Source: Phycisphaeraceae bacterium (GTDB taxonomy: Bacteria > Planctomycetota > Phycisphaerae > Phycisphaerales > Phycisphaeraceae). From it: a stretch of 64,000 bases of DNA. The position numbers were made by a program, and so were the translations under genes. The stretch covers positions 62,001 through 126,000 of the forward strand of contig JANQSF010000006.1 in NCBI GenBank assembly GCA_028284155.1, written 5' to 3'. The notes below the pieces were generated by a model. It searched no databases. It had not been told where the DNA came from and saw only the letters and a list, made by a program, of their open reading frames with translations. Within the stretch, counting starts at the first letter, position 1. The number at the start of each line of letters is the position of its first letter. Positions 1-64,000 of this stretch are shown here, in pieces.

Positions 1-3000
1 AGCCGGGCGACCCCAAGGCCGGCTACGAGGTGTTCAACACGGTGGGTTGCCGGGCGTGCCACGCGGTCTTCAGCGAAGACATCGAGCCACTGGTCATCCG
101 CGACCTGAAGATGCGCGAGGGGATGACCGAGCGAGAAGCCAAGGCGAAGTTCGCCGGCAAGACGTACAACCAGCGCCACTGGTATGTGCTGGAGCACCTG
201 CGCGACAAGGTCAATCTGCACGGGCCGGAGTTGTCGGGCGTCGGCTCGAAGCTGAAGGCTGGGCGGACGGACAAGGACGCGATGGCCTGGCTGTACGACT
301 GGCTGCGCAACCCGCGGCACTACCACAGCTACACCATCATGCCCAGCTTCCGGCTGTCCGAGCAGGAGGCGGCTGACCTGGCCGCATACCTGCTCACACT
401 CGAACGGCCTGGCGCCGACGGCAGCGCCAAGTATGAACCGGAGCCGTTTGGATTCAACGACAAGAACGAGGTCGAGCTGCCTCCGTCGCAGCAGCAGATG
501 CTCGACGAATTGCTGGTCATTCTGCTCTCCGCACAGGCCCACCCCGACTTCGTGCGCGAAGAGTTGAAGAGCACGGTCAACGGCCGACCGGCCTGGCCGC
601 AGCAACGCAAGCTCATGTACCTCGGCCAAAAGATGGTCACGCACTACGGCTGCGCGAGCTGCCACAAGATCAATGGCTTTGAAGAGCCGGTTGCGACGTG
701 CGCGAAGCTGGACGAGTGGGGTTTGAAGGACCCGCACAAGCTCGACTACGGCTTCTACGAGCATTCGATTGAGGGCAAGCGTGCGCCGACGTACAAGGTT
801 TGGAAGGTCGCGCACGAAGGCTTAGAGGCCGACGCGGTGAAGATCAACGCCGGCGACGCGAAGCAACTTGAGTTGGAGTGGGAACACATGGCCGGCACCC
901 GCCGCCCGTGGCTGTACCACAAGCTGCACAACCCGCGCATCTACGACCGCGGCAAGCACGCACAGGAAGGTGAGTTGAAAGCGGGCGCGACGAAAGACAA
1001 GCTCGCGTTCGACCTCGGCCGGCCTTACGACAAGCTCAAGATGCCGAAGTTCTTCCTGAGCGACGAGCAGGCGCGGTCGATTGTGACATTCGTCACGTCG
1101 GTGCGCAGGCCGTTGGTTCGGCCTTCACTGCAGGACACGGGCGGTGACGTAGCGCACCGCATCGCCAAGGGTCGCCAGGTATCGACGCTCTATAACTGCT
1201 ACGCGTGCCACGCGATTGACGGGAATGACATCCCGATCCAGGCGTACTTCGACCTGTGGGGACCGGACGGGCCTCACGGCGGTGAAAGGGACTACGCGAA
1301 GTTAGCCAACATGGCCAACGCGCCGCCGTCGTTGCGTTACCAGGGCATGCGGACGCAGCCGGATTGGCTGATGGGCTTCCTGCAAGAGGTCGAGATGCTT
1401 CGGCCCTGGATCAAAGACGGCATCCGTATGCCCTCGTTCTTCACCGACGCCCGCACGGCGACGGAGACGCAGGCGCATACGCAGGCGTTGGCCGACTACT
1501 TCGCGGGCAACAGTCAACAGCTTGCGCAGGTGATCGCCAAGAAACTTGAGCCGATCAACGAAGAGAAGGTCCGCCTGGCTGAGTTGCGCGCCGGTGTGGA
1601 GGCGGAGGTCGCCCGACTCACCGCGCAGCAAGCCGAGTTGGAAGCGCAACAAAGGGCCATCCAGGAGAAGATCGACTCGGCCGACACCAAGCCGAACGAC
1701 CGCAACGCGCTGGGCGAGGAGTTGGCCGTGGTGCAATCCGACAGCAAGCGGCTGGCGGCGCGGATCAAATCGACGCAGGCGCGCGTGGACGGCATCCCGC
1801 CGTGGTTCGAGCGTCAGAACGCGGCCGTGCAATCGGCGCGTGACTGGCTGGCTCGGTACGCGATCGAGTCGGATATGGTGCCGGCATCGGCGCTCGATCC
1901 GCGTACGTCAACGCAAAGCGACCGCGAGAAGGCGTGGGACAAGCTAACTTACGAGTTCGACTTCCTGGCGCGTGTGAACGACATCGAGTACCCCTATCCG
2001 CCGCCGGCCGTGCCCGAGGACGACAAGATTCGTTACGCGCGCGGCGAGAAGCTGTTCATGGGGACGGGCGGCCTGCAGTGCAACAAGTGTCACGCGCTGG
2101 GCGAGTATGACAAGCTTTGGGCGCTTTGGGAGTTGCAGAAGCCGGCCGTCGCGCCAGCGACGGACGACAAGGACCCGTTCGCCGACGACGATCCGTTTGC
2201 CGATCCCGACGACAACAAGCCCGCGGCCGATGATGCGAACAAGCCGAAAGCGGACGACGACGGATTCGGTGACGATGACGGTTTCGGCGACGACCCCGAC
2301 GATGCGCCCCCGCAGCCTGAGCAACCGACGGGCCCGCCATGGCTGCAGGCACCAAACCTCGGGCGAGCCGTTTACCGACTCCAGCGCGGGTGGTTGGACG
2401 CGATCGTGCAGGAACCGGCCGCGCTGATCCCCGGCACGAAGATGCCGCAGTGGTTCAAGGAAGGCGGCAAGTCGTATTACCAGACGGCCGGCCTGCCGCC
2501 AGAGATCCTGGCGCAGATGCACGGGCAGTTCGGCCACACCGGCCAGGCGCAGCGTGACATCCTGATCGACTTCATCCTGCTGTCGGGCCGAATGAACTAC
2601 ACGCCCGGCGCTGAGCAGTTGCTCATCCAGAAGGCCAAAGACCAGGCCAAGGGCGAGTTGACCGCCGAGCAGTTGGCGTTGCTCACCAAGCTGACCGAGC
2701 GCCAGGAAATCGAGCTGCCGCCGCTGCCCGCGCCGCCGAAGCCGACGCGCGTCGCCAAGGGCGCCGCCGCGGAAGACGCGGGCAACAACGTTGTGGTCGA
2801 GAAGGTTGAGCAGTCCGACAAGTCGACCATCGTGTTGCACGACGAACCGACGAAGACGATCGAGCCGGCCAAGGCCGGCACCGGTCAGGTCGTTGGCATC
2901 GTCAAGTGGGGTTCGGACCGCATCCCGCAGCGGAAGGTTGAACGGCAGATCCTGGGCAACGCGGATTGCCGCAATTCGCTGCCGGCCGGTTTCAAGCCGT

Positions 3001-3512
3001 TGCAGGATGCGCTGATCGTCACCGACAACAAGGAGTTGGTCAACGCCCTGGTGTTTGTGAAGAGCGGCTTGCCGGACGGCCCATTTGAAGTGCCGAAGAA
3101 GCCGACCGTTATCGACCAGAAGTACTGCATCTACCTGCCGCACGTCAGCGCGACAATGGTCGGGCAGACTGTTGCCATCCTGAACAGCGACCCGTTTGTC
3201 CACAACGTCAACTCGGGTCAGTTCAGCGAGAGTATGCCGGGCGGCGGCCGGTTGATCAAGACCTTCAGCAAGGTCGAAGAGGTGTCACTCAAGTGCGACG
3301 TCCACCCGTGGATGGCGGGCAAACTGCACGTAATGCCACACCCGTTCTTCGCCGTGTCGGACGTCGAGGGTCGGTTTGAAATCAAGGGCTTGCCGCCGGG
3401 CAAATACGTGCTTGAAGTGAAGCACGAAGACCCGCGGCTCTCCGGCCAAACGTTTGAGGTCGAGATCACTGCCGACACGTCGCACCGGGCCGACGTGACG
3501 GTGACGCCGTGA
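1..3512 (+). CDS. Multihaem cytochrome c with C-terminal cupredoxin (5' partial)
   Basis: The reading frame is open to the left edge (first full codon at 3), so the gene starts outside the window; the GTG at 30 lies just before a haem motif and is not a believable start. Four CxxCH haem sites are visible: CRACH (48), CASCH (651), CYACH (1197) and CNKCH (2079). A coiled coil follows the third (about 1540-1800), and an Asp-rich low-complexity stretch with DPFAD and DDGFGD repeats follows the fourth (about 2165-2310). The last 220 residues are a cupredoxin with likely type-1 copper ligands: the His of FVHNVN (3201) and the Cys, His and Met of KCDVHPWM (3294). A small beta-sandwich with carboxypeptidase-regulatory-like sequence (VEGRFEIKGLPPGKY) ends the protein. 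Lying directly upstream of the oxidase genes, it is probably a periplasmic electron carrier feeding the oxidase or part of a bc1/ACIII-like module outside the window. The fusion itself is seen; the electron route is inferred. Confidence 0.85.
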   Translation, partial: PGDPKAGYEVFNTVGCRACHAVFSEDIEPLVIRDLKMREGMTEREAKAKFAGKTYNQRHWYVLEHLRDKVNLHGPELSGVGSKLKAGRTDKDAMAWLYDWLRNPRHYHSYTIMPSFRLSEQEAADLAAYLLTLERPGADGSAKYEPEPFGFNDKNEVELPPSQQQMLDELLVILLSAQAHPDFVREELKSTVNGRPAWPQQRKLMYLGQKMVTHYGCASCHKINGFEEPVATCAKLDEWGLKDPHKLDYGFYEHSIEGKRAPTYKVWKVAHEGLEADAVKINAGDAKQLELEWEHMAGTRRPWLYHKLHNPRIYDRGKHAQEGELKAGATKDKLAFDLGRPYDKLKMPKFFLSDEQARSIVTFVTSVRRPLVRPSLQDTGGDVAHRIAKGRQVSTLYNCYACHAIDGNDIPIQAYFDLWGPDGPHGGERDYAKLANMANAPPSLRYQGMRTQPDWLMGFLQEVEMLRPWIKDGIRMPSFFTDARTATETQAHTQALADYFAGNSQQLAQVIAKKLEPINEEKVRLAELRAGVEAEVARLTAQQAELEAQQRAIQEKIDSADTKPNDRNALGEELAVVQSDSKRLAARIKSTQARVDGIPPWFERQNAAVQSARDWLARYAIESDMVPASALDPRTSTQSDREKAWDKLTYEFDFLARVNDIEYPYPPPAVPEDDKIRYARGEKLFMGTGGLQCNKCHALGEYDKLWALWELQKPAVAPATDDKDPFADDDPFADPDDNKPAADDANKPKADDDGFGDDDGFGDDPDDAPPQPEQPTGPPWLQAPNLGRAVYRLQRGWLDAIVQEPAALIPGTKMPQWFKEGGKSYYQTAGLPPEILAQMHGQFGHTGQAQRDILIDFILLSGRMNYTPGAEQLLIQKAKDQAKGELTAEQLALLTKLTERQEIELPPLPAPPKPTRVAKGAAAEDAGNNVVVEKVEQSDKSTIVLHDEPTKTIEPAKAGTGQVVGIVKWGSDRIPQRKVERQILGNADCRNSLPAGFKPLQDALIVTDNKELVNALVFVKSGLPDGPFEVPKKPTVIDQKYCIYLPHVSATMVGQTVAILNSDPFVHNVNSGQFSESMPGGGRLIKTFSKVEEVSLKCDVHPWMAGKLHVMPHPFFAVSDVEGRFEIKGLPPGKYVLEVKHEDPRLSGQTFEVEITADTSHRADVTVTP

Positions 3513-3830
3513 TGTGAGGACGCCCCGATCGACCTGCTGCCAACCCGCGGGATTCAGGGATTCCCGTAGCAATTCGGTGGGCAATGGATGCCGCCTCACC
3601 CGTATCGTCCCGCTCATTCAACGGGTCGGGCCACGACGCGAGTGCAGCATTTGCGGCCCCGGTTTTCGGCCCGTTCGTATGAGTAGAGACGCGGCGTATG
3701 CGTCTGCGAGCGAGCCCTGGCACGGTGGCCGGTTTGTCGGCCGGGTCTACAATGTCCGCCACTGATTTGAGCCCCGCTTGCGACGCCGAAAACCACTGAT
3801 TCTGACCCGGCGAGACAAGGAGCACGAGCT
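3513..3830 (+). other. Intergenic spacer, no gene recognised
   Basis: This 318-base stretch lies between the multihaem gene and the cupredoxin gene. I see no convincing coding sequence. It holds a short hairpin, GGCCG-GTTTGT-CGGCC (3727-3742), and a -10-like TACAAT at 3748-3753 with no good -35 element, so a promoter for the downstream cox genes is possible but weak. A good ribosome site, AAGGAG, sits about 9 bases before the next start. Confidence 0.5.
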
Positions 3831-4613
3831 ATGAAACGATTCAATTGGACCCAACTGGCAACCGTCGTCGCCATGCTGATCGCCCTGCCTGCGGTCGCGG
3901 ACGACCTGGATAAGCCCAACATCGGCGGGCTGGACCGGGCGGGCGGCGTGATCAAGGGCAAAGTGCTGTGGATGAACAGCAGGACGCCTGCGCCGAAGCA
4001 GATCAAGGTCGCCGCCGACCCGTTCTGCATCAAGGCCGCGCAGAAGAAGCCGATCTTCGAAGAGCGTTACCTGTTCGGCAAGAACGGCGATAAGGCGACG
4101 CTGATCAACACGCTTGTCTACGTGTCGAAGGGGCATGAGGGTGAGAAGTTTGACACGCCGAAGAAGCCGACGGTGATCGACCAGGTTGACTGCAAGTACA
4201 TTCCGCACGTCAACATCGCGATGGTGAATCAACCCATCAAGATCAAGAACAGCGACGCGACACTGCACAACGTGTTCTGCGTCCCCGCCAACAACCCCGG
4301 CTTTAACGACGGTATGCCGATCAAGGGCCAAGTGCTGGACAAGAAGTTCGGCAGCGCCGAATTGGGCATCCGCCTGTCGTGCTCCGTGCACGCGTGGATG
4401 CAGTCGATCGTCCACGTCGTGGACAACCCGTTTGCGGCGATCACCGGCGAAGACGGCACGTTCGAGCTGCGCGGCCTGAAAGACGGGACGTACACGGTCA
4501 GCGTGTGGCACGAGTTCAAGCGCTTTGCGCCGAAGTCGGCCACCGCGACAGTGACGATCAAGGACGGCAAGGCCGACAAGCCGATCGTCTTCGAATACGA
4601 TCTGAAGCGCTGA
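3831..4613 (+). CDS. Secreted cupredoxin-like protein, paralogue of the upstream C-terminal domain
   Basis: This 260-residue protein starts with a signal peptide (MKRFNWTQLATVVAMLIALP, cleavage near AVA-DD) after an AAGGAG ribosome site. The rest parallels the last 220 residues of the preceding multihaem protein: a 'PKKPTVIDQ-C-Y-PHV' segment, a His in LHNVFC, and CSVHAWM in place of CDVHPWM as type-1 copper ligands. It ends with the same small beta-sandwich (GTFELRGLKDGTYTVSVWHEF). It is therefore likely a soluble or membrane-associated copper protein in the periplasm. Placed between the cytochrome and coxB, it is a good candidate for a blue-copper electron shuttle or a copper donor to the CuA site. 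Copper binding is inferred from the ligand pattern; the substrate is unknown. Confidence 0.8.
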   Translation: MKRFNWTQLATVVAMLIALPAVADDLDKPNIGGLDRAGGVIKGKVLWMNSRTPAPKQIKVAADPFCIKAAQKKPIFEERYLFGKNGDKATLINTLVYVSKGHEGEKFDTPKKPTVIDQVDCKYIPHVNIAMVNQPIKIKNSDATLHNVFCVPANNPGFNDGMPIKGQVLDKKFGSAELGIRLSCSVHAWMQSIVHVVDNPFAAITGEDGTFELRGLKDGTYTVSVWHEFKRFAPKSATATVTIKDGKADKPIVFEYDLKR

Positions 4614-4631
4614 CACGGTGCGGCCGGGGCT

Positions 4632-4655
4632 GACGGCGCGCCGCGGCGCGTCGTC
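4632..4655. repeat. GC-rich palindrome before coxB
   Basis: CGCGCCGCGGCGCG at 4637-4650 is a perfect 14-base palindrome, with GACG/CGTC-like flanks that lengthen the stem. It lies between the cupredoxin gene and coxB. There is no T-run, so it may slow transcription or stabilise mRNA ends rather than terminate. Confidence 0.4.
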
Positions 4656-4697
4656 GGCCGGTCGCGGTTGATCGATGCAATCCCCCCAACGTGACGA

Positions 4698-5657
4698 GTG
4701 CGGCCAGTGCGAATCGGACGGCAACGACGGAGCCTTGGCTGGCTGGCTGGCGTGACGGGCGCGGTTGCGGCCGCGCTGCTCGTAACCAATCACGCCGCGG
4801 CGCAGACCTTTGAAAAGACAACACCGTGGGTACCGCGTGGGTTCTCGACCTTCTCGGGCGATATCGACGCGCTGTTCAATTGGATCCTGTTAATCACCTG
4901 CGCGACGGGGATCGGTGTCTTTGCGTTCCTGATCTACTTCCTGATCAAGTACCGCTACCGCCCCGGCAGGCAGGCCAAGTTCACGCACGGCAGTTCCAAG
5001 CTCGAACTCGTGTGGACGATCATCCCGACGCTCATCCTCGCGATCACCGCGGCGGTCAGCCAGGCGACGTGGGGGAAGATCAAGTCGATCGACGCCATGC
5101 CCGACCCGGCGACCGACCCGAACGTAATCGAAGTGCGGGTCGTTGCGCGTCAGTTCGGCTGGATCTTCTGGTACCCGGGTAAGGATGGGAAATTCGGCCA
5201 CCGAAGCAAGTCGCTCGTGCCCGATGGCGCGCAGCAACCGGACGACCTGATCGGCCTCGACCGCGAGGGCGACCCGGCCGCCAAAGACGACGTGCTGCTC
5301 AACCAGTTGTTCGTCCCTGTCAAACGAAAAATCCTGCTCCACGTGACGAGCGTGGACGTGATCCACAGCTTCTACATTCCGAGCATGCGGGTGAAGCAGG
5401 ATACGATGCCCGGTCTCTGGACACCGGTCTGGTTCGAGGCGACCAAGCAGAGTCGCGAGGTGGTGGGCGTCACGACACAGCAGTTCCTCTTCGGCGATCG
5501 GCCGGACCCGCGTCCGTTTGACGTGGTCTGCGCCGAATTGTGTGGCCTGGGGCATTACGGCATGCGGGCCGACCTGTACGTCGTGACCGAGGAGGAGTAC
5601 AACACCTACATCGGCACGCTGATGGAGGAGCAGGCGGCGGCGGACGACGGGTTCTGA
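4698..5657 (+). CDS. coxB: Cytochrome c oxidase subunit II
   Basis: This 319-residue protein has an N-terminal signal/transmembrane region, two helices (ALFNWILLITCATGIGVFAF and LELVWTIIPTLILAITAAV) and a periplasmic CuA domain. The CuA motif is intact: CAELCGLGHYGM gives C278, C282, H286 and M289, with the upstream His in DVIHSFYIPS. The aromatic electron-entry segment (RQFGWIFWYPGKDG) is present. No C-terminal haem c domain is fused, so electrons must come from a separate carrier, perhaps the cytochrome/cupredoxin proteins just upstream. The start is GTG at 4698 or GTG at 4707; both keep the signal peptide. It is followed by coxA after 51 bases. Confidence 0.95.
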   Translation: MRPVRIGRQRRSLGWLAGVTGAVAAALLVTNHAAAQTFEKTTPWVPRGFSTFSGDIDALFNWILLITCATGIGVFAFLIYFLIKYRYRPGRQAKFTHGSSKLELVWTIIPTLILAITAAVSQATWGKIKSIDAMPDPATDPNVIEVRVVARQFGWIFWYPGKDGKFGHRSKSLVPDGAQQPDDLIGLDREGDPAAKDDVLLNQLFVPVKRKILLHVTSVDVIHSFYIPSMRVKQDTMPGLWTPVWFEATKQSREVVGVTTQQFLFGDRPDPRPFDVVCAELCGLGHYGMRADLYVVTEEEYNTYIGTLMEEQAAADDGF

Positions 5658-5708
5658 ATTGACCGGCGGCGGATTTAAGCCGCGCCAGGTGTAACGACGG
5701 ATACAGCC

Positions 5709-8700
5709 ATGAGCAGCGACCACGGTCACGGCCACGGGATCCACCCCGCGCCCACGAGTTTCTGGACCAAGTACGTTTTCTCGATCGACCACAAGGTCAT
5801 CGCGATTCAGTTCCTGTTTGGCGCGCTGCTGTTCCTAGTGCTCGGCGGCGCACTGGCGCTGGGCGTGCGCTACCAGCTCGCCTGGCCGGCGCAGAATGTG
5901 CCCTACCACGCCGTGCTGCCGGGCCTGACCGACAAGGAAGGCGCGACCGACGCGCCGTCAATGGTCGACAAGGGCGCCGAACGGAATCTCGCCCTGTGGA
6001 AGAAAGGCGGCGATGTCGAGTTGGCGGTGGCCGTCACCGCCGTCGTGGGCGAGGGTGAGAACCGCCAGAAGATCGAGTTGCCCAAGGGCACGAAGGGTCG
6101 ATTCGTCGAATACCCCAAGGGCATCGCCGTCACGCTCAACACGGGCGTGATGTACCAGAGCGACGGTGGCAGCATCCTGACCGTCACCGGCGAGGAAGAC
6201 CAGGTCGAAGCGTGGGTCGAGCCGAAGTATGTGATGGCCGACTACAAGCACGAAACAGACCTGAAGGTCATTACGGTTCCGGGCAAACCGGTCACACCGC
6301 GCGGCGTGGACGCGGCACGCCGCGGCGAAGACGCGTCGTTTGAACTGGTCGGCATGACGCGCCAGGTCGTCAACCCCACGACCGGCCAGCCCGCGGCAGA
6401 GAACAATCACGACCGCGTCCTGCTCCCGCAGGTCTCCGCCGCCACGCCGGTCGTGTTGCGGATCGACGAACAGCAGGTCACCTTTCAGGATGCCGAAGGC
6501 AACTCCAAGACGGTCGATGTGCCGGCGATCGCGGCCGTGTCGATGATGGTCGATCCGGCCAGTGAAGCCGACGTGCCGCTGACAGCTGAGAAGGTTCAGT
6601 ATCAGAAGATCATGTTGAAGCCGGAGGCGTACCTGTCGCTGTTCACGATGCACGCGACGCTGATGGTGTTCTTCGTGCTCATGCCGATGCTGCTGGGCAC
6701 GTTCGCCAACTTCACGATCCCGCTGATGATCGGCGCCCGCGACATGGCGTTCCCGAAGCTGAACATGCTCAGCTTCTGGATCAACGTGCCCGCGTCGCTG
6801 ATCATCCTGCTGAGCTTCTGGGTCACGGGCGGGTCGGCCGGCGGCGGCTGGACGATGTACCCGACGCTGTCCGGCCCCGAGTTTGCGACCGGTTTGGGTA
6901 CGACGGTGTGGTGCCTGGCGATTTTCGTCGTCGGTTTCTCGACGATCGTCGGCACGCTGAACTACATCACGACGATCGTAAACATGCGCGCGCCGGGCAT
7001 GACCATGTTCCGCATGCCGCTGACGATCTGGTCGTTGTTCATCACGGCGATCCTCGGCCTGTTCGCGACGCCGGTGCTGGCCGGCGCGGGCGCGATGCTG
7101 TTGTTCGACCGCACGATCGGCACGCACTTTTTCAACCCGGACACCGGCGGCCAACCCATTCTCTGGCAGCACCTGTTCTGGTTCTTCGGCCACCCCGAGG
7201 TCTACATCCTGATCCTGCCGGCGATGGGCATCGCCAGCGACTGCCTATCGACCTACGCGCGCAAGCCAATCTTTGGCTATCGGCCGATGGCCTACGCAAT
7301 GGCGGCGATCGCCGGGCTCGGTTTCATCGTGTGGGGCCACCACATGTTCCAATCGGGCATGAACCCCGTGCTGGGCACGACGTTCATGGCCACGACGATC
7401 ATGATCGCCGTGCCGTCCGCGATCAAGACGTTCAACTGGCTTGGCACGCTCTGGGGCGGCAACATCAAGTTCACGCCCGCGATGCTCTTTGCGTGCGGCT
7501 TTGTCTCGATGTTCGTCATCGGCGGCCTCTCGGGCATTTTCATGGCCGCCGCGCCGGTCGATATCCACATCCACGACACCTATTTCATTGTCGCGCACAT
7601 CCACTACGTCCTGTTCGGCGGGACGATCTTTGGGGTGTTCGCCGGCATCTACCACTGGTTCCCCAAGATGTTCGGCACGCAACTCAACCAGCGCTGGGGC
7701 GTGTGGCACTTCATCCTGTCGATGATCGGCTTCAACGGCACGTTCTTCATCATGCACGTGCTGGGCCTCGGCGGCCACCCGCGGCGTTACTACGAGATCC
7801 TCAAGTACCCGCAGCTTGAACACCTGCAGGACATGAACGTCTTCATGACGATCTTCGCGATCATGATGGGCGCGGCGCAGTTGCCGTTCATCTACAACGT
7901 GTTCGCCAGCCTGCCGCGCAAGCTCGCCCGGTCGGTCACGGCGGTCATGATCATCATGCTCGGGCTGTTCTTTGTGCTCGGCCGGTTCTACTGGTCGGCG
8001 GACAACTTCGAGGCGCGGCAGTTCCTCGAACTGCCCGGCATGGCGGAGATCGCCGCAAACGTTGGCAACTTCGTCGCCTTCGACGACGCGAACTTGACGC
8101 AGATGGACGGTCACGGCATCGCCTCCATCCTCGGGTTCAACGCATGGTGGGCGCTGATCTGGGGCACGGTCTTCACGCTCGTATTCGGCGCACTTTGGCG
8201 GATGGGCGGCGGCGTCGACATCGGCGTCATCCGTCGCTACGTCATCAGGGTCGTCTGGCCGTCGATGCTCGTCGGCATGTTCGTGATGTTCATGTTCGGC
8301 ACGCTTTACGCCGGCCACAACCTCTGGCTGCCCAGTTCGACGAACACCAAGCCGTACGTTGCACAGGCCGACATCGACGAAGGCCACTATGACACGGCGC
8401 TCGCCTCGCTCAATGCGTCGCGGACCAATGCGATCGAGAAACTCGAGAAAGCCAACGCCGAAGCGGAAGAGGCCGGTAATGAGGTCGTGCCGATCACCGA
8501 GCAGGCGATCCTGACCGAAGCGTTGGCGCTGTCGATCACCGACCTGCGCGGCGACGCACCTGAACCGGCGCCCGCCGCGGCCCCGGCCGGCGATCCGGCT
8601 GCCGCGGCCGCGGCCGTCGAACTGCCGCGCGCCGCCCAGGTCGCGCAGGTCATTACCGCCATGGAACTGCGCGCGGCCGACTGGCACGACTACCGCGCAC

Positions 8701-9197
8701 TGTTCGCCAAGTTGCTGCTGCTGGCCGTCGCGTTCAGCCTCGCGGTCGTCGCGGTGACTTGGGGCATCTGGTGGCTCGGCGGCTTGCTGCACTTGAAGCA
8801 AGTGTGCAACTTCCTGCTGTACGTCCTGGTGCTGCCGATCTTCATGTCGCCCCTGGTGCTCAAGAAAGACCCGTACATCTGGATCGGCTACCCGGAGTGG
8901 TTCCCGGAAACGACGTTCGGCGTGCTGGTGATCATGGGCCTGTTCGCGCTGCCGGGCATCGTGTACTTCGTTTTGGTGCGACCGAAAGATCGTTTCGGCT
9001 ACACCGTGTCGAACAACCCGGTCGACGGCAACACGCTCGAATGGTGCACGACCAACCCGCCGCCCCACTACAACTTCGAAGAGATCCCGGTCGTCTACCG
9101 CGGCCCGTATGAGTACGCCTCGCCCGTGGTCGAGAAGGACTACCTGCCTCAGACCGAAGAACTGCCGGCCGGCGTTGTGGAACCCACCGGACACTAA
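5709..9197 (+). CDS. coxA: Cytochrome c oxidase subunit I, strongly enlarged
   Basis: At 1,162 residues this is about twice the usual ~550. The catalytic core is intact: the haem a ligand His in FTMHATLMVFF, the Cu_B cross-linked pair in GHPEVYI (H495, E497, Y499), the His pair H544-H545 in VWGHHMFQ, the haem ligands in DTYFIVAHIHYVLFGG, and the D-channel Asp in GARDMAFPK. The Glu before the Tyr marks a type-A1 oxidase. Two additions stand out. About 240 soluble residues (roughly 55-295) are inserted between helices I and II, on the periplasmic side. About 370 residues with several extra membrane helices and an Ala/Pro-rich linker lie between helix XII (ending near 737) and the conserved C-terminal NTLEW tail (near 1108). 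Flanking coxB, ctaA, ctaB, coxC and coxD support the assignment. The role of the extra parts is unknown. Confidence 0.95.
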   Translation: MSSDHGHGHGIHPAPTSFWTKYVFSIDHKVIAIQFLFGALLFLVLGGALALGVRYQLAWPAQNVPYHAVLPGLTDKEGATDAPSMVDKGAERNLALWKKGGDVELAVAVTAVVGEGENRQKIELPKGTKGRFVEYPKGIAVTLNTGVMYQSDGGSILTVTGEEDQVEAWVEPKYVMADYKHETDLKVITVPGKPVTPRGVDAARRGEDASFELVGMTRQVVNPTTGQPAAENNHDRVLLPQVSAATPVVLRIDEQQVTFQDAEGNSKTVDVPAIAAVSMMVDPASEADVPLTAEKVQYQKIMLKPEAYLSLFTMHATLMVFFVLMPMLLGTFANFTIPLMIGARDMAFPKLNMLSFWINVPASLIILLSFWVTGGSAGGGWTMYPTLSGPEFATGLGTTVWCLAIFVVGFSTIVGTLNYITTIVNMRAPGMTMFRMPLTIWSLFITAILGLFATPVLAGAGAMLLFDRTIGTHFFNPDTGGQPILWQHLFWFFGHPEVYILILPAMGIASDCLSTYARKPIFGYRPMAYAMAAIAGLGFIVWGHHMFQSGMNPVLGTTFMATTIMIAVPSAIKTFNWLGTLWGGNIKFTPAMLFACGFVSMFVIGGLSGIFMAAAPVDIHIHDTYFIVAHIHYVLFGGTIFGVFAGIYHWFPKMFGTQLNQRWGVWHFILSMIGFNGTFFIMHVLGLGGHPRRYYEILKYPQLEHLQDMNVFMTIFAIMMGAAQLPFIYNVFASLPRKLARSVTAVMIIMLGLFFVLGRFYWSADNFEARQFLELPGMAEIAANVGNFVAFDDANLTQMDGHGIASILGFNAWWALIWGTVFTLVFGALWRMGGGVDIGVIRRYVIRVVWPSMLVGMFVMFMFGTLYAGHNLWLPSSTNTKPYVAQADIDEGHYDTALASLNASRTNAIEKLEKANAEAEEAGNEVVPITEQAILTEALALSITDLRGDAPEPAPAAAPAGDPAAAAAAVELPRAAQVAQVITAMELRAADWHDYRALFAKLLLLAVAFSLAVVAVTWGIWWLGGLLHLKQVCNFLLYVLVLPIFMSPLVLKKDPYIWIGYPEWFPETTFGVLVIMGLFALPGIVYFVLVRPKDRFGYTVSNNPVDGNTLEWCTTNPPPHYNFEEIPVVYRGPYEYASPVVEKDYLPQTEELPAGVVEPTGH

Positions 9198-9211
9198 GCG
9201 CTTTTTGAAAG

Positions 9212-9326
9212 GTAGGGTGGGCCAAGGCTCGGCGCGGCCCACCACTTAGTGTCCCTATGAAGCCTTAGCGCAGACGTCTTAAAGGAATGCCCGTTGGTGG
9301 GCCGCGCAAACCCTTGGCTCACCTAC
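9212..9326. repeat. Imperfect inverted repeat between coxA and ctaA
   Basis: The left arm (9212-9244) begins GTAGGGTGGGCCAAGG and ends GCGCGGCCCACCA. The right arm (9295-9326) is its near-complete reverse complement, running TGGTGGGCCGCGC to TTGGCTCACCTAC. Each arm also contains its own GGTGGGCC/GGCCCACC-type palindrome. The 50-base spacer holds CTTAGCGC, a fragment of the dispersed repeat described elsewhere in the window. The structure resembles a MITE or a REP-type hairpin pair; no transposase is present. It spans the 140-base gap and forces the ctaA start downstream of 9326. Confidence 0.7.
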
Positions 9327-9337
9327 GGCTAAACCGT

Positions 9338-10579
9338 ATGTCCAACGCTGTTGAACAACCCGACCTGCAATGCCCAAGCTGCCGGTACGACCTGACCGGT
9401 TTGGCTGATGGCGACGCATGTCCCGAGTGCGGGTTGCCCGCGGTGCATGCCGCGGCGCTGCGGCATCCACCGTACCGGCGTTGGCTGCATCGTTTCGCGA
9501 TCGCGTTGGTGCTGACCACTTTCGTCTTGCTCGTGTTCGGCGGCACGGTCACCAGCAAGGGCGTCGGCCTGGCCGTGCCTGATTGGCCGAACAGCTACGG
9601 CTACAACATGTTCCTATTCCCGCCGTCGATGTGGGTCGGCGGCATCTTCTGGGAACACGTGCACCGACTGCTGGGCAGCCTGGTCGGCTTCATGACGATT
9701 ATCGCGGCCGTTTGGCTATGGATCACGAACTCACCCCGGCGTGATGGCCGAACGTGGCTGCGGTGGCTCGGCGCGGCGACGTTGGCGCTGGTCATCGTGC
9801 AAGGCGTCATGGGCGGCCTGCGGGTGACCGAGTTGTCGATGTCGCTGGCCGTCTTGCACGGCATCACCGGCCAACTGTTTTTCTGCATGACCGTGCTGAT
9901 CGCCGCGGCGACGGGGCGGTGGTGGTTGAACGCACGGAAGCAGCCCAAGCCGAACGACCAAGAGGCGTCACTCTTAAAAGCGCCGCGCCGCTGGGCCGTC
10001 GCCGCCCTGTTCATCCTCGTGACACAACTCGCCGTTGGGGCAGTCATGCGCCACACCGGCGCCGGCTTGGCGATCCCGGACTTCCCCACGTCTTACGGAC
10101 AGGTCGTGCCGCCGATGACGGAAGCGGGCATCAACGCCAAAATCAACGAAACCATCCCGTTCGACGAATCGCCCTTCGCCGACGCGGCTGAATACGTCAC
10201 GCCCGCCCAGGTCGGTGTGCATTACGCCCACCGTGTGTGGGCGATCGTCGTCACGGCGGCGTTGGTCGCTTGGCTGGTCTGCGTCGCGCGACGTGTCGGG
10301 ACGACGCCCGGCTTCCGCGGGCCCGCGGCTGGCCTGGTGGCGTTGCTCCTGGTGCAGGTCGCGCTGGGCGCGTCAGTCATCTGGAGCGGGCGTCACCCCG
10401 AAGTCGCCACCGCGCACCAGGCGACGGGCGCCGTCCTGCTCGCTACGGCCGCGCTATTGACCATGCGGCTGTTCGCCCTGCGCGCCCCACAAGCAGAAGC
10501 TCTCGCCCGTCCCGAGCAAGACGTTCGTGAGACACGCGGTACGGCGACAACCGCGCATGTTCAGGGGGTGGGCGCATGA
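9338..10579 (+). CDS. ctaA: Haem A synthase with N-terminal zinc ribbon
   Basis: CtaA (COX15 family) oxidises the C8 methyl of haem O to give haem A for the oxidase. I chose ATG 9338 because the upstream in-frame codons lie inside the inverted repeat; this gives 413 residues. Residues 12-32 form a zinc ribbon, CPSCRYDLTG...CPECG, not part of ordinary CtaA. The eight-helix core follows, with its four His haem ligands in EHVHRLLGS, LHGITGQLF, HYAHRVWAI and HQATGAVLL. The inter-helix loop with 'GLAIPDFPTSYG' matches the family. It overlaps ctaB by four bases (ATGA), implying coupled translation. CtaA and CtaB together supply haem A to the adjacent coxA product. Confidence 0.93.
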   Translation: MSNAVEQPDLQCPSCRYDLTGLADGDACPECGLPAVHAAALRHPPYRRWLHRFAIALVLTTFVLLVFGGTVTSKGVGLAVPDWPNSYGYNMFLFPPSMWVGGIFWEHVHRLLGSLVGFMTIIAAVWLWITNSPRRDGRTWLRWLGAATLALVIVQGVMGGLRVTELSMSLAVLHGITGQLFFCMTVLIAAATGRWWLNARKQPKPNDQEASLLKAPRRWAVAALFILVTQLAVGAVMRHTGAGLAIPDFPTSYGQVVPPMTEAGINAKINETIPFDESPFADAAEYVTPAQVGVHYAHRVWAIVVTAALVAWLVCVARRVGTTPGFRGPAAGLVALLLVQVALGASVIWSGRHPEVATAHQATGAVLLATAALLTMRLFALRAPQAEALARPEQDVRETRGTATTAHVQGVGA

Positions 10580-11517
10580 CGCAGATGACCGGACAGACCG
10601 ACGCCGTACAGGCGATCGACTCGGCCGCTGTTGCCGCTTCGAGCAAAAGCGACGCTCAAGTCAGCCTCGCGTACGACCTGTCGCAACTGACCAAGCCGCG
10701 CATCGCGCTGATGGTCGCGCTGACCGTCCTGCTCGGCTGGGCGATGACGCCGGCGGCCATGGCGTTTTCCGCCACGCTCTTAGCCGCGCTGATCGGCACG
10801 GCGCTGGCCAGCATGGGCGCGGCCTGTCTGAATCAGGTCATTGAACGCGACGCCGACGCGCGCATGCAGCGCACGGCCACCCGCCCCATCTCCGCCGGCC
10901 GACTCAGCGCCACGGCCGGCTCGTTGCTGGGCTTGACGTCCGCGTCGATCGGCGTCGGCCTGATGGCCTGGTTCACGACGCCCGTTGCCACCGGGCTGAC
11001 GCTGCTCACGCTCGCCAGCTACGTTCTGCTCTACACGCCGTTGAAGCGGGTGACCAGCCTGTCGACGATTGTCGGGGCCGTGCCCGGCGCGCTGCCGCCA
11101 GTCATCGGCTACGCCGCGGCGACGGGCCACGTCGGCCTGGCCGCGTGGGCGATGTTCGCCATCATGTTCGTCTGGCAACTGCCCCACTTCCTGGCGATCG
11201 CCTGGCTCTACCGAGACGACTACGCCGCGGCCGGCATGCCTATGCTGCCCGTCGTCGACCCGACCGGCGCGAGCACCTACCGCCAGATGCTGGTCAGTTG
11301 CGTGACGCTTATCCCCTTGAGCCTGCTGCCTACCGCCGCGGGCATCACCGGCCAGGTCTACTTCACCGTGGCCTCCGTCGCCGGCGTCGCGTTCGCCGTG
11401 TCGGCCGTCATGCTCGTGATCAGACCCTCGCGCGCGGCCGCACGCCGCGTGTTCTTTGTCTCACTCGTGTACCTGCCCGCCGTCCTGATGACGATGGCAC
11501 TGGACCAATTACCATAA
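10576..11517 (+). CDS. ctaB: Protohaem IX farnesyltransferase (haem O synthase)
   Basis: This 313-residue UbiA-superfamily membrane enzyme adds a farnesyl group to haem b to make haem O, the substrate of CtaA. The prenyl-diphosphate/Mg site is clear: N-QVIE-R-D-ADARMQRTATRP near residues 85-105. The second Asp-rich loop appears as YRDDYAAAGMPMLP. Multiple hydrophobic helices fill the rest. The start ATG overlaps the ctaA stop, so the two are translationally coupled, and coxC follows after 110 bases. The N-terminal 30 residues are polar and poorly conserved in type, but no better start is evident. Confidence 0.95.
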   Translation: MTQMTGQTDAVQAIDSAAVAASSKSDAQVSLAYDLSQLTKPRIALMVALTVLLGWAMTPAAMAFSATLLAALIGTALASMGAACLNQVIERDADARMQRTATRPISAGRLSATAGSLLGLTSASIGVGLMAWFTTPVATGLTLLTLASYVLLYTPLKRVTSLSTIVGAVPGALPPVIGYAAATGHVGLAAWAMFAIMFVWQLPHFLAIAWLYRDDYAAAGMPMLPVVDPTGASTYRQMLVSCVTLIPLSLLPTAAGITGQVYFTVASVAGVAFAVSAVMLVIRPSRAAARRVFFVSLVYLPAVLMTMALDQLP

Positions 11518-11596
11518 ACGTTGCCGATTTGCGATTGAAGTTTCGCAACCGAACGACAGCAACGCATCACACACCGCACTAATAACTCGGCCAAGA

Positions 11597-11627
11597 CCAA
11601 TCGGCGATCGGAAATCGCCAATCGGAA
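11597..11627. repeat. AATCGG repeats and small hairpin before coxC
   Basis: The unit CAATCGG occurs twice, flanking GGCGAT-CGGAA-ATCGCC (11603-11619), a perfect 6-bp hairpin ending 9 bases before the coxC start. It may tune translation initiation or simply be a relic of a repeat family. The rest of the ctaB-coxC gap shows nothing else I can name. Confidence 0.45.
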
Positions 11628-12296
11628 ATGAACACTATGTCCGACGCACCCGCCATCCCGCACGACGAACCGCACGGCCACGACGCCGGGCACGACGATC
11701 GGCCGACCGCTCACGGTACCGTCCTGAACCTGGGCATCCACAACGGCAAGATCGGCATGTGGCTGTTCCTCGGTTCGGAGGTCATGTTCTTCACCGCGCT
11801 GATCGGCGCGTACATCGTCCTGCGATTCGGGCAGACGGCTTGGCCCGAGCCGGCCGAAACGCTGGATGTACCGTTGACAGCCGCCAACACCTTCCTGCTG
11901 ATCTGCTCGAGTGTGACGCTGGTCTGGGGTCTGCAGTCCATTCAGGCGGGCGACCGGACGCGCGGCAATCTCGGGCTGCTCCTGACCACCATCTTCGGCG
12001 CGCTGTTCGTCGGCGTGCAGGTCTACGAGTACTACGGGCTTTGGTTCGGGCTACATCACCCGCCGCTGCGCCCGCACTCCAGCCTGTTCGGCTCCTGCTT
12101 CTACGTCATGACCGGCTTCCACGGCTTCCACGTCTTCTGCGGCGTGGTCGCCATGGCCGTCCTGACCGTCATGGGCTACAAAGGCAAGTTCGGCCCGAAG
12201 TACGAGCAGCACGCGGCCGTCGAGCTGACCGGCCTCTACTGGCACTTCGTCGACCTCGTCTGGATCATCCTGTTCGCAATCGTGTACCTCATGTAA
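11628..12296 (+). CDS. coxC: Cytochrome c oxidase subunit III
   Basis: This 222-residue integral membrane protein has five or so helices and the subunit III signatures: the GMWLFLGSEVMFFTALIGAY opening helix, TGFHGFHVFCG, and the closing helix YWHFVDLVWIILFAIVYLM. The first 35 residues are His/Asp-rich and soluble. ATG 11628 and ATG 11637 are both possible starts. It lies between ctaB and coxD in the same direction. Five bases after its stop comes a perfect copy of the dispersed palindromic repeat. Confidence 0.93.
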   Translation: MNTMSDAPAIPHDEPHGHDAGHDDRPTAHGTVLNLGIHNGKIGMWLFLGSEVMFFTALIGAYIVLRFGQTAWPEPAETLDVPLTAANTFLLICSSVTLVWGLQSIQAGDRTRGNLGLLLTTIFGALFVGVQVYEYYGLWFGLHHPPLRPHSSLFGSCFYVMTGFHGFHVFCGVVAMAVLTVMGYKGKFGPKYEQHAAVELTGLYWHFVDLVWIILFAIVYLM

Positions 12297-12300
12297 ACCG

Positions 12301-12321
12301 GCCGCTTGCGGCTTAGCGCTC
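12301..12321 (+). repeat. Dispersed palindromic repeat, copy 1
   Basis: Perfect copy of the consensus whose core is CCGCTTGCGGCTTAGCGCTC. It starts five bases after the coxC stop codon. GCCGC-TT-GCGGC forms a tight self-complementary stem and AGCGCT is a further palindrome. Confidence 0.75.
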
Positions 12322-12362
12322 TTCCTAATACGGCACAAAAGACCGACTCCCCGAGCCTCACC

Positions 12363-12881
12363 ATGGCCGACAAACACGACGATCACAAAGTCCCCCTCTG
12401 GGGCATGTTCCTGGCGCTGCTTGTCCTCACCGTCGCGGAGGTCGGGCTGTACGAGACGTGGTCCGCCGTGCCCGCCCTCAAGGAAGCGATCCCCAAGTAC
12501 GCGCTGGTCCTGACCATCCTGATCTTCACGCTGCCCAAGGCGATGATCGTGCTCGTCTGGTTCATGCACCTCAAGTTCGAGAAGTTGTTCGTCGTCATCC
12601 TCGCGCTGTGCCCATTCGTCTTCGCGGCGATCGCCGTGCTACCGACACTGACCGACGTGATCGCCGTGAAAGACCGTTCGATGGGGCGCGACATCATCAA
12701 GCAGGAAATAGAAGCCCAACGCGCACTTCACGACCAAGACGACGAACACGGCGACGATAAACCCGACCCCGACCCCGGAAGTGGCGACGGCGCCACACCC
12801 GATGACACCCCGGCTGACGACGACGGGGCACAGACCTCACTGCCGACAGCGCCGTGGCTGACCGTCACACGTCCCGCATGA
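12363..12881 (+). CDS. coxD: Cytochrome c oxidase subunit IV (prokaryotic type)
   Basis: This 172-residue protein carries the prokaryotic COX4 pattern: three helices (WGMFLALLVLTVAEVGLYET; YALVLTILIFTLPKAMIVLV; LFVVILALCPFVFAAIAVLP) with the motif 'KAMIVLVWFMHLKFEK'. The C-terminal 55 residues are a disordered, Asp-rich tail not usual for the family. ATG 12363 is chosen because earlier in-frame codons run back into the repeat after coxC. The stop overlaps the next gene's start as ATGA, suggesting the ABC ATPase is translated together with the oxidase genes. Confidence 0.88.
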   Translation: MADKHDDHKVPLWGMFLALLVLTVAEVGLYETWSAVPALKEAIPKYALVLTILIFTLPKAMIVLVWFMHLKFEKLFVVILALCPFVFAAIAVLPTLTDVIAVKDRSMGRDIIKQEIEAQRALHDQDDEHGDDKPDPDPGSGDGATPDDTPADDDGAQTSLPTAPWLTVTRPA

Positions 12882-13915
12882 CCAGCCCTTCGACCACGCA
12901 AACCCCGTCCGCTCCGGCGGCTCCAGACGCCCCGAGCGACGCTCGTCCCGCGCTGCGTGTCGAGGGTTTGACACATCGTTACCCCGTCGGCCGACGATCC
13001 CGCCAAGACTCCCTCAACAGCGCCACGACCAAGCCCGCGCTCGACGGTATCGACCTGATCGTTCGCGCGGGCGAGGTGTTCGGCCTGCTCGGCCCCAACG
13101 GCAGCGGCAAATCGACGCTCTTCCGCATCATCGCCACACTGCTGCGACCCTCGGCCGGCAAGGTCACCGTCTTCGACACCGACGCGACAACCGACCCGCG
13201 CGCAGTGCGCGAGCACCTGGGCGTCGTCTTTCAGTCGCCCAGCCTCGACGTCCAACTAACCGCGCGGGAAAATCTCACACACCAGGGCAAACTGCACGGT
13301 CTCAGTGGCAGCGAACTCAACCAACGCATCGATGCGCTGCTCGAACAGTTCGACCTGCGGAACCGGGCCGACGACCGCGTCGAGCAATTCAGCGGCGGCA
13401 TGCGCCGGCGCGTGGAGTTAGCTAAGGCGCTGCTGCACGAACCCAGCCTGTTGCTCATGGACGAACCGGCCACCGGGCTCGATCCCGGCGCTCGTCGTGA
13501 CATGTGGGACCACATCCTCGACCTACGCGCTCGGCTGGGCGTGACCGTCGTCCTCACGACACACCTGATGGACGAGGCCGACCGCTGCGACCGCATCGCG
13601 ATCGTCTCGCAAGGCAAGATCGCCGCGATCGATACCCCCGCCGCGCTCAAAGCGACCATCGGCGGCGACGTCGTCACCATCGAGCCGACGCCGGGTCAAG
13701 ACGCGGACGAACTGGTTGCTGCGCTCAGCGAACAACAAGGCCAATGCCCGCGCGTGATCGAGGGCGTCATCCGCTGCGAAACGACCGACGCGCCGGCCGT
13801 GGTCACGAAACTGACCGGCAGCGTCAGCGACAAGATCGCACGGATCAGCGTCGCGCAACCGACGCTCGAAGACGTGTTTCTCAACGTCACCGGCCACCGT
13901 CTCGACGTCGATTGA
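12878..13915 (+). CDS. ABC transporter ATP-binding protein (CcmA/DrrA type)
   Basis: This 345-residue cytoplasmic ATPase has all the motifs of the family: Walker A GPNGSGKST, Q-loop VFQSPSLDV, signature FSGGMRRRVE, Walker B LLLMDEPATGLDP, and the H-loop TTHLMDEAD. The C-terminal ~90 residues resemble the regulatory tail of DrrA-like proteins. Such ATPases work with an ABC-2 membrane permease that is nearly always the next gene. Here none follows; terminator-like hairpins and an opposing gene come next. The ATGA overlap with coxD indicates it belongs to the cox transcript, so a role in oxidase maturation or haem/copper handling is possible but unproven. An extension to GTG 12854 exists but is less likely. 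Confidence 0.9.
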   Translation: MTSPSTTQTPSAPAAPDAPSDARPALRVEGLTHRYPVGRRSRQDSLNSATTKPALDGIDLIVRAGEVFGLLGPNGSGKSTLFRIIATLLRPSAGKVTVFDTDATTDPRAVREHLGVVFQSPSLDVQLTARENLTHQGKLHGLSGSELNQRIDALLEQFDLRNRADDRVEQFSGGMRRRVELAKALLHEPSLLLMDEPATGLDPGARRDMWDHILDLRARLGVTVVLTTHLMDEADRCDRIAIVSQGKIAAIDTPAALKATIGGDVVTIEPTPGQDADELVAALSEQQGQCPRVIEGVIRCETTDAPAVVTKLTGSVSDKIARISVAQPTLEDVFLNVTGHRLDVD

Positions 13916-13950
13916 ATACGCAATACACTCAACCCCGAAGCCGTGTCTCT

Positions 13951-14003
13951 CCGAAGACCCGGATCCCGGCTTGCATCACCAGACGCTCCATCCGGGTCTT
14001 TGG
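13951..14003. terminator. Inverted repeat after the cox/ABC cluster
   Basis: CCGAAGACCCGGAT (13951-13964) pairs with ATCCGGGTCTTTGG (13990-14003), 13 of 14 positions. It lies 36 bases after the ABC stop. No T-run follows, so factor-independent termination is uncertain, but position and stem length suit a transcript end. Confidence 0.55.
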
Positions 14004-14030
14004 ACACCTCTGAATGACTCACCCGATATC

Positions 14031-14064
14031 CCGGCAGAAGGCCCCAAAGCGGGCCAACTGCCGG
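14031..14064. terminator. Nested hairpin between convergent genes
   Basis: CCGGCAG-AA-GGCCC and GGGCC-AA-CTGCCGG form two stacked perfect stems separated by a symmetric AA/AA internal loop. Lying between the ABC gene (+) and the DinB-like gene (-), it could end transcription from both sides. Confidence 0.6.
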
Positions 14065-14080
14065 CTTTGATGCAAGTTGT

Positions 14081-14581
14081 TCAACCAAACACCGACGGCA
14101 AGCCGACCGCACGCCGCCAGGCGCTGAGTTGACCCAGATGCAGCATCGCGTGGCTGGTCATGATGAACGTCACCAGCTCGCCGACCGTCGGGAACATCGG
14201 GCGCAGCCCCTCGATTGGATTCTCGGCTGCGAGCGCCGCGTCGCCCGCCGCAGCAAACGCTTGGCTGACGCGGGCGTGGGCCTCTTCAAACGTGTTAAGC
14301 AGCGACGCCTTATCTGGATAACTCGACGCGTCTGTCACCGGTGTCGAGCCGTTGCCGAACGGTCCGTTCCAATCGTCGGGAACGACCGGTTCACCACCGA
14401 GCATCTTCGCGCCGTTGCTGAACGCATACGCGACGTGACCGAGCACCCACGCCGGGTGGTTCGGCACGACGTGCCCGTCGACGCTCGGCTGCAAGGTCAT
14501 CTGCTCGTCCGAGACATCCTCGACCAGTTTGCGTGCATAGACAAGATTGAAGTTTGAAACGGTCTGCGTCGGTTCGCTCAT
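14081..14581 (-). CDS. DinB-like metal-binding protein
   Basis: This 166-residue protein fits the DinB/YfiT four-helix bundle. The usual metal-binding His positions appear as W-V-L-GHVAYAF near residue 48 and as SHAMLHLGQLSAWRR near 140-155. Family members include thiol transferases and proteins of unknown function; the substrate cannot be told from sequence. It stands alone after the E1-like gene on the same strand with a 59-base gap, so it could be the last gene of the riboswitch operon. If so, a thiol-related role would make sense, but that is only inference. Confidence 0.75.
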   Translation of the reverse strand: MSEPTQTVSNFNLVYARKLVEDVSDEQMTLQPSVDGHVVPNHPAWVLGHVAYAFSNGAKMLGGEPVVPDDWNGPFGNGSTPVTDASSYPDKASLLNTFEEAHARVSQAFAAAGDAALAAENPIEGLRPMFPTVGELVTFIMTSHAMLHLGQLSAWRRAVGLPSVFG

Positions 14582-14640
14582 GGCGGCACTCGCGGGGAAA
14601 GAGTCAGATGTCTACCTTGGATGCAATCCAGCCGACCGCG

Positions 14641-15798
14641 TTATCCGCCCACGTACTTCGCGTAGATGTTTTTCGCGGTGGTCGCTTCCTTCGTCCCCTT
14701 CACGATCGCTCTGCCGTCCTTAAAGAGCGTCAGCTCGTATGGCTCGCCGTTGTCGTGAATGTCCGCCCGTAGCATGAACGGATTGACCTTCACCGTCCCG
14801 TGCGGACGGAGCCGATCGGCGATGGCCTCGAAGTCCAGCCGATCGCCGTCGGCCGACTTCTGCGTCAACTGCACGGCGTTTCGGCCACAGAGGGTCGTCG
14901 TCGAGCTGCCGAACTTGCCGTCGAGGAACTCGAACTCGCGCTTTTTGCAACACACACACTCGCCCGCGTCGTAGGCACGCGCAACCTTGAATTGCTTGAG
15001 GTGATTCTGCCACAGGTCGACGTGCACCATCGCCGGGTTGACCGCGTCGAGGTTACCGGTGAGCACCTTCAACGTCTCGGCAACCTGGTAGTTGGCGATG
15101 ATGCTGACCACCGGGCCGATGACGCCGGCCGTGTCACACGTCGGATTCATGCCCGGAGGCGGCGCCTGCTCGAAGATGCAGCGGATGCACGGCGTCGCCC
15201 GGCCGGCACGTTCCCACGACGGTTGATTGGCGTCGTCAGTGCCGGGGGCGGCGTGGGGCAGGATCGCATACGTCATCCCGACCGTCCCGACCGCGCCGCC
15301 GTAGATGTACGGGATGCCGTGTTTCACCGCCACGTCGTTGACCACGAACCGCGTCTCGAAGTTGTCGACGCCGTCGACGATGATGTCGGCCTTCGAGCCG
15401 TCTTCGCACGTGATCAGTCGCTCGATATTCGTGTGGTTGATGTCGTCGACGATGGCCGTCACTTTGACCTGCGAGTTGATCCGCGCGATCTTCCGCTTGG
15501 CGGCCTCGGCCTTGGGGATGCCGTCGGCCACGTCGCCCTCATCGAACAACACCTGACGCTGAAGGTTGGTCACTTCGATGAAGTCGCGGTCGGCGATGAT
15601 CAGGTGGCCGACGCCGGCGCGGGCGAGCATGTTGGCGATGACCGTGCCCAGCGCGCCGCAGCCAACGATGAACGCGGTCGATTCGCGCAGCTTCTGTTGG
15701 CCTTCCTCGCCGAAACCGGGCAAGAGCATCTGACGGTGATAGCGGTCGAGGCCAGTAGTATCGGTGCTGGACGGGATGTCAGTCGTTGTCGTGTTCAA
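14641..15798 (-). CDS. E1-like adenylyltransferase (MoeB/ThiF/HesA family)
   Basis: Enzymes of this family adenylate the C-terminal Gly-Gly of a small sulfur-carrier protein so that sulfur can be added as a thiocarboxylate. The N-terminal LDRYHRQMLLPGFGEEGQ segment, the nucleotide-binding GCGALG (residues 46-51), the Arg-finger region NLQRQVLF, VDGVDNFETRF, and CDTAGVIGPVVSIIANYQ all match. Zinc ligands are probably the CIRC and CVCC pairs. No rhodanese domain is fused; a further ~80 residues form the C-terminus. I chose TTG 15798, which overlaps the upstream gene by 20 bases: no ATG/GTG lies between it and the conserved N-terminal motif, and starting at the internal Met would delete that motif. 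The partner is surely the Gly-Gly protein encoded at 16604-16888. Confidence 0.88.
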   Translation of the reverse strand: MNTTTTDIPSSTDTTGLDRYHRQMLLPGFGEEGQQKLRESTAFIVGCGALGTVIANMLARAGVGHLIIADRDFIEVTNLQRQVLFDEGDVADGIPKAEAAKRKIARINSQVKVTAIVDDINHTNIERLITCEDGSKADIIVDGVDNFETRFVVNDVAVKHGIPYIYGGAVGTVGMTYAILPHAAPGTDDANQPSWERAGRATPCIRCIFEQAPPPGMNPTCDTAGVIGPVVSIIANYQVAETLKVLTGNLDAVNPAMVHVDLWQNHLKQFKVARAYDAGECVCCKKREFEFLDGKFGSSTTTLCGRNAVQLTQKSADGDRLDFEAIADRLRPHGTVKVNPFMLRADIHDNGEPYELTLFKDGRAIVKGTKEATTAKNIYAKYVGG

Positions 15799-16207
15799 GG
15801 CGTTTACCCATATTGACGTTCTGTTCGACCGTGTAGCCGATCGATTCATAGAACGCGATGACTTCGGTGTTCGTCGCTCGGACCTGCAGGTTGATCTTCG
15901 GGCAACCCTGGGCTTTGAGAAGTTGCTCCGCCTCATCCATCATGCGTCTCCCGAGGCCGCCGCGCTGACGGCCCGGTGCGACAGCGAGGTAATTGATCAC
16001 TCCGCGGTGCCCTTCGTAACCCGCCATGACCGTCGCGACGACCTGTTCTCCTTCGACGCCGACCAGGAAAAGCTCCGGGTTAACCTGAAGTTTGCGGGCG
16101 ATATCCTTGTTCGGGTCATTCCAGGCGACGGTCAGGCCGCACTGTTGCCAGAGGTCGATGACGGCCTGTACGTCGTGCGGTTCGTAGGGGCGGATGATTA
16201 GTGGCAT
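15779..16207 (-). CDS. GNAT family N-acetyltransferase (YpeA-like)
   Basis: This 142-residue protein shows the GNAT acetyl-CoA motif PGRQRGGLGRRMM and the closing NTEVIAFYESIGYTVEQNVNMGKRL typical of the YpeA branch. It would transfer an acetyl group from acetyl-CoA to an amine; the substrate is unknown. It sits in the middle of the SAM-riboswitch operon, its 3' end overlapping the start of the E1-like gene. A substrate within the sulfur/methionine pathway (for example an amino acid) or a regulatory acetylation of an operon protein is possible but not shown. Confidence 0.85.
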   Translation of the reverse strand: MPLIIRPYEPHDVQAVIDLWQQCGLTVAWNDPNKDIARKLQVNPELFLVGVEGEQVVATVMAGYEGHRGVINYLAVAPGRQRGGLGRRMMDEAEQLLKAQGCPKINLQVRATNTEVIAFYESIGYTVEQNVNMGKRLEHDND

Positions 16208-16220
16208 ACTGGCACAATCA

Positions 16221-16237
16221 CGCTATGCCGCAAGCGG
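16221..16237 (-). repeat. Dispersed palindromic repeat, copy 2
   Basis: CGCTATGCCGCAAGCGG on the + strand, the reverse-complement core with one change (A to T). It lies just downstream of the NIL gene's stop codon and upstream of the GNAT start. Confidence 0.65.
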
Positions 16238-16243
16238 TGGAGG

Positions 16244-16498
16244 TCAGCCCGCGACGAGGCTGCCGCCTTCAACGGGGTCGACCTTGACGCCCAGGTCGAT
16301 CAGCGTTTGCAAGGCCGCATCGACCTCGTCCTCTTCGCCGTCGAACAGCACGGCCATGATGCCGATGTCCTTCTGGACGCTCGCCTGCCGGATGTCGAAC
16401 TGCACATCCGGGTGGGCGCGGGTCATTTTCCAGAGACAGGGCTCGTTCTGATGACCGCCCTCGAATGTGAGCCAGCATTTTCGTGTGACCTGGGGCAT
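16244..16498 (-). CDS. NIL-domain protein
   Basis: This 84-residue protein is essentially one NIL domain, a ferredoxin-like fold also found at the C-terminus of the methionine importer ATPase MetN and in the NIL-ferredoxin proteins of homocysteine synthesis. Matching features are the opening beta strand RKCWLTFEG, the segment 'EPCLWKMTRAHPDVQFDIRQASVQ', and 'IGIMAVLFDGEEDEVDAALQTLIDLGVKVDPVEGG'. No ferredoxin cysteine clusters are attached. In MetN this domain senses methionine, so here it may sense methionine/SAM or act with the thiocarboxylate pathway of its neighbours. The gene is flanked by two same-orientation copies of the dispersed repeat. Confidence 0.8.
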   Translation of the reverse strand: MPQVTRKCWLTFEGGHQNEPCLWKMTRAHPDVQFDIRQASVQKDIGIMAVLFDGEEDEVDAALQTLIDLGVKVDPVEGGSLVAG

Positions 16499-16519
16499 CG
16501 AATCGACTCCGTAACTTTG

Positions 16520-16564
16520 CCGACCGGGACGGTCGGCCTAATTAGCCTAACCGTCCCGGTTCGG
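16520..16564. repeat. Hairpin between sulfur-carrier and NIL genes
   Basis: CCGACCGGGACGGT (16520-16533) pairs with ACCGTCCCGG plus TCGG (16550-16564) around a loop holding TAATTA. The right arm, ACCGTCCCGGTTCGG, recurs with one change in a hairpin at 19108-19126, so this is probably a second family of interspersed palindromes. It may act as an mRNA-processing or stability element within the operon. Confidence 0.6.
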
Positions 16565-16583
16565 ACACGCTCGGATGACCGGC

Positions 16584-16602
16584 GCGCTATGCCGCAAGCG
16601 GC
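16584..16602 (-). repeat. Dispersed palindromic repeat, copy 3
   Basis: GCGCTATGCCGCAAGCGGC on the + strand. It lies one base downstream of the stop codon of the sulfur-carrier gene and carries the same A-to-T variant as copy 2. Confidence 0.7.
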
Positions 16603-16603
16603 G

Positions 16604-16888
16604 TCAACCGCCGGCGATGGCGGGGACGATCGACAATTCGTCGCCGCCCTTCAACGGCGTGTCGAGATTTTCGAGGAACCGGATGTCTTCGTCGTTCACG
16701 TAAAAGTTGATGAACCGGTTGACCTCGTTGCCGCCCTCTTTGAACAACCGGCCACCGAGTTCGGGGAACTGCTGCGTCAATGCGCCCAGCGCCTCGCCGA
16801 CCGTCGAACCGGTGACGTCAACGGTGGCGTTGTCGCCGGCCTGCGGTCGCAACGGCGTGGGGATCTGGATGGTGATGGTGTCGGACAT
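16604..16888 (-). CDS. ThiS/MoaD-type sulfur-carrier protein
   Basis: This 94-residue beta-grasp protein ends in Gly-Gly (SIVPAIAGG), as required for adenylation and thiocarboxylate formation. The internal pattern 'TVGEALGALTQQFPELGGRLF' and 'NRFINFYVNDEDIRFLENLDTPLKGGDELSIVPA' is typical of MoaD/CysO-like carriers rather than of ThiS (which is shorter). It follows the threonine-synthase-like gene and precedes the NIL and E1-like genes. The pairing of carrier, E1-like enzyme and PLP enzyme mirrors the CysO-MoeZ-CysM system of mycobacteria, in which sulfur passes from the carrier to a PLP-bound substrate. No JAMM-type protease to release the product is encoded nearby. Confidence 0.9.
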   Translation of the reverse strand: MSDTITIQIPTPLRPQAGDNATVDVTGSTVGEALGALTQQFPELGGRLFKEGGNEVNRFINFYVNDEDIRFLENLDTPLKGGDELSIVPAIAGG

Positions 16889-16933
16889 GTATTACTCCAA
16901 TGCGTGCTGACGCGCGGGGCGGCAGGTGCGTGG

Positions 16934-18199
16934 TTAGACAGTCTGCGGTGTTGACTCGGTTGTTTGCTCTTCGATCTGCTTCACCAAGGTGTCGAACTCG
17001 CCCATCTTGGCGTTGATCACGGGCGTCTCGGTGAACCGCCCCTGCATGACCTCGAGCGTCTTCAGGCCGTTACCTGTGATGCAGACGCAGATCGGTTCGT
17101 CACGCGGGATCCTGCCCTGCTGGATCAACTTGATCGCGCAGGCGAGGGTCGTGCCGCCGGCCGGCTCTGTGAAAATGCCCTCGGTGCGGGCCAGCAGTTG
17201 GATCGCTTCGATGATCTCGCTGTCCTCGGCACTGGCGCCCCAACCGCCGGAATCACGTATGACCTTGATCACGTAGTAACCGTCGGCCGGGTTGCCGATC
17301 GCGATGCTCTTGGCGATGGTGTTCGGCTTCTGCGGGTGGAACAGGTCAACGCCTTCCTCGATCGCTTTGACGACGGGGCTGCACCCCTCCGCCTGCGCGG
17401 CGTACATCGCGGGTTTGTTGTCCTCGACGAGGCCGAGTTGAATGAACTCCTGGTAGGCCTTCCACACCTTGGGCAAGATGGTCCCGCCGGCCACGGGCAC
17501 GACGGTGTGACGCGGCAGCCGCCAACCCATCTGCTCGGCGATCTCGAAACCGTGCGTCTTGGCGCCCTCGGTATAGAAAGGCCGGAGGTTGACGTTGACG
17601 ATCGCCCAGTTGTACTTGTCGGCGATCTGCGAGCACAGACGGTTCACGTCGTCGTAGTTGCCCTTGATCCGCACGACGCGCGGGCCGAACACCGACATGC
17701 CGACCATCTTCCCCTCTTCCAGGTCGTGCGGGATCATGACAAACGTGCGCAGGCCGGACGCGGCCGCATGGGCTGCGACGCTATGCGCGAGGTTGCCGGT
17801 CGACGCGCAGCCGACGGTGTCGAAGCCGAACTCGATCGCCTTGGTGATCGCGATCGACACGACGCGGTCTTTATAGCTGAACGTCGGGTGGTTGGCTGAG
17901 TCGTCCTTGATGTAGAGTTCTTTAACGCCAAGCTCCGCGGCGAGTCGGTCGGCCTTGACCAGCGGGGTGAGGCCGGAGTTGAAGCCGGTGCGCGGCTCGC
18001 CCTCGATGGGCAGCAGGTCTTTGTAACGCCAGAGCGACGCGGGCCCCGCCTCGATCGACTCGCGTGTGACTGTGCCTTGCATGGCGTCGTAGTCGTACGC
18101 GACTTCGACGGGGCCGAAGTCGTTGTCACAGACCGTCCGCGGCTCGATGCCGTACTCGGCGCCGCACTCTTTACAGGTCAGGGCGTGGACGAAGCTCAT
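16934..18199 (-). CDS. Threonine-synthase-like PLP enzyme under SAM-riboswitch control
   Basis: This 421-residue fold-type II PLP enzyme matches threonine synthases with an N-terminal zinc-knuckle-like segment (C9-x2-C12 ... C24). The PLP lysine is K110 in NHPTFSYKDR, and the phosphate-binding loop is GCASTGNLAHS. By family it would convert O-phosphohomoserine to threonine. But it heads an operon with a sulfur carrier, its E1-like enzyme and a NIL protein, and is controlled by a SAM-I riboswitch, which argues for a part in homocysteine/methionine synthesis: a thiocarboxylate-dependent sulfur transfer to the same substrate is a reasonable guess. Ordinary threonine synthase remains possible. 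The start ATG 18199 is chosen because any longer form would run back through the riboswitch terminator. Confidence 0.85.
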   Translation of the reverse strand: MSFVHALTCKECGAEYGIEPRTVCDNDFGPVEVAYDYDAMQGTVTRESIEAGPASLWRYKDLLPIEGEPRTGFNSGLTPLVKADRLAAELGVKELYIKDDSANHPTFSYKDRVVSIAITKAIEFGFDTVGCASTGNLAHSVAAHAAASGLRTFVMIPHDLEEGKMVGMSVFGPRVVRIKGNYDDVNRLCSQIADKYNWAIVNVNLRPFYTEGAKTHGFEIAEQMGWRLPRHTVVPVAGGTILPKVWKAYQEFIQLGLVEDNKPAMYAAQAEGCSPVVKAIEEGVDLFHPQKPNTIAKSIAIGNPADGYYVIKVIRDSGGWGASAEDSEIIEAIQLLARTEGIFTEPAGGTTLACAIKLIQQGRIPRDEPICVCITGNGLKTLEVMQGRFTETPVINAKMGEFDTLVKQIEEQTTESTPQTV

Positions 18200-18235
18200 G
18201 GGATGCTCCAATTCCCGGCGGACACACCGGTGCTC

Positions 18236-18278
18236 GCAAAAAACAAAACCCTTCATGTCATCGCAGACAAGAAGGGTT
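18236..18278 (-). terminator. Rho-independent terminator of the SAM riboswitch
   Basis: Reading the - strand, AACCCTTC (18278-18271) pairs with GAAGGGTT (18254-18247), and the stem is followed by TTTTGTTTTTT. It lies between the SAM aptamer and the start of the threonine-synthase-like gene, exactly where an expression-platform terminator should be. Confidence 0.9.
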
Positions 18279-18302
18279 CGTGGTCGTCGGGGTGTGACGC
18301 AC

Positions 18303-18440
18303 ACGCTTCTTATCTGCCCCCGAATCGACGGGGCGGAAGGTCGCACCATTTCCTCCCGCCAGAGAGTCGTGTTGACCCTTCCGGGGGGGCGGTTGCGGTG
18401 GCGTCAGCGGGTCCGGTCCCTCAGCCACTCTGGATAAGAC
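18303..18440 (-). promoter_or_regulatory. SAM-I (S-box) riboswitch aptamer
   Basis: On the - strand the RNA begins CUUAUCCAGAG-UGG-CUGAGGGA, continues CCGGACCCGCUGACGCC and CCGCAACC, then has the J3/4-P4 segment AAAUGGUGCGACCUUCC, and closes with GCAGAUAAG, which pairs with the opening CUUAUC to form P1. These are the hallmark conserved blocks of SAM-I: AGAG, GAGGGA-GG-CCC, UGA, GCAACC, GGUGC and the P1 closure. With a terminator 25 bases downstream, high SAM should stop transcription of the operon. Together with the operon's sulfur-carrier genes this ties the pathway to methionine/SAM supply. Confidence 0.93.
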
Positions 18441-18466
18441 GCGAGGTCTATTCGGTTGTCGAGAGC

Positions 18467-18472
18467 ATTATA
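18467..18472 (-). promoter_or_regulatory. -10 element of the riboswitch operon promoter
   Basis: A consensus TATAAT (reading the - strand, context CCGGTATAATGC) lies about 27 bases before the first aptamer helix. The -35 region is weak (CTGTTA, 16 bases upstream). The same CCGGTATAATGC string precedes rpsL. Confidence 0.65.
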
Positions 18473-18485
18473 CCGGTCAGCGTCT

Positions 18486-18510
18486 GGCTAACAGCTAATA
18501 GCTGACAGCC
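18486..18510. terminator. Nested hairpin after rpsG
   Basis: GGCT-AA-CAGCT...AGCTG-AC-AGCC forms two stacked perfect stems and lies 13 bases after the rpsG stop, before the riboswitch promoter. There is no T-run. It probably separates the ribosomal-protein transcript from the riboswitch operon. Confidence 0.5.
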
Positions 18511-18522
18511 ATCCGCTTTGCT

Positions 18523-18999
18523 CTACCACGCAAAGTGAGCGAACGCCTTGTTCGCCTCGGCCATGCGGTGGGTCTGGTCGCGCTTGTTCATCGCCTTGCC
18601 TTCGCCGTTGGCTGCGTCGGTCAACTCGCGCGCCAAACGGAGGTGGATCGGCTTGCCCGACTCGGCGCGGACGGCCTCGAGGATCCAGCGGAACGCCAAA
18701 CTCTGCTTCCGCTTTGGCTTGACGCTCATCGGCACCTGATAGTTGGCGCCGCCGACGCGCTTGGAACGCACCTCGACGTTCGGCTTGACATTGTCGATCG
18801 CCTTGTTGAACACATCGATGGCCGAGGGCTCACCCTTGGTGCGCTTCTCGATCTCGTCAAAGGCGTTGTAAACGACCCGTTGCGCGACCGACTTCTTGCC
18901 GTCGTACATGAGGCAGTTGATGAATCGCGACAGCACCTTGCTGTTGTACTTCGGGTCGCCGCGGAGTTGGTCGTCGGCTGCGGTGATACGTCCAGCCAT
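18523..18999 (-). CDS. rpsG: 30S ribosomal protein S7
   Basis: S7 nucleates assembly of the 30S head by binding the 3' domain of 16S rRNA. The 158-residue protein matches along its length: the N-terminal '[23 protein letters not shown]', the '[19 protein letters not shown]' beta hairpin, and the C-terminal '[25 protein letters not shown]'. It follows rpsL on the same strand as usual, but the fusA and tuf genes of the classical str operon are not next: the riboswitch operon comes instead. Confidence 0.97.
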
Positions 19000-19299
19000 G
19001 GAATGCTAAACCTTGTGTCAGGCGGCTCGTCCGACCCGGCTTCAGGTCACTCGTTCACCGTCCCGCAACGTGCGGGGCGATTACTTGCCGCGTTCAGTTT
19101 CAAATAGCCGAACCGTCTCGGTTCGGATGTCTTCGTTTGACCTTGTGTGACCGGGTTGGCGCGGGTGTCTGTTGGTCGCGCTGGCTCGGTATCCCGTCGG
19201 TTCAGGTGGCGGTTTTGTTCTAAGTATTCCGGAAAGCCGGCCGCTGCTCGGCGGCTTGCGGGGGCAAGCCCCGCGGTTAAACGCAAGTGACGCGGAGCG
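19000..19299. other. Hairpin-rich rpsL-rpsG spacer
   Basis: This 300-base gap has no gene I can support. From the rpsL side it holds AAGTGACGC-GGA-GCGTCACTT (19285-19305), a perfect 9-bp hairpin overlapping the rpsL stop. Next is GGCTTGC-GGGG-GCAAGCC (19253-19270), then CCGAACCG-TCT-CGGTTCGG (19108-19126), a perfect 8-bp hairpin related to the one at 16520. A spacer this long is unusual between S12 and S7 genes. The hairpins could be mRNA-processing sites, attenuators or inserted palindromic repeats. Confidence 0.6.
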
Positions 19300-19671
19300 T
19301 CACTTGGCCCGCTTCACGCCATACTTCGATCGGGCCTGGCCACGGCCGTCCACGCCGAGGCAGTCCAACGCCCCGCGGACCACGTGGTAACGCACGCCCG
19401 GCAGGTCACGGACTCGGCCGCCGCGCACGAGCACGATCGAGTGCTCTTGCAGGTTGTGGCCTTCACCGCCGATGTAGGCTGTCACTTCCTTGCCGTTGGA
19501 CAGTCGCACACGCGCGACCTTCCGGAGCGCGGAGTTCGGCTTCTTGGGCGTGACGGTCTTGACCTGTAGGCAGACGCCGCGCTTCTGCGGGCTCGCCTCA
19601 AGGTCCTTGACCTTACTCTTGGCCTTGGGCGTGCGGCGCGGTTTGCGGATCAATTGGTTGATCGTGGGCAT
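19300..19671 (-). CDS. rpsL: 30S ribosomal protein S12
   Basis: S12 sits at the decoding centre. This 123-residue protein begins [12 protein letters not shown] and carries the invariant [17 protein letters not shown] and [17 protein letters not shown] segments; the Lys positions linked to streptomycin sensitivity are the wild type. ATG 19671 is used because it gives the universal N-terminus, although the frame is open further upstream. A clear promoter lies just before it. Confidence 0.97.
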
Positions 19672-19705
19672 AGGGACACCTGGGGTGCGAAAAATCGAGC
19701 CAGGC

Positions 19706-19733
19706 ATTATACCGGGGTCCGCCGGGCGAGCAA
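19706..19733 (-). promoter_or_regulatory. rpsL promoter
   Basis: On the - strand TTGCTC and TATAAT are separated by 16 bases, a good sigma-70-type match, with the -10 about 35 bases before the S12 start codon. Confidence 0.7.
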
Positions 19734-19863
19734 GTCCGCGACAACGTCAAAACCGCGTCGAGAGCCGATGGAGCGTCGGGCGGCAGCCCGCCGCCACGTT
19801 CGGCCAAGATTGGCACCCCGGTCGCACTCGCGCGGCCGTCTGACCCTGCTCGACACGGGACGC

Positions 19864-19887
19864 AGCACGGGGCTTCCGCCCTGTGCT
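19864..19887. terminator. Hairpin after the GT4 gene
   Basis: On the - strand AGCAC-A-GGGC-GGAA-GCCC-C-GTGCT forms a 9-bp stem with one mismatch and a GNRA-type tetraloop, starting six bases after the glycosyltransferase stop. No T-run follows. It is the likely 3' end of the long folK-to-GT4 transcript. Confidence 0.6.
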
Positions 19888-19892
19888 CGCAG

Positions 19893-21089
19893 TTAGCGGG
19901 ATGCAGGGGTGTCGGCCGCGACCTCCTCGAACACCGCCTCCAGCCGCTCAACGTGCCTCGCCATCGACAGGTCGTCCGCCAGCCCCTCCGTCGCCGCAGA
20001 ACAACGCTCGCGGCTGCCCGCGTCCGCCAAGTCGAGCATCGCCCCCGTCAACACCTCGATGTCCCATGGATCATCGATCACCCGCCCGCGCGGCTCGGTG
20101 ACGCCCGGCCCGTCGATCATGTCGCTCGCACCGTTGTACCGCGTGCTGATGGCCGGCACGCCCATCATCAGCGACTCGATGACCACTTTGCTGGACGGGT
20201 CGTAGAAACTGGGCAGCACCGTCACGTCAACCGCCGCGAACAGGTCGGCCATGACGTCCGTCGGACCGACCACCCGGACACAAGCCGTCAGGCCGAGTCG
20301 ATCCACGAGACCTGTCACCAGCGGCGCACGCGACCCGGCCACGACCAGCACGGCCTCCGGCTTTGATGCGTGGACGCGCTGCATGGCGTGCATCAACGGC
20401 TCGATCCCTTTGAGTCGTGGGTTCAACGCGGCGAATACATAAACCAGCGCATCATCGCCGATGTCGTACTGTCGACGCACAGCCGACCGCCGCGGGGCGC
20501 GGTCCGCCTCGTCGATCAACGGCGCCTCCGCCGCGTTGGGCAGCACATCGATCCGCTCGTCGCTGACGCCGTAGTGCTTCCGAAACTGTTCCGCCACGTA
20601 GCGACTGACCGCAACGAAGCGTCGAACGCGCGCGTCGTCGATCGTCGCACGCTCCAGCGCGAGCAACGCCCGCTGTTTGGCGGACACCGCAAACTGCAAC
20701 CGCTTGCCAAGTCGCGCCAATATCGACCTGCGCATCGCGACATTGCGCAATTGTGTCTCGCGCACCGTTCCGCCACGCGGCTGCACGACCATCGCGGGGA
20801 CGGCCATCGTGCCCGAAAGCGTGACATCCGCCCCGCTGCTGTCGAGCGCGGAAGTCGCCCAGCCGGCAAAACGCCGCAACGACCCCGACTGCTTCAACCG
20901 GCGCGAGCCAAACGCTTCGACAGCAACACCGCTCCGTTCGACCGCCTCGCCCGCATCGCTCGGAACACAACCCGCGAACACCGTCACGTCATGCCCGCGC
21001 CGCGCCAGGTGCGTCGCGATCTGCACAACAGATCGCTCGGCCCCGCCGCCGGTCGGGCTGTAGGTTTCGGTTGCGATTGCGATCCGCAT
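19893..21089 (-). CDS. Glycosyltransferase family 4
   Basis: This 398-residue GT-B fold enzyme transfers a sugar from a nucleotide-sugar donor to a growing glycan at the inner face of the membrane. The N-terminal 'ETYSPTGGGAERSVVQIATHLARRGHDVTVF' is the acceptor-side Rossmann start. The C-terminal donor site shows 'SFYDPSSKVVIESLMMGVPAISTRYNGASDMI', a version of the E-x7-E signature. It ends the run that includes waaF, 14 bases downstream of that gene, so a role in lipopolysaccharide core or a related surface glycan is likely. The sugar cannot be named from sequence. Confidence 0.88.
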   Translation of the reverse strand: MRIAIATETYSPTGGGAERSVVQIATHLARRGHDVTVFAGCVPSDAGEAVERSGVAVEAFGSRRLKQSGSLRRFAGWATSALDSSGADVTLSGTMAVPAMVVQPRGGTVRETQLRNVAMRRSILARLGKRLQFAVSAKQRALLALERATIDDARVRRFVAVSRYVAEQFRKHYGVSDERIDVLPNAAEAPLIDEADRAPRRSAVRRQYDIGDDALVYVFAALNPRLKGIEPLMHAMQRVHASKPEAVLVVAGSRAPLVTGLVDRLGLTACVRVVGPTDVMADLFAAVDVTVLPSFYDPSSKVVIESLMMGVPAISTRYNGASDMIDGPGVTEPRGRVIDDPWDIEVLTGAMLDLADAGSRERCSAATEGLADDLSMARHVERLEAVFEEVAADTPASR

Positions 21090-21103
21090 AGGGCAAGTTT
21101 AGA

Positions 21104-22222
21104 TCACGGGCGCGAGTCGGCCGACAACAACTCGACACACCGGTCCACCACCATGTCCACGCTCACGCCTGTCATGCACTGGTGAAAGTCAGCCGTGCCT
21201 GACAAGGGACACTTCTTCTGCTGACATGGTCCACACTCGACGTCGACCATGACTTGCCGTTCGTCGGCAAAGTCGATCACCGTCCAGGCCGGGTCGGTCG
21301 GGCCAAACACGGTCACGACGGGGACGCCCATCGCCGCCGCTAAGTGTCGTGGGCCGGTGTCGTTGGTGACGACCAAATGGCATTGTTTAACGACGCTCTT
21401 GAGCAGTTTGAGGTCGATCCCGCGCGCGGCCAAGTCGATGATCGGCGACTTGGCGGCAGCCAGCACCTCATCCAGGATCGCGCGTTCGCCCGGCGCGCCG
21501 CTGATTGCGACGGTCACCCCGCACTCATCGTGCAATCGGTCCGCCACAGCCGCAAACCGATCCGTCAGCCAAAGCTTCGCGTCGCCGAAGTTCGCGCCGG
21601 GCGTCAGCAGGACGATCGGCCGACGTTCGTCCAACCCGCTGCCCGGGGTGTCGCCCGTCAACAGACGCGCCGCGCGTTCGTCGTCATCAGCCTGCGTGAA
21701 TAGCTCCATCGACGGCGACGGATCGGTCGCGCCAAGGTGGCGGGCGATGTCGAGGTAGTACTGCAATGTCGACACGGGCACATGCTTGCCGTCCTTCCGC
21801 AACGGCTGTAGACGATCGGCGAGCAGCCAACCGCGCCCGTCTCGTGCGTAGCCGATGCGACTCGGGATGCCAGCCAATCGAACGATCGCGGCTGAGCGCA
21901 GGCTGTTGGGCAACAGCACAGCCGCGTCGAATCCGTACCGCTTCAACTCACGCGCCTTCCGCCACAGTCCGGCCAGGCTGCGCGTGGCCTTTCGGTCCCA
22001 CGGGATCAGTTCGTTCAGCCAGGGGCACGCGTCGAGCGCGGGCAGCATGACATCCGACACTAGCGCGGCGATATGGGCCTGCGGGTAAAGCCCACGCAAC
22101 GCCCGCAGCGTCGGCGTCGCCATCACGCAATCGCCCAGCCAGGTCGGCATGACGACCAGCAGGCGGCTCACCGGCCTGCCGCTCGGCGCTGGCCCAACAC
22201 CTGGCTCGGTCGGTTCGGACAT
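21104..22222 (-). CDS. waaF: Lipopolysaccharide heptosyltransferase (GT9)
   Basis: GT9 enzymes add heptose to the inner core of lipopolysaccharide. The 372-residue protein has the N-terminal 'LLVVMPTWLGDCVMATPTLRAL', the mid-region 'GYARDGRGWLLAD', 'LLTPGANFGDAKLWLTDRFAAVAD' and the donor-binding 'LVVTNDTGPRHLAAAMGVPVVTVFGPTDPAWT', all as in WaaF. The C-terminal ECGPCQQKKCPL is also typical. It follows a gmhB-like gene by 41 bases, and heptose-precursor genes occur again at 53682-56821, so a heptose-containing glycan is made. A TATAGT eight bases before the start could give a near-leaderless internal transcript, but this is weak. Confidence 0.9.
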   Translation of the reverse strand: MSEPTEPGVGPAPSGRPVSRLLVVMPTWLGDCVMATPTLRALRGLYPQAHIAALVSDVMLPALDACPWLNELIPWDRKATRSLAGLWRKARELKRYGFDAAVLLPNSLRSAAIVRLAGIPSRIGYARDGRGWLLADRLQPLRKDGKHVPVSTLQYYLDIARHLGATDPSPSMELFTQADDDERAARLLTGDTPGSGLDERRPIVLLTPGANFGDAKLWLTDRFAAVADRLHDECGVTVAISGAPGERAILDEVLAAAKSPIIDLAARGIDLKLLKSVVKQCHLVVTNDTGPRHLAAAMGVPVVTVFGPTDPAWTVIDFADERQVMVDVECGPCQQKKCPLSGTADFHQCMTGVSVDMVVDRCVELLSADSRP

Positions 22223-22263
22223 GGATTGACTATACGATGCGTCAGGACTGAACGCCGCGCGAA

Positions 22264-23664
22264 CTACCGTCTGAACAACAACATGGCGATCGTCGCCAAC
22301 TGCGCGACGACGGCCACCGCCACCAACCGCTGGAACATGGCGTCCCCGCCCGGCATGAGCAACGCCGCGGCGAGGCAGACCGCGGCCACCAATTGCAGGA
22401 TAATCGCGAGCATATGCACGAACGAGAAGTCACCCACCGCCGTGCTGCGTTGTCCACGGATTTCGTGCAGGATCTGGCGAAGCGTCCGCTCGATGTTGTC
22501 AGCCGACCGGTCAGGCTTCTCCGGTGCTGCGTTGACCACGGCTGAATGATCGACACGCGCTTCGGCTTCTGCCGTTTCGATTGCTTCAAGTTCAGGCGAT
22601 GCGGCAGCGTCGGTCGCCGCGTCCGTCGACGACTCGTTCGGTCGGGCGTCCGACGCGACCGGCTTGGACGATTCCTTGTCCGCTGGCACTTCTGTGTCGG
22701 TCTTCGACTTGGCCGCCGATCGCTGCTTGCCGCTCTTACGCTTCTTCTTGGGCGACTTGCTCGGTTTGTCAGCACCGGCTTTCACAGACGGCTCGCTTGG
22801 CTGATCAGCGACCTCTGCCTCGACTTGCGAGTCTGCGGCGCCCTCGCTCCGAACCGCCGCCGTTTCCGTGGCCGGTGTCGGCTCTGGCGACTCGACCGCC
22901 GATGGCGTCTCAACAGCGGGCTCGATGTCTGGTTCAGCCGTAGCGTCAACTTTGATCGCCGCCGCCTTGGCCCGCTGCTTCTTCTCGACTCGTTTGTTCT
23001 GCTTCCGGGCCTTCTTGCGCGTGGTAGTGGATACCGCCGCAGCCTGATCTTCCGCCCCGGACGATTGCCCATGCGATGCGACCTTTTTCTCTTCCGGCTT
23101 GCGCTGTTGACCGACCAGCCGAACGGCCTCGATCAGTGTCGGTGCGAAGAACACCGGGGCTTTGGCCTCGACCGAACGCGCGTCCTCGCTGTTCTGATCC
23201 TGCAACAGGATGCAGCGCGTCCCCGCCGCCAAGCCCGCCTGCACGTCGCGCAACTGGTCGCCAATTGTCCACGACTGCTTCAGGTCGATGTCCATGTCTT
23301 TGGCGGCCTGCAACAACATCCCGGGCTGCGGCTTGCGCCAGGGGTGCTCACGTCGATACCGCCGGACCGTTCCATCGGGGTGGTACGGGCAGAAATAGAA
23401 CCGATCAATCCGCGCGCCTGATGTCGCGGCGATCATCTCATTCAGTCGGTAGTGCATCGCGTCGACGGCGTCTTCGTCGTACCGCCCGCGAGCAACGCCG
23501 CCTTGATTCGTGATCACAATCAGCTTGTAGCCCAGGCCGGACAACGACGCCACCGCCGACGCGACGCCCTTGATCAGTTCGATCCGTTCCGGGTCGCCCA
23601 GATCGCCGTCGTTGTGGATCAGCGTGTTGTCGCGGTCGAGAAAGACCGCCTTGTTGCTGGGCAT
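22264..23664 (-). CDS. GmhB-like HAD phosphatase fused to a disordered linker and two membrane helices
   Basis: Residues 1 to about 190 are a HAD phosphatase of the GmhB/HisB-N type: nucleophile motif FLDRDNTL, the 'VITNQGGVARGRYDE' loop and 'IGDQLRDVQAGLAAGTRCILL'. GmhB removes the C7 phosphate of heptose-1,7-bisphosphate. The zinc loop has lost half its ligands: CPYHPDG is present but the usual C-x-C is EHPWRKP. After it come about 180 residues rich in Lys, Ala, Glu and Ser, then an amphipathic segment (ADNIERTLRQILHEIRGQ) and two helices (FVHMLAIILQLVAAVCLAAA and LVAVAVVAQLATIAMLLF) ending the 466-residue protein. ATG 23664 is used; the longer form begins with TTG. The fusion would tether the phosphatase to the membrane. 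It is 16 bases after gmk and 41 before waaF. Confidence 0.8.
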   Translation of the reverse strand: MPSNKAVFLDRDNTLIHNDGDLGDPERIELIKGVASAVASLSGLGYKLIVITNQGGVARGRYDEDAVDAMHYRLNEMIAATSGARIDRFYFCPYHPDGTVRRYRREHPWRKPQPGMLLQAAKDMDIDLKQSWTIGDQLRDVQAGLAAGTRCILLQDQNSEDARSVEAKAPVFFAPTLIEAVRLVGQQRKPEEKKVASHGQSSGAEDQAAAVSTTTRKKARKQNKRVEKKQRAKAAAIKVDATAEPDIEPAVETPSAVESPEPTPATETAAVRSEGAADSQVEAEVADQPSEPSVKAGADKPSKSPKKKRKSGKQRSAAKSKTDTEVPADKESSKPVASDARPNESSTDAATDAAASPELEAIETAEAEARVDHSAVVNAAPEKPDRSADNIERTLRQILHEIRGQRSTAVGDFSFVHMLAIILQLVAAVCLAAALLMPGGDAMFQRLVAVAVVAQLATIAMLLFRR

Positions 23665-23680
23665 GTCCGGCAAACTCCGA

Positions 23681-24295
23681 CTACCCCGCGACGTTCGGCG
23701 GCGGCAGGTCTCGCCCCAGCCGACGTGCGACCAGTGTAACCGCCTCGTCCACCGCGCGTTGCAGGTCGTCGTTCACGATAAACGCGTCGTACGCACCGCA
23801 CGCCCGGGCGCGTTCGATCTCAGCCTGCGCTTTCTGGAAACGGCGTTGGATCACCGACTCATCTTCGCGCGCCCGTCGCCGCAACCGGTTGAGCAATTCT
23901 TCCTCGCTCGGCGGGTCAACGAACACGGCAAACGCACCCGGCTTATTCGTCTTGACCTGTATGGCGCCCGCCACGTCGATTTCCAGCAGCACGGTCTTGC
24001 CCTGAGCGCTGGCGGCCTCAACCGGGTGGCGCGGTGTCCCGTACCAATTGCCGTGGACCTCAGCCCACTCCAGTAGATCGCCCGCGTCTCTGCGACGCTC
24101 AAACTCGGTACGGTCAATGAAGTGATAGTCTCGGCCCTCGACGTCGTCGTCGGTCTTGGGACGCGTCGTGACGGACACACTGAATACCGCGTCGATGGCT
24201 CGCTCGACGTGGTGCGCAATCGTCGTTTTGCCCACGCCGGACGGGCCGGAGATGATCAGCAGCAAACCGGGTTTTGTCGTGGCTGCGTCGTCCAT
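23681..24295 (-). CDS. gmk: Guanylate kinase
   Basis: Phosphorylates GMP (and dGMP) to GDP with ATP. The 204-residue protein shows the P-loop ISGPSGVGKTT, the GMP-binding 'SVTTRPKTDDDVEGRDYHFIDRTEF', 'EWAEVHGNWYGT' and 'LEIDVAGAIQVK'. It follows pyrB by four bases. Its product GDP feeds GTP for RNA and, for the heptose module, the GTP used by HddC. The C-terminus of about 20 residues is slightly extended. Confidence 0.96.
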   Translation of the reverse strand: MDDAATTKPGLLLIISGPSGVGKTTIAHHVERAIDAVFSVSVTTRPKTDDDVEGRDYHFIDRTEFERRRDAGDLLEWAEVHGNWYGTPRHPVEAASAQGKTVLLEIDVAGAIQVKTNKPGAFAVFVDPPSEEELLNRLRRRAREDESVIQRRFQKAQAEIERARACGAYDAFIVNDDLQRAVDEAVTLVARRLGRDLPPPNVAG

Positions 24296-24299
24296 GACG

Positions 24300-25268
24300 T
24301 TACACCGCCGCGGGCTCCTTCACACTCGTGACCAGGAACAGCACGGCCATCCGCACTGCAAGCCCGTTCGTGACCTGCTGCAGGATCGCGCTGCGCGGGC
24401 CGTCGGCGATGACGGACTCGATCTCCAGCCCGCGATTCACCGGGCCGGGGTGCATCACAATCGTTTCAGGCTTGGCGTTTTCGAGTCGCTTTTCAGTCAG
24501 GCCGAACATGTGTGCGTACTCACGCACGGAAGGAAACGCCTGGCCTTCAATGCGTTCGAATTGAACGCGAAGCATGTTGAACACGTTCACCCGCGGCAGC
24601 ACGTCGTCCAGGCAGTAGCTCAACTCGCAACCCATGTCCTCGAACCCACGCGGCAGGAGCGTCGGCGGGCCGACCAGGATGACGTGCGCCCCGAGCTTGC
24701 GCAGGCCGTGAATGTTCGACCGCGCCACCCGGCTGTGCGCGATGTCGCCCACGATGGCGACCGTCAAACCCGACAGGTCGAAATCGTCACGACCCAACCG
24801 CTGACATATCGTGAAGATGTCAAGTAAGCCCTGCGTCGGGTGTTCGTGCTGCCCATCGCCCGCGTTGACGACCGAGCAGGACACCGCTTCGGACAACTGG
24901 TGGGCTGCGCCGGACAGGTGATGCCGAACCACCAGCACGTCGACGCCCATCGCCTCGATGTTCCTGCCCGTGTCAGCCAGCGTCTCGCCCTTGGAGATAC
25001 TCGACCCCTTGCCCGCCAACTCCAGCACATCGGCTGAAAGCCGGCTCGCGGCGAGCGTGAAGCTCGACCGCGTCCGCGTCGAGTCTTCGAAAAACAGGTT
25101 GACGACAACCTTGCCCCGCAGCGTCGGCGTCTTTTTGATACTCCGCGTGCTGACCGCCTCGAACCCCTTGGCGGTCTGCAACAGGAATCGAACATCGTCG
25201 GCTGAGAGCTGCTCGATGCCGAGCAGGTGCCGGTGCGGCCAGCGGTAGTCGGCGGCGGTGATGCTCAC
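24300..25268 (-). CDS. pyrB: Aspartate carbamoyltransferase catalytic subunit
   Basis: Catalyses carbamoyl phosphate plus aspartate to carbamoyl aspartate, the committed step of pyrimidine synthesis. The 322-residue protein has the carbamoyl-phosphate motif FFEDSTRTRSSF, 'GDGQHEHPTQGLLD', and 'MHPGPVNRGLEIES'. GTG 25268 is chosen because it overlaps the pyrR stop (GTGA) and yields the normal length; a longer open frame would lie inside pyrR. No pyrI regulatory gene is adjacent. Confidence 0.95.
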   Translation of the reverse strand: MSITAADYRWPHRHLLGIEQLSADDVRFLLQTAKGFEAVSTRSIKKTPTLRGKVVVNLFFEDSTRTRSSFTLAASRLSADVLELAGKGSSISKGETLADTGRNIEAMGVDVLVVRHHLSGAAHQLSEAVSCSVVNAGDGQHEHPTQGLLDIFTICQRLGRDDFDLSGLTVAIVGDIAHSRVARSNIHGLRKLGAHVILVGPPTLLPRGFEDMGCELSYCLDDVLPRVNVFNMLRVQFERIEGQAFPSVREYAHMFGLTEKRLENAKPETIVMHPGPVNRGLEIESVIADGPRSAILQQVTNGLAVRMAVLFLVTSVKEPAAV

Positions 25269-25840
25269 GCGGCGGCTTCCCCCTCGGCCTGCCGCGGGCC
25301 GACCACGATCTGATCGCTTTCGTCCGTCGGTGTCAGGTTCACCTCCACCACGTCGCCCGGCGCGACCGGCTCCGCCCGCAGGTCGAGCGCGGCGTGGTCG
25401 GCTGAGATCGGCAATTCCCGCCCGCCGCGATCGACCAACACCGCCAGCCAAACCCGCTTGGCCCTTCCCAGATCGAGTAGCGAGGTCAACGCCGCCCGGA
25501 TCGAACGCCCTGTCATGAGTACGTCATCGATCAGCACGACGTTCAAACCGGTGATCGCAAACGGAATCTCCGTCGTCCGCACGATCGGCTGCGCGTTGGC
25601 CTCCGACAGGTCGTCGCGGTAGAGCGTGATGTCGAGCGTGCCGACGCGTTCAATACCCAGGTGATCAGCCAACCGCTGCGCGAGCACGTCGCCCCGGCTG
25701 CGGATACCGACCAGCGCCCAGCCGCCCGGACCGGAAATGGCGTTGCCGCTGGCGTCGATGTCGTGACGCACCGCCACCGCCAACTCTTCGACCAGGTTGC
25801 GGACGCGTTGTTCGTCAGCCAGGACTCGCATTGGCGACAT
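25265..25840 (-). CDS. pyrR: PyrR bifunctional regulator / uracil phosphoribosyltransferase
   Basis: PyrR binds RNA to attenuate pyr genes in many bacteria and can make UMP from uracil and PRPP. The 191-residue protein has the PRPP loop VVLIDDVLMTGRSIRAAL (near 96-113) and 'LYRDDLSEAN'. ATG 25840 or ATG 25831 are both possible; the first follows a GGCGGGG stretch. The gap to the upstream gene is only 41 bases and holds no visible anti-terminator/terminator pair, so an attenuation role in this operon is doubtful. Translation is coupled to pyrB. Confidence 0.92.
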   Translation of the reverse strand: MSPMRVLADEQRVRNLVEELAVAVRHDIDASGNAISGPGGWALVGIRSRGDVLAQRLADHLGIERVGTLDITLYRDDLSEANAQPIVRTTEIPFAITGLNVVLIDDVLMTGRSIRAALTSLLDLGRAKRVWLAVLVDRGGRELPISADHAALDLRAEPVAPGDVVEVNLTPTDESDQIVVGPRQAEGEAAA

Positions 25841-25881
25841 GGTAGCCCCGCCTGCACCGATGCGAAAGAACGACCGGCGAC

Positions 25882-26289
25882 TCACTCGCCAATCGTCGTT
25901 AGTGGGGTCTTGTGGGTCATGACGTAGACGTAGCCAATCCCCACCGCCAGCAGGCCGAGCGCGATCGCCACGCGGGCCTGCAACCGCTGCGCCGCGACCG
26001 TCTCCGACGGTGTTTCGTACCCGCGGTAAATCCAGAGCACGAGCACGCCCAGCGCGATCGACGCCGGGTCGAGGATAAGAAAGTTCAGCGTGACCCAATA
26101 GTCCGGCTGCGGCAGCACCCAGTGCAGGATCGACAAGACCAACGCCCCCAGCCCCAGCCACGTCCCCAGCAACGCCATCGGCGGCGCCCACCCGAACAAC
26201 GACTCGCCCCGCCGCGGCACGCGGAACATCGCCCACAGCACGGCGATCACCAACGCCGCCGAGGCCAGAACCTGTAACGTGAGTCGCAT
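25882..26289 (-). CDS. Small integral membrane protein of unknown function
   Basis: This 135-residue protein has about four predicted helices: the N-terminal LTLQVLASAALVIAVLWAMF, PMALLGTWLGLGALVLSILHWV, the helix around LILDPASIALGVLVLWIY, and RVAIALGLLAVGIGYVYVM. I do not recognise the family. It is spaced 43 bases after queD and 41 bases before pyrR on the same strand, so it is very likely co-transcribed, which supports it being a real gene. Nothing in its sequence shows a catalytic site. Confidence 0.7.
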   Translation of the reverse strand: MRLTLQVLASAALVIAVLWAMFRVPRRGESLFGWAPPMALLGTWLGLGALVLSILHWVLPQPDYWVTLNFLILDPASIALGVLVLWIYRGYETPSETVAAQRLQARVAIALGLLAVGIGYVYVMTHKTPLTTIGE

Positions 26290-26332
26290 GACTAAATGTT
26301 AAGCGCTGGGAGGCAGAAGGCGCGCAACGTTG

Positions 26333-26716
26333 TTACGCCGCACCGCCAGCGGTTTCGTCACCCCGATACCGCGCCTCCGTCGTACACGTCTCATGCACAC
26401 GCACCTCAGCCAGCAGCGGCAGGTTCGGCTTGAGTCGGTCGTAAACCCATTTGGCCAACATCTCAGCCGTCGGATTCTCGAGCCCATCGATCTCATTGAG
26501 CACGTAGTGATCCAGTCGCGTCCGCACCGGCTCGATGGCGGCCTTCATGTCGCCGTAGTCCATGAGATAACCCTTGTCCGGATCAACCTCACCCTCCACA
26601 ACGACATCCACATGAAACGAGTGACCGTGCATGCGACGGCACTTGTGCCCTTCCGGAAAAGTGGGCAGCCAATGGGCAGCCTCGAAACGGAACGACTTGG
26701 TCAGTGCGATTCTCAT
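26333..26716 (-). CDS. queD: 6-carboxytetrahydropterin synthase
   Basis: QueD converts 7,8-dihydroneopterin triphosphate to 6-carboxytetrahydropterin in queuosine synthesis. The 127-residue protein has the zinc His residues in FEAAHWL and MHGHSFHVDV, the catalytic Cys in HKCRRMHGHS, and the closing 'VHETCTTEARY'. ATG 26716 gives the family-normal start MRIALTKSFRFEAAH; the open frame upstream overlaps queE and is unlikely. queE precedes it by 14 bases and makes the next intermediate. Confidence 0.95.
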   Translation of the reverse strand: MRIALTKSFRFEAAHWLPTFPEGHKCRRMHGHSFHVDVVVEGEVDPDKGYLMDYGDMKAAIEPVRTRLDHYVLNEIDGLENPTAEMLAKWVYDRLKPNLPLLAEVRVHETCTTEARYRGDETAGGAA

Positions 26717-26730
26717 AACCTCAGTCAGCC

Positions 26731-27441
26731 TCAAACGCCGCGCTCCATCGGATCCCAGATCAGCTTGTGCAACTGCGTCTGCACAACAACGTTCAACCCA
26801 TCCTCCAGCACCCACTCGGCCAAGTCGCGCAACGACAGCCCCGGCGACCCCGGCAATTCGTCGCCCGGCGGCACGTCGTGGACGGCGCTCATCAGGACCG
26901 CTTGGACCTTCGTTGTCAAACCGTGCTTCCGAATCACGTCACGCGACCACTCGTAATCACCGCGCGTGCAGACGACAAACTTCACCTCGTCACGCTCCGT
27001 CAGCGCGTCAACATTCGACCAATCGTTGCGTTCGACCTCGCCCGAATCGGGCGTTTTGAAATCGACAATCCGGTGCACGCGCTCGTCGCAGGTCGTGATA
27101 TCACAAGCGCCGCTCGTTTCGAGTAGCACGGTCTTGCCCGCGTCGCACAGCCTGCGCATCAGGTTGTGTACGCCCGGCTGAAGCAACGGCTCGCCACCGG
27201 TCACCTCGACCAGGTCGCAGCCGAACGCCTTCACCTGCGCGACAACATCGTCGATCGCCCTTCGCTCGCCCTCATAAAAGGCGTACTCCGTGTCGCAATA
27301 CCCGCAGCGCAGGTGACAACCCGTCAGCCGAACGAAGACGCAAGGCCGACCGCTCCAGGTGCTCTCGCCCTGAATCGAATGAAACACCTCGTTGATCACC
27401 AATGAGTCAGGCATGGTCGCAACCCAAAGGTTAGCCGTCAT
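26731..27441 (-). CDS. queE: 7-carboxy-7-deazaguanine synthase
   Basis: This radical-SAM enzyme contracts the 6-carboxytetrahydropterin ring to 7-carboxy-7-deazaguanine. It shows the substrate-side NEVFHSIQGESTWSGRPCVF, the iron-sulfur motif C-HLR-C-GY-C (the compact CxxxCxxC spacing), and 'EVTGGEPLLQ' for SAM binding. The start is ATG 27441, which overlaps the folK stop and follows an AAGGCGGGG ribosome-site-like run, or ATG 27414, which gives a more usual N-terminus. No queC or queF is seen in this window. Confidence 0.95.
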   Translation of the reverse strand: MTANLWVATMPDSLVINEVFHSIQGESTWSGRPCVFVRLTGCHLRCGYCDTEYAFYEGERRAIDDVVAQVKAFGCDLVEVTGGEPLLQPGVHNLMRRLCDAGKTVLLETSGACDITTCDERVHRIVDFKTPDSGEVERNDWSNVDALTERDEVKFVVCTRGDYEWSRDVIRKHGLTTKVQAVLMSAVHDVPPGDELPGSPGLSLRDLAEWVLEDGLNVVVQTQLHKLIWDPMERGV

Positions 27442-27934
27442 GCCCCGCCTTGCCGATGTGCCGCCCGTTCTCGACGTGGGCCAGCAACTCGCCCACCGTC
27501 ATCTCCAGCACGGGGTGAACGACCCCCGCGTCCAGGTCGCACAGCGGCTTGAGGACGAACCACCGCTCGTGCATCATCGGGTGCGGCACGACCAGTTCGT
27601 CGCTGCTGAGCACGCGGTCGCCGAACAGCAGGATGTCCAGGTCGAGCGTCCGCGGCCCCCACTTTTGTCGCCGCTCGACCGGCGTTCGACCGGCCTCCTG
27701 CTCGATCGACGCTAACCCGTCCAGCAGGTCGAAGGGATCCAGCCCGGTCGTCACCTCGGCCACGGCGTTCAGAAACGGCCCTTGCGGTACCGGACCGACC
27801 GGCTCGGTCTCGTAAACATCGCTGATTCGGACGACCTGCGTCTGTGCCAGACCTGCCAACCCCTGTCGGGCCCGCTCGATGTGAGCCTGCCGATCTCCCA
27901 CGTTGGACCCGATGCCGACAAAAACACGCGTCAT
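27431..27934 (-). CDS. folK: 2-amino-4-hydroxy-6-hydroxymethyldihydropteridine pyrophosphokinase
   Basis: FolK transfers pyrophosphate from ATP to 6-hydroxymethyl-7,8-dihydropterin in folate synthesis. The 167-residue protein has the N-terminal GIGSNVGDRQAHIERA, 'VYETEPVGPVPQGPFLNAVAEV' and the signature KWGPRTLDLDILLFG followed by 'VPHPMMHERWFVLKPL'. It is the first gene of the long - strand run and is divergent from cysH, so the 118-base gap should hold promoters for both. Confidence 0.96.
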   Translation of the reverse strand: MTRVFVGIGSNVGDRQAHIERARQGLAGLAQTQVVRISDVYETEPVGPVPQGPFLNAVAEVTTGLDPFDLLDGLASIEQEAGRTPVERRQKWGPRTLDLDILLFGDRVLSSDELVVPHPMMHERWFVLKPLCDLDAGVVHPVLEMTVGELLAHVENGRHIGKAGHDG

Positions 27935-27975
27935 TCCCGGATTGTCGTGTCACCAGGCTACCTGAGCAAGCATCC

Positions 27976-28021
27976 TATTTGTCATACCAATTTGAGCAGA
28001 CGGCCATATTCGTCATACTAA
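27976..28021 (+). promoter_or_regulatory. Direct-repeat pair upstream of cysH (candidate operator)
   Basis: The 15-base unit TATTYGTCATACYAA occurs at 27976-27990 and again at 28007-28021, differing only at the two Y positions. The offset is 31 bases, about three helical turns. The second copy ends 31 bases before ATG 28053. Such phased repeats suit a dimeric DNA-binding protein, and the downstream gene itself carries a ribbon-helix-helix-like segment. Confidence 0.6.
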
Positions 28022-28052
28022 AACGTTGCCCTCAGCCAGCACGAGACTTACC

Positions 28053-28997
28053 ATGCCCATCATGAACCCCCAACTCGCCAACGACCTGACCGAAGCACGC
28101 GACGACGTCGCCCGGCGCGGCCGACCGTCCGACGTGTCGGACCCTGTCCGCGTGACCGTCAGCCTGACGCCCGAGCAACTGGATTGGCTCGACGCCCAAC
28201 CCGCCGACTCCCGCAGCCAAGCCGTCCGCCACGCCATCGATCAATCGCGCGGCACGGACGACTCAACCCCCGCTATTGACCTGGAGAAAACCAACGCCGA
28301 CCTGGTAGGCAAACCCGCCAACCAAGTCATCCAATGGGCGGCAGACACTTTCGGCGACGGCCTCCTGCTCTCGACCAGTTTCGGCGTGCAATCGGCCGTC
28401 ATGCTTCACTTGGTCACGCAGGTCAAGCCGGACATCCCGGTCGTTTTCATCGACACGGGCTTCCACTTCCTCGACACCTACCGCTTCGCCGACCGGTTGG
28501 CCGAGCGACTCAACCTGAATCTGAAGGTCTACCAAGCGCCGCACAGCAGCGCGTGGACTTTGGCCCGCCACGGCAAGCTGTGGGAGCAGGGCGAAGAAGG
28601 GATGACCAAACTTGACCGCATCCACAAGGTCGGGCCGATGCAGCGCGCCCTGCGCGAACTGAAGGCCACCGCCACGTTGGCCGGCCTGCGACGCGGCCAA
28701 ACCGAGCACCGCCAGAACCTGCCGCACGTCGTCCGCCAAGGCGAGCGTTACAAGGTGCACCCCATCCTGACGTGGACGACCAAAGACATCCACGACTATC
28801 TGACCGAACACGATCTGCCCTTCCACCCCTTGCACGACCAGGGATACGCGTCGGTCGGCGACTGGTACAACACGCTGCCCGTCACAGCCGACCAGCACGA
28901 ACGCGAAGGCCGATTCGGCGGCCTGAAACAGGAGTGCGGCCTGCACGTCCCCGAATCCCAAGAAGAAGACGAAAGCCGCTTCTCCAGCGGCCTTTGA
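28053..28997 (+). CDS. cysH: Phosphoadenylyl-sulfate reductase with N-terminal ribbon-helix-helix segment
   Basis: CysH reduces PAPS to sulfite using thioredoxin. Residues ~75-314 match the family: the P-loop-like [12 protein letters not shown], '[19 protein letters not shown]', '[14 protein letters not shown]', '[14 protein letters not shown]' and the catalytic Cys295 in KQECGLH. The CC...CxxC iron-sulfur ligands of APS reductases are absent, so the PAPS-type enzyme is the better call. Residues ~24-66 look like a ribbon-helix-helix DNA-binding unit: strand RVTVSLT, helix [10 protein letters not shown], then [12 protein letters not shown]. This is unusual for CysH and suggests self-regulation through the repeats upstream. 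ATG 28053 or 28062 is the start; a TTG at 28026 lies too near the repeats. The dispersed repeat begins right after the stop. Confidence 0.9.
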
Positions 28998-29018
28998 GCC
29001 GCTTGCGGCTTGGCGCTC
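28998..29018 (+). repeat. Dispersed palindromic repeat, copy 4
   Basis: GCCGCTTGCGGCTTGGCGC (one A-to-G change from consensus), beginning at the base after the cysH stop. It lies between convergent genes and could also mark the 3' end of the cysH mRNA. Confidence 0.7.
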
Positions 29019-29057
29019 CGATTGGTTGACGCACGGTCCCAGCAGCAACCAAGCAAG

Positions 29058-30509
29058 TCACGCCAACACCTTGTGAATCACCTCACCACCCACATCGGTC
29101 AACCGGAACCGCCGCCCGTTGTAGAGATATGTCAACCGCAAATGATCCAACCCCAGCAGGTGCAGGATCGTCGCGTGAAAGTCGTTCAGATGCACCTTGT
29201 CGACCGCGGCCTTGAAGCCGACCTCGTCCGACTCGCCGTATGACACACCGCCTTTGATCCCACCTCCCGCCATCCAGGCTGTGAAGCAGTGTGGGTTGTG
29301 ATCACGCCCCGGCTTCTTGGCCTTCTGCGCAACAGGCAGTCGGCCGAACTCCCCGCCCCAGATGACCAACGTTTCGTCGAGCAGGCCGCGTTGCTCAAGG
29401 TCAGCCAGCAACCCGGCAATTGGCTGGTCTGTTTCACCGGCAAAACCCGAGTGGTTGCCCACGATGTCGTTGTGGCCGTCCCACGACCGCTGGTTCTCCA
29501 TGCCGCCTGAGTAGATCTGCACGAAGCGCGTCCCGCGTTCGACCATGCGGCGGGCGATCAGGCATTGCCGCGCGAAGTGCGAACACCTCTTGTTTTCCAG
29601 GCCGTACAACGCCTTGATGTGCGCCGGCTCCGCGTCGACGTCGAGCGCTTCGGGCGCAGCCATCTGCATGCGGTACGCCAACTCAAACGACTCGATCCGC
29701 GCCGCCAACTCGACCTCACCGGGGTTCTGCTCCAGGTGACGCTTGTTCTTGCGGCGCATCATGTCGATCAGTCGACGCTGCTGCGCCCTTGTCATGTTCG
29801 GGTCACGCTTGAGGTTGGCAATCGGCTCGCCCTTGGGCGCCAGGTACGTCCCTTGATACACGCTGGGCAGGAACGCCGCGCCCCAGTTCTGCGAGTAGCC
29901 CTTCGGCTGACCGCGCCCCAACGGGTCGCTCATCACGACAAAGGCGGGCAGGTTCTGACTCTCACTGCCCAGTCCGTACGTCACCCACGACCCGACACAA
30001 GGGAACCCCATGCGCGGCAGACCCGAGTTCATCGCGAACAAGGCCGGGCTGTGGTTGTTCGACTCGGTGTGACCCGAGTGAATGAACGCCATCTTGTCGA
30101 CGTGCTCCCCGAGATGCGGAAAAAGGTCGGACACCATCTTGCCGCTCTGGCCGCGCGGCCGAAAGTTGAACGGCGACTTCATCAGCCCGCCGACGGCATT
30201 CGAGAAGAATCCGGTGAACTTGTCCATCCCCTCAAGCGTTTGCCCGTCACGCTTGGCCAACTGCGGCTTGTAATCCCACGTATCGACGTGACTCGGCCCG
30301 CCGTTGATGAACAGCCAAATCACCGACTTGGCCTTCGCGGGGAAATGCGGCCGACGCGGTTCCAGCGGGTTGACCGACGCGGCCTGCGCAGAAGCCAATA
30401 AGCCGTGATCGTCCAGCAGTCCAGCCAACCCGAGCATGCCGAAGCCGCATCCCGCTCGCGCGAGCATCTGACGTCGGCTGACGGGCAAACTTGATGGTTC
30501 ATTTGTCAT
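29058..30509 (-). CDS. DUF1501 family protein
   Basis: DUF1501 proteins are secreted, sulfatase-fold relatives common in planctomycetes and usually paired with PSCyt1/DUF1549/DUF1553 proteins. This 483-residue copy starts with a Tat-like leader (SRRQMLARAGCGFGMLGLAG), then has the fold's first metal-side segment FINGGPSHVDTWDYKP, 'HTESNNHSPALFAMNSG', and 'VIWGGEFGRLP' with 'RDHNPHCFTAWMAGGGIKGG'. It is 24 bases downstream of its partner gene, so the two are one transcription unit. The substrate is unknown; a role in breakdown of sulfated or other complex polymers has been proposed for the family. Confidence 0.9.
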   Translation of the reverse strand: MTNEPSSLPVSRRQMLARAGCGFGMLGLAGLLDDHGLLASAQAASVNPLEPRRPHFPAKAKSVIWLFINGGPSHVDTWDYKPQLAKRDGQTLEGMDKFTGFFSNAVGGLMKSPFNFRPRGQSGKMVSDLFPHLGEHVDKMAFIHSGHTESNNHSPALFAMNSGLPRMGFPCVGSWVTYGLGSESQNLPAFVVMSDPLGRGQPKGYSQNWGAAFLPSVYQGTYLAPKGEPIANLKRDPNMTRAQQRRLIDMMRRKNKRHLEQNPGEVELAARIESFELAYRMQMAAPEALDVDAEPAHIKALYGLENKRCSHFARQCLIARRMVERGTRFVQIYSGGMENQRSWDGHNDIVGNHSGFAGETDQPIAGLLADLEQRGLLDETLVIWGGEFGRLPVAQKAKKPGRDHNPHCFTAWMAGGGIKGGVSYGESDEVGFKAAVDKVHLNDFHATILHLLGLDHLRLTYLYNGRRFRLTDVGGEVIHKVLA

Positions 30510-30533
30510 GACAGCACCTTGAGTCCAACCCGT

Positions 30534-33500
30534 TCAGCGCAAATACACAAACTCGTTCAACGCAAACAAACCCTGGCACAAGTCACGCAGCGCTAATGCC
30601 CTTGCGTTACCCTTGTTCTCAGTTTGATAAGAAGACATCTGTTCTTTTACAAAAATGATGTCCTCACTTTGTTCGATTTGTGTCGGCGGCCGACCCAGCA
30701 CGGTCTCATACGCAACCGCCAAAATGTCGCTCAGCGGCCGGTTCGCCGGCTGATCGAGTTGTTGCGCGAGCGCCGCCGCGTAGCCACGTACGTGCGGGTT
30801 GTTGAGGAAGTGCAACGCTTGCGGCGCGATCGTCGTGCTCGGCCGATCACCCTGACTGACCAACGGCTCGGGCATGTCGAACAGTGCGAGCGTCGGCACG
30901 AGTCGGCTGCGCTTGATGAAGAAGTAGATGCTGCGGCGGGTCATCCCCTCGTTCAACGTGCCCTTGCCGAACATCGTCCGGTCAAGTTTACCGCTGGCCG
31001 CCAGCATCGCGTCACGGATGACCTCGCCTTCAAGCCGTCGCGGCGACCACCGCCACAGCAGCTTGTTTTGCGGGTCTTTTTGTGCATCCGCCGAATCAAA
31101 TTGGCTCGACTGCGTGTAGACAGCGCTGCTCAACATCAGCTTGTGCATCGCCTTCAATCGCCAGCCGTTGCGGATCAATTCGTTGGCCAACCAGTCCAGC
31201 AATTCAGGATGCGTCGGGCGCTGTCCCTGGAAGCCGAAGTCGTTCGGCGTCGCCACGATGCCCTGCCCAAAGTGATGCTGCCAAAGCCGATTCACAATCA
31301 CCCGTGCCAGCAGGTGACCCGCTCCGTGCTCGGTATCCGTGATCCAGTTGGCCAACGAACGCCGCCGATACGACGTGCGGACCGAGCTGTCTGCCGGGGG
31401 CGCGACTTGCCAGTGCGGCGTGTCCTTGCCGCCGCGCATCATGACTTGCAGGAAACCTTGCTTGGCAATCGGCCCTTTCTGATTCGGGTCACCGCGTTTG
31501 AGGTGGTAGGTATTCTTATAAAAATGTGGGAAACCACGCCCATCGGCGTGGTGCTTCATCGGCTTGACACCCTCGCTGGTGACCATCGCCTTGACCGTCT
31601 TGAACACCGGCTTCGACCTCTGGTGATCAACGACCGCTGCGTTGAACTTCAGCCATTGCGCGTCGCGCTGTCGGTACCACGTCAGCAGTTTTTGCTGGTC
31701 TTTGGCTGACAGCTTCGCCCGTCCGCCCGTCTTCGCCTTGGCCAGCAGCGCCGCAATATCAGCCGGTTGACCCGTGCCCTCAATGGCCACCGGCCGCGGC
31801 CGGGTCGTTACGGACAGACGCGGCCGACCGATGCTGTGGTGCACGTTGTTGTTGAATTCAAAGTGGAATATCAACTTGGTTCCACCTTGCCAACCGGTCG
31901 GTTGAGCAAACTCAAAGACTGCGGCTTGGTTCTTGCCGATCCCCCCGAAATCGACCGCCCAGCCCGAAACGCGGTCGGCATCTATCGCGCTGGCGACCGA
32001 AAGACTGCCCGTGTTCTGCTGGTGCGTCGCCTTGGCCGTGACGAGTTTGACATCGACCGGCTTCGCCGTCCCGTCGGCCTTCTGGGCTGTGATGCGGAAG
32101 ATGCTTAGCGCAAAGTTGCCATTGCTTGCACGCCCGGGCCCGTTCCGCTTCAGGGTCGGGTGGGTCAGGACTTCGAGTTTGACGGCGGTGATACCGACGG
32201 CCTGAGTCGTCGCCTGAATCGTCCACTTGTCGTTCGGCGGGCTCTTATCAGTAGCCAACAGTGAACCGTCGCCCAGATCCTTGAACGACGCCCCGCCGTG
32301 CGACTTGGCATTCAACTTGAGCACTTCCCAAGCGGGTTTTGACTTGTCTTCCTTGTGATCCTGCGCCAACCACTGGTCAAGTCGCTTTGGCAACGTCTCT
32401 TTCTCGAAACGGGCGCGAGCGGCAAGGATCGGCTTGTGCTCAGCCTGCCACTTCTGGTAAGCGGCTTCGGTCTCCGGGCCGCTGATTGGCAGGTCGATAT
32501 CGGAACGGATCGTGGTCGTGAAGGTTGAGACGAGGCTGTAGTAATCGTGGGCTGGGATCGGGTCGAACTTGTGGTCATGGCAACGGGCGCAGCCGATCGA
32601 CAGGCCGAGCATTGCGTTGCCCATCGTGTTGACCATGTCGTCCAGTTCGTCGTAACGCGCCGACTCGAACTCTTTCTCCGTCAACTGGGTCGGGAAGACG
32701 CCCGCACCGAGGAAGCCCGTCGCCGTCATGGCCAGCGGGTTGTCCGGCGCGAATTCGTCGCCAGCCAACTGCCACCGCACGAACTGGTCGTACGGCATGT
32801 CCATGTTGAGGGCCTTGATGACAAAATCGCGGTAGTGATAAGCGTGCGGGCGGTCGTAATCCTGCTCGAACCCGTGACTTTCGCCGAACCGCGCGACGTC
32901 GAGCCAATGCCGCCCCCATCGCTCGCCGTAGTGCGGGCTGGCAAGCAACTCATCCAGTACATTCTGCCATGCGTCGGGTGACCGGTCTTCAACGAACGCG
33001 CGCACCTGCGCAGGCGTGGGCGGCAACCCGATCAAGTCGAAGTAGGCACGCCGAATCAAGGTGCGCCGGTCGGCAGGCGCATTCGGCACGATCCCCTTTG
33101 CCTCCAGGGCAGCAAGAATGAATCGGTCGATTGGTGTGCGTGCCCAATTCGCAGTTTTGACAGAAGGTGGTGAAACTGCTCGAAGTGGTTGATATGACCA
33201 AAACTGGCGATCTTCTTCTGTAATCAGCGTTCGACCCGAAGCATCCTTTTGCGACCTGCCGGCCGCTAACGGTCTGTCGTAAGGGGCGCCCAGCGAGAGC
33301 CACCGAACCAGCTCTTCGATCTGCCGGTCGGTCAGCTTGGCCGCCTTCTGAGGCATGATCGGCTCGCGCTGATGGGTGATGGCCTGGTATAGCTTGCTGC
33401 TAAGGACCTTCGCGCGGTCGCCCACCTGTACCACCGGCCCGTTCGCCCCACCTTTCAAGAGCCCCTCCCGGCTGGTCAGGTCGAAGCCTGACTTGGTCAT

Positions 33501-33701
33501 CTCGCCGCCGTGACAGTGCACGCACTTGGCCTGCAGGAGCGTCCGAACCCGCTCACGGAACAGCTTCAAGCCTTGGGCCATCCGCTGGGCGTGCTCAGCA
33601 TTGACTGATTGCGCGGCCTTCTCAGCCCCGTGCGCGTGCTGGGCGATCGTTAGGCACGCCGTCGTCAGGAGAAACACGAGAATCCAACATCCGCTGCGCA
33701 T
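30534..33701 (-). CDS. PSCyt1-DUF1549-DUF1553 planctomycete cytochrome protein
   Basis: This 1,055-residue secreted protein has a signal peptide (ending near residue 25), a planctomycete-type haem c motif C60-VHC-H64 in LLQAKCVHCHGGEMTKSGFDL (PSCyt1), and DUF1549 (PSCyt2) starting around 'TPIDRFILAALEAKGI' with 'RWGRHWLDVARFGES'. A beta-rich insert follows near 430-640, then DUF1553 (PSD1) from about 'SYRRRSLANWITD' to the end. The haem suggests a redox role or electron transfer to a partner; function is not established for the family. Its neighbour downstream is a DUF1501 protein, the usual partner. Confidence 0.93.
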   Translation of the reverse strand: MRSGCWILVFLLTTACLTIAQHAHGAEKAAQSVNAEHAQRMAQGLKLFRERVRTLLQAKCVHCHGGEMTKSGFDLTSREGLLKGGANGPVVQVGDRAKVLSSKLYQAITHQREPIMPQKAAKLTDRQIEELVRWLSLGAPYDRPLAAGRSQKDASGRTLITEEDRQFWSYQPLRAVSPPSVKTANWARTPIDRFILAALEAKGIVPNAPADRRTLIRRAYFDLIGLPPTPAQVRAFVEDRSPDAWQNVLDELLASPHYGERWGRHWLDVARFGESHGFEQDYDRPHAYHYRDFVIKALNMDMPYDQFVRWQLAGDEFAPDNPLAMTATGFLGAGVFPTQLTEKEFESARYDELDDMVNTMGNAMLGLSIGCARCHDHKFDPIPAHDYYSLVSTFTTTIRSDIDLPISGPETEAAYQKWQAEHKPILAARARFEKETLPKRLDQWLAQDHKEDKSKPAWEVLKLNAKSHGGASFKDLGDGSLLATDKSPPNDKWTIQATTQAVGITAVKLEVLTHPTLKRNGPGRASNGNFALSIFRITAQKADGTAKPVDVKLVTAKATHQQNTGSLSVASAIDADRVSGWAVDFGGIGKNQAAVFEFAQPTGWQGGTKLIFHFEFNNNVHHSIGRPRLSVTTRPRPVAIEGTGQPADIAALLAKAKTGGRAKLSAKDQQKLLTWYRQRDAQWLKFNAAVVDHQRSKPVFKTVKAMVTSEGVKPMKHHADGRGFPHFYKNTYHLKRGDPNQKGPIAKQGFLQVMMRGGKDTPHWQVAPPADSSVRTSYRRRSLANWITDTEHGAGHLLARVIVNRLWQHHFGQGIVATPNDFGFQGQRPTHPELLDWLANELIRNGWRLKAMHKLMLSSAVYTQSSQFDSADAQKDPQNKLLWRWSPRRLEGEVIRDAMLAASGKLDRTMFGKGTLNEGMTRRSIYFFIKRSRLVPTLALFDMPEPLVSQGDRPSTTIAPQALHFLNNPHVRGYAAALAQQLDQPANRPLSDILAVAYETVLGRPPTQIEQSEDIIFVKEQMSSYQTENKGNARALALRDLCQGLFALNEFVYLR

Positions 33702-34184
33702 AATCCGACCTCGTGGGCTTGACCGTCGCCAGAACAGTTCACTGGGCGAGATTATACGTGGCGGGTGGATAGGGATCGCATGACGTCCTTCGACTCGACT
33801 TCATGGTAACCGGCCAGACAATCCATCCGATGCTCTTAAACCGCGCAAGTGTTGACTTTATTGATACTTACATTCACACGACACTGCAATGACTTTGCCG
33901 CAATCCATGTAATCTCTCGGCATGAATCAGACAGGCGAGGGCGACCCCCTCATTCGTGGGGCTCGAACATGAATGTATCCCCTTGTCGGCCAAATAGGTT
34001 ACCGACTCTTCGTTGACCCATCGGCGGCGGTCTGGTAGCATCCTTGAAGTAGTGGCGGCATTAATATGTCCGTCGAAGCTGAAGGAAGCACCACCCGGAC
34101 CGGTGGCACGGTGTCTGTCCGGTCCGGCGTGACATGTATCAAGTCCGACTTGGCCAATCGGCAGTGGACTGGGGAGCGCTGACC
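33702..34184. other. Divergent intergenic region
   Basis: This 483-base stretch separates the PSCyt gene (-) from the giant gene (+). For the - side there is a TATAAT (33751-33756, reading CACGTATAATCTC), 50 bases before the PSCyt start. For the + side there is a TTGACT (33852) with an AT-rich downstream region. A perfect 9-bp inverted repeat lies at 34095-34127. I see no gene or RNA gene in it. Confidence 0.5.
34095..34127. repeat. Inverted repeat in the leader of the giant gene
   Basis: CCGGACCGG (34095-34103) and CCGGTCCGG (34119-34127) are perfect reverse complements with a 15-base loop, ending 57 bases before the chosen start. It could control mRNA stability or translation of the very long message. 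Confidence 0.6.
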
Positions 34185-37100
34185 ATGATCGACGTGGATC
34201 GAGGCGTAGGGGCATTGGGGTCGCCGTATCGACCGCATTCGAGACGATCTGGCAGACGAAAGGGGCTGAATCATCGCGGCCCTGCATCTTTCGAGACGCT
34301 CGAACAGCGCGTGCTGTTAGCGAGCATGTTCGACGTGGTTGACCTGCGTTTCGGTTCGACCGACGACAGCCAGGCGGTCGACATCAATCAGTCCGGCACG
34401 GTGTTACTCAACGAGGATGTCGATCTCGGCGGGCCGACCGAGATTCGGCCTTATGTCGCCGATGAGCTGGCCCGGTCGCCTGTCAAGACACCGATTGCAG
34501 AAGGTACGGGTGAAACACGTCGCGGAACGGGGCTCAACGACTCCGACCAGGTCATCGGAACGTACTTCCCTTCAACCGGCAGTTCCCCGCTCGGCTTCCT
34601 GACGGATCTGGTGGGCGACACGTCGAGTCCGATCAACTTCAGCGGCCCGACCGAGGCGGCGGACATCAACGACTCCGGACAGTTTGTCGGTGCGCTGGTG
34701 GCCGACGGGAGTGTGTCTTACGTCGCGTTCGACGGCTCGAACGCCACTCAGATCGGCTCGCTCCCGGGCGCGTCGGAGGGCTACACGAATGCAATCAGCG
34801 ACGTGGGCTTTGTCGTCGGGCTGGCGCTGATCGACGGTGGCAGCCACGGATTCCTGTTCCGTGACGTTAACGGCAACGAGGCGCGCGACACGTTGCCGAC
34901 GGACGAAATGATCGACCTGATTCCACTGCCCGGCGGGTCTTTCAGTGAGGCGTTCGATGTGAACGACTCCGGCCTGGCGGTCGGATACGCCGAATGGGAC
35001 ACCGGGTCCGTCACGCCGTTCGCGACGACCTGGCAGGACTTCACCGACGACGGGGTAATCCAGAGCTTCGAGGTCACTTCACTGGGGCAACTGCCGGGCG
35101 ACGACTTCTCGATGGCCAGCGGCGTCAACGAGAACAACGTCGTTGTCGGGATGGGCGACAACACGATCCCGACCAGCGGCGACCACCGGCGCGGCTTCAT
35201 CGCGCGCAGCCTGTTCGGCTTCAACGTCGTCGACCTCAACACGCTGATCGACCCAAGCGAGAACGTCACCATCGTCGACGCCGTGGCGGTGAATAACCGC
35301 TATCAGATCGCGGCGACAGCCGTGGACAACACCACGTCACAGGAATTTGCCGTCAGGCTCGACCCGCGGGAGATGGCCTTTATCGATGGCAACACATTGG
35401 TCGTCATCGGGTCAGACGGCGACGACGACATCCAGATCGATCCGGACGGATCGGAAGGCAACATCCTCGTGACGATCAACGGGATGGCCTTCCAATTCGG
35501 CAGCAATGTCGAAGACGTCGAGGTGTACGGTCTGGACGGCGACGACGACATCACCGTCCATTCGAGCCAGTTCGGCTCAGGCGGCAGCGGCGGGACGCAG
35601 ATCCAGGTCGACGGCGGCGCGGGCGGCGACGATACGCTGTTCATGCACAGCCGAGGGGACGAAGCGTTCAACGTCGCCAACGACACTGTTCAGAACAACT
35701 GGGCGGACGTGTCGTTCGCCAATGCCGAGACGCTCGCGTTTGAAGTCGGTTCGACGCAGGGTGCCGACCAGATCACGATCGACAAGAACGCGGCGATCAA
35801 CAGCATCGTGATCCAGAACGACCAGGACAACCCTGTCCACACGATCGTCATGGGGTCGTCCACGAACGACCAGTTCGACGTCACGAGTAACGCGTTGTCC
35901 ATGCCGCGCGTCGGCAACCCGCTCGTCACGTCGTGGAACGAGATCGACTCGCTTACCCTGTTCGGTCAGGACGGCGACGACGACTTCAATCTCGACGGCT
36001 TCCAACAACCCACAACGCTCTTCGGCGGCCCGCCAAGCATGTCGGACACCGTCACGGTCTTCGACTCGCCGATCGATGACGAGTTCGACCTCGTCGGCCG
36101 GGAGATCATCCACAACGAAAACGTCGCCACACTGATCGAGATCGAACACGTCACGATCGACATGAGCGACGACGGGCTCGACGGCACCTTGATCGAAGCC
36201 AACTTTCTTGCGGCGCCCGAGGGTGTGACCGTCACGGGCGGCGGCGTCGGCAGCGACAGCCTGGCTGTGATCGGCAGCGATGATGGCGAGACGCTGACGA
36301 TCGACGACAGCACGCTGACCCTGACCTCGAAAACCCCCGACGGGCCGGACACGTTCACCGACTCCTTTGCCGTACCCACTTCGCAGTTCGGCGCGCAGAT
36401 CGACGGCAGCATCATCCAGACTGAAGTGGTTGGCGCGCTCCAGGTCTACAACCCGTCACTCGTTTCAGACGTCATACGCGGTTCGGATTCGGCCAACGTG
36501 CCATTGCCGGGCAACGCTGTGTTCACCGACCTGCAAATCGGCGTCGTCGTGAACATGCTGACGGGCAGCAACGAACCGACCATCTTCGGCTTCCCGTTCG
36601 GCACGGGATTGGTCGCGTTCAACAACCTGAACGACACGCCCGCGATTGGCAACATCAACTTGTATTCCAGCGCGGTACAGGTCGATATCCCCGGCGAAAC
36701 GTCGCAATTCCTCAACTTCATGCCGACGATGTCGCAGCTCGGCGGTGCGTCGAATCAGACGCTGCCCATTATGAATATCCCGATCCCGCCGTCGAGTTCT
36801 GGAGGGCGGGCCGACTTCATCGTCGACTTTACAACCGAATCGACACCCGTTGGCACGCCCGCCGACCTCATGCCGTATCTCGGCACAGAGTCTGCTCATG
36901 TGTACATCGAAGACCAAGGCGCCGGCATCAGCGTCCCATTCGTTTCAGGAGTGCAGCGTGCCTTACGACAACCCAGCTACGACGCCGACCTCGACGTGTT
37001 CTACACGTGGACGACGCCCGGCCAAACGCCTTTGCTGATCGATCACAGCGACCTGGACCTGATCTCGGTCGAGACGCTGGGCGGAGACGACGACGCCAAC

Positions 37101-40100
37101 ATCGAACTGTCCCCCACCGCCACCAACATCGACCTGGACCTGGGCGCGCCCAACAGTGGGTCGGACCATGTCACCGTACAAGGTACGGCCGGTGTTGACG
37201 ACATCACGCTCCGCGACGACGTCGTCGACGACGGCAACTCGATCGTCACCCTGAAACATGTCGAGCACATCGTGGTCGACATCTCCGACGACGGCCCGGA
37301 CACCGTCACGGTCGAGCAGACCTTCCGGGGCGCTCCGGGCAGCATCGAAATTCAAGGCGGCGGAACGGGGCAAGACGAGTTGATCGTGAACTCGACACAC
37401 GTTGATCAGGAAGTCTTCGTGGATGACTCGATCGTAGACGTGTCGGAGAACCCCCCCGGCTTCTTCACCGAGATAGAGATTGAGACAGGCGGGACGGCGA
37501 GTTTCGTCAATGGGTTCAGCCCGATCGGCATCAGCCCGGACGGGAAACATGTGTACGGCTTCGACTCGTTCACGGGGACGGGCGACCGCCTGGGCATCTA
37601 CGAGCGCGATGCGGCGACCGGTGAGCTGACGTTCCTGAACGACCTGGCGGTGAACTCCGACTCGGCGATGACATTCAGCGCCGACGGCGCGTACGTCTAC
37701 ACCAATCAGGGCAACGGCGTCCGCGTCTACGAACGCGACACGGACACGGGTGACCTGACGCAGATTCAGTCGCTGCCCGTCGCCAACCACTTCGGGACGG
37801 GCGATATCGACATCTCGCCGGACGGGCGATGGGTGTTTGCCTCGGCCGGCATCGACGAAACCATCCACGTGCACGCGGTCGACCCGGACGACGGCACGCT
37901 GACGCCGATGAGTTTCGTCGAAGACGGTGTGAACGGCGTCGTCCTGCAATCGGCCGGCGACATCGAAGTCAGCCCGGACGGCGGCTATTTGTACGCGGCC
38001 GACTCGATCGGCGATTCGGTCTCCGTCTATTCGATCGACACCGTGACGGGAGCGCTGACCCAGCAGCAGATGCTGACCAATCTCGGCACGGGTGGGAACG
38101 ACCTGGACAACCCGTTGGCGTTGGTTGTCGCGCCCGACGGTCGAGATGTCTACGTTGTCTCCAACCTCAGCGACGCGCTCACGCACTTCACGCGCGACGG
38201 CGGCACGGGCCTGCTCACATTTGCGGATTCCTACGTCGACGGCGATGTCGGTGTGGACGGCCTGGACTTCGTCCGCGATGTCACGGTCGCGCCCAACGGC
38301 AACACGGTGTATACCGGCTCGTTGTTGGACTCTGCCGTCGCGGCGTTCCTGCGCGACCCGGTCGATGGCTCGTTGACGCAGATCGGACTGGGCCAGGATC
38401 CGGACGACACGGGCGCGATCCCCGGCGCGACGCCGATCGACGGGCTGGAGAACAACCTGTTTATCGACATGCCGCCCGGCGGCAGGCACCTGTATGCCAA
38501 TCAGCGCGACATCCCCGGCGTGACCGTCATCGGCTTGCCGCTCGAACTTGTCATCGACCACAGCGGGCTTGATCTGGTCAGCGTCAACACGGGCGACGGC
38601 GACGACAACGCCTTCGTGAAGCTGTCGGCAACCGGCCCCGATGTCCAACTGAATCTCGAAGCCCCGTTGCTCGGATCGGACACACTGACCATTGAGGCAA
38701 CCGAGGGCAGCGACAACATCGACATCGTCAGCACGACGATCACAGGCATCGGGCTGAACTCGGTCGACTACACCGATATTGAGGAAGTCACGATCAACAC
38801 GTTGGGCGGCAACGACCTTGTCAGTATCGACATGGACACCATGCCCGTGCCGACTGACGGCCTGACGATCAACGGCGGCGGACAGTTCACCGGCGGCGAC
38901 ACCGTGCAACTGTTTGGCGGCACTTTCACGAACATCGACCACACGCTCAGCATGCCGTTCGAAGGCGTTGCCGATCTTGACGGCGAGATCATCAACTACA
39001 ACGACGTTGAGTTCTTGCAGGACACCAACTCGGCCGACTCGAGGTTGTTCAGCACGTTCGTTGTCGGCTTCCCGGCCAGCACCTACCGGCTGGCGGATAC
39101 GGGGGCTACGAATGACGGCCTTGCCCTGTTCGACAACGACCCGATCGCCCCGCTCGACATTCAGTTTGTGAATTACACGTTTGAAGTGCCGACCACCAGC
39201 CTCGACATCGAAACGTCGCTCGGCAGCGACACAATCACCGTGGAGCCGCTCGACACAAACTGGGCAGGTGACTTGACGGTGATGTCGTTCGACGGCGACG
39301 ACCTGATCGACGCGTCGACTTATGACTTGGACATCAACATCGGCACAGACTTGGGCAATGACACCGTCATGGGCGGGCTCGGCGACGACACGATCGACGG
39401 TGGAGAAGACGATGACGAACTGCACGGCGGGCCGGGCAACGACACGATCACCGGCGGCCTGGGCAACGACATGATCTTCGGCGACGAAGACGACGACGAC
39501 CTTCGCGGAGGCCAAGATGACGACACGTACTTCCTGCTCGATGGCTGGGGGACGGACCTCATCACGAACGAGACTTCCGGAGACGACACGCTCGACGCCT
39601 CAGGTGTCGCCGTCCCGTTGGACGTGACAACGGGCAGCGTCATTCTGGATGACGGTGTCAATTCACTGACGCACGCGGCCAACGACGTCGAAAACGTTCT
39701 GCTTGGCAGTGCTAACGACACGGTCCTGGTCGGCGACGGTACGTCGCTAACGCTGATCGACGGCGGACCCGGGATCGACCGACTTGATTACAGCACTTAC
39801 ACCTCGCCGGTCGTCATCGACCTGAACAACGACATTGCCACCGGCTTCGGCACGGCCAGCAACTTTGAGTCGCTCACCGTGGCCAGCGATGCGATTACGG
39901 TGAGTGTCAATACCCCCCTGCTGGTCGTCAGCGGGTCGAACGCGAACGATCGATTCATCCTCACGGAATCGACGCCGAACGCAATCCGACTGCGTGAAAC
40001 GAACTCCGGTTTCGATCAGACGTTCGCGGGTATCGAGGGCGTGATTATCAACGCGCAGGACGGCGACGACCGGCTGACGGTTGACTATGCGGCGGGCGAG

Positions 40101-43100
40101 TTCAGCCTGACCAGCGGGATCACCTACAACGGCGGCTCGAACGCGACCGCCAACGGGGACGACCTGATCATCGACGAGTCGTCGGGCGACGACCTGACGA
40201 CGTTCGGCTTCGCCGATTACACCTTTACGACGCAGACCCCTGACGGCAACGACGGCACGATCGATCTGCAATCGATCAACGGTCTGACGATCAACTACAC
40301 CGGTCTGGAGCCGATCTTCCACAAGGTGGACACGGCCAACTTCACGTTCAACCTGCCCGACCTGGGGGAAGGGAGTAACGACGCGCAACTTCGGGCCGGC
40401 TTCGACGCAGGCACGAACGAGTTGCTCGGCGATTCGTTCGAGACGGTCGTATTTCCCAACCCGCTCACGTCGATGGTGTTTAACCTGAGCGAACAGGGCG
40501 ACCTTTTCGAGGTGCGCAGCCTGGACGACGGCTTCGACTCCGGTGCGTTCTTCCAGATCAACGGCGGCACGGACAACGACTTCCTGACCGGCCCGCTGAT
40601 GGAAGAGGTCGACTGGCAATTGACCGGCACGGGCGATGGTTCCGGCGAGGTCAACGACGGCGAAGACTACACGATCGACTTCACGGGCATCGAACGGATC
40701 ACCGGCGGGCAGGAAGACGACCTGTTCATCTTCGACGACGGCGTCGACTTCGGCGGGTTCCTGGACGGCGGGCCGCACTCGACGGGCGACGTTCTGGACT
40801 ACACGAACTACACCACTGCGGCCGACGCCGACTTGCCGGGCGGGACGGCGACGGGCACGACGGGTATTGCAAACATCGAAGGCGTGATTGGCGTGCCGAT
40901 CCGCTGGATCGGCGACGGTGCGCCGGGCGGCGACGACTCCGGCATGTTCGGCGACCCGACCAAGTGGTCGACCGGCGTTGTCCCGGGACCGGGTGATGAT
41001 GTGTTTATCGATCTGGACGGGACGTACACGGTGACCGTGGAGTTCGGCCCACCGGTGCAGATCGAGACGCTGAGGGTGGGCGCGGCCAACGGCGTGCCGA
41101 CCTTGCTGATCGAAGAGGCTGCGGCCCTGACGGTTGACGGCCTGACACAGATCACGCGGACGGATGCGACCAACTTCGGGCGAGTCCATGTGCTGGGCGG
41201 CACTTTGACGCTGGACGGCAACGCGACCGTTGACGGTGAGCTCGACGTGGAAGCCGCGCCCGAGACGCTTGACGGCTTAGGGCTGGTCACCGTGCAAACC
41301 GAAGGCGTGTTGACGGTGACCGACAGCAACGTCGACAGCGACGTGACTAACCTGGGCACGATCATCGCCAAGGGTTTGTCCAACTTCAGCGGCCTGATTG
41401 CCAATCAGCTCAACGCCATGATCATGATCGACGGCAACGGCGGAGACGCCAACGAGGCCGACGTGACATTCGACCAGGGATTCGTGAACGACGGCACGAT
41501 CGAACTTACCGACACCAGCGCAACCAGCCAGGACGTGATCCTGACCATCGATTCGGGCACGCTGGTCAATACCGCCAACGGCGTGATCACGGCGACCGAC
41601 CCGGTCAACATCGGCGGTTTTGCCGAGCGTCAACTACATGGCCAACTGACGCACCAGGGGCTGATCGCCGACACCGACACCAACGTCAGTCTGACCATCC
41701 TCAACGCGGGCACGACCTTCGACGCCACGACCGGCGCATTCAACGACACCGGCCCAATCGTGACGGTCGAGGACGGCGACGTGGAATTGGGCACGGGCAC
41801 GCAGTTCTTAGGCGATGCCGCGCCGGTCTTCACGGCTGTCACTGAAAGCCAAAACGTCCAATTGGTCAGCGACGTCACCGTCGATGTGCCGGCGGGCATC
41901 ACCTTCCGCGGTACCGGTGGCAACCAGGTCGGTGTTGTTGGGCCGGGCCAACTGTTCGTCGATGCGTTTGCGACGTTGGACGGCGGTACGTTCATCGACG
42001 CGCTCATTGATGTGACCGGCCGGCTAGCGGTCACCGGCACTGACAACACGATCAACAGCACGTACGTCAGCCAGGTGGGCTCGATCCTACAGGTCGGACC
42101 TAACAGCGGCACGTTGGCGGCGGACATCGAGTTCGCCAACGACATGACCAACAACGGACTCATCGATCTGCGTTCGACGACCAGCGGCGCACCGCGTGTG
42201 CTCACGGTCAACGGCATCCTGACCAATTCCACGACTGGCGACATCGAGACCAACAACTCGGGAGTGACGATTCCGCAACTCGTGGCCGAGGTCATCAACA
42301 ATGGCACTGTCACGCCGGACGACGCGGACCTGCGTGTCATCGGTGACTTCACCCAGACGTCGACCGGGTCACTCAACATGTCGATCGACGATCCCGCCGA
42401 CTTCGACAATCTGCACGTGACCGGCCAATTCACGCCCGGCGGCGCGTTGAATGTCAGCTACAACGACCCGGCGCCGGCACCGCCCGAGTCGTTCAGCATC
42501 ATTCAGTTCCTCACGTTCGGCGGCGGCGACTTCGACACCACCACCGGGCTGAACCCCGCTCCGGGGCTGGAGTTGACCAAACGCTACGAGCCGACGGCGT
42601 TGTTCCTCGACCTCGCGATCATCCCAACCGTGACGCAGACTGACGACCTGTTGACCATTGTCGGCACGGATGAGAACGACAGCATCATCCTGTCGAGCCC
42701 GTCGGCCAATGCGATCCGCATTCAGATCACGTCGCACGGAATCGACCAGACGTTCAGCGGTATCAACCAGGTCGACCTCGACACCGGTCTGGGCGACGAC
42801 TCGCTCACGGTCAACTTCGGCGAAGGCGACATTGTGCTGCCCGGTGGGATCAACTACGACGCCGGCGGCGAGGCGACGCCGTCCGTGCTGGGCGACGTGC
42901 TGACCGTCTCGAACAACCTGGTCACGTTCGACACCGCGACCTTCAACTATTTCGAGGCCGGTCCCGACGGCAATGAAGGCGAGGTCGTGCTTGGCGATGG
43001 CAGCGAGAACCTGACGATCAGTTACACCGGGCTGGAGCCACTGTTCACCGGGCTGGACGTTGACCACGTCGTGTTCAACTTGCCGGACGTCAGCGAGGAC

Positions 43101-46100
43101 CCCAACTTCGATGTCGAATTGCGCAACGCGGGCAGCCCGGGGATCAGCGAGCTTTCGGGTTCCACATTCGAAGACACACAGTTCGCGAACCCGAACGAGT
43201 CGCTGACGATCAACCTCGGCGGCGAGGGCGACACGATCAGCATCGTCGATGCCGATCCGGGCCTTGGCGTGCCGGTTGATATCTTCGGCGGTAGCGGGTC
43301 AGACACGGTGATCGGTCAGGCGATGGACACTGACTGGTTCCTGCTTGGCCTGGGCTCGGGCGATGCGTTTGGCCAATCGACCGGTGCGGTGTTCTTCACC
43401 TTCGAAAACATCGAGACGTTGGTCGGCAACAACAACGACGACAACTTCACTTTCGACACCGACGCCAACTTCGGGGGCGACCTCAAAGGCGACCCCGGAC
43501 CGACGAACACCGGCTTTGACACGCTGGACTACACGAACTATTCGGATACGCCGTCGGTCGACCTGATCGGCGGCACGGCTGACGGCACGACGGGGATCAT
43601 GTTCTTTGACGACGTGGTCCTGCCCGAGCCGGACGACACTGATCCGCCTGACGTTTCGGCGATGGTCGATGACCGGGCGACGACCGGGACGGACGCGCAG
43701 CCCATCACGGTCGACGTGACAGACGACATAGACCTGGACGAGTCGTCGCTAGACGACAACGACCTGCTGGTGTTCGGGCCGGGCAGCACGGTCTTCTCGG
43801 TCGACTTCGACGACTTCGACAGCGAGGCCGACGAGGCGGCGTATCTGTTCGATCCGCCCGGCGGCTCATGGGGATTTGAGGACAACGGCGTCTATACCGT
43901 CGAATTGGTCGACGGCGAGATCTGCGACGAAGCGGGCAATTGTACGCCGAATCAGGTTCTGACAACATTCACAGTCAACATCCCTAACCCGCTGGTTGTG
44001 ACGAACACGAACAACTCAGGTCTTGGCTCGTTGCGCGACGCGATCCTCGCGGCGAACGCGATGCCGGGGCTGGACACGATCACGTTTAATATCCCGGGTG
44101 CCGGTCCGCATACGATCGCACCGACCAGTGCGTTGCCTCAGATCACCGATGCTGTGTTCATCGACGGCTATTCGCAACCGGGCGCCGACCCGAACACGAA
44201 CGACACTTCGCAGGGGCTGAACAGCGATATCCGCATTGTGCTGGACGGGACGAGTGCGGGCTTCACTGAGGGCCTGACGATCAATGCGGACAACAGCACG
44301 ATTCACGGCCTGTCGATCGGCAACTTTGCGACGATCGGCGTGCAGGTGCTGGGTGACGGCAATTCGATCGGCGGCAGTTTCATCGGCGTCGCGCCGGACG
44401 GTGTCACGGCAATGCCCAACGGGGCGCAGGGTATCGTGGTGTTCGGTGGCTTTGGAAACATGATCGGCGGCGACGGCATGAGTGCGCCGGAAGAAGGTCG
44501 CAACTTGATCTCGGGCAACAATGGCGCCGGCGTTTTACTCATCAACTCGCAGATCACGCTGATCTACGGCAACCTCATTGGCACGACGGCCGACGGTTTG
44601 GGCGACTTGGGCAACGGGGCTGAGGGTGTGTTGATCGACGGCGGGTCGAATAACACGATTGGCGGTACGCAGGCGATGCACCGCAACGTGATCAGCGGCA
44701 ACACGCTCGATGGCGTGAATCACTTCAACGGAGCGACGGGCAACTTTGTGTCGGGTAACTACATCGGGCTGAACGTTTCGGGCACGGTCGCGATCGCCAA
44801 CGACCGCGACGGCGTGCGTTTCGACGGCGCTCCGGGTAACACAGTGGGCGGCATGACACCGACCCCGGGTACGGCGGCCGGGAACGTTATCAGTGGCAAC
44901 GACCGATTCGGCATTTTCGCCGTGAACAGCTCCGACAATACGACCGTGCAGGGCAACATCATCGGCCTGAACGCGGCCGGCAACGGCGCGGCGGGCAACG
45001 CCAGCCACGCGGTCTTCATACTGCGGTCAGACTCGGCGCAGATCGGCGGCGACGCATCGACCGGCGCGCGGAATGTGATCTCCGCCAACGCGTTTGACGC
45101 CGTCCAGCTCGAGGACGCCCAAAGCAACATCATCCAGGGCAACTTCATCGGCACGGACATCGGCGGCACGCTCGACTTTGGCAATGGCGACGAGGGCGTG
45201 GCGATCACCGACGGCTCGAATAACAATACCGTCGGCGGCCTGAACCACAACCTGAGTAATGTCATCGGCTTCAACCTTGGCGACGGAGTGCAGGTCGAGG
45301 ACTCCGATAGTAATCAGGTGCTGCACAACCTCATCGGGACAGACTTAAACGGCACGCTCGACCTGGGCAACGCGCGCGGCGTTCGGATCGAGAACGGCCT
45401 GAGCAACACGGTGGACGGCAACGTCATTTCCGGCAACCAGGGCGACGGCGCTGTCATCCTTGGCCCCGTTGCGCAGGGCAATACGCTAACGAACAACTTC
45501 ATCGGCACCAACGCGGCTGGTGACATGGCCTTGCCGAACGGCGGCTCGGGCGTGGTCCTGGCGGACGGTGCTTCGGGCAACCACGTCGGCCAGGCTGAGA
45601 ATGGCAACGTTTTTTCCGGCAACGGCCAAAATGGTGTGCTGGTGACGGACTTCGGCACGGACGGCAACACGGTCGAGTCGAACCTGATCGGGACGGACGC
45701 GTCGGGCACGCAGCCGCTTGGCAATGCGCTTGACGGCGTACTCATCGTCAATGATGCCGCGCAGACGACAGTGGTCGACAACGTGATCGCGGACAGCGGT
45801 CAGGAGGCCGTGGAGGTTCACGGCGTGGACGGCGGCGAGGGAGGCATGGGTCTCGGCGCAGGGCAGGGCGATATCGGCGGGGCTGTCGGCGGCGGATTGG
45901 GCGGCGGGCTCGGCGGCGGGGCTGCGTCATCGACCGGTGGCGGATTTGGTGGCAGCGCTTCTTCATCGACGGGCGGCGGGCTTGGCTCGCTTACGATCAA
46001 CGGCTTCGGGAACGACATCTCCAACAACTACATCGGCACCGACCGCACGGGCACACTCGACCTGGGCAACGCGAGCCACGGCGTGCTGCTGCTCAATGGC

Positions 46101-49100
46101 GCAGCCGACAACAACATCGCTGACAACGTCATCGCGTTCAACGGGGGTGATGCCGTGTCGTTGCTGAGCACGGCCGGCCAAAGCAACTCGATCCTGTTGG
46201 GCGCCACCTTCAGCAACGTCGGCCAACCGATCGACCTGAACAACGACGGCGTCACGGCCAACGACGGCGACGACTCAGACGTCGGGCCGAACCTGTTGCA
46301 GAACTTCCCCAACGTAAGCTCCGCCTTCCCCGGTTCGACCATCGTCAGCGGGACACTGAACAGCGCGATCACGACCGCGTACACGCTCGACTTCTACGCG
46401 AGCAGCGGCGCGAACAACGCCGAGCGGTTGCTCGGATCGACCGTGGTTGTAACTGACGGCACCGGCCTGGCCACATTTACCGACGTCGTGCTGGCAGGTA
46501 ACGTAGTGCCCGGTGAGTTTGTCCGCGCAACCGCGACCGACCCGAATGGGAATACGTCGGAGTTGTCGACGGCGGTCACTGTTGTCGAACCGGAACCTGA
46601 GGAGCAGGACGAAGAAGGCCCGACAGTGGACTCAGCCTCGCTGCCGGCCGCGATCACGGCCGAGTCGGTCGCGTCGCAACAGATCGAGGTTGTTTTCGTG
46701 GACGCGACGGCCGTCGATCCTTCATCGATCGACACGGGCGACATCATGGTCAGTGGGCCGAACGGGCCTGTCAACGTGAGCAGCGTGTTCGTGGCCGAAG
46801 GATTGACCCCGGGCTCGCCGCGGACGGCGGTGTTTACCATCACGCCGACCGGAGGGGCGTGGGACATGGCTGACAACGGCACCTACTCGGTCAGCCTTGT
46901 GGCCGGCGCGGTGTCGGACACGCTTGGCAACGTGTCGGATTCGGCCTCGCTCGGTTCGTTCGTTGTGAACATCGCCGCGGCGCCCGACCCCAACGCGCCG
47001 TCCGCGACTGCGCAAACGAACGACATCAACACGCCCGGCGGCGCGTTCGTCGACTTCATGGTCTCGTATTCAGACGACGTCGCGGTCGATGTCGCCACAC
47101 TGGGCAGCGGCGACGTAGCCGTGCGCGACCCCAGCGGCGAGCTGCATGCCGTGTCGTTCCTCGGCGTTGACCTCGCCACCAACGGCTCGCCGCGGACAGC
47201 GACTTACCGACTTGCCGCGCCGGGCGGTCTGTTCGACGCGGCGGACAACGGCCTCTACACCGTCGTACTCAACTTCCGCCAAGTCTTTGACACGTCGGAC
47301 AACCCGGCCGCGCCGGGCGACTTGGAGACTTTCCAAGTCAACATCGCGGACACGACCTCGCCGGTGGCCTCGGGCAGTGCCGACGACATCAACATTGGCG
47401 GCGCGTTGACGCACACACTGACGGTCGTCTTTACGGACGACGTCGCGGTCGACGTATCCAGCCTCGATAACATCGACGTTTCGGTTTCGGGCCCCGGCGG
47501 CGTCAACCTGCCGGCGCGGTTCGTTGGTATCGACTTTGCCAACAACGGCTCGCCACGAACGGTGACATATGAGATCGACGCGCCACGTGCGCCGACCAAC
47601 GGGTTCGGCCCGCCGGACGATGGCGTTTATCAGATCAACATGAACGCCGGGCAGGTCGTTGACACGTCCGGCAACGCGATCGCGACCGGCGCGATCGGGA
47701 CGTTCACAGTCGCGACGACCAACCAGGAATTGATCGAGGTCGTCAACGGCGTGCTGACCATCATCGGCAGCCCGGGCAACGACACGATCGCCCTGCTGCC
47801 GCCGCCGCCGGGCAGCAACCCGGGCACGGTGCGCGTCGTGATTCAACCATTGGGCTTCGACCAACTGTTCGGCGGCGTCACTTCCTACGACATCAACGCG
47901 ATCGGCGGCGACGACGTGGTCACGGTTGACCCGAATCTGATCGACTCGGGTAGCGGGCCGCTGGGCGGGGTGATCAACGCCAGCGAGGGTGACGACACGA
48001 TGACCGGCGGGCCCGGCCCGGACCTGTTCATCATCGGCCCGTCGGCCGGCGCCGACGTGATTAACGGCGGACTCGGTCTGAACGCAGTGCAGGTCAACGG
48101 CGACGGCGGTGACGACGACGTGTTGCTGACCGGCCCGAGCACGCTCATCTTCAACGGCAATGCGACAACGCTCAACAACATTGACGAGGTCGATGTGGAT
48201 TTGAGCGGCGACGGGACGGACTCAGCCCAGGTCGACGCGTCGTTCAACATTGGCGACGTCGAGGTCACGGGCGGCGGCACGGGCACTGACACGTTGATCG
48301 TAAATGACGACGCCGGCGCGAGTCAGAACATCGACGTGCTCGGTGGCTTGATCAATGTCACCGGCGGGCCGAACGCGCAGTCGATCGCACACACCGGCTT
48401 CGATGTGTTGAACATCAACACCGATGGCGGTGACGACTCGGTCTTGATTACCACGAACGACGTGCCCGACAACGTCAACGTGGACAGCGGCGGTGACGAC
48501 GACCTCGTTCGCATCGAGGGCACACCGGGCGACGACACGTTCGACGTGGATACCGACAACGTCGTTATCGGCTCGACGACCGTTGGCTTAGGCCCGGGCC
48601 TCCAGTTGACGCTGGCGGGCCTCGACGGGGACGACGTGTACCGGCTGCACGACGGCTGGTACAGCCACGCGATCGACGAGCAGCCGGGCGAAGGCAACGA
48701 CACACTCGAAGGGTCGAACGTGACGACGGACATTCAGTTCGACATCGCCAGTCTGACGGCGACCAGCGGATTCAGCGTCGCGACCGACGCCCCCGGCACG
48801 GTTGAAAACGCGATCGGCGGCAGCGGCGACGACACGGTTGTGTTCGCTGACGGCGCGTCGGTCGCGGGGACGCTCGACGGCGGGCCGGGCGTCGATACGC
48901 TCGACTACTCCGCATACACCACGCCGCTGTTCGTCAACCTCGCGACCGGCGTGGCGACGGGCACGGCCGGTGTCAGCAACTTCGAAGACCTGGTCGGCGT
49001 CGGGCCAACGCCGACCCTGCAGGCGGATGATGTCACGCAGTTCGGTACGGATGTCGTCCTGTTGACGGTGACGTACACCGGCGCGGGCAGCCCGATCGAT

Positions 49101-51263
49101 GTGAGTACGATCGGCGCGGGTGATATCGCCGTGCAGACGCCCGGCGGCGCGACGTTCGCGCCGAGTCTTATCGGTGTCAACCTGTTAAGCGACGGCGATG
49201 TACGCGTCGCCACCTACGCCTTTAACGCGCCCGGCGGCAGCGGCGAGTTCGAGGATTCCGACAACGGCACCTACACCGTGCTGATGAACCCCGGCCAGGT
49301 GCTCGACCAACTGGGCAACGCCGCGCGCGACGGCGCGTTCGGGACGTTCGACGTGGCGGTCAACGGGCAACGCCCCACTTCCACGCCTGACAGCGACGAC
49401 GTGACCGCGCCGGGCACGACGCACACCTTCAACGTCATCTACCACGACGAGGACGGGGCGGTCGATGTGACCAGCTTCGGCGACGACGACATCGTGGTCA
49501 CCTCGCCCGGCTTGGCGTACGCGCAGTTCGCGACCTTTGTCGGCATCGAAGACGCCTCGGACGACGGGCGGACGGTCACGGCCCAGTACCGCATCGTCGC
49601 ACGCGGCGGCATCTGGACGGCCGACGACAACGGCGTGTACCGCATCAACGTCGTCGGCGACGTTGCGGACGACGAGGGGAACACGGCCGCGAAGACGTTG
49701 ATCGGCCTGTTCCGCGTCAAGGTCGCGCCGGCCGACTCGCCCGCCACGACCAATCTGCAGGGCTCGTTCGACGGTCTGCCGCCGGACGCCGTGCTTCGGC
49801 CGGGCGATCGCGGCAGCGTTGACCTGAAGATCACGAACGACGGACCGCAGGTGCTGAACGACTCGCTGCGCATTGAATTGTTCGCCTCGGCGGACGGCGT
49901 GATCGGCGAGGGCGACGTGCCGGTCGGCCTGGTGATCCGACGGTTCAACCTCGGCGTCGGTCAGATGCAGACCGTGCGGGTTAACTTCCAGATCCCCAAC
50001 GACCTGATCGGCGAGGTGCAGTTGCTGGCCTTGATCGACACGACCGACGCGGCGGTCGAGACCGACGAGGACGACAACGTCGTCGTCGACGACGACATGT
50101 TCATGGTCGACAACCGGTTCGGCGAGGTCGACGGTTCGCGGGCGCGACTGACGCTTGTGGACGCGGACGGCACGCTCATCACCTTCAACCTGAACAAGGG
50201 TACTGGGCACGTCGTGGAGACCCCCGAAGGCTTTAACGTGATCGTTGACGACACGACGGACACGTCGGCGTTGACCATCCAGGCCCGGGGCGGCGACGGC
50301 AAGGCTGACATCCACGACATCACCGTGAACGGCCCGTTGCGGACGCTCAACGCGAGGCGGTCACGCATTCACGGCGACGTGCTGATCGCCGGTACGACCA
50401 ACCTGCTCATTCTGGACGACGTGGCAGACGTTCACACGGTGGCCATCGGCCCCGGCGATCCCAACGACACGGTGGCGATCATCGGCGGAAACTGGTCGGA
50501 CACCGACCTGAACTCGCAAACACCCGTCCGCTCGCTGCGCCTGGTTGAAGCTGACAACGTGGACGTGACAGTCGATGGTGAGATCCGATCAGCACTCGTC
50601 AAGAACTGGAATACCGGCTCGATCAACGCCGAGCGTGTTGACCGACTGATCAGCAACGGCAACCCGACGCAGGGGCTGGGCGGGCTGAACCTCAACGTGA
50701 ATCTGACCGGCCCGGCGGCGACGAACGGGCGGACGCTCGGCCTGGTCAACGCGCGCGGGCCGATCGACGGGACGTGGGTCGTGCAGAACGGGGACGTGGG
50801 TCCGTTCTCGTCCGGCTCGGTCGCGCCGACGTTCAGCGGTAGTTTCGAGGGCGACGTGCTCAACGTGACGATCCGCGGCGACTTGGCCGGCGCATTGGCC
50901 GCCGCGGCGTTCCGCAATGTCAACATCCGTGGGAACGCGATTGGGGCCTTGATCCACGCGGGCGCGTTCTTTGGCCCGGACGGCGTGTTGGGTGGCGGGG
51001 ACGATGTCTTCAGCCCGGGCAGCATCCAGTCGCTGCGGGTGACGGGCGGCGTGATCGACACGATCATCGGCGCGGGTGTCGATCCCGTGGACAGTGTGCT
51101 GAATAACGGCAACGACGTCCTGCTCTCGCCGAGTGAGATCAAGTCGATCTCGGTTGGCGGGCTGACCAATAGCCTGATCGCCGCATCGACGCTGCCCGAC
51201 GTCGCGCGTGTCAATAATGTGAACATCGCCACGGACGGCGACCCGCGCTTCCTGAGTTCGTAG
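34185..51263 (+). CDS. Giant secreted multi-domain repeat protein (5,692 residues)
   Basis: ATG 34185 follows GGGGAG; ATG 34134 is possible but lacks a ribosome site. Near residue 36 is FETLEQRVLLAS, a variant of the planctomycete LEPR-XLL N-terminal sorting motif. Then: HAF-type repeats (about 50-390, 'VDINQSGTV', 'DINDSGQFVGAL', 'GVNENNVVVGM'); calcium-repeat-like DGDDDI segments; a lactonase/YVTN-like propeller ('ISPDGKHVYGF' to 'MPPGGRHLYAN', about 1110-1450); RTX nonapeptides (GGLGDDTIDGGEDDDELHGG, near 1725-1785); a ~330-residue unit present twice; a right-handed beta-helix block (about 3270-4140) that opens with SGLGSLRDAILAANAMPG; six copies of an Ig-like module; a CARDB domain (near 5190-5310); and a C-terminal beta-rich region. 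No C-terminal anchor is evident. Likely an exported surface or matrix protein, Asp-rich and calcium-binding; no enzymatic role is visible. Confidence 0.9.
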   Translation: MIDVDRGVGALGSPYRPHSRRSGRRKGLNHRGPASFETLEQRVLLASMFDVVDLRFGSTDDSQAVDINQSGTVLLNEDVDLGGPTEIRPYVADELARSPVKTPIAEGTGETRRGTGLNDSDQVIGTYFPSTGSSPLGFLTDLVGDTSSPINFSGPTEAADINDSGQFVGALVADGSVSYVAFDGSNATQIGSLPGASEGYTNAISDVGFVVGLALIDGGSHGFLFRDVNGNEARDTLPTDEMIDLIPLPGGSFSEAFDVNDSGLAVGYAEWDTGSVTPFATTWQDFTDDGVIQSFEVTSLGQLPGDDFSMASGVNENNVVVGMGDNTIPTSGDHRRGFIARSLFGFNVVDLNTLIDPSENVTIVDAVAVNNRYQIAATAVDNTTSQEFAVRLDPREMAFIDGNTLVVIGSDGDDDIQIDPDGSEGNILVTINGMAFQFGSNVEDVEVYGLDGDDDITVHSSQFGSGGSGGTQIQVDGGAGGDDTLFMHSRGDEAFNVANDTVQNNWADVSFANAETLAFEVGSTQGADQITIDKNAAINSIVIQNDQDNPVHTIVMGSSTNDQFDVTSNALSMPRVGNPLVTSWNEIDSLTLFGQDGDDDFNLDGFQQPTTLFGGPPSMSDTVTVFDSPIDDEFDLVGREIIHNENVATLIEIEHVTIDMSDDGLDGTLIEANFLAAPEGVTVTGGGVGSDSLAVIGSDDGETLTIDDSTLTLTSKTPDGPDTFTDSFAVPTSQFGAQIDGSIIQTEVVGALQVYNPSLVSDVIRGSDSANVPLPGNAVFTDLQIGVVVNMLTGSNEPTIFGFPFGTGLVAFNNLNDTPAIGNINLYSSAVQVDIPGETSQFLNFMPTMSQLGGASNQTLPIMNIPIPPSSSGGRADFIVDFTTESTPVGTPADLMPYLGTESAHVYIEDQGAGISVPFVSGVQRALRQPSYDADLDVFYTWTTPGQTPLLIDHSDLDLISVETLGGDDDANIELSPTATNIDLDLGAPNSGSDHVTVQGTAGVDDITLRDDVVDDGNSIVTLKHVEHIVVDISDDGPDTVTVEQTFRGAPGSIEIQGGGTGQDELIVNSTHVDQEVFVDDSIVDVSENPPGFFTEIEIETGGTASFVNGFSPIGISPDGKHVYGFDSFTGTGDRLGIYERDAATGELTFLNDLAVNSDSAMTFSADGAYVYTNQGNGVRVYERDTDTGDLTQIQSLPVANHFGTGDIDISPDGRWVFASAGIDETIHVHAVDPDDGTLTPMSFVEDGVNGVVLQSAGDIEVSPDGGYLYAADSIGDSVSVYSIDTVTGALTQQQMLTNLGTGGNDLDNPLALVVAPDGRDVYVVSNLSDALTHFTRDGGTGLLTFADSYVDGDVGVDGLDFVRDVTVAPNGNTVYTGSLLDSAVAAFLRDPVDGSLTQIGLGQDPDDTGAIPGATPIDGLENNLFIDMPPGGRHLYANQRDIPGVTVIGLPLELVIDHSGLDLVSVNTGDGDDNAFVKLSATGPDVQLNLEAPLLGSDTLTIEATEGSDNIDIVSTTITGIGLNSVDYTDIEEVTINTLGGNDLVSIDMDTMPVPTDGLTINGGGQFTGGDTVQLFGGTFTNIDHTLSMPFEGVADLDGEIINYNDVEFLQDTNSADSRLFSTFVVGFPASTYRLADTGATNDGLALFDNDPIAPLDIQFVNYTFEVPTTSLDIETSLGSDTITVEPLDTNWAGDLTVMSFDGDDLIDASTYDLDINIGTDLGNDTVMGGLGDDTIDGGEDDDELHGGPGNDTITGGLGNDMIFGDEDDDDLRGGQDDDTYFLLDGWGTDLITNETSGDDTLDASGVAVPLDVTTGSVILDDGVNSLTHAANDVENVLLGSANDTVLVGDGTSLTLIDGGPGIDRLDYSTYTSPVVIDLNNDIATGFGTASNFESLTVASDAITVSVNTPLLVVSGSNANDRFILTESTPNAIRLRETNSGFDQTFAGIEGVIINAQDGDDRLTVDYAAGEFSLTSGITYNGGSNATANGDDLIIDESSGDDLTTFGFADYTFTTQTPDGNDGTIDLQSINGLTINYTGLEPIFHKVDTANFTFNLPDLGEGSNDAQLRAGFDAGTNELLGDSFETVVFPNPLTSMVFNLSEQGDLFEVRSLDDGFDSGAFFQINGGTDNDFLTGPLMEEVDWQLTGTGDGSGEVNDGEDYTIDFTGIERITGGQEDDLFIFDDGVDFGGFLDGGPHSTGDVLDYTNYTTAADADLPGGTATGTTGIANIEGVIGVPIRWIGDGAPGGDDSGMFGDPTKWSTGVVPGPGDDVFIDLDGTYTVTVEFGPPVQIETLRVGAANGVPTLLIEEAAALTVDGLTQITRTDATNFGRVHVLGGTLTLDGNATVDGELDVEAAPETLDGLGLVTVQTEGVLTVTDSNVDSDVTNLGTIIAKGLSNFSGLIANQLNAMIMIDGNGGDANEADVTFDQGFVNDGTIELTDTSATSQDVILTIDSGTLVNTANGVITATDPVNIGGFAERQLHGQLTHQGLIADTDTNVSLTILNAGTTFDATTGAFNDTGPIVTVEDGDVELGTGTQFLGDAAPVFTAVTESQNVQLVSDVTVDVPAGITFRGTGGNQVGVVGPGQLFVDAFATLDGGTFIDALIDVTGRLAVTGTDNTINSTYVSQVGSILQVGPNSGTLAADIEFANDMTNNGLIDLRSTTSGAPRVLTVNGILTNSTTGDIETNNSGVTIPQLVAEVINNGTVTPDDADLRVIGDFTQTSTGSLNMSIDDPADFDNLHVTGQFTPGGALNVSYNDPAPAPPESFSIIQFLTFGGGDFDTTTGLNPAPGLELTKRYEPTALFLDLAIIPTVTQTDDLLTIVGTDENDSIILSSPSANAIRIQITSHGIDQTFSGINQVDLDTGLGDDSLTVNFGEGDIVLPGGINYDAGGEATPSVLGDVLTVSNNLVTFDTATFNYFEAGPDGNEGEVVLGDGSENLTISYTGLEPLFTGLDVDHVVFNLPDVSEDPNFDVELRNAGSPGISELSGSTFEDTQFANPNESLTINLGGEGDTISIVDADPGLGVPVDIFGGSGSDTVIGQAMDTDWFLLGLGSGDAFGQSTGAVFFTFENIETLVGNNNDDNFTFDTDANFGGDLKGDPGPTNTGFDTLDYTNYSDTPSVDLIGGTADGTTGIMFFDDVVLPEPDDTDPPDVSAMVDDRATTGTDAQPITVDVTDDIDLDESSLDDNDLLVFGPGSTVFSVDFDDFDSEADEAAYLFDPPGGSWGFEDNGVYTVELVDGEICDEAGNCTPNQVLTTFTVNIPNPLVVTNTNNSGLGSLRDAILAANAMPGLDTITFNIPGAGPHTIAPTSALPQITDAVFIDGYSQPGADPNTNDTSQGLNSDIRIVLDGTSAGFTEGLTINADNSTIHGLSIGNFATIGVQVLGDGNSIGGSFIGVAPDGVTAMPNGAQGIVVFGGFGNMIGGDGMSAPEEGRNLISGNNGAGVLLINSQITLIYGNLIGTTADGLGDLGNGAEGVLIDGGSNNTIGGTQAMHRNVISGNTLDGVNHFNGATGNFVSGNYIGLNVSGTVAIANDRDGVRFDGAPGNTVGGMTPTPGTAAGNVISGNDRFGIFAVNSSDNTTVQGNIIGLNAAGNGAAGNASHAVFILRSDSAQIGGDASTGARNVISANAFDAVQLEDAQSNIIQGNFIGTDIGGTLDFGNGDEGVAITDGSNNNTVGGLNHNLSNVIGFNLGDGVQVEDSDSNQVLHNLIGTDLNGTLDLGNARGVRIENGLSNTVDGNVISGNQGDGAVILGPVAQGNTLTNNFIGTNAAGDMALPNGGSGVVLADGASGNHVGQAENGNVFSGNGQNGVLVTDFGTDGNTVESNLIGTDASGTQPLGNALDGVLIVNDAAQTTVVDNVIADSGQEAVEVHGVDGGEGGMGLGAGQGDIGGAVGGGLGGGLGGGAASSTGGGFGGSASSSTGGGLGSLTINGFGNDISNNYIGTDRTGTLDLGNASHGVLLLNGAADNNIADNVIAFNGGDAVSLLSTAGQSNSILLGATFSNVGQPIDLNNDGVTANDGDDSDVGPNLLQNFPNVSSAFPGSTIVSGTLNSAITTAYTLDFYASSGANNAERLLGSTVVVTDGTGLATFTDVVLAGNVVPGEFVRATATDPNGNTSELSTAVTVVEPEPEEQDEEGPTVDSASLPAAITAESVASQQIEVVFVDATAVDPSSIDTGDIMVSGPNGPVNVSSVFVAEGLTPGSPRTAVFTITPTGGAWDMADNGTYSVSLVAGAVSDTLGNVSDSASLGSFVVNIAAAPDPNAPSATAQTNDINTPGGAFVDFMVSYSDDVAVDVATLGSGDVAVRDPSGELHAVSFLGVDLATNGSPRTATYRLAAPGGLFDAADNGLYTVVLNFRQVFDTSDNPAAPGDLETFQVNIADTTSPVASGSADDINIGGALTHTLTVVFTDDVAVDVSSLDNIDVSVSGPGGVNLPARFVGIDFANNGSPRTVTYEIDAPRAPTNGFGPPDDGVYQINMNAGQVVDTSGNAIATGAIGTFTVATTNQELIEVVNGVLTIIGSPGNDTIALLPPPPGSNPGTVRVVIQPLGFDQLFGGVTSYDINAIGGDDVVTVDPNLIDSGSGPLGGVINASEGDDTMTGGPGPDLFIIGPSAGADVINGGLGLNAVQVNGDGGDDDVLLTGPSTLIFNGNATTLNNIDEVDVDLSGDGTDSAQVDASFNIGDVEVTGGGTGTDTLIVNDDAGASQNIDVLGGLINVTGGPNAQSIAHTGFDVLNINTDGGDDSVLITTNDVPDNVNVDSGGDDDLVRIEGTPGDDTFDVDTDNVVIGSTTVGLGPGLQLTLAGLDGDDVYRLHDGWYSHAIDEQPGEGNDTLEGSNVTTDIQFDIASLTATSGFSVATDAPGTVENAIGGSGDDTVVFADGASVAGTLDGGPGVDTLDYSAYTTPLFVNLATGVATGTAGVSNFEDLVGVGPTPTLQADDVTQFGTDVVLLTVTYTGAGSPIDVSTIGAGDIAVQTPGGATFAPSLIGVNLLSDGDVRVATYAFNAPGGSGEFEDSDNGTYTVLMNPGQVLDQLGNAARDGAFGTFDVAVNGQRPTSTPDSDDVTAPGTTHTFNVIYHDEDGAVDVTSFGDDDIVVTSPGLAYAQFATFVGIEDASDDGRTVTAQYRIVARGGIWTADDNGVYRINVVGDVADDEGNTAAKTLIGLFRVKVAPADSPATTNLQGSFDGLPPDAVLRPGDRGSVDLKITNDGPQVLNDSLRIELFASADGVIGEGDVPVGLVIRRFNLGVGQMQTVRVNFQIPNDLIGEVQLLALIDTTDAAVETDEDDNVVVDDDMFMVDNRFGEVDGSRARLTLVDADGTLITFNLNKGTGHVVETPEGFNVIVDDTTDTSALTIQARGGDGKADIHDITVNGPLRTLNARRSRIHGDVLIAGTTNLLILDDVADVHTVAIGPGDPNDTVAIIGGNWSDTDLNSQTPVRSLRLVEADNVDVTVDGEIRSALVKNWNTGSINAERVDRLISNGNPTQGLGGLNLNVNLTGPAATNGRTLGLVNARGPIDGTWVVQNGDVGPFSSGSVAPTFSGSFEGDVLNVTIRGDLAGALAAAAFRNVNIRGNAIGALIHAGAFFGPDGVLGGGDDVFSPGSIQSLRVTGGVIDTIIGAGVDPVDSVLNNGNDVLLSPSEIKSISVGGLTNSLIAASTLPDVARVNNVNIATDGDPRFLSS

Positions 51264-51325
51264 GTCAAAGAAGTTGCGACAGGTCGCCCGCGAGGCGCGG
51301 GCGACTCCAAGATGGGTGAATCGAT

Positions 51326-52663
51326 ATGACCAAAATGCGATACATCGGCGTCCTGATCGTTGCGCTGGCTGTTGCCGTTCAAGCGGAGGCGGCCGTGTTT
51401 GCATTCCTGCAAGACAAAGCCGACGAAGCGGCCGACGACAAGCCGGCCCCCAAGGCCAACGACGAGGCAACTCCCAAAGCCGACGACAACAACGCCGCAC
51501 AACCCAAGCCCGACACGGATGCCAACGCGGACAAGGCCGCACAGCCGAACAACGGACAGGCCCCGCCGGCCGACGCACCGGCTGAGCAACTTCGCATTCA
51601 GGTCATGGCGGTCCGCGGAATGGTCCGTGTTCGGCAGGACGTGGACAAGCCTTGGGTGAAAGCCAAGGCCGGCATGGAATTGAGTCAGACGGCCGAGGTT
51701 CGAACCGGCCTCCGCTCGGCGGTGCAGATCAAGATCTACCCGCACCAGTTATTGACGCTCGACCGGCTGGGCACGATCAAGGTGCTGCGTGCGATCCGCA
51801 AAGAGGGTGAGTTGAAGACCGACGTCGGCATGCCGTACGGCCGAGCGCGCTACAAGATTCAGGCGGGCGGGGCTGAGCACGAGTCGACGATCCGTTCGCC
51901 CTCAGCCACGCTCGCGGTGCGCGGGTCGGACGGCCTGGCGGAAGATTACGCCGACCGCCCCGCGCGCTACGTCGTGTTCAACAGCCCGAGCACGTCGCTG
52001 TATGGCCGAAGCGGTTACGAGTTCCCGCTGGTGCGCGGGCAGATCCGCGTCGATCGACGCAGCGTGCCCGACACCGCATTGGCGGACGGAACGGTCACGC
52101 CGGGTGACGAAGACGCCCTGACCGACGTCGAAGTCGCTCTGCTGGAGGATCGACCGGTCTTTGGAACGAACCTGCGGATCGACCTGACCAGACAGTTGGT
52201 TCTAGCCGGGACCGACACGAACGCCGGAGCGCCGCTCGGGTCGCCCATCGTCACCGGGCCGTTCGATTTTCAATCAGGTGACCTGAAGTTCACACTGAAC
52301 TTCACGGGCATCGCGGACGTCGACCTCGACGTGCTCGACCCAGAAGGGTTCAACACGAGCGTGTTCCCGGGCGTGCCGCCGGGCAGCCTGCGTTTTACGC
52401 CGACCGGCGGCGTGGCCAGCGCCGACGCGCTGGGCCCCAACGGCATGGAAATGATCACCTTCGCCGGGCAACACCTGGCCGGCCCGCACGACGTGACCAC
52501 GCGGCTGTTCGAGTTCGAGGGCAGCGGCGCCGCGACGTTCAACATCACGGTTACCCGCACACTGCCCGGCGGCATCCCGCAAGTGCTGGACGGTTTCGAC
52601 GGCATGCTCGACGCGGACATGCCGGTGTTTACTCGCACAGTGAACGTGCCAGTCTCGCCGTAA
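51326..52663 (+). CDS. FecR-domain secreted protein, partner of the giant protein
   Basis: The 445-residue product begins with a signal peptide (MRYIGVLIVALAVAVQAEA), followed by an Ala/Asp/Pro/Lys-rich linker of about 60 residues. A FecR-like beta domain follows ('IQVMAVRGMVRVRQDVDKPWVKAKAGMELSQTAEVRTGLRSAVQI' and 'IRSPSATLAVRGSD'). The C-terminal half is a beta-rich domain with 'FDFQSGDLKFTLNFTGIADVDLDVLDPEG'. It starts 62 bases after the giant gene on the same strand. FecR domains in planctomycete secreted proteins may bind glycans or partner surface proteins. It is not the classical FecR anti-sigma protein: no sigma factor gene is near. Confidence 0.85.
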   Translation: MTKMRYIGVLIVALAVAVQAEAAVFAFLQDKADEAADDKPAPKANDEATPKADDNNAAQPKPDTDANADKAAQPNNGQAPPADAPAEQLRIQVMAVRGMVRVRQDVDKPWVKAKAGMELSQTAEVRTGLRSAVQIKIYPHQLLTLDRLGTIKVLRAIRKEGELKTDVGMPYGRARYKIQAGGAEHESTIRSPSATLAVRGSDGLAEDYADRPARYVVFNSPSTSLYGRSGYEFPLVRGQIRVDRRSVPDTALADGTVTPGDEDALTDVEVALLEDRPVFGTNLRIDLTRQLVLAGTDTNAGAPLGSPIVTGPFDFQSGDLKFTLNFTGIADVDLDVLDPEGFNTSVFPGVPPGSLRFTPTGGVASADALGPNGMEMITFAGQHLAGPHDVTTRLFEFEGSGAATFNITVTRTLPGGIPQVLDGFDGMLDADMPVFTRTVNVPVSP

Positions 52664-52701
52664 TCGAAGCAGTGCCGGACTTGATGGCGTGACCAACCAA
52701 C

Positions 52702-53628
52702 TCAGCCGCGCAGGTATCCCCAGTATTGCGCGGCCTCAACCATCGACTTGTAGTACGCCTCTGTCGGCCAAGGTCGCCATCGTACGATCGCGCGTACGGC
52801 GCGGCGGATCATCTCCCGCCAAGCCCACCAAGCCACGCCGAACCGTCCCGGCTCAGGCCGCCCGCGCGATCGCCGCCAATTCCGCCCGATCGCGACCTGC
52901 CACATGCGGACAAACCGCGCGCGAATGCGCCCCGCGGGGATGTAGTGTCTGACTTTCGCATCAGCCAACATCCAACCTCCGCCGCCGGCCTTGAGCATCT
53001 CCCGCACGATCTCTACGTCTTCACCATTGAGTCGTTCCTTCCCAACCAGCCCCAACTCCGTGTCGTATCCACCGTCGGGTATCGCTGAACGCAACAACGC
53101 CATGTTCGCACCGCCCACGTGCGGCTTCTCCGCGTCCATGGGCTGGTCCTGTTCGAATCGATTGACGCCAAACACCTCTGGAAACAGGTCTAACAACATG
53201 CGCTGACGCCGTGTCGGCTCCGACTCCAGCCACGGGTCGACAACGCCCGAGAGACACCCTGCATCGGCGTACTGCTTCGCACCGTCGACATAACCCTCAA
53301 GCCAACCGGGGTCCAGCAGCACGTCATCGTCCACAAAGAGCAGCCAATCGCCGTTTGCTTCCGTGACCAGCAGATTCAGTGCGTGACTCTTGCCCTGTTC
53401 CCGTTCCAGCAAGTACCGAACTTTCACTTGACTATGTAGCTGCTTGTTCGCATCCACACCGTCTGCAAACTGCTGCACAACGGCAGCGGTCTCGTCGGTT
53501 GAGTTGTTATCGCAGACAAGCACTTCGAGTTCGACGTCGCCAGGAATGCGCAACGCCGTGATGGAGTCCAGCATTTGACGCAACAAGCCCGCCCGGTTCC
53601 AGGTCGCGATGGCAATGGACAGCTTCAT
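52702..53628 (-). CDS. Glycosyltransferase family 2
   Basis: This 308-residue GT-A enzyme starts MKLSIAIATWNRAGLLRQML and has the nucleotide-sugar motif LFVDDDVLLDPGW (DxD) near residue 100. The 'GGANMALLRSAIPDGGYDTELGLVGKERLNGEDVEI' segment carries the ED acceptor-side motif. ATG 53628 is used; the longer open frame overlaps the hddA stop. It lies 53 bases downstream of hddA, in the heptose unit, so it probably adds a sugar to the same glycan. C-terminal residues are basic. Confidence 0.9.
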   Translation of the reverse strand: MKLSIAIATWNRAGLLRQMLDSITALRIPGDVELEVLVCDNNSTDETAAVVQQFADGVDANKQLHSQVKVRYLLEREQGKSHALNLLVTEANGDWLLFVDDDVLLDPGWLEGYVDGAKQYADAGCLSGVVDPWLESEPTRRQRMLLDLFPEVFGVNRFEQDQPMDAEKPHVGGANMALLRSAIPDGGYDTELGLVGKERLNGEDVEIVREMLKAGGGGWMLADAKVRHYIPAGRIRARFVRMWQVAIGRNWRRSRGRPEPGRFGVAWWAWREMIRRAVRAIVRWRPWPTEAYYKSMVEAAQYWGYLRG

Positions 53629-53681
53629 GGAGTCAGACCGATCGCCAAGCCCGCGGCGGCCGTGCGTGTCGAACCGAGACA

Positions 53682-54668
53682 CTAATCCGTCGCTTCACCG
53701 CCGACGTATGAAACCCGCGAGCCGCCCACGTCGAATCGGAAGCGCACCTCTCGCAGGCCAAGCACCTCGCGCAGCCGTTGCTGTCGGGCTTGCTCGCAGT
53801 AAAACAGGAGGAAACCCGACCCGCCCGCCCCGAGCAGTTTTCCGCCAAGTGCGCCGTTTTGCACGGCCATGTTGTAGTACTCGTCAATCTGAGAACTGGA
53901 AATCCTGTCCGACAGCTCGCGTTTCAGCCGCCAGCCCTCGTCGAGGATTCGGCCGAAGTCGTCCAGGTTCTGTCGTGTCAGACTGTCACGCAGTTGACGT
54001 GCCAGGCTGGTCATCCGCCGCAGATTGGCCATGCCCTCGCCGTCGATCATGCGGTCGCGCTGGTGGCGGAGGATGTCACCGGCCTGACGTGTCTGCCCCA
54101 GGTAAAACATCATCAGGTTGCCTTCGAGCGTGCGAAACGTGTCCGGCGGAAGCCGGATCAATTCCACATCGACTCGGCCGGATGGGTCAAACTGAATGAA
54201 GTTCAACCCGCCGTACGCCGCGGCGTACTGGTCCTGCTTGCCGATCGGCTCGTGAAGCCGATCGATTTCGAGTTGGCACGCTTCTGAGGCGAGTTGATCC
54301 TTGGTCGGGTACTGGTAGGCGCTGGCGTACAACGCGTGAAGCAGCCCAACAGTAAACGCGCTTGACGAACCCAACCCCGTGCCGGCTGGGATGTCGGCGA
54401 TGGAATTGATGTCCAGACCCGTCACGCCAAACTGCTGCAACGCCTCGCGCACGATCGGGTGCTGAATGTCCTCAACCCGATCGACCAATTCCGTCTTCGA
54501 GTACTTGACGAGCACCTTGTCCGGATCGAAAAACGGGTGGACAAAGACGTACATGTACTTGTCGATGGTCGTCGACAGCACGCAACCCGGCTCGCGTTGG
54601 TAAAACGCGGCAAGATCGCTGCCGCCGCCGGCGAAGCTGATGCGAAATGGCGTTTGCGTCCCGATCAT
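53682..54668 (-). CDS. hddA: D-glycero-alpha-D-manno-heptose 7-phosphate kinase
   Basis: HddA phosphorylates C1 of heptose 7-phosphate, giving the alpha-1,7-bisphosphate for the GDP-heptose branch. This 328-residue GHMP kinase opens TPFRISFAGGGSDLAAFYQ, has the P-loop-like IPAGTGLGSSSAFTVGLLHAL and the C-terminal GALGGKLLGAGGSGFLLFYC. ATG 54668 gives the family-normal start; a GTG at 54686 lies inside a degenerate copy of the dispersed repeat. The gene follows hddC-gmhB by a 36-base gap. Confidence 0.92.
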   Translation of the reverse strand: MIGTQTPFRISFAGGGSDLAAFYQREPGCVLSTTIDKYMYVFVHPFFDPDKVLVKYSKTELVDRVEDIQHPIVREALQQFGVTGLDINSIADIPAGTGLGSSSAFTVGLLHALYASAYQYPTKDQLASEACQLEIDRLHEPIGKQDQYAAAYGGLNFIQFDPSGRVDVELIRLPPDTFRTLEGNLMMFYLGQTRQAGDILRHQRDRMIDGEGMANLRRMTSLARQLRDSLTRQNLDDFGRILDEGWRLKRELSDRISSSQIDEYYNMAVQNGALGGKLLGAGGSGFLLFYCEQARQQRLREVLGLREVRFRFDVGGSRVSYVGGEATD

Positions 54669-54677
54669 GCCTTGAAA

Positions 54678-54700
54678 GCCGCTCACGGCTTGGCGCGCTC
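54678..54700 (+). repeat. Degenerate dispersed palindromic repeat, copy 5
   Basis: Reads GCCGCTCACGGCTTGGCGCG followed by CTC, a diverged copy (two changed loop bases and a two-base insertion). It lies immediately after the stop of the hddC-gmhB gene (transcribed on -) and before hddA. Confidence 0.5.
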
Positions 54701-54704
54701 CCTC

Positions 54705-56012
54705 TCACGCATCGTTGAGAACCCAATCGACCGCCGCGCTCACGTCGTCGGCCACGTGGTCGGGCGTCACGTCGACCTTGCCGTCCGCGCCGGCCGCGCC
54801 GGTACGCACCAAGATCGTCCGCAGGTCGGCCCGCCGCCCGCATTCGATATCGGTCGTCCGGTCGCCGATGATGAACGACCCAGCAGGATCGACGCCCAAC
54901 TCAGCCACGCCGCGGTCGATCATGCCCGTGCCGGGCTTGCGGCACGCACAGTCGATCTTGTACTCCGATCGCTCGCCCTCGAACCCACGTTCGGGGTGGT
55001 GCGGGCAGAAGTAGATGCGATCCACGTACGCTCCCTGCTCGCCCAATAACGTTTCCATACGGGCGTGGATCGCGGCCAGGTCGTCGAAAGACGCGAACCC
55101 CTTGGCGATGATGGGCTGATTCGTCACGACGACGGCCAGGTAATCGGACCGATTGACCCGCCGTATGGATTCGGCGGCGCCCGACAGCAACTCAAACTGG
55201 TCCGGCCGACAGACCATCCCCTCCGCGTCTTTGTTCAGCACGCCGTCGCGATCGAAGAACACAGCCGGACGTCGATGCCGCCGGTTGAACCGCTCGACGC
55301 GTCCGGTTTCGATGTCTTTGGCGACTTCCGCTAAGCGCTGCGGCGTGCCGACATCTTTGATGTACTGCGGCGTGTTGTAGGCGTGCAGCCGCTTGCCACC
55401 CTCGACCAATTTCGGAAACACGTCACGCCCGAAGTCGGCAAACGCGCCCGGCTCGACGTGCTGCAACAGGTCGCGTGACATGACGTACATCGCCGCGCTG
55501 ACCAGGTTGGGCAGGTACAGCCCGTCTTTCATTTCGCGTGGCTTGCGGTGAAACGCAGTCACAAGCCCCGAGTCTTCCGCCTCCAACAGGTCGCTGTCAT
55601 GCGGGTGATCGTTTGGATGAACGACCAGCGTCGCCAAAGCGCCCGACGACGCATGGGCGTCGGTCAGGTGCGCCAGGTCCAGGTCGAGAACCGTGTCGCC
55701 GTACAACACCAGAAACGACTCATCGAGCCTATCCGCCACCTCGCGGACCGCCCCGGCCGTCCCCAACGGCTCCGTCTCCTGGTGATAGTCGATCGCCAAC
55801 CCGTAAGCCGAACCATCTCCAAAGTGCTGTCGGATCACGTCGCCCTTGTGACCGATGAGCAGCAGAACCCGCTCGACCCCCTCGCGTCGCGCCCAAGCGA
55901 TCAGGTGTTCGAGGATCGGCCGACCGGCAATGGGCACCATCGGCTTGGGAACGTCGCGCGCCAACTCGCCCATGCGCTTGCCCGCTCCGCCTGCGAGGAT
56001 GACCGCTTGCAT
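54705..56012 (-). CDS. Bifunctional heptose-1-phosphate guanylyltransferase / heptose bisphosphatase (HddC-GmhB fusion)
   Basis: The N-terminal ~235 residues are a nucleotidyltransferase: MQAVILAGGAGKRMGELARDVPKPMVPIAGRPILEHLI with GDTVLDLDL for metal binding. The C-terminal ~190 residues are a HAD phosphatase: FFDRDGVLNKD, 'VVTNQPIIAKGFASFDD', and an intact zinc loop CPHHPERGF...CACRKPG. Order of action: the phosphatase removes the C7 phosphate, then the guanylyltransferase makes GDP-D-glycero-alpha-D-manno-heptose. Both steps are often separate proteins. ATG 56012 gives the normal start. Together with GmhA and HddA the pathway from sedoheptulose 7-phosphate is complete in this window. Confidence 0.93.
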   Translation of the reverse strand: MQAVILAGGAGKRMGELARDVPKPMVPIAGRPILEHLIAWARREGVERVLLLIGHKGDVIRQHFGDGSAYGLAIDYHQETEPLGTAGAVREVADRLDESFLVLYGDTVLDLDLAHLTDAHASSGALATLVVHPNDHPHDSDLLEAEDSGLVTAFHRKPREMKDGLYLPNLVSAAMYVMSRDLLQHVEPGAFADFGRDVFPKLVEGGKRLHAYNTPQYIKDVGTPQRLAEVAKDIETGRVERFNRRHRRPAVFFDRDGVLNKDAEGMVCRPDQFELLSGAAESIRRVNRSDYLAVVVTNQPIIAKGFASFDDLAAIHARMETLLGEQGAYVDRIYFCPHHPERGFEGERSEYKIDCACRKPGTGMIDRGVAELGVDPAGSFIIGDRTTDIECGRRADLRTILVRTGAAGADGKVDVTPDHVADDVSAAVDWVLNDA

Positions 56013-56212
56013 TTTCGTCGTATCCGAGGTCGTGGAGATCGAAGGGCCGCATTGTAGACCGCAATCGCGTGCTGAACCCCATGGCGGGCGGGCACGTAAC
56101 ATTGGCTACTATCGCTGCAATCCCGGAACGCCCAAGCCGTTCTGGAGTGGTCGGCCGCACCAGCCGATCTACCACAAAGCAGTCGAAGGAAGCCCGTCCC
56201 GAAGGTCCAGCC
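56013..56212. other. Divergent spacer between hddC-gmhB and gmhA
   Basis: A 200-base gap. A TACTAT (56105-56110) could be a -10 element for the + side; no clear -35 is present. No gene is visible. A longer open frame for gmhA reaches into this region but lacks a ribosome site. Confidence 0.4.
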
Positions 56213-56821
56213 ATGCCTCTAGCTCTCGAAGCAATCGATGCCTACTTGAACCGTCTGTGTGACACGATCGATCGACTCGACCGCGAGCAGATCGACGACG
56301 TCGTCACGCTCTTCCGCGACGCGGCCGACGCCGGGCAGACCGTTTTCACGATGGGCAACGGCGGCAGCGGGTCGACCGCATCGCACATCGTTTGCGATCT
56401 GAACAAGGGGGCGTCGTACGACGCGGGTCGCGACAAGCGATTCAAGCTCGTCTGCCTGAACGACAACGTCGCTACAACGTTGGCCTACGGCAACGACGTC
56501 GGCTACGAGTCCATATTCGTCGAGCCGCTCAAGAATTTCATGAGCGCCGGTGACCTGGTGATCGGCATTTCCGGTAGTGGCAACTCGCCCAACGTCCTGC
56601 GCGCCGTCGAGTGGGCGAACGATCACGGCGGCGTGACGGTCGGCCTGACGGGCTACGGCGGCGGCAAACTCGGGCAGATCGCGCAGCACCACCTGAACGT
56701 GCCGATCGACGACATGCAGATCGCCGAAGACCTGCACCTCGTGTTCGGCCACATCTTGCTGCGTGTGTTCTGCGACGAGGCGTCGGCGTCGCCCAGCGCC
56801 AAGCCGCAAGCGGCTTTATAA
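56213..56821 (+). CDS. gmhA: Phosphoheptose isomerase (SIS domain)
   Basis: GmhA converts sedoheptulose 7-phosphate to D-glycero-D-manno-heptose 7-phosphate. The 202-residue protein has the SIS motifs TMGNGGSGSTASHIVCDLNK and GISGSGNSPNVLRAVEWAND, and closes with 'DDMQIAEDLHLVFGHILLRVF'. ATG 56213 follows GAAGGTCC. The last residues, SAKPQAAL, are encoded by a copy of the dispersed repeat, so the natural C-terminus appears to have been replaced or extended by it. It is divergent from the hddC-hddA unit. Confidence 0.93.
   Translation: MPLALEAIDAYLNRLCDTIDRLDREQIDDVVTLFRDAADAGQTVFTMGNGGSGSTASHIVCDLNKGASYDAGRDKRFKLVCLNDNVATTLAYGNDVGYESIFVEPLKNFMSAGDLVIGISGSGNSPNVLRAVEWANDHGGVTVGLTGYGGGKLGQIAQHHLNVPIDDMQIAEDLHLVFGHILLRVFCDEASASPSAKPQAAL
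56795..56814 (-). repeat. Dispersed palindromic repeat, copy 6 (inside gmhA)
   Basis: AGCGCCAAGCCGCAAGCGGC on the + strand. It forms the last codons of gmhA (SAKPQA) with the stop six bases after it. Confidence 0.7.
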
Positions 56822-56831
56822 TCGCCGCACC

Positions 56832-57914
56832 ATGCACGACATCCCCACGCCCGCGCTGGTCATTGATTGGGAGATCGTTGACCGCAATATCAAACGGCTG
56901 GCTGAGTACGCCGCACAACACGGCATCGGCGTTCGGCCGCACACCAAGACGCACAAGTCCGTCCTCATCGCCCAGATGCAGACGCAAGCCGGCGCGGTCG
57001 GTTTGACCGTCGCGAAGGTCGGCGAGGCGGAAGTCATGGCCGACGTGCACAGCGACCTGCTGTTGGCTTATCCGTGTGTCGACGCGGCGCGGTGCGAACG
57101 CGTCGCCGAACTTGCACACCGCACCATCCCGCACGTCGCCATCGATTCTGCACATGCCGCCGAGGCGTTGTCCACGGCGGCGCAGCGCGCCGACTCGACT
57201 ATTGGAATTCTCGTCGATCTTGATGTCGGGAATGGACGGACCGGCGTGCAGACACCGCTGGCCGCGCGTGACCTGGCGTTGCATGTCGAAACTTGCCCCG
57301 GCCTGCGCCTCGACGGCCTGATGGTCTATCCCGGCCACATCGGCAAGGCCATCGCCGATCAGGACGCCGCGTTGGCCGAGGTCGAATCAACCATCGCTCA
57401 CACGCTCAAGATTTGGAAGCGAAAGAAGCTGGCCGCGTCGATCGTCTCCGGCGGCTCGACGCCGACGGCGTTCACCTCGCACCTCGTCCCATCATTGACC
57501 GAGTACCGCCCCGGCACGTACGTCTACAACGACATGAACTGCGTCCGGGGGGGTTTCGCGACGCTCGATGACTGCGCCGCACGCATCGTCTGCACGGTCG
57601 TCAGCAACGCCGTGCCGGGGCAGGTCATCATCGACGCGGGCGGCAAGACGCTGACCTACGACAAGTGCGGCCCCGCGCCCGATAGCGGGCACGGCCACGT
57701 CGTCGAGTACTCCGAAGCGAAGATCACGAAACTGAGCGAAGAGCACGGGCAGGTCGATGTGACGAACTGCGAGCGAGCGCCCGAAATCGGCGAACGCGTG
57801 ACGATCATCCCGAATCACATCTGCCCCTGTGTCAACCTGCAAGACCACATCTGGATCAAGGTGGACGAGACGCTCAAGCAAATGCCCGTCGACGCCCGAG
57901 GTATGCTCGTGTAA
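56832..57914 (+). CDS. D-threonine aldolase / D-serine dehydratase-like PLP enzyme
   Basis: This 360-residue alanine-racemase-fold enzyme has the PLP lysine in RPHTKTHKS (K39) and the C-terminal metal site H-x-C in PNHICPCVN, the pattern of metal-dependent D-threonine aldolases and eukaryote-type D-serine dehydratases. It would cleave or deaminate a D-3-hydroxyamino acid. It starts 10 bases after gmhA and is likely co-transcribed. Its link with heptose synthesis is not obvious: it may supply or remove a D-amino acid used in the same surface polymer, or be incidental. Confidence 0.85.
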   Translation: MHDIPTPALVIDWEIVDRNIKRLAEYAAQHGIGVRPHTKTHKSVLIAQMQTQAGAVGLTVAKVGEAEVMADVHSDLLLAYPCVDAARCERVAELAHRTIPHVAIDSAHAAEALSTAAQRADSTIGILVDLDVGNGRTGVQTPLAARDLALHVETCPGLRLDGLMVYPGHIGKAIADQDAALAEVESTIAHTLKIWKRKKLAASIVSGGSTPTAFTSHLVPSLTEYRPGTYVYNDMNCVRGGFATLDDCAARIVCTVVSNAVPGQVIIDAGGKTLTYDKCGPAPDSGHGHVVEYSEAKITKLSEEHGQVDVTNCERAPEIGERVTIIPNHICPCVNLQDHIWIKVDETLKQMPVDARGMLV

Positions 57915-57920
57915 CACCGC

Positions 57921-57951
57921 GAGATGTTGCGGCGCCGCACTTCAACACCTC
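57921..57951. terminator. Hairpin between convergent genes
   Basis: GAG-A-TGTTG (57921-57929) pairs with CAACA-C-CTC (57943-57951) around TGCGGCGCCGCA, itself a perfect 12-base palindrome. It lies between the aldolase gene (+) and the unknown gene (-), where a bidirectional terminator would be useful. Confidence 0.55.
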
Positions 57952-58888
57952 ACGGCGTCGGCACGCTCACGATCGCCGTGTCTTTGATCGAGGCCGCCGG
58001 CACCGGTCGCTGCCGAACGCGTAGTTTGAGCGCGATACCTTTACCCTTGAGCTTGTACCCCTCGACGGTCGCCTTGTGCGCGTCGTCGATCTTGAAGAGC
58101 GGCCGAAACTCCAGGTCCTTCAACTTCTCCAACCAGTCAGCCGCCTTGGCCACGTCCGGGTTGTCCGGCGCGGCCCGCCGGAGCGTCGAACCGATCGCGT
58201 CCGTCGGGATCGGCAGTTCGCCCGCGAATACCTCGTGCAGCGCAAGCCGGGCTTTGCCGTTCTTCTGGAAGCGTAAGCCGAAACGCAACGAGAAAACCTG
58301 CTCGACACCGCCGTGGCGATACGCGAACGCCATCAGCATGCCGTCCGATTCGAGCTTGACCATGGGGTCGCCGACGCCGTTGGGCACGACGTAGCCGCGT
58401 TGCTTCATCCACTCCTTATAACGCTGAATCATCAGCGCGTTCGCCTCGCGCTCGGTCAGGCTCATTTCGCGCACCCACTCGACCGTGCCGTCCGGCAGCG
58501 TCCGCTTTTTCACCCTAGCGTCGTCCGCATCGACGCCCCCACTGCCATTTGGCCGAAACCCATCAGGCGTCCCCGTGTTCACCTTGGCAGACGCATCCAG
58601 CAGGTCCAGCAATCGCTGCTCAGCCCTTTGCGCGATTGCCTCACGCTCTTGCGGTGTCGTACTTTCGAGGAAGGCCTGATGCTCCTGCCAATGCTGCGGT
58701 GTGGAGCGACTCAGCCAAATGACCACCCCCACCATCCCGACCCCGAGCAGCGCAACGACTAGCACGACGCGGACACACCACTTGCGCAACCTCCGCCTCG
58801 GCCGCTTGTCCGCCCGTAGCCCCTCTTTTGATTGTGCAGGCACCTGGTCTGCGGACGGATAGTGCGCTGAATCGTGACGATTGGGCAT
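57950..58888 (-). CDS. Membrane-anchored protein of unknown function
   Basis: The 312-residue protein has a basic N-terminal region (KRPRRRLRKWC), one transmembrane segment (VRVVLVVALLGVGMVGVVIWL, near residues 38-60) and a periplasmic domain of about 240 residues. That domain shows a helical start (QHWQEHQAFLESTTPQEREAIAQRAEQRLLDLLD), 'MSLTEREANALMIQRYKEWMKQRGY', and a beta-rich second half. I do not recognise the family. ATG 58888 is preferred for its strong GGAGG ribosome site. The gene stands apart from its neighbours (about 170 bases from the next upstream gene). Confidence 0.75.
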   Translation of the reverse strand: MPNRHDSAHYPSADQVPAQSKEGLRADKRPRRRLRKWCVRVVLVVALLGVGMVGVVIWLSRSTPQHWQEHQAFLESTTPQEREAIAQRAEQRLLDLLDASAKVNTGTPDGFRPNGSGGVDADDARVKKRTLPDGTVEWVREMSLTEREANALMIQRYKEWMKQRGYVVPNGVGDPMVKLESDGMLMAFAYRHGGVEQVFSLRFGLRFQKNGKARLALHEVFAGELPIPTDAIGSTLRRAAPDNPDVAKAADWLEKLKDLEFRPLFKIDDAHKATVEGYKLKGKGIALKLRVRQRPVPAASIKDTAIVSVPTP

Positions 58889-59059
58889 GGTTTGCCTCCG
58901 GATTGGACCCATGCAAGTGTGTCAATCGGTCGACCCCGATGCGAACTTCGATTGGCCGATCCGCACCAGCCAATGCGAATCTGTGCCGGTTACGCAATCT
59001 CGGCAACAACCGCGCAGTGGCCCATAACCAGCCCAAGCAAGACGGTCCAGTCTGGGGAA

Positions 59060-62000
59060 TCACTGGCTGAGTTGATAGACCGCCCCGTCCGTACACGCGG
59101 CGTAGAGTCGGCCGAACGCCACGATGAGTCCGTCGCGTACCGGCCGGGCGGGCAGCGCGTGTGTGCCGAGATGCGAACCGTCGCGGGTTGAGTAGACGAG
59201 CAACTGCGAGCCGTCAGCCCCGCTGCTGCTTCGCGCAATGTAGAGCCTTTCACCGGCGACGACGAACGCGTCGGTTACCCGGCCGCCAGCGATCTTGCCT
59301 ACCCAATCCGGTTGCTCGGGCAGCGTTCCGTCGGCCTTCAAGGTCACGCGGATCAGGCCGCCACGCAGCGTCTTCGACTTATTCGCCGACGCTTCAATCG
59401 CATAAAGGGTCTTGCCGCCATCGGCCAGGCAGATCTTCGCGGCGTTGAGCTGCGCATAGTTCACACCGCCGGCGTCGTGTCGGCCGACGCCCGACTGACG
59501 CCGACTGAGCAGGCCGGCCGAACTGGCCGACCATATCCACGTCGCCGCATTAATGTCGCGCAACTCGTCCTTCGACGGGACGGAATGCCGCAACGCCCGG
59601 GCGCTGATCACGGCCGTCTCGATGTCGACGGTTTCGTCCGACTCGTACGTGGCCTTGAACGGCGTCACCCAAAGGCAGACGTTCTCGCCGTTGTGTACCA
59701 GCAGGTCGTTCACACGCCGGTTGCGCGTGCGGGCGCGGTACAGGTCTTTGTCTTCCAGCTTCCGCGTCGCGTCCGGGTCGGTCCACAGGCGTGTCTGCCA
59801 GACGATCCGCCCTTCTGCCGGGTCGAGTTTGTAGATTGAAATGCCGCCGTCGGTCGCGCTCTGACGACCGGCCGACACCACGACGCCGTCGCCATCGACC
59901 ATCACCGAGCCGAACACCGGCCACGGCGATTCGAGTTGACTCTGCACGGTGATGCGTGTGTCGTTTCGGCCGGCCAGGAACTGCCAGACCAACTCGCCGT
60001 CCGACGCACGCAGGCAGTAGACCCAGCCGTCACGACTCCCAAACAGACAAAGCGCGTCGCCCTCGCCATGCAACACCGTCGGCGGCGAGTCGATGCGCGC
60101 CCAGGCTGTAAACGACCAAGCGACCTCACCGGACGACGGGTTAATCGCGTGAACCGCGTGCGCATCGGGAGCCGCGACAAACAGCTTGCCCGCCGCGGCT
60201 GTCGGGGCGCTGAGCAGGCCGACGATCTTCTCGTTGTCCTGCCAGTCCTGCGCAATCGGGCCGGTCGGCCAAGTCGCCAACACACGCCGCCAAGAGACCT
60301 TGAGGTCGCCCTTCACCGCCGTCCTGCTCGACGCCGAACGCCGCGCGTCGGCCAGGTGCATCGGCCAGTCATCAACTCGCGAAGCACCGGCCTTGACACC
60401 CTTCACCGTCCCGAACGCCGGCCCCTTCACCAACCGCTGGTCGTCCGACACAGGCTCGTCATGCGGTGTCGGTGACATCGCCAGGTAACCGTTGATGTAT
60501 TCCGAACAGAGGCAGCCCAGCGGCGAGCCGTACAGCATGCCGTACGCGGGGAACAGCCCGACATCGCAGATCGTGCGCGTTTGGCCGCGCGTGATGTGGT
60601 CGCCCTTGTCGTTGATGAACGCGAGGCCGTACAGCGTGTATCCCGGCACACCCTTCAGGTCGGCGCACGACGCGTCAGCCTGACCCCAGCCGTACTTGCG
60701 CGTGAACTTACCGGTCTTGAAATCAAGCCCGAAGCCGCTCTGTTGGCCGACGATCACCTCGTCACCCTGCGCCATGACGATGCTGTAATGCCCACGTGCG
60801 TCGGCTCTCGGCGACGCCTCCCAAACCTTTGACCCATCCTTAGCGTCGAACCGAACGACCAGCGGCTCCTTGCCAAAGTTCGGCTTGTACCCCTTCATCC
60901 CGAACGTCGCCGTGACGACACTATCGCGATGGTAGATCATGCGAAACAGCATCCGACCCTTCAGGGCCGTGTACTGCCATACCGGCTTGCCCGTCGCCGC
61001 GTCGAGCGCGACGATCCGGTCGGCCGGCGTCGCGTGCGATGCGCGGTTCTTGACCAGGTCGCGCTCCGCCGCCGCCACGTAAACCTTGCCACCGCCGACC
61101 ACCGCCCAGCCGATCGCCACCGCGCCGTCGATCGGCGTCTTCCAGAGCAGTTCGCCCGTGGCCGCGTCCGACAGGTAGGCCGTGTTGCCGTACGTCTGCA
61201 GCACCTTGCCGTCGAACACACGCACGACGAAGTGAATCTTGCGGACCGGGTCGTTCCACTTGTTCCAATCGTTCAACGGCGGCTGCTTCGGCCCATGCTC
61301 GAATCGCACCAGCGTCTTGCCCGTCTGCGCGTCGAGTGCCTGAAGATAGCCGCCCTCCTTCGGGTAGCAGTAAACCCGACCGTCCGATGCCGTCAGCGCG
61401 AAGCGCGGCGGCGTGTCGCCCCCGCCCGGCACGCCGTCGATCGTCCGCTTCCAACTCAGCAGGCCGTTGAACGCGTCGCGTGCGAACAGGTCGTTGCGGC
61501 GTTGTCGATTGAAACGCGACTCGGCGTCGTAGTTGATCGCCGTGTAGTAGACCCGACCGTCCGCCACGCGCAGGCCGACCTTCGACCCCGCGCCGTCCAC
61601 ACTCGTCGTCCCGGCGAGCCAACGCAGCGAGTGCGTCGGCGCGACTCGCTTGTCACTCGATGAAGGATTGCCGTCCGCCCCGTGGTCCCAATGCCGCCAC
61701 TCGTCCACATCACTTGGCAACGGCTCGACGTGCTTCTTCCACTGCCCGCCCTGTTTGAGCCACGCGACACCCGTCGGCGCGACGACGCGACGGATCTCGT
61801 CCATCTTCGGGGCACGGTCGCCCAGTGCGTCGAGGTCGGCCACCAGCAGGTTGACCAGGTCGTTCGCATAAGGCAGTCGATCGTACGAGCGGACGAGTTG
61901 TAAGGACGCCATGCCGTAACGCCCCGCGGCGCGGATCGCCGATCGACTTGCCTTCAACCGCGCCGCGTCGTGCGTCAGGCCATGCACCAGCATCGACCCG

Positions 62001-62167
62001 CTCGCCGCAAGGTCGGCCTCCAACCGCCCGTCCGTTGTACCCACATGCACAACCAGGCCGGCATGAACGCCGGTCGCCTCGACCACGTCTTGCGCCGATT
62101 GGCCCAACCCGACCGACGACAGCCAGAGCGACAAGGCGACAGCGCACACGAGCCTATTGATAACCAC
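59060..62167 (-). CDS. Secreted protein with methyltransferase-like head and PQQ-type beta-propeller
   Basis: GTG 62167 is chosen: GGAG sits six bases upstream and it starts the signal peptide MVINRLVCAVALSLWLSSVG; a TTG at 62179 is also in frame. Residues ~25-140 read as a class I methyltransferase fold: 'GLVVHVGTTDGRLEADLAASG' resembles the SAM-binding motif I, and 'YANDLVNLLVADLDALG' and 'MDEIRRVVAPTGVAWL' the later strands. The rest (to 1,035) is a PQQ-like/BamB-type propeller with blades such as 'GKVYVAAAERDLV', 'VALDAATGKPVWQYTAL' and 'VVSAGRQSATDGGISIYKLD'. An enzyme needing SAM would be odd in the periplasm, so the head may be a converted scaffold. It follows a DUF1501 gene on the same strand. 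Confidence 0.85.
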   Translation of the reverse strand: MVINRLVCAVALSLWLSSVGLGQSAQDVVEATGVHAGLVVHVGTTDGRLEADLAASGSMLVHGLTHDAARLKASRSAIRAAGRYGMASLQLVRSYDRLPYANDLVNLLVADLDALGDRAPKMDEIRRVVAPTGVAWLKQGGQWKKHVEPLPSDVDEWRHWDHGADGNPSSSDKRVAPTHSLRWLAGTTSVDGAGSKVGLRVADGRVYYTAINYDAESRFNRQRRNDLFARDAFNGLLSWKRTIDGVPGGGDTPPRFALTASDGRVYCYPKEGGYLQALDAQTGKTLVRFEHGPKQPPLNDWNKWNDPVRKIHFVVRVFDGKVLQTYGNTAYLSDAATGELLWKTPIDGAVAIGWAVVGGGKVYVAAAERDLVKNRASHATPADRIVALDAATGKPVWQYTALKGRMLFRMIYHRDSVVTATFGMKGYKPNFGKEPLVVRFDAKDGSKVWEASPRADARGHYSIVMAQGDEVIVGQQSGFGLDFKTGKFTRKYGWGQADASCADLKGVPGYTLYGLAFINDKGDHITRGQTRTICDVGLFPAYGMLYGSPLGCLCSEYINGYLAMSPTPHDEPVSDDQRLVKGPAFGTVKGVKAGASRVDDWPMHLADARRSASSRTAVKGDLKVSWRRVLATWPTGPIAQDWQDNEKIVGLLSAPTAAAGKLFVAAPDAHAVHAINPSSGEVAWSFTAWARIDSPPTVLHGEGDALCLFGSRDGWVYCLRASDGELVWQFLAGRNDTRITVQSQLESPWPVFGSVMVDGDGVVVSAGRQSATDGGISIYKLDPAEGRIVWQTRLWTDPDATRKLEDKDLYRARTRNRRVNDLLVHNGENVCLWVTPFKATYESDETVDIETAVISARALRHSVPSKDELRDINAATWIWSASSAGLLSRRQSGVGRHDAGGVNYAQLNAAKICLADGGKTLYAIEASANKSKTLRGGLIRVTLKADGTLPEQPDWVGKIAGGRVTDAFVVAGERLYIARSSSGADGSQLLVYSTRDGSHLGTHALPARPVRDGLIVAFGRLYAACTDGAVYQLSQ

Positions 62168-62299
62168 GACGAACTCCAATTCATGAGTGGGACAGCGGCA
62201 GGACTCAAGAGATCCCGCACCCGATCGCTCAACTTGTTGTCCGATGCACGCGGTCAGTTACAGTCGCTCATTGCACAACCGCGGATCACAGCCAACGAC

Positions 62300-63712
62300 T
62301 CAAGCGATCAATTCATTGATCACTTCGCCCCCCACCTGCGACAACTGCTTGAACCGACCCGCGTGGAAGTAGGTCAGCTTGTTGTCGTCCAGCCCGAGCA
62401 AGCGCAGCAGCGTTACATGTAAATCGCGGATCGGGTGGACGACCTCGACGGCCTTGTCGCCGATCTCATCGGTCGCGCCGACGACCTGTCCCGCATTGAC
62501 GCCGCCGCCGGCGAGCCAGATCGCCATCGCTTTGGCGTTGTGGTCACGGCCTTGTTTCACGCCGCCGCGCATGCCGTTGTCCGGGCTGCGCCCGAACTCG
62601 CCGCACCAGACGATCAGCGTTTGGTTGAGCATGCCGCGCTGTTTCAGGTCACGGATCAAGGCGGCGATCGGCTGATCCACCGCGCCGATGCGACGCCGGT
62701 GCGCGCGCTCGATGTAGTCGTGGCTGTCCCAGCCGGCCGCGTAGATCTGCACGAAACGCACCCCACGTTCAACCAGCCGACGCGCGAGCAAACATTGGCG
62801 TCCGAACCCATCGGTCAGTTCACCGCCGATGCCGTACGCGTCGCGCGTCGCCTGCTTTTCACGGTTCAGGTCGATCAGGTCGGGCACCTGCATCTGCATG
62901 CGGAACGCCAGTTCGTAGTTGGCCATGCGCGCGGCCAACTCGTCGTGTTGCGGGTGGCGCTTCATGTGTTCGCGGTTGAGCGTGGCTAACAGGTCGAGGT
63001 TGGCGCGCTGGTGCTCACGCGTCACACCCTTGGGCGGGTGCAGGTCGAGGACGGGCGAGCCCTGGGCCCGAAACGGCGTGCCCTGGTAATACGGCGGCAG
63101 AAAACCGTTCGACCAGTTGGCCGCGCCGCCCTGCGGGTACGCGACCTCGGGCAGCACGACGAAACCGGGCAGGTCCTGGTTGATGCTGCCCAAGCCATAG
63201 GTCACCCACGCACCGATCGCCGGGTCGCCCCCGAAGCGGTTACCCGTGTTCATGTGGTAATTGGCCGTCGGGTGGTTGATCGACTCGCCGACACAACCGC
63301 GGTAAACACACAACTCGTCCGCGACGCCGGCCAGGTGCTTCCAATGCTCGCACATGTCGATGCCGGCCTTGCCCGCCTTGACGAACTTGTACGGGCTTTG
63401 CACGAAGTACCGCTTGCCCGACGCCATGGCCGACGCGAACTTGTCCTGCCGCTTGAACTCTTTGAGGTGGATGTCCCTCAGTTTCGGCTTCGGGTCGAAC
63501 GTATCGATATGGCTCGGGCCGCCGGACATCATCAGGAAGATGCACCGCTTGGCCTTGGCAGCGACGTGCTGCGGCTTTACCGCCAACGGCCCTGCCGCTT
63601 GCGGCTTAGCGCTCTTGCCGCGCGACTCCCCCGTAACCAACCCATTGAACGCGACCGTCCCCAACGTCGCGCCCAACCCGTACATGACCTGCCTGCGTGT
63701 CGCATCCAGCAT
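62300..63712 (-). CDS. DUF1501 family protein, second copy
   Basis: This 470-residue secreted protein is a homologue of the one at 29058-30509: MLDATRRQVMYGLGATLGTVAFNGL leader, MMSGGPSHIDTFDPKPKL, 'NTGNRFGGDPAIGAWVTYGLGSINQDLPGFVVL', 'VWCGEFGRSPDNGMRGGVKQGRDHNAKAMAIWLAGGGVNAG'. ATG 63712 follows AAGGAG. Unlike the first copy it has no PSCyt1/DUF1553 partner here; the next gene is the methyltransferase-like/PQQ protein. Just after the leader, residues SAKPQA(A) come from the dispersed repeat. Confidence 0.9.
   Translation of the reverse strand: MLDATRRQVMYGLGATLGTVAFNGLVTGESRGKSAKPQAAGPLAVKPQHVAAKAKRCIFLMMSGGPSHIDTFDPKPKLRDIHLKEFKRQDKFASAMASGKRYFVQSPYKFVKAGKAGIDMCEHWKHLAGVADELCVYRGCVGESINHPTANYHMNTGNRFGGDPAIGAWVTYGLGSINQDLPGFVVLPEVAYPQGGAANWSNGFLPPYYQGTPFRAQGSPVLDLHPPKGVTREHQRANLDLLATLNREHMKRHPQHDELAARMANYELAFRMQMQVPDLIDLNREKQATRDAYGIGGELTDGFGRQCLLARRLVERGVRFVQIYAAGWDSHDYIERAHRRRIGAVDQPIAALIRDLKQRGMLNQTLIVWCGEFGRSPDNGMRGGVKQGRDHNAKAMAIWLAGGGVNAGQVVGATDEIGDKAVEVVHPIRDLHVTLLRLLGLDDNKLTYFHAGRFKQLSQVGGEVINELIA
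63594..63614 (+). repeat. Dispersed palindromic repeat, copy 7 (inside the DUF1501 gene)
   Basis: Perfect copy on the + strand (CCGCTTGCGGCTTAGCGCTC core). Read by the gene on the - strand it encodes SAKPQA, at the junction between the leader and the mature protein. Confidence 0.7.
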
Positions 63713-63772
63713 CGCTGAATCTCCTTGGGTCACCCCTATTCTACCCTCGCCGCCGAGCACAGGTCAGGCGGA

Positions 63773-64000
63773 TCAAGGCCCCACGCCAAACGTCGCAACG
63801 ACCGGCGCATGGTCCGACCCGCCGAGCAACGCCTCATCCGTCACGACCTTCGCGCTGCCCGGCACGACCCGCTCGGCCAATTCCGGTGACGCCAGGATGA
63901 AGTCGATCGTGCTGCGGTACGGCTTTCGCAGGTAGGTCACGCGCTGGTCGGCCGACACACCCTTGTGCAGGTCGACGAGCGTCGCCGGCCGGTCAGCGGG
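63773..64000 (-). CDS. Endonuclease/exonuclease/phosphatase-family protein (C-terminal part)
   Basis: The frame is open to the right edge, so only the last 75 residues are seen. They carry the family's terminal signature: STIDFILASPEL (metal/phosphate-side Asp) and GGSDHAPVVATF (catalytic Asp-His). An EEP-fold phosphoesterase, nuclease or lipid phosphatase is likely. It sits 60 bases upstream of the DUF1501 gene on the same strand. The substrate cannot be told. Confidence 0.75.
   Translation of the reverse strand, partial: PADRPATLVDLHKGVSADQRVTYLRKPYRSTIDFILASPELAERVVPGSAKVVTDEALLGGSDHAPVVATFGVGP

Follow-up and report, generated by a model that had tools for sequence, protein, structure and literature searches.

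A SAM-I-controlled operon in a Phycisphaeraceae bacterium predicted to form homocysteine by a MetM/MetO-type route, with a free-standing NIL-domain protein as conserved neighbour

The window, a stretch of 64,000 nucleotides from a Phycisphaeraceae bacterium, contains an operon in which a SAM-I riboswitch is followed by genes for a threonine synthase (ThrC)-like PLP enzyme, a small sulfur carrier, a NIL-domain protein, a GNAT acetyltransferase, an E1-like adenylyltransferase and a DinB_2 superfamily protein (Table 1). All of these elements and genes lie on the minus strand. The gene order from the PLP enzyme to the E1 had been proposed by a sequence-only reading and was confirmed by profile matches. 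The interval 16221–18472 spans the leader to the NIL gene, with the GNAT and E1 genes just outside it.

Table 1. Positions of the leader elements and operon genes within the window.
Feature	Position	Strand	Evidence or remark
Candidate -10 promoter element, TATAAT	18467..18472	-	read from the sequence, tentative
SAM-I (S-box) riboswitch aptamer	18307..18440	-	Rfam RF00162, 67.8 bits, E 1.1e-13
Alternative antiterminator	18264..18316	-	18316-18306 pairs with 18274-18264
Intrinsic terminator, GAACCCUUC...GAAGGGUUU + UGUUUUUU	18238..18279	-	-18.5 kcal/mol
MetM-type PLP enzyme (ThrC homologue, 421 aa)	16934..18199	-	predicted carrier-dependent homocysteine synthase
MetO/CysO-like sulfur carrier (94 aa)	16604..16888	-	ThiS PF02597, 6e-17; C-terminus PAIAGG-stop
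Free-standing NIL-domain protein (84 aa)	16244..16498	-	PF09383, 2e-10
GNAT acetyltransferase, YpeA-like	15779..16207	-	NF002959 above cut-off
E1-like adenylyltransferase (MoeB/ThiF family)	about 14641..15798	-	PF00899, 2.5e-72; NF009123, 331 bits
DinB_2 superfamily protein	14081..14581	-	PF12867, 9e-14

The aptamer covered the covariance model in full (1–108), its score of 67.8 bits exceeding the gathering threshold of 44.4, and a genome-wide search detected this element (18440–18307) as the only SAM-I copy in the 7.2 Mb genome. The terminator consists of a hairpin (18279–18247) and a U-tract (18246–18238); all 10 shuffled sequences folded more weakly than this hairpin, which is also present in the computed fold of the leader and has a counterpart in most relatives. 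A consensus terminator scan gave no match at 18238–18279, for which the loop and stem limits of the scan are probably responsible. The 3' strand of P1 (18316–18306, CAGAUAAGAAG) is complementary to the 5' arm of the terminator (18274–18264, CUUCUUGUCUG), and the computed duplex has 11 bp, one of them G-U, and an energy of -13.3 kcal/mol. Antiterminator-type pairing was also observed in some relatives (L022, L028, L029 and L041). The aptamer with a downstream terminator, as first described from the sequence alone, is confirmed, and the computed expression platform holds a mutually exclusive terminator and antiterminator. The leader is predicted to be a classical SAM-OFF transcription switch, in which binding of SAM to the leader RNA would stabilise P1, so that the terminator would form and the operon would be turned off. 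A -35 box matching the TATAAT at 18467–18472 was sought and none was found.

The gene of the PLP enzyme starts at ATG 18199, directly past the terminator; the far-upstream start of the mechanical open reading frame, which extends into the aptamer, was rejected. The product of this gene (18199–16934) matched PF00291 (3e-65) and ThrC structures (E 1e-59 to 1e-52), and its PLP lysine is K110. The closest match of the carrier (16888–16604) was CysO of Mycobacterium tuberculosis (3dwg, E 6e-18), and an AGG C-terminus was found in 15 of 16 aligned carriers. The E1 has two CxxC pairs, lacks a rhodanese domain and probably starts at a TTG codon. The GNAT gene, detected in 7 of 36 Phycisphaerae loci, is optional cargo of the operon, and the DinB_2 gene is a conserved downstream neighbour (30/36). 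In roughly 22 of the Phycisphaerae loci, the cluster ends with a cysteine-desulfurase-like gene that is absent from the cluster in the window; its best own-genome match, among the loci examined, was 31%.

A ThrC-like enzyme beside a sulfur carrier, with a SAM riboswitch upstream, recalls Streptomyces albulus, whose MetM is a homocysteine synthase acting on O-phosphohomoserine, accompanied by metO and an upstream SAM riboswitch, according to the account of Hasebe et al. (2024, AEM 90:e01247-24) given in PMC12172450. As far as that account goes, the operon described here differs in having its own E1, NIL, GNAT and DinB genes and in belonging to a different phylum. In the tree, the window enzyme fell, together with the enzyme of a Nonomuraea metM-metO-SAM-I locus, in a separate 100/100 clade apart from ThrC; in this tree, the Nonomuraea enzyme serves as the reference for the MetM clade in place of S. 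albulus MetM. Comparison of the active site with proven threonine synthases revealed a different signature: T88, S155, N157, R160, G187, A194 and A240 (Thermus numbering), invariant in 35 ThrCs, are L, N, R, Y, A, K and S, respectively, in the MetM clade. All seven are replaced as a set in the window enzyme, and the replaced residues are common to it and the Nonomuraea enzyme, whose locus has the same layout.

The remaining methionine and threonine genes were searched for in the genome, a draft that is 95.7% complete. A second ThrC, with all of the canonical residues, is encoded elsewhere (245 bits), as are a full-length MetH (1255 bits), a JAMM protein (75.7 bits) and two other ThiS-fold carriers. 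No MetB/C/Y/Z (PF01053), MetX or HcyBio/DUF39 (PF01837) gene was detected in this genome search; the matches to PF01053, at about 20–28.7 bits, were partial, the best being made of fragments, and do not represent MetB/C/Y/Z. Since the draft is incomplete, an absent metY could sit in a gap. As in the MetM/MetO route, a Gly-Gly carrier adjoins the enzyme and the classical homocysteine genes are missing from the draft; a complete classical methionine pathway with a single thrC is not what this genome holds.

These results make it very unlikely that the enzyme is a plain threonine synthase, co-regulated through a substrate shared with methionine synthesis, while the carrier, E1 and NIL serve other thiolations (molybdopterin, tRNA or thiamin). 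The best named matches and best family models are indeed called threonine synthase, TIGR00260 giving 277.7 bits against a cut-off of 167.1, but this model cannot separate MetM from ThrC. The separate clade and residue signature, the second thrC and the two further carriers, which could serve other thiolations, all argue against such a reading, as does SAM-I repression, which suits methionine rather than threonine, and the loss of other homocysteine routes where the enzyme occurs.

This loss was examined in 156 Planctomycetota genomes, 16 without and 140 with the MetB/C/Y/Z family (PF01053). MetM was found in 14 of the 16 genomes without PF01053, compared with 14 of the 140 with it, a complementation with Fisher p=1.2e-10 by genome and 6e-4 by family. 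One of the two genomes lacking both has HcyBio, and in two sister genera MetM occurs together with a MetB/C/Y/Z-family gene. In the planctomycete families f23 and f36, MetM has no carrier gene beside it. SAM-I was located directly 5' of MetM in 20/20 Phycisphaerae loci and 10/10 Myxococcota/Delta loci tested, and also in Nonomuraea, where the carrier (44%) lies immediately 3' of MetM (49%), with no E1, NIL or DinB gene nearby. In Nitrospirota, the order MetM-carrier-NIL-ThrC adjoins hom, aspartokinase and TusA.

A bifunctional enzyme, converting O-phosphohomoserine into homocysteine with the carrier and into threonine with water, SAM control serving the methionine branch, is unlikely. A cyanobacterial homologue, from M. 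aeruginosa (51.6% when compared with S. albulus MetM), reportedly has threonine synthase and threonine deaminase activity in vitro, with no rise of methionine in vivo (PMC12172450), and in families such as f23 a MetM-type enzyme occurs without a second ThrC at the E 1e-40 threshold. Against this stand the replaced Ser155, Asn157 and Arg160 of ThrC and the separate ThrC genes, found not only here but in 22 of 28 MetM genomes and in 23/23 Nitrospirota loci.

In M. tuberculosis, CysM forms cysteine from O-phosphoserine, and MoeZ carries a rhodanese domain. The CysO/CysM/MoeZ/Mec system shares with this locus a CysO-type carrier, an E1 and a PLP enzyme of fold-type II, and differs in the ThrC-like enzyme and the rhodanese-free E1 found here. 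Cysteine synthesis of this type, with O-phosphoserine as acceptor, is nevertheless extremely improbable as the function of the operon. It would fit the closeness of the carrier to CysO and the CysK/CysM-like gene that lies between carrier and NIL in Myxococcota-type loci, a position suggesting that the same carrier may feed both cysteine and homocysteine there. By contrast, the PLP enzyme belongs to the ThrC family and scored only about 36–38 bits with CysK/CysM models (cysM, 35.8 bits against a cut-off of 394.2), so that no CysM-type enzyme is encoded with the carrier; SAM-I control, and complementation with homocysteine genes, point the same way. Every surveyed locus also gave a 'CysK' entry some 1.3 kb upstream; this was a match of the PALP profile to MetM itself and was disregarded.

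The locus is therefore very probably a MetM/MetO-type methionine operon. The earlier proposal, in which the PLP enzyme makes homocysteine from O-phosphohomoserine and a carrier thiocarboxylate, finds good support in the second thrC, the missing homocysteine genes, the clade and the residues, from which the reaction is predicted. The E1 would adenylate the carrier at its C-terminal Gly-Gly, and loading with sulfur, from a presumed source, would yield the thiocarboxylate. MetM would eliminate phosphate from O-phosphohomoserine on PLP, like threonine synthase, but where that enzyme adds water at C-beta, MetM would attach the carrier sulfur at C-gamma. Homocysteine might arise directly or from a carrier-homocysteine adduct, perhaps freed by the JAMM protein encoded elsewhere, and would be methylated by MetH to methionine, while the canonical ThrC would make threonine from the same substrate. 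In Wolinella succinogenes, the thiocarboxylate of the carrier HcyS donates sulfur for homocysteine, with E1 and JAMM partners, and MetY (PF01053) acts on O-acetylhomoserine. The predicted donor, E1 and JAMM are alike here, whereas the genome lacks a PF01053 enzyme and MetX.

The publication of the MetM/MetO route for Streptomyces in 2024 lowers the novelty from that assumed earlier: as far as that route is described in PMC12172450, the O-phosphohomoserine/carrier route to homocysteine matches it and is no longer new. These results widen its range to Planctomycetota, Myxococcota, Nitrospirota, Omnitrophota and further groups, and would explain methionine synthesis in genomes resembling methionine auxotrophs. 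Many genes annotated as 'thrC' probably encode homocysteine synthases, and the residue signature separates the two. Autotrophs without a known homocysteine route have been noted (PMC5764234), and the MetM clade is a candidate route for some of them.

What is new here is the association of NIL with MetM and the carrier, a free-standing NIL being their near-constant, conserved neighbour in Phycisphaerae, Myxococcota and Nitrospirota. The NIL profile matched 3dhx, the regulatory domain of MetN (E 1.3e-9), a match for which a profile was needed; PDB matches from a single NIL sequence were chance matches to a mitochondrial ribosomal protein. Unlike the MetN NIL (C2) domain, the protein stands free, without an ABC ATPase. 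At the site aligned with the methionine-binding Asn295 of MetN, the NILs of Myxococcota and Nitrospirota have N and those of Phycisphaerae have D. The protein is presumably an accessory that binds methionine or homocysteine or handles sulfur. More tentatively, with a probability slightly below even, carrier-dependent homocysteine synthesis may have in this protein a third core component that has gone unrecognised, acting either as a methionine-/homocysteine-binding feedback subunit of MetM or as its thiol-handling partner. This role would extend over Planctomycetota, Myxococcota and Nitrospirota, would be common to the unrelated DUF39 route and would belong to a self-contained module with one carrier for cysteine and methionine. 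Such a module would comprise NIL and a dedicated E1 and, in relatives, also JAMM, TusA, sulfite reductase and CysK. In the DUF39 (HcyBio) and NIL/ferredoxin route (PMC5764234), NIL likewise accompanies a homocysteine-forming enzyme; the genome described here differs in lacking DUF39, in a NIL without a ferredoxin domain and in the homoserine-derived substrate. HcyBio and MetM were found together, with NIL, in L070.

Profile searches of the genome (assembly 95.7% complete) detected a full-length MetH (1255 bits), no enzyme of the MetB/C/Y/Z family (PF01053; best match 28.7 bits, in fragments), no MetX and no homocysteine enzyme of the HcyBio/DUF39 type. Therefore, MetM, the ThrC-like PLP enzyme encoded by the first operon gene, would be the sole homocysteine maker among the known enzymes searched. 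A JAMM protein (75.7 bits) and two more ThiS-fold carriers are encoded elsewhere in the genome, as is a second ThrC-family gene with canonical ThrC residues (C26, 245 bits). The operon carrier was nearest to CysO of M. tuberculosis (CysM-CysO structure 3dwg, E 6e-18).

Features of the MetM-type operon and its leader, and repeats in the window
Feature	Position	Strand	Remarks
SAM-I aptamer	18440-18307	-	67.8 bits, E 1.1e-13
P1 3' strand, CAGAUAAGAAG	18316-18306	-	
Intrinsic terminator	18279-18247	-	3' of aptamer; U-tract to 18238
Terminator 5' arm, CUUCUUGUCUG	18274-18264	-	
MetM-type PLP enzyme, 421 aa	start ATG 18199	-	PF00291; after terminator
ThiS-fold carrier		-	second gene; C-terminus AIAGG
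Inverted repeat, CCGGGACGGT...ACCGTCCCGG	16515-16565	-	between carrier and NIL genes; no U-tract
NIL protein, 84 aa		-	3' of carrier gene
GNAT		-	after NIL gene
E1, MoeB/ThiF family		-	after GNAT gene; no rhodanese domain
DinB_2 protein	14081-14581	-	after E1 gene
Repeat CGCTTGCGGC(A/T)TAGCG	16221-16236, 16585-16600, 12303-12318, 63596-63611, 29000-29015, 56797-56812		

The best named relative of the first gene product was threonine synthase (Aquifex ThrC 2zsj, E 1.7e-59), and this product retains both its PLP lysine (K110) and the STGN loop. In a tree of 57 proteins, its clade (40 rows) was separated with split support of 100/100 from the 17 ThrC rows, among them four ThrCs of solved structure, Nitrospirota ThrCs and the second ThrC of the same genome. 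Thermus T88, S155, N157, R160, G187, A194 and A240, invariant in 35/35 ThrCs, are replaced by L, N, R, Y, A, K and S in 86-87 of the 88 MetM-type proteins, a comparison that is descriptive, though sharp, since the groups were set beforehand by identity. In Thermus ThrC structures, several of these residues probably line the substrate pocket. The chief caution on the homocysteine reading is that a cyanobacterial MetM homologue was reported to make threonine in vitro (PMC12172450). A candidate threonine-making or bifunctional member is the MetM-type enzyme of the planctomycete family f23 (L111, L112, L113). It has the complete residue signature, but its gene lacks a neighbouring carrier gene; two PF01053 genes are present, and a second ThrC was missing at E 1e-40.

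Phyletic complementation was examined in 156 Planctomycetota genomes, each at least 90% complete (cut-offs: MetM, E<=1e-100; PF01053, E<=1e-60). MetM was found in 28 genomes and PF01053 was missing from 16; MetM occurred in 14/16 genomes without PF01053 vs 14/140 with it (Fisher p=1.2e-10), and counting by family gave p=6e-4 (4/6 MetM families vs 2/50 others). PF01053 also includes catabolic lyases, so that genomes with both it and MetM do not contradict this pattern. One of the two genomes lacking both encodes HcyBio; the other, G010 (97% complete), showed no MetM, PF01053 or HcyBio and would be either a methionine auxotroph or the bearer of another, unknown route. At least two ThrC-family genes were present in 22/28 MetM genomes; the six with no second match were G017, G035, G051, G064, G130 and G137, where an E. 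coli-type ThrC may score below threshold. In family f36 (L118, 1741-2904; L119, 593-1759), MetM has no adjoining carrier and a SAM synthetase gene (metK) lies 2-3 kb upstream (Pfam-confirmed in L118).

In the proposed mechanism, the carrier would be activated by E1 with ATP and converted to a thiocarboxylate with persulfide or sulfide sulfur. MetM would turn O-phosphohomoserine into a PLP-bound vinylglycine intermediate, which would take up the thiocarboxylate sulfur at C-gamma; homocysteine would be freed hydrolytically, perhaps with the aid of a JAMM protease, and methylated to methionine by MetH, with SAM closing the feedback loop at the riboswitch.

The P1 3' strand is complementary to the terminator 5' arm over 11 bp (-13.3 kcal/mol, computed), and thus the leader has the geometry of a textbook SAM-OFF transcription switch. 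P1 and terminator were both present in its computed fold, and this SAM-I copy was the only one found genome-wide. The terminator beat ten shuffles in 23/34 leaders, the window's being one of the 23; in many relatives, the terminator 5' arm contains CTTCTTATC, which is complementary to the P1 3' strand in its usual form, and the longest pairings vary between loci.

Among the 80 relative loci sampled, SAM-I was directly upstream in 20/20 Phycisphaerae and 10/10 Myxococcota/Delta loci tested, in two Omnitrophota and in 0/8 Nitrospirota loci tested. MetM and carrier are constant across loci and the sulfur supply varies. The order is MetM-carrier-NIL-(GNAT)-E1-DinB-DinB-class V aminotransferase (likely a cysteine desulfurase) in Phycisphaerae, SAM-I-E1-MetM-carrier-CysK-NIL in Myxococcota, and CysK-JAMM-ThiS-CysK-sulfite reductase with TusA domain-MetM-carrier-E1-NIL in Omnitrophota (L086). 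In Nitrospirota, hom, TusA, JAMM or E1 precede MetM-carrier-NIL-ThrC-phosphoglycerate-mutase-like protein-aspartokinase, so that both users of O-phosphohomoserine, MetM and ThrC, adjoin genes making its precursor. A rhodanese is fused to E1 in locus L080. The window cluster has a single DinB and no aminotransferase; most Phycisphaerae (L021-L052) carry 1-2 DinB_2 genes and the aminotransferase downstream of E1. DinB may have a function connected with thiols. In L070 (6241-9172) and L065, the carrier is fused in frame to E1 (PAIAGG-IDFTEEQIERYSRQ), with NIL, and a HcyBio/DUF39 gene (521 bits) downstream in L070 places two homocysteine enzymes in one cluster.

In the actinomycete Nonomuraea gerenzanensis, SAM-I, MetM (49%) and carrier (44%) are consecutive, resembling S. 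albulus metM/metO, which has the same layout with a SAM riboswitch upstream, as described in the citing paper PMC12172450. The core of MetM, MetO and SAM riboswitch is thus already published for Streptomyces, according to that paper, which also notes MetM homologues in cyanobacteria. The literature searched, in which the original Streptomyces study was covered through this citing paper, held no mention of a constant NIL partner, a dedicated E1 inside a SAM-I operon or MetM/PF01053 complementation in Planctomycetota.

The NIL gene was present in 34/36 Phycisphaerae, 23/23 Nitrospirota and 7/10 Myxococcota/Delta loci, and its profile matched the C2/NIL domain of MetN (3dhx, 1.3e-9). This domain binds L-Met and inhibits the transporter, and N295A in E. 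coli MetN abolishes binding (PMC12357092); the aligned column holds N in Myxococcota and Nitrospirota and D in Phycisphaerae. The DUF39 homocysteine route, too, includes NIL (PMC5764234). The protein is likeliest a methionine/homocysteine sensor; alternatively, it may be a thiol or redox partner.

The inverted repeat beside the NIL gene is perhaps an intercistronic mRNA structure. Moreover, CGCTTGCGGC(A/T)TAGCG occurs in six window copies at <=2 mismatches vs 0.1 expected, two of them, identical, directly after the stop codons of the carrier and NIL genes.
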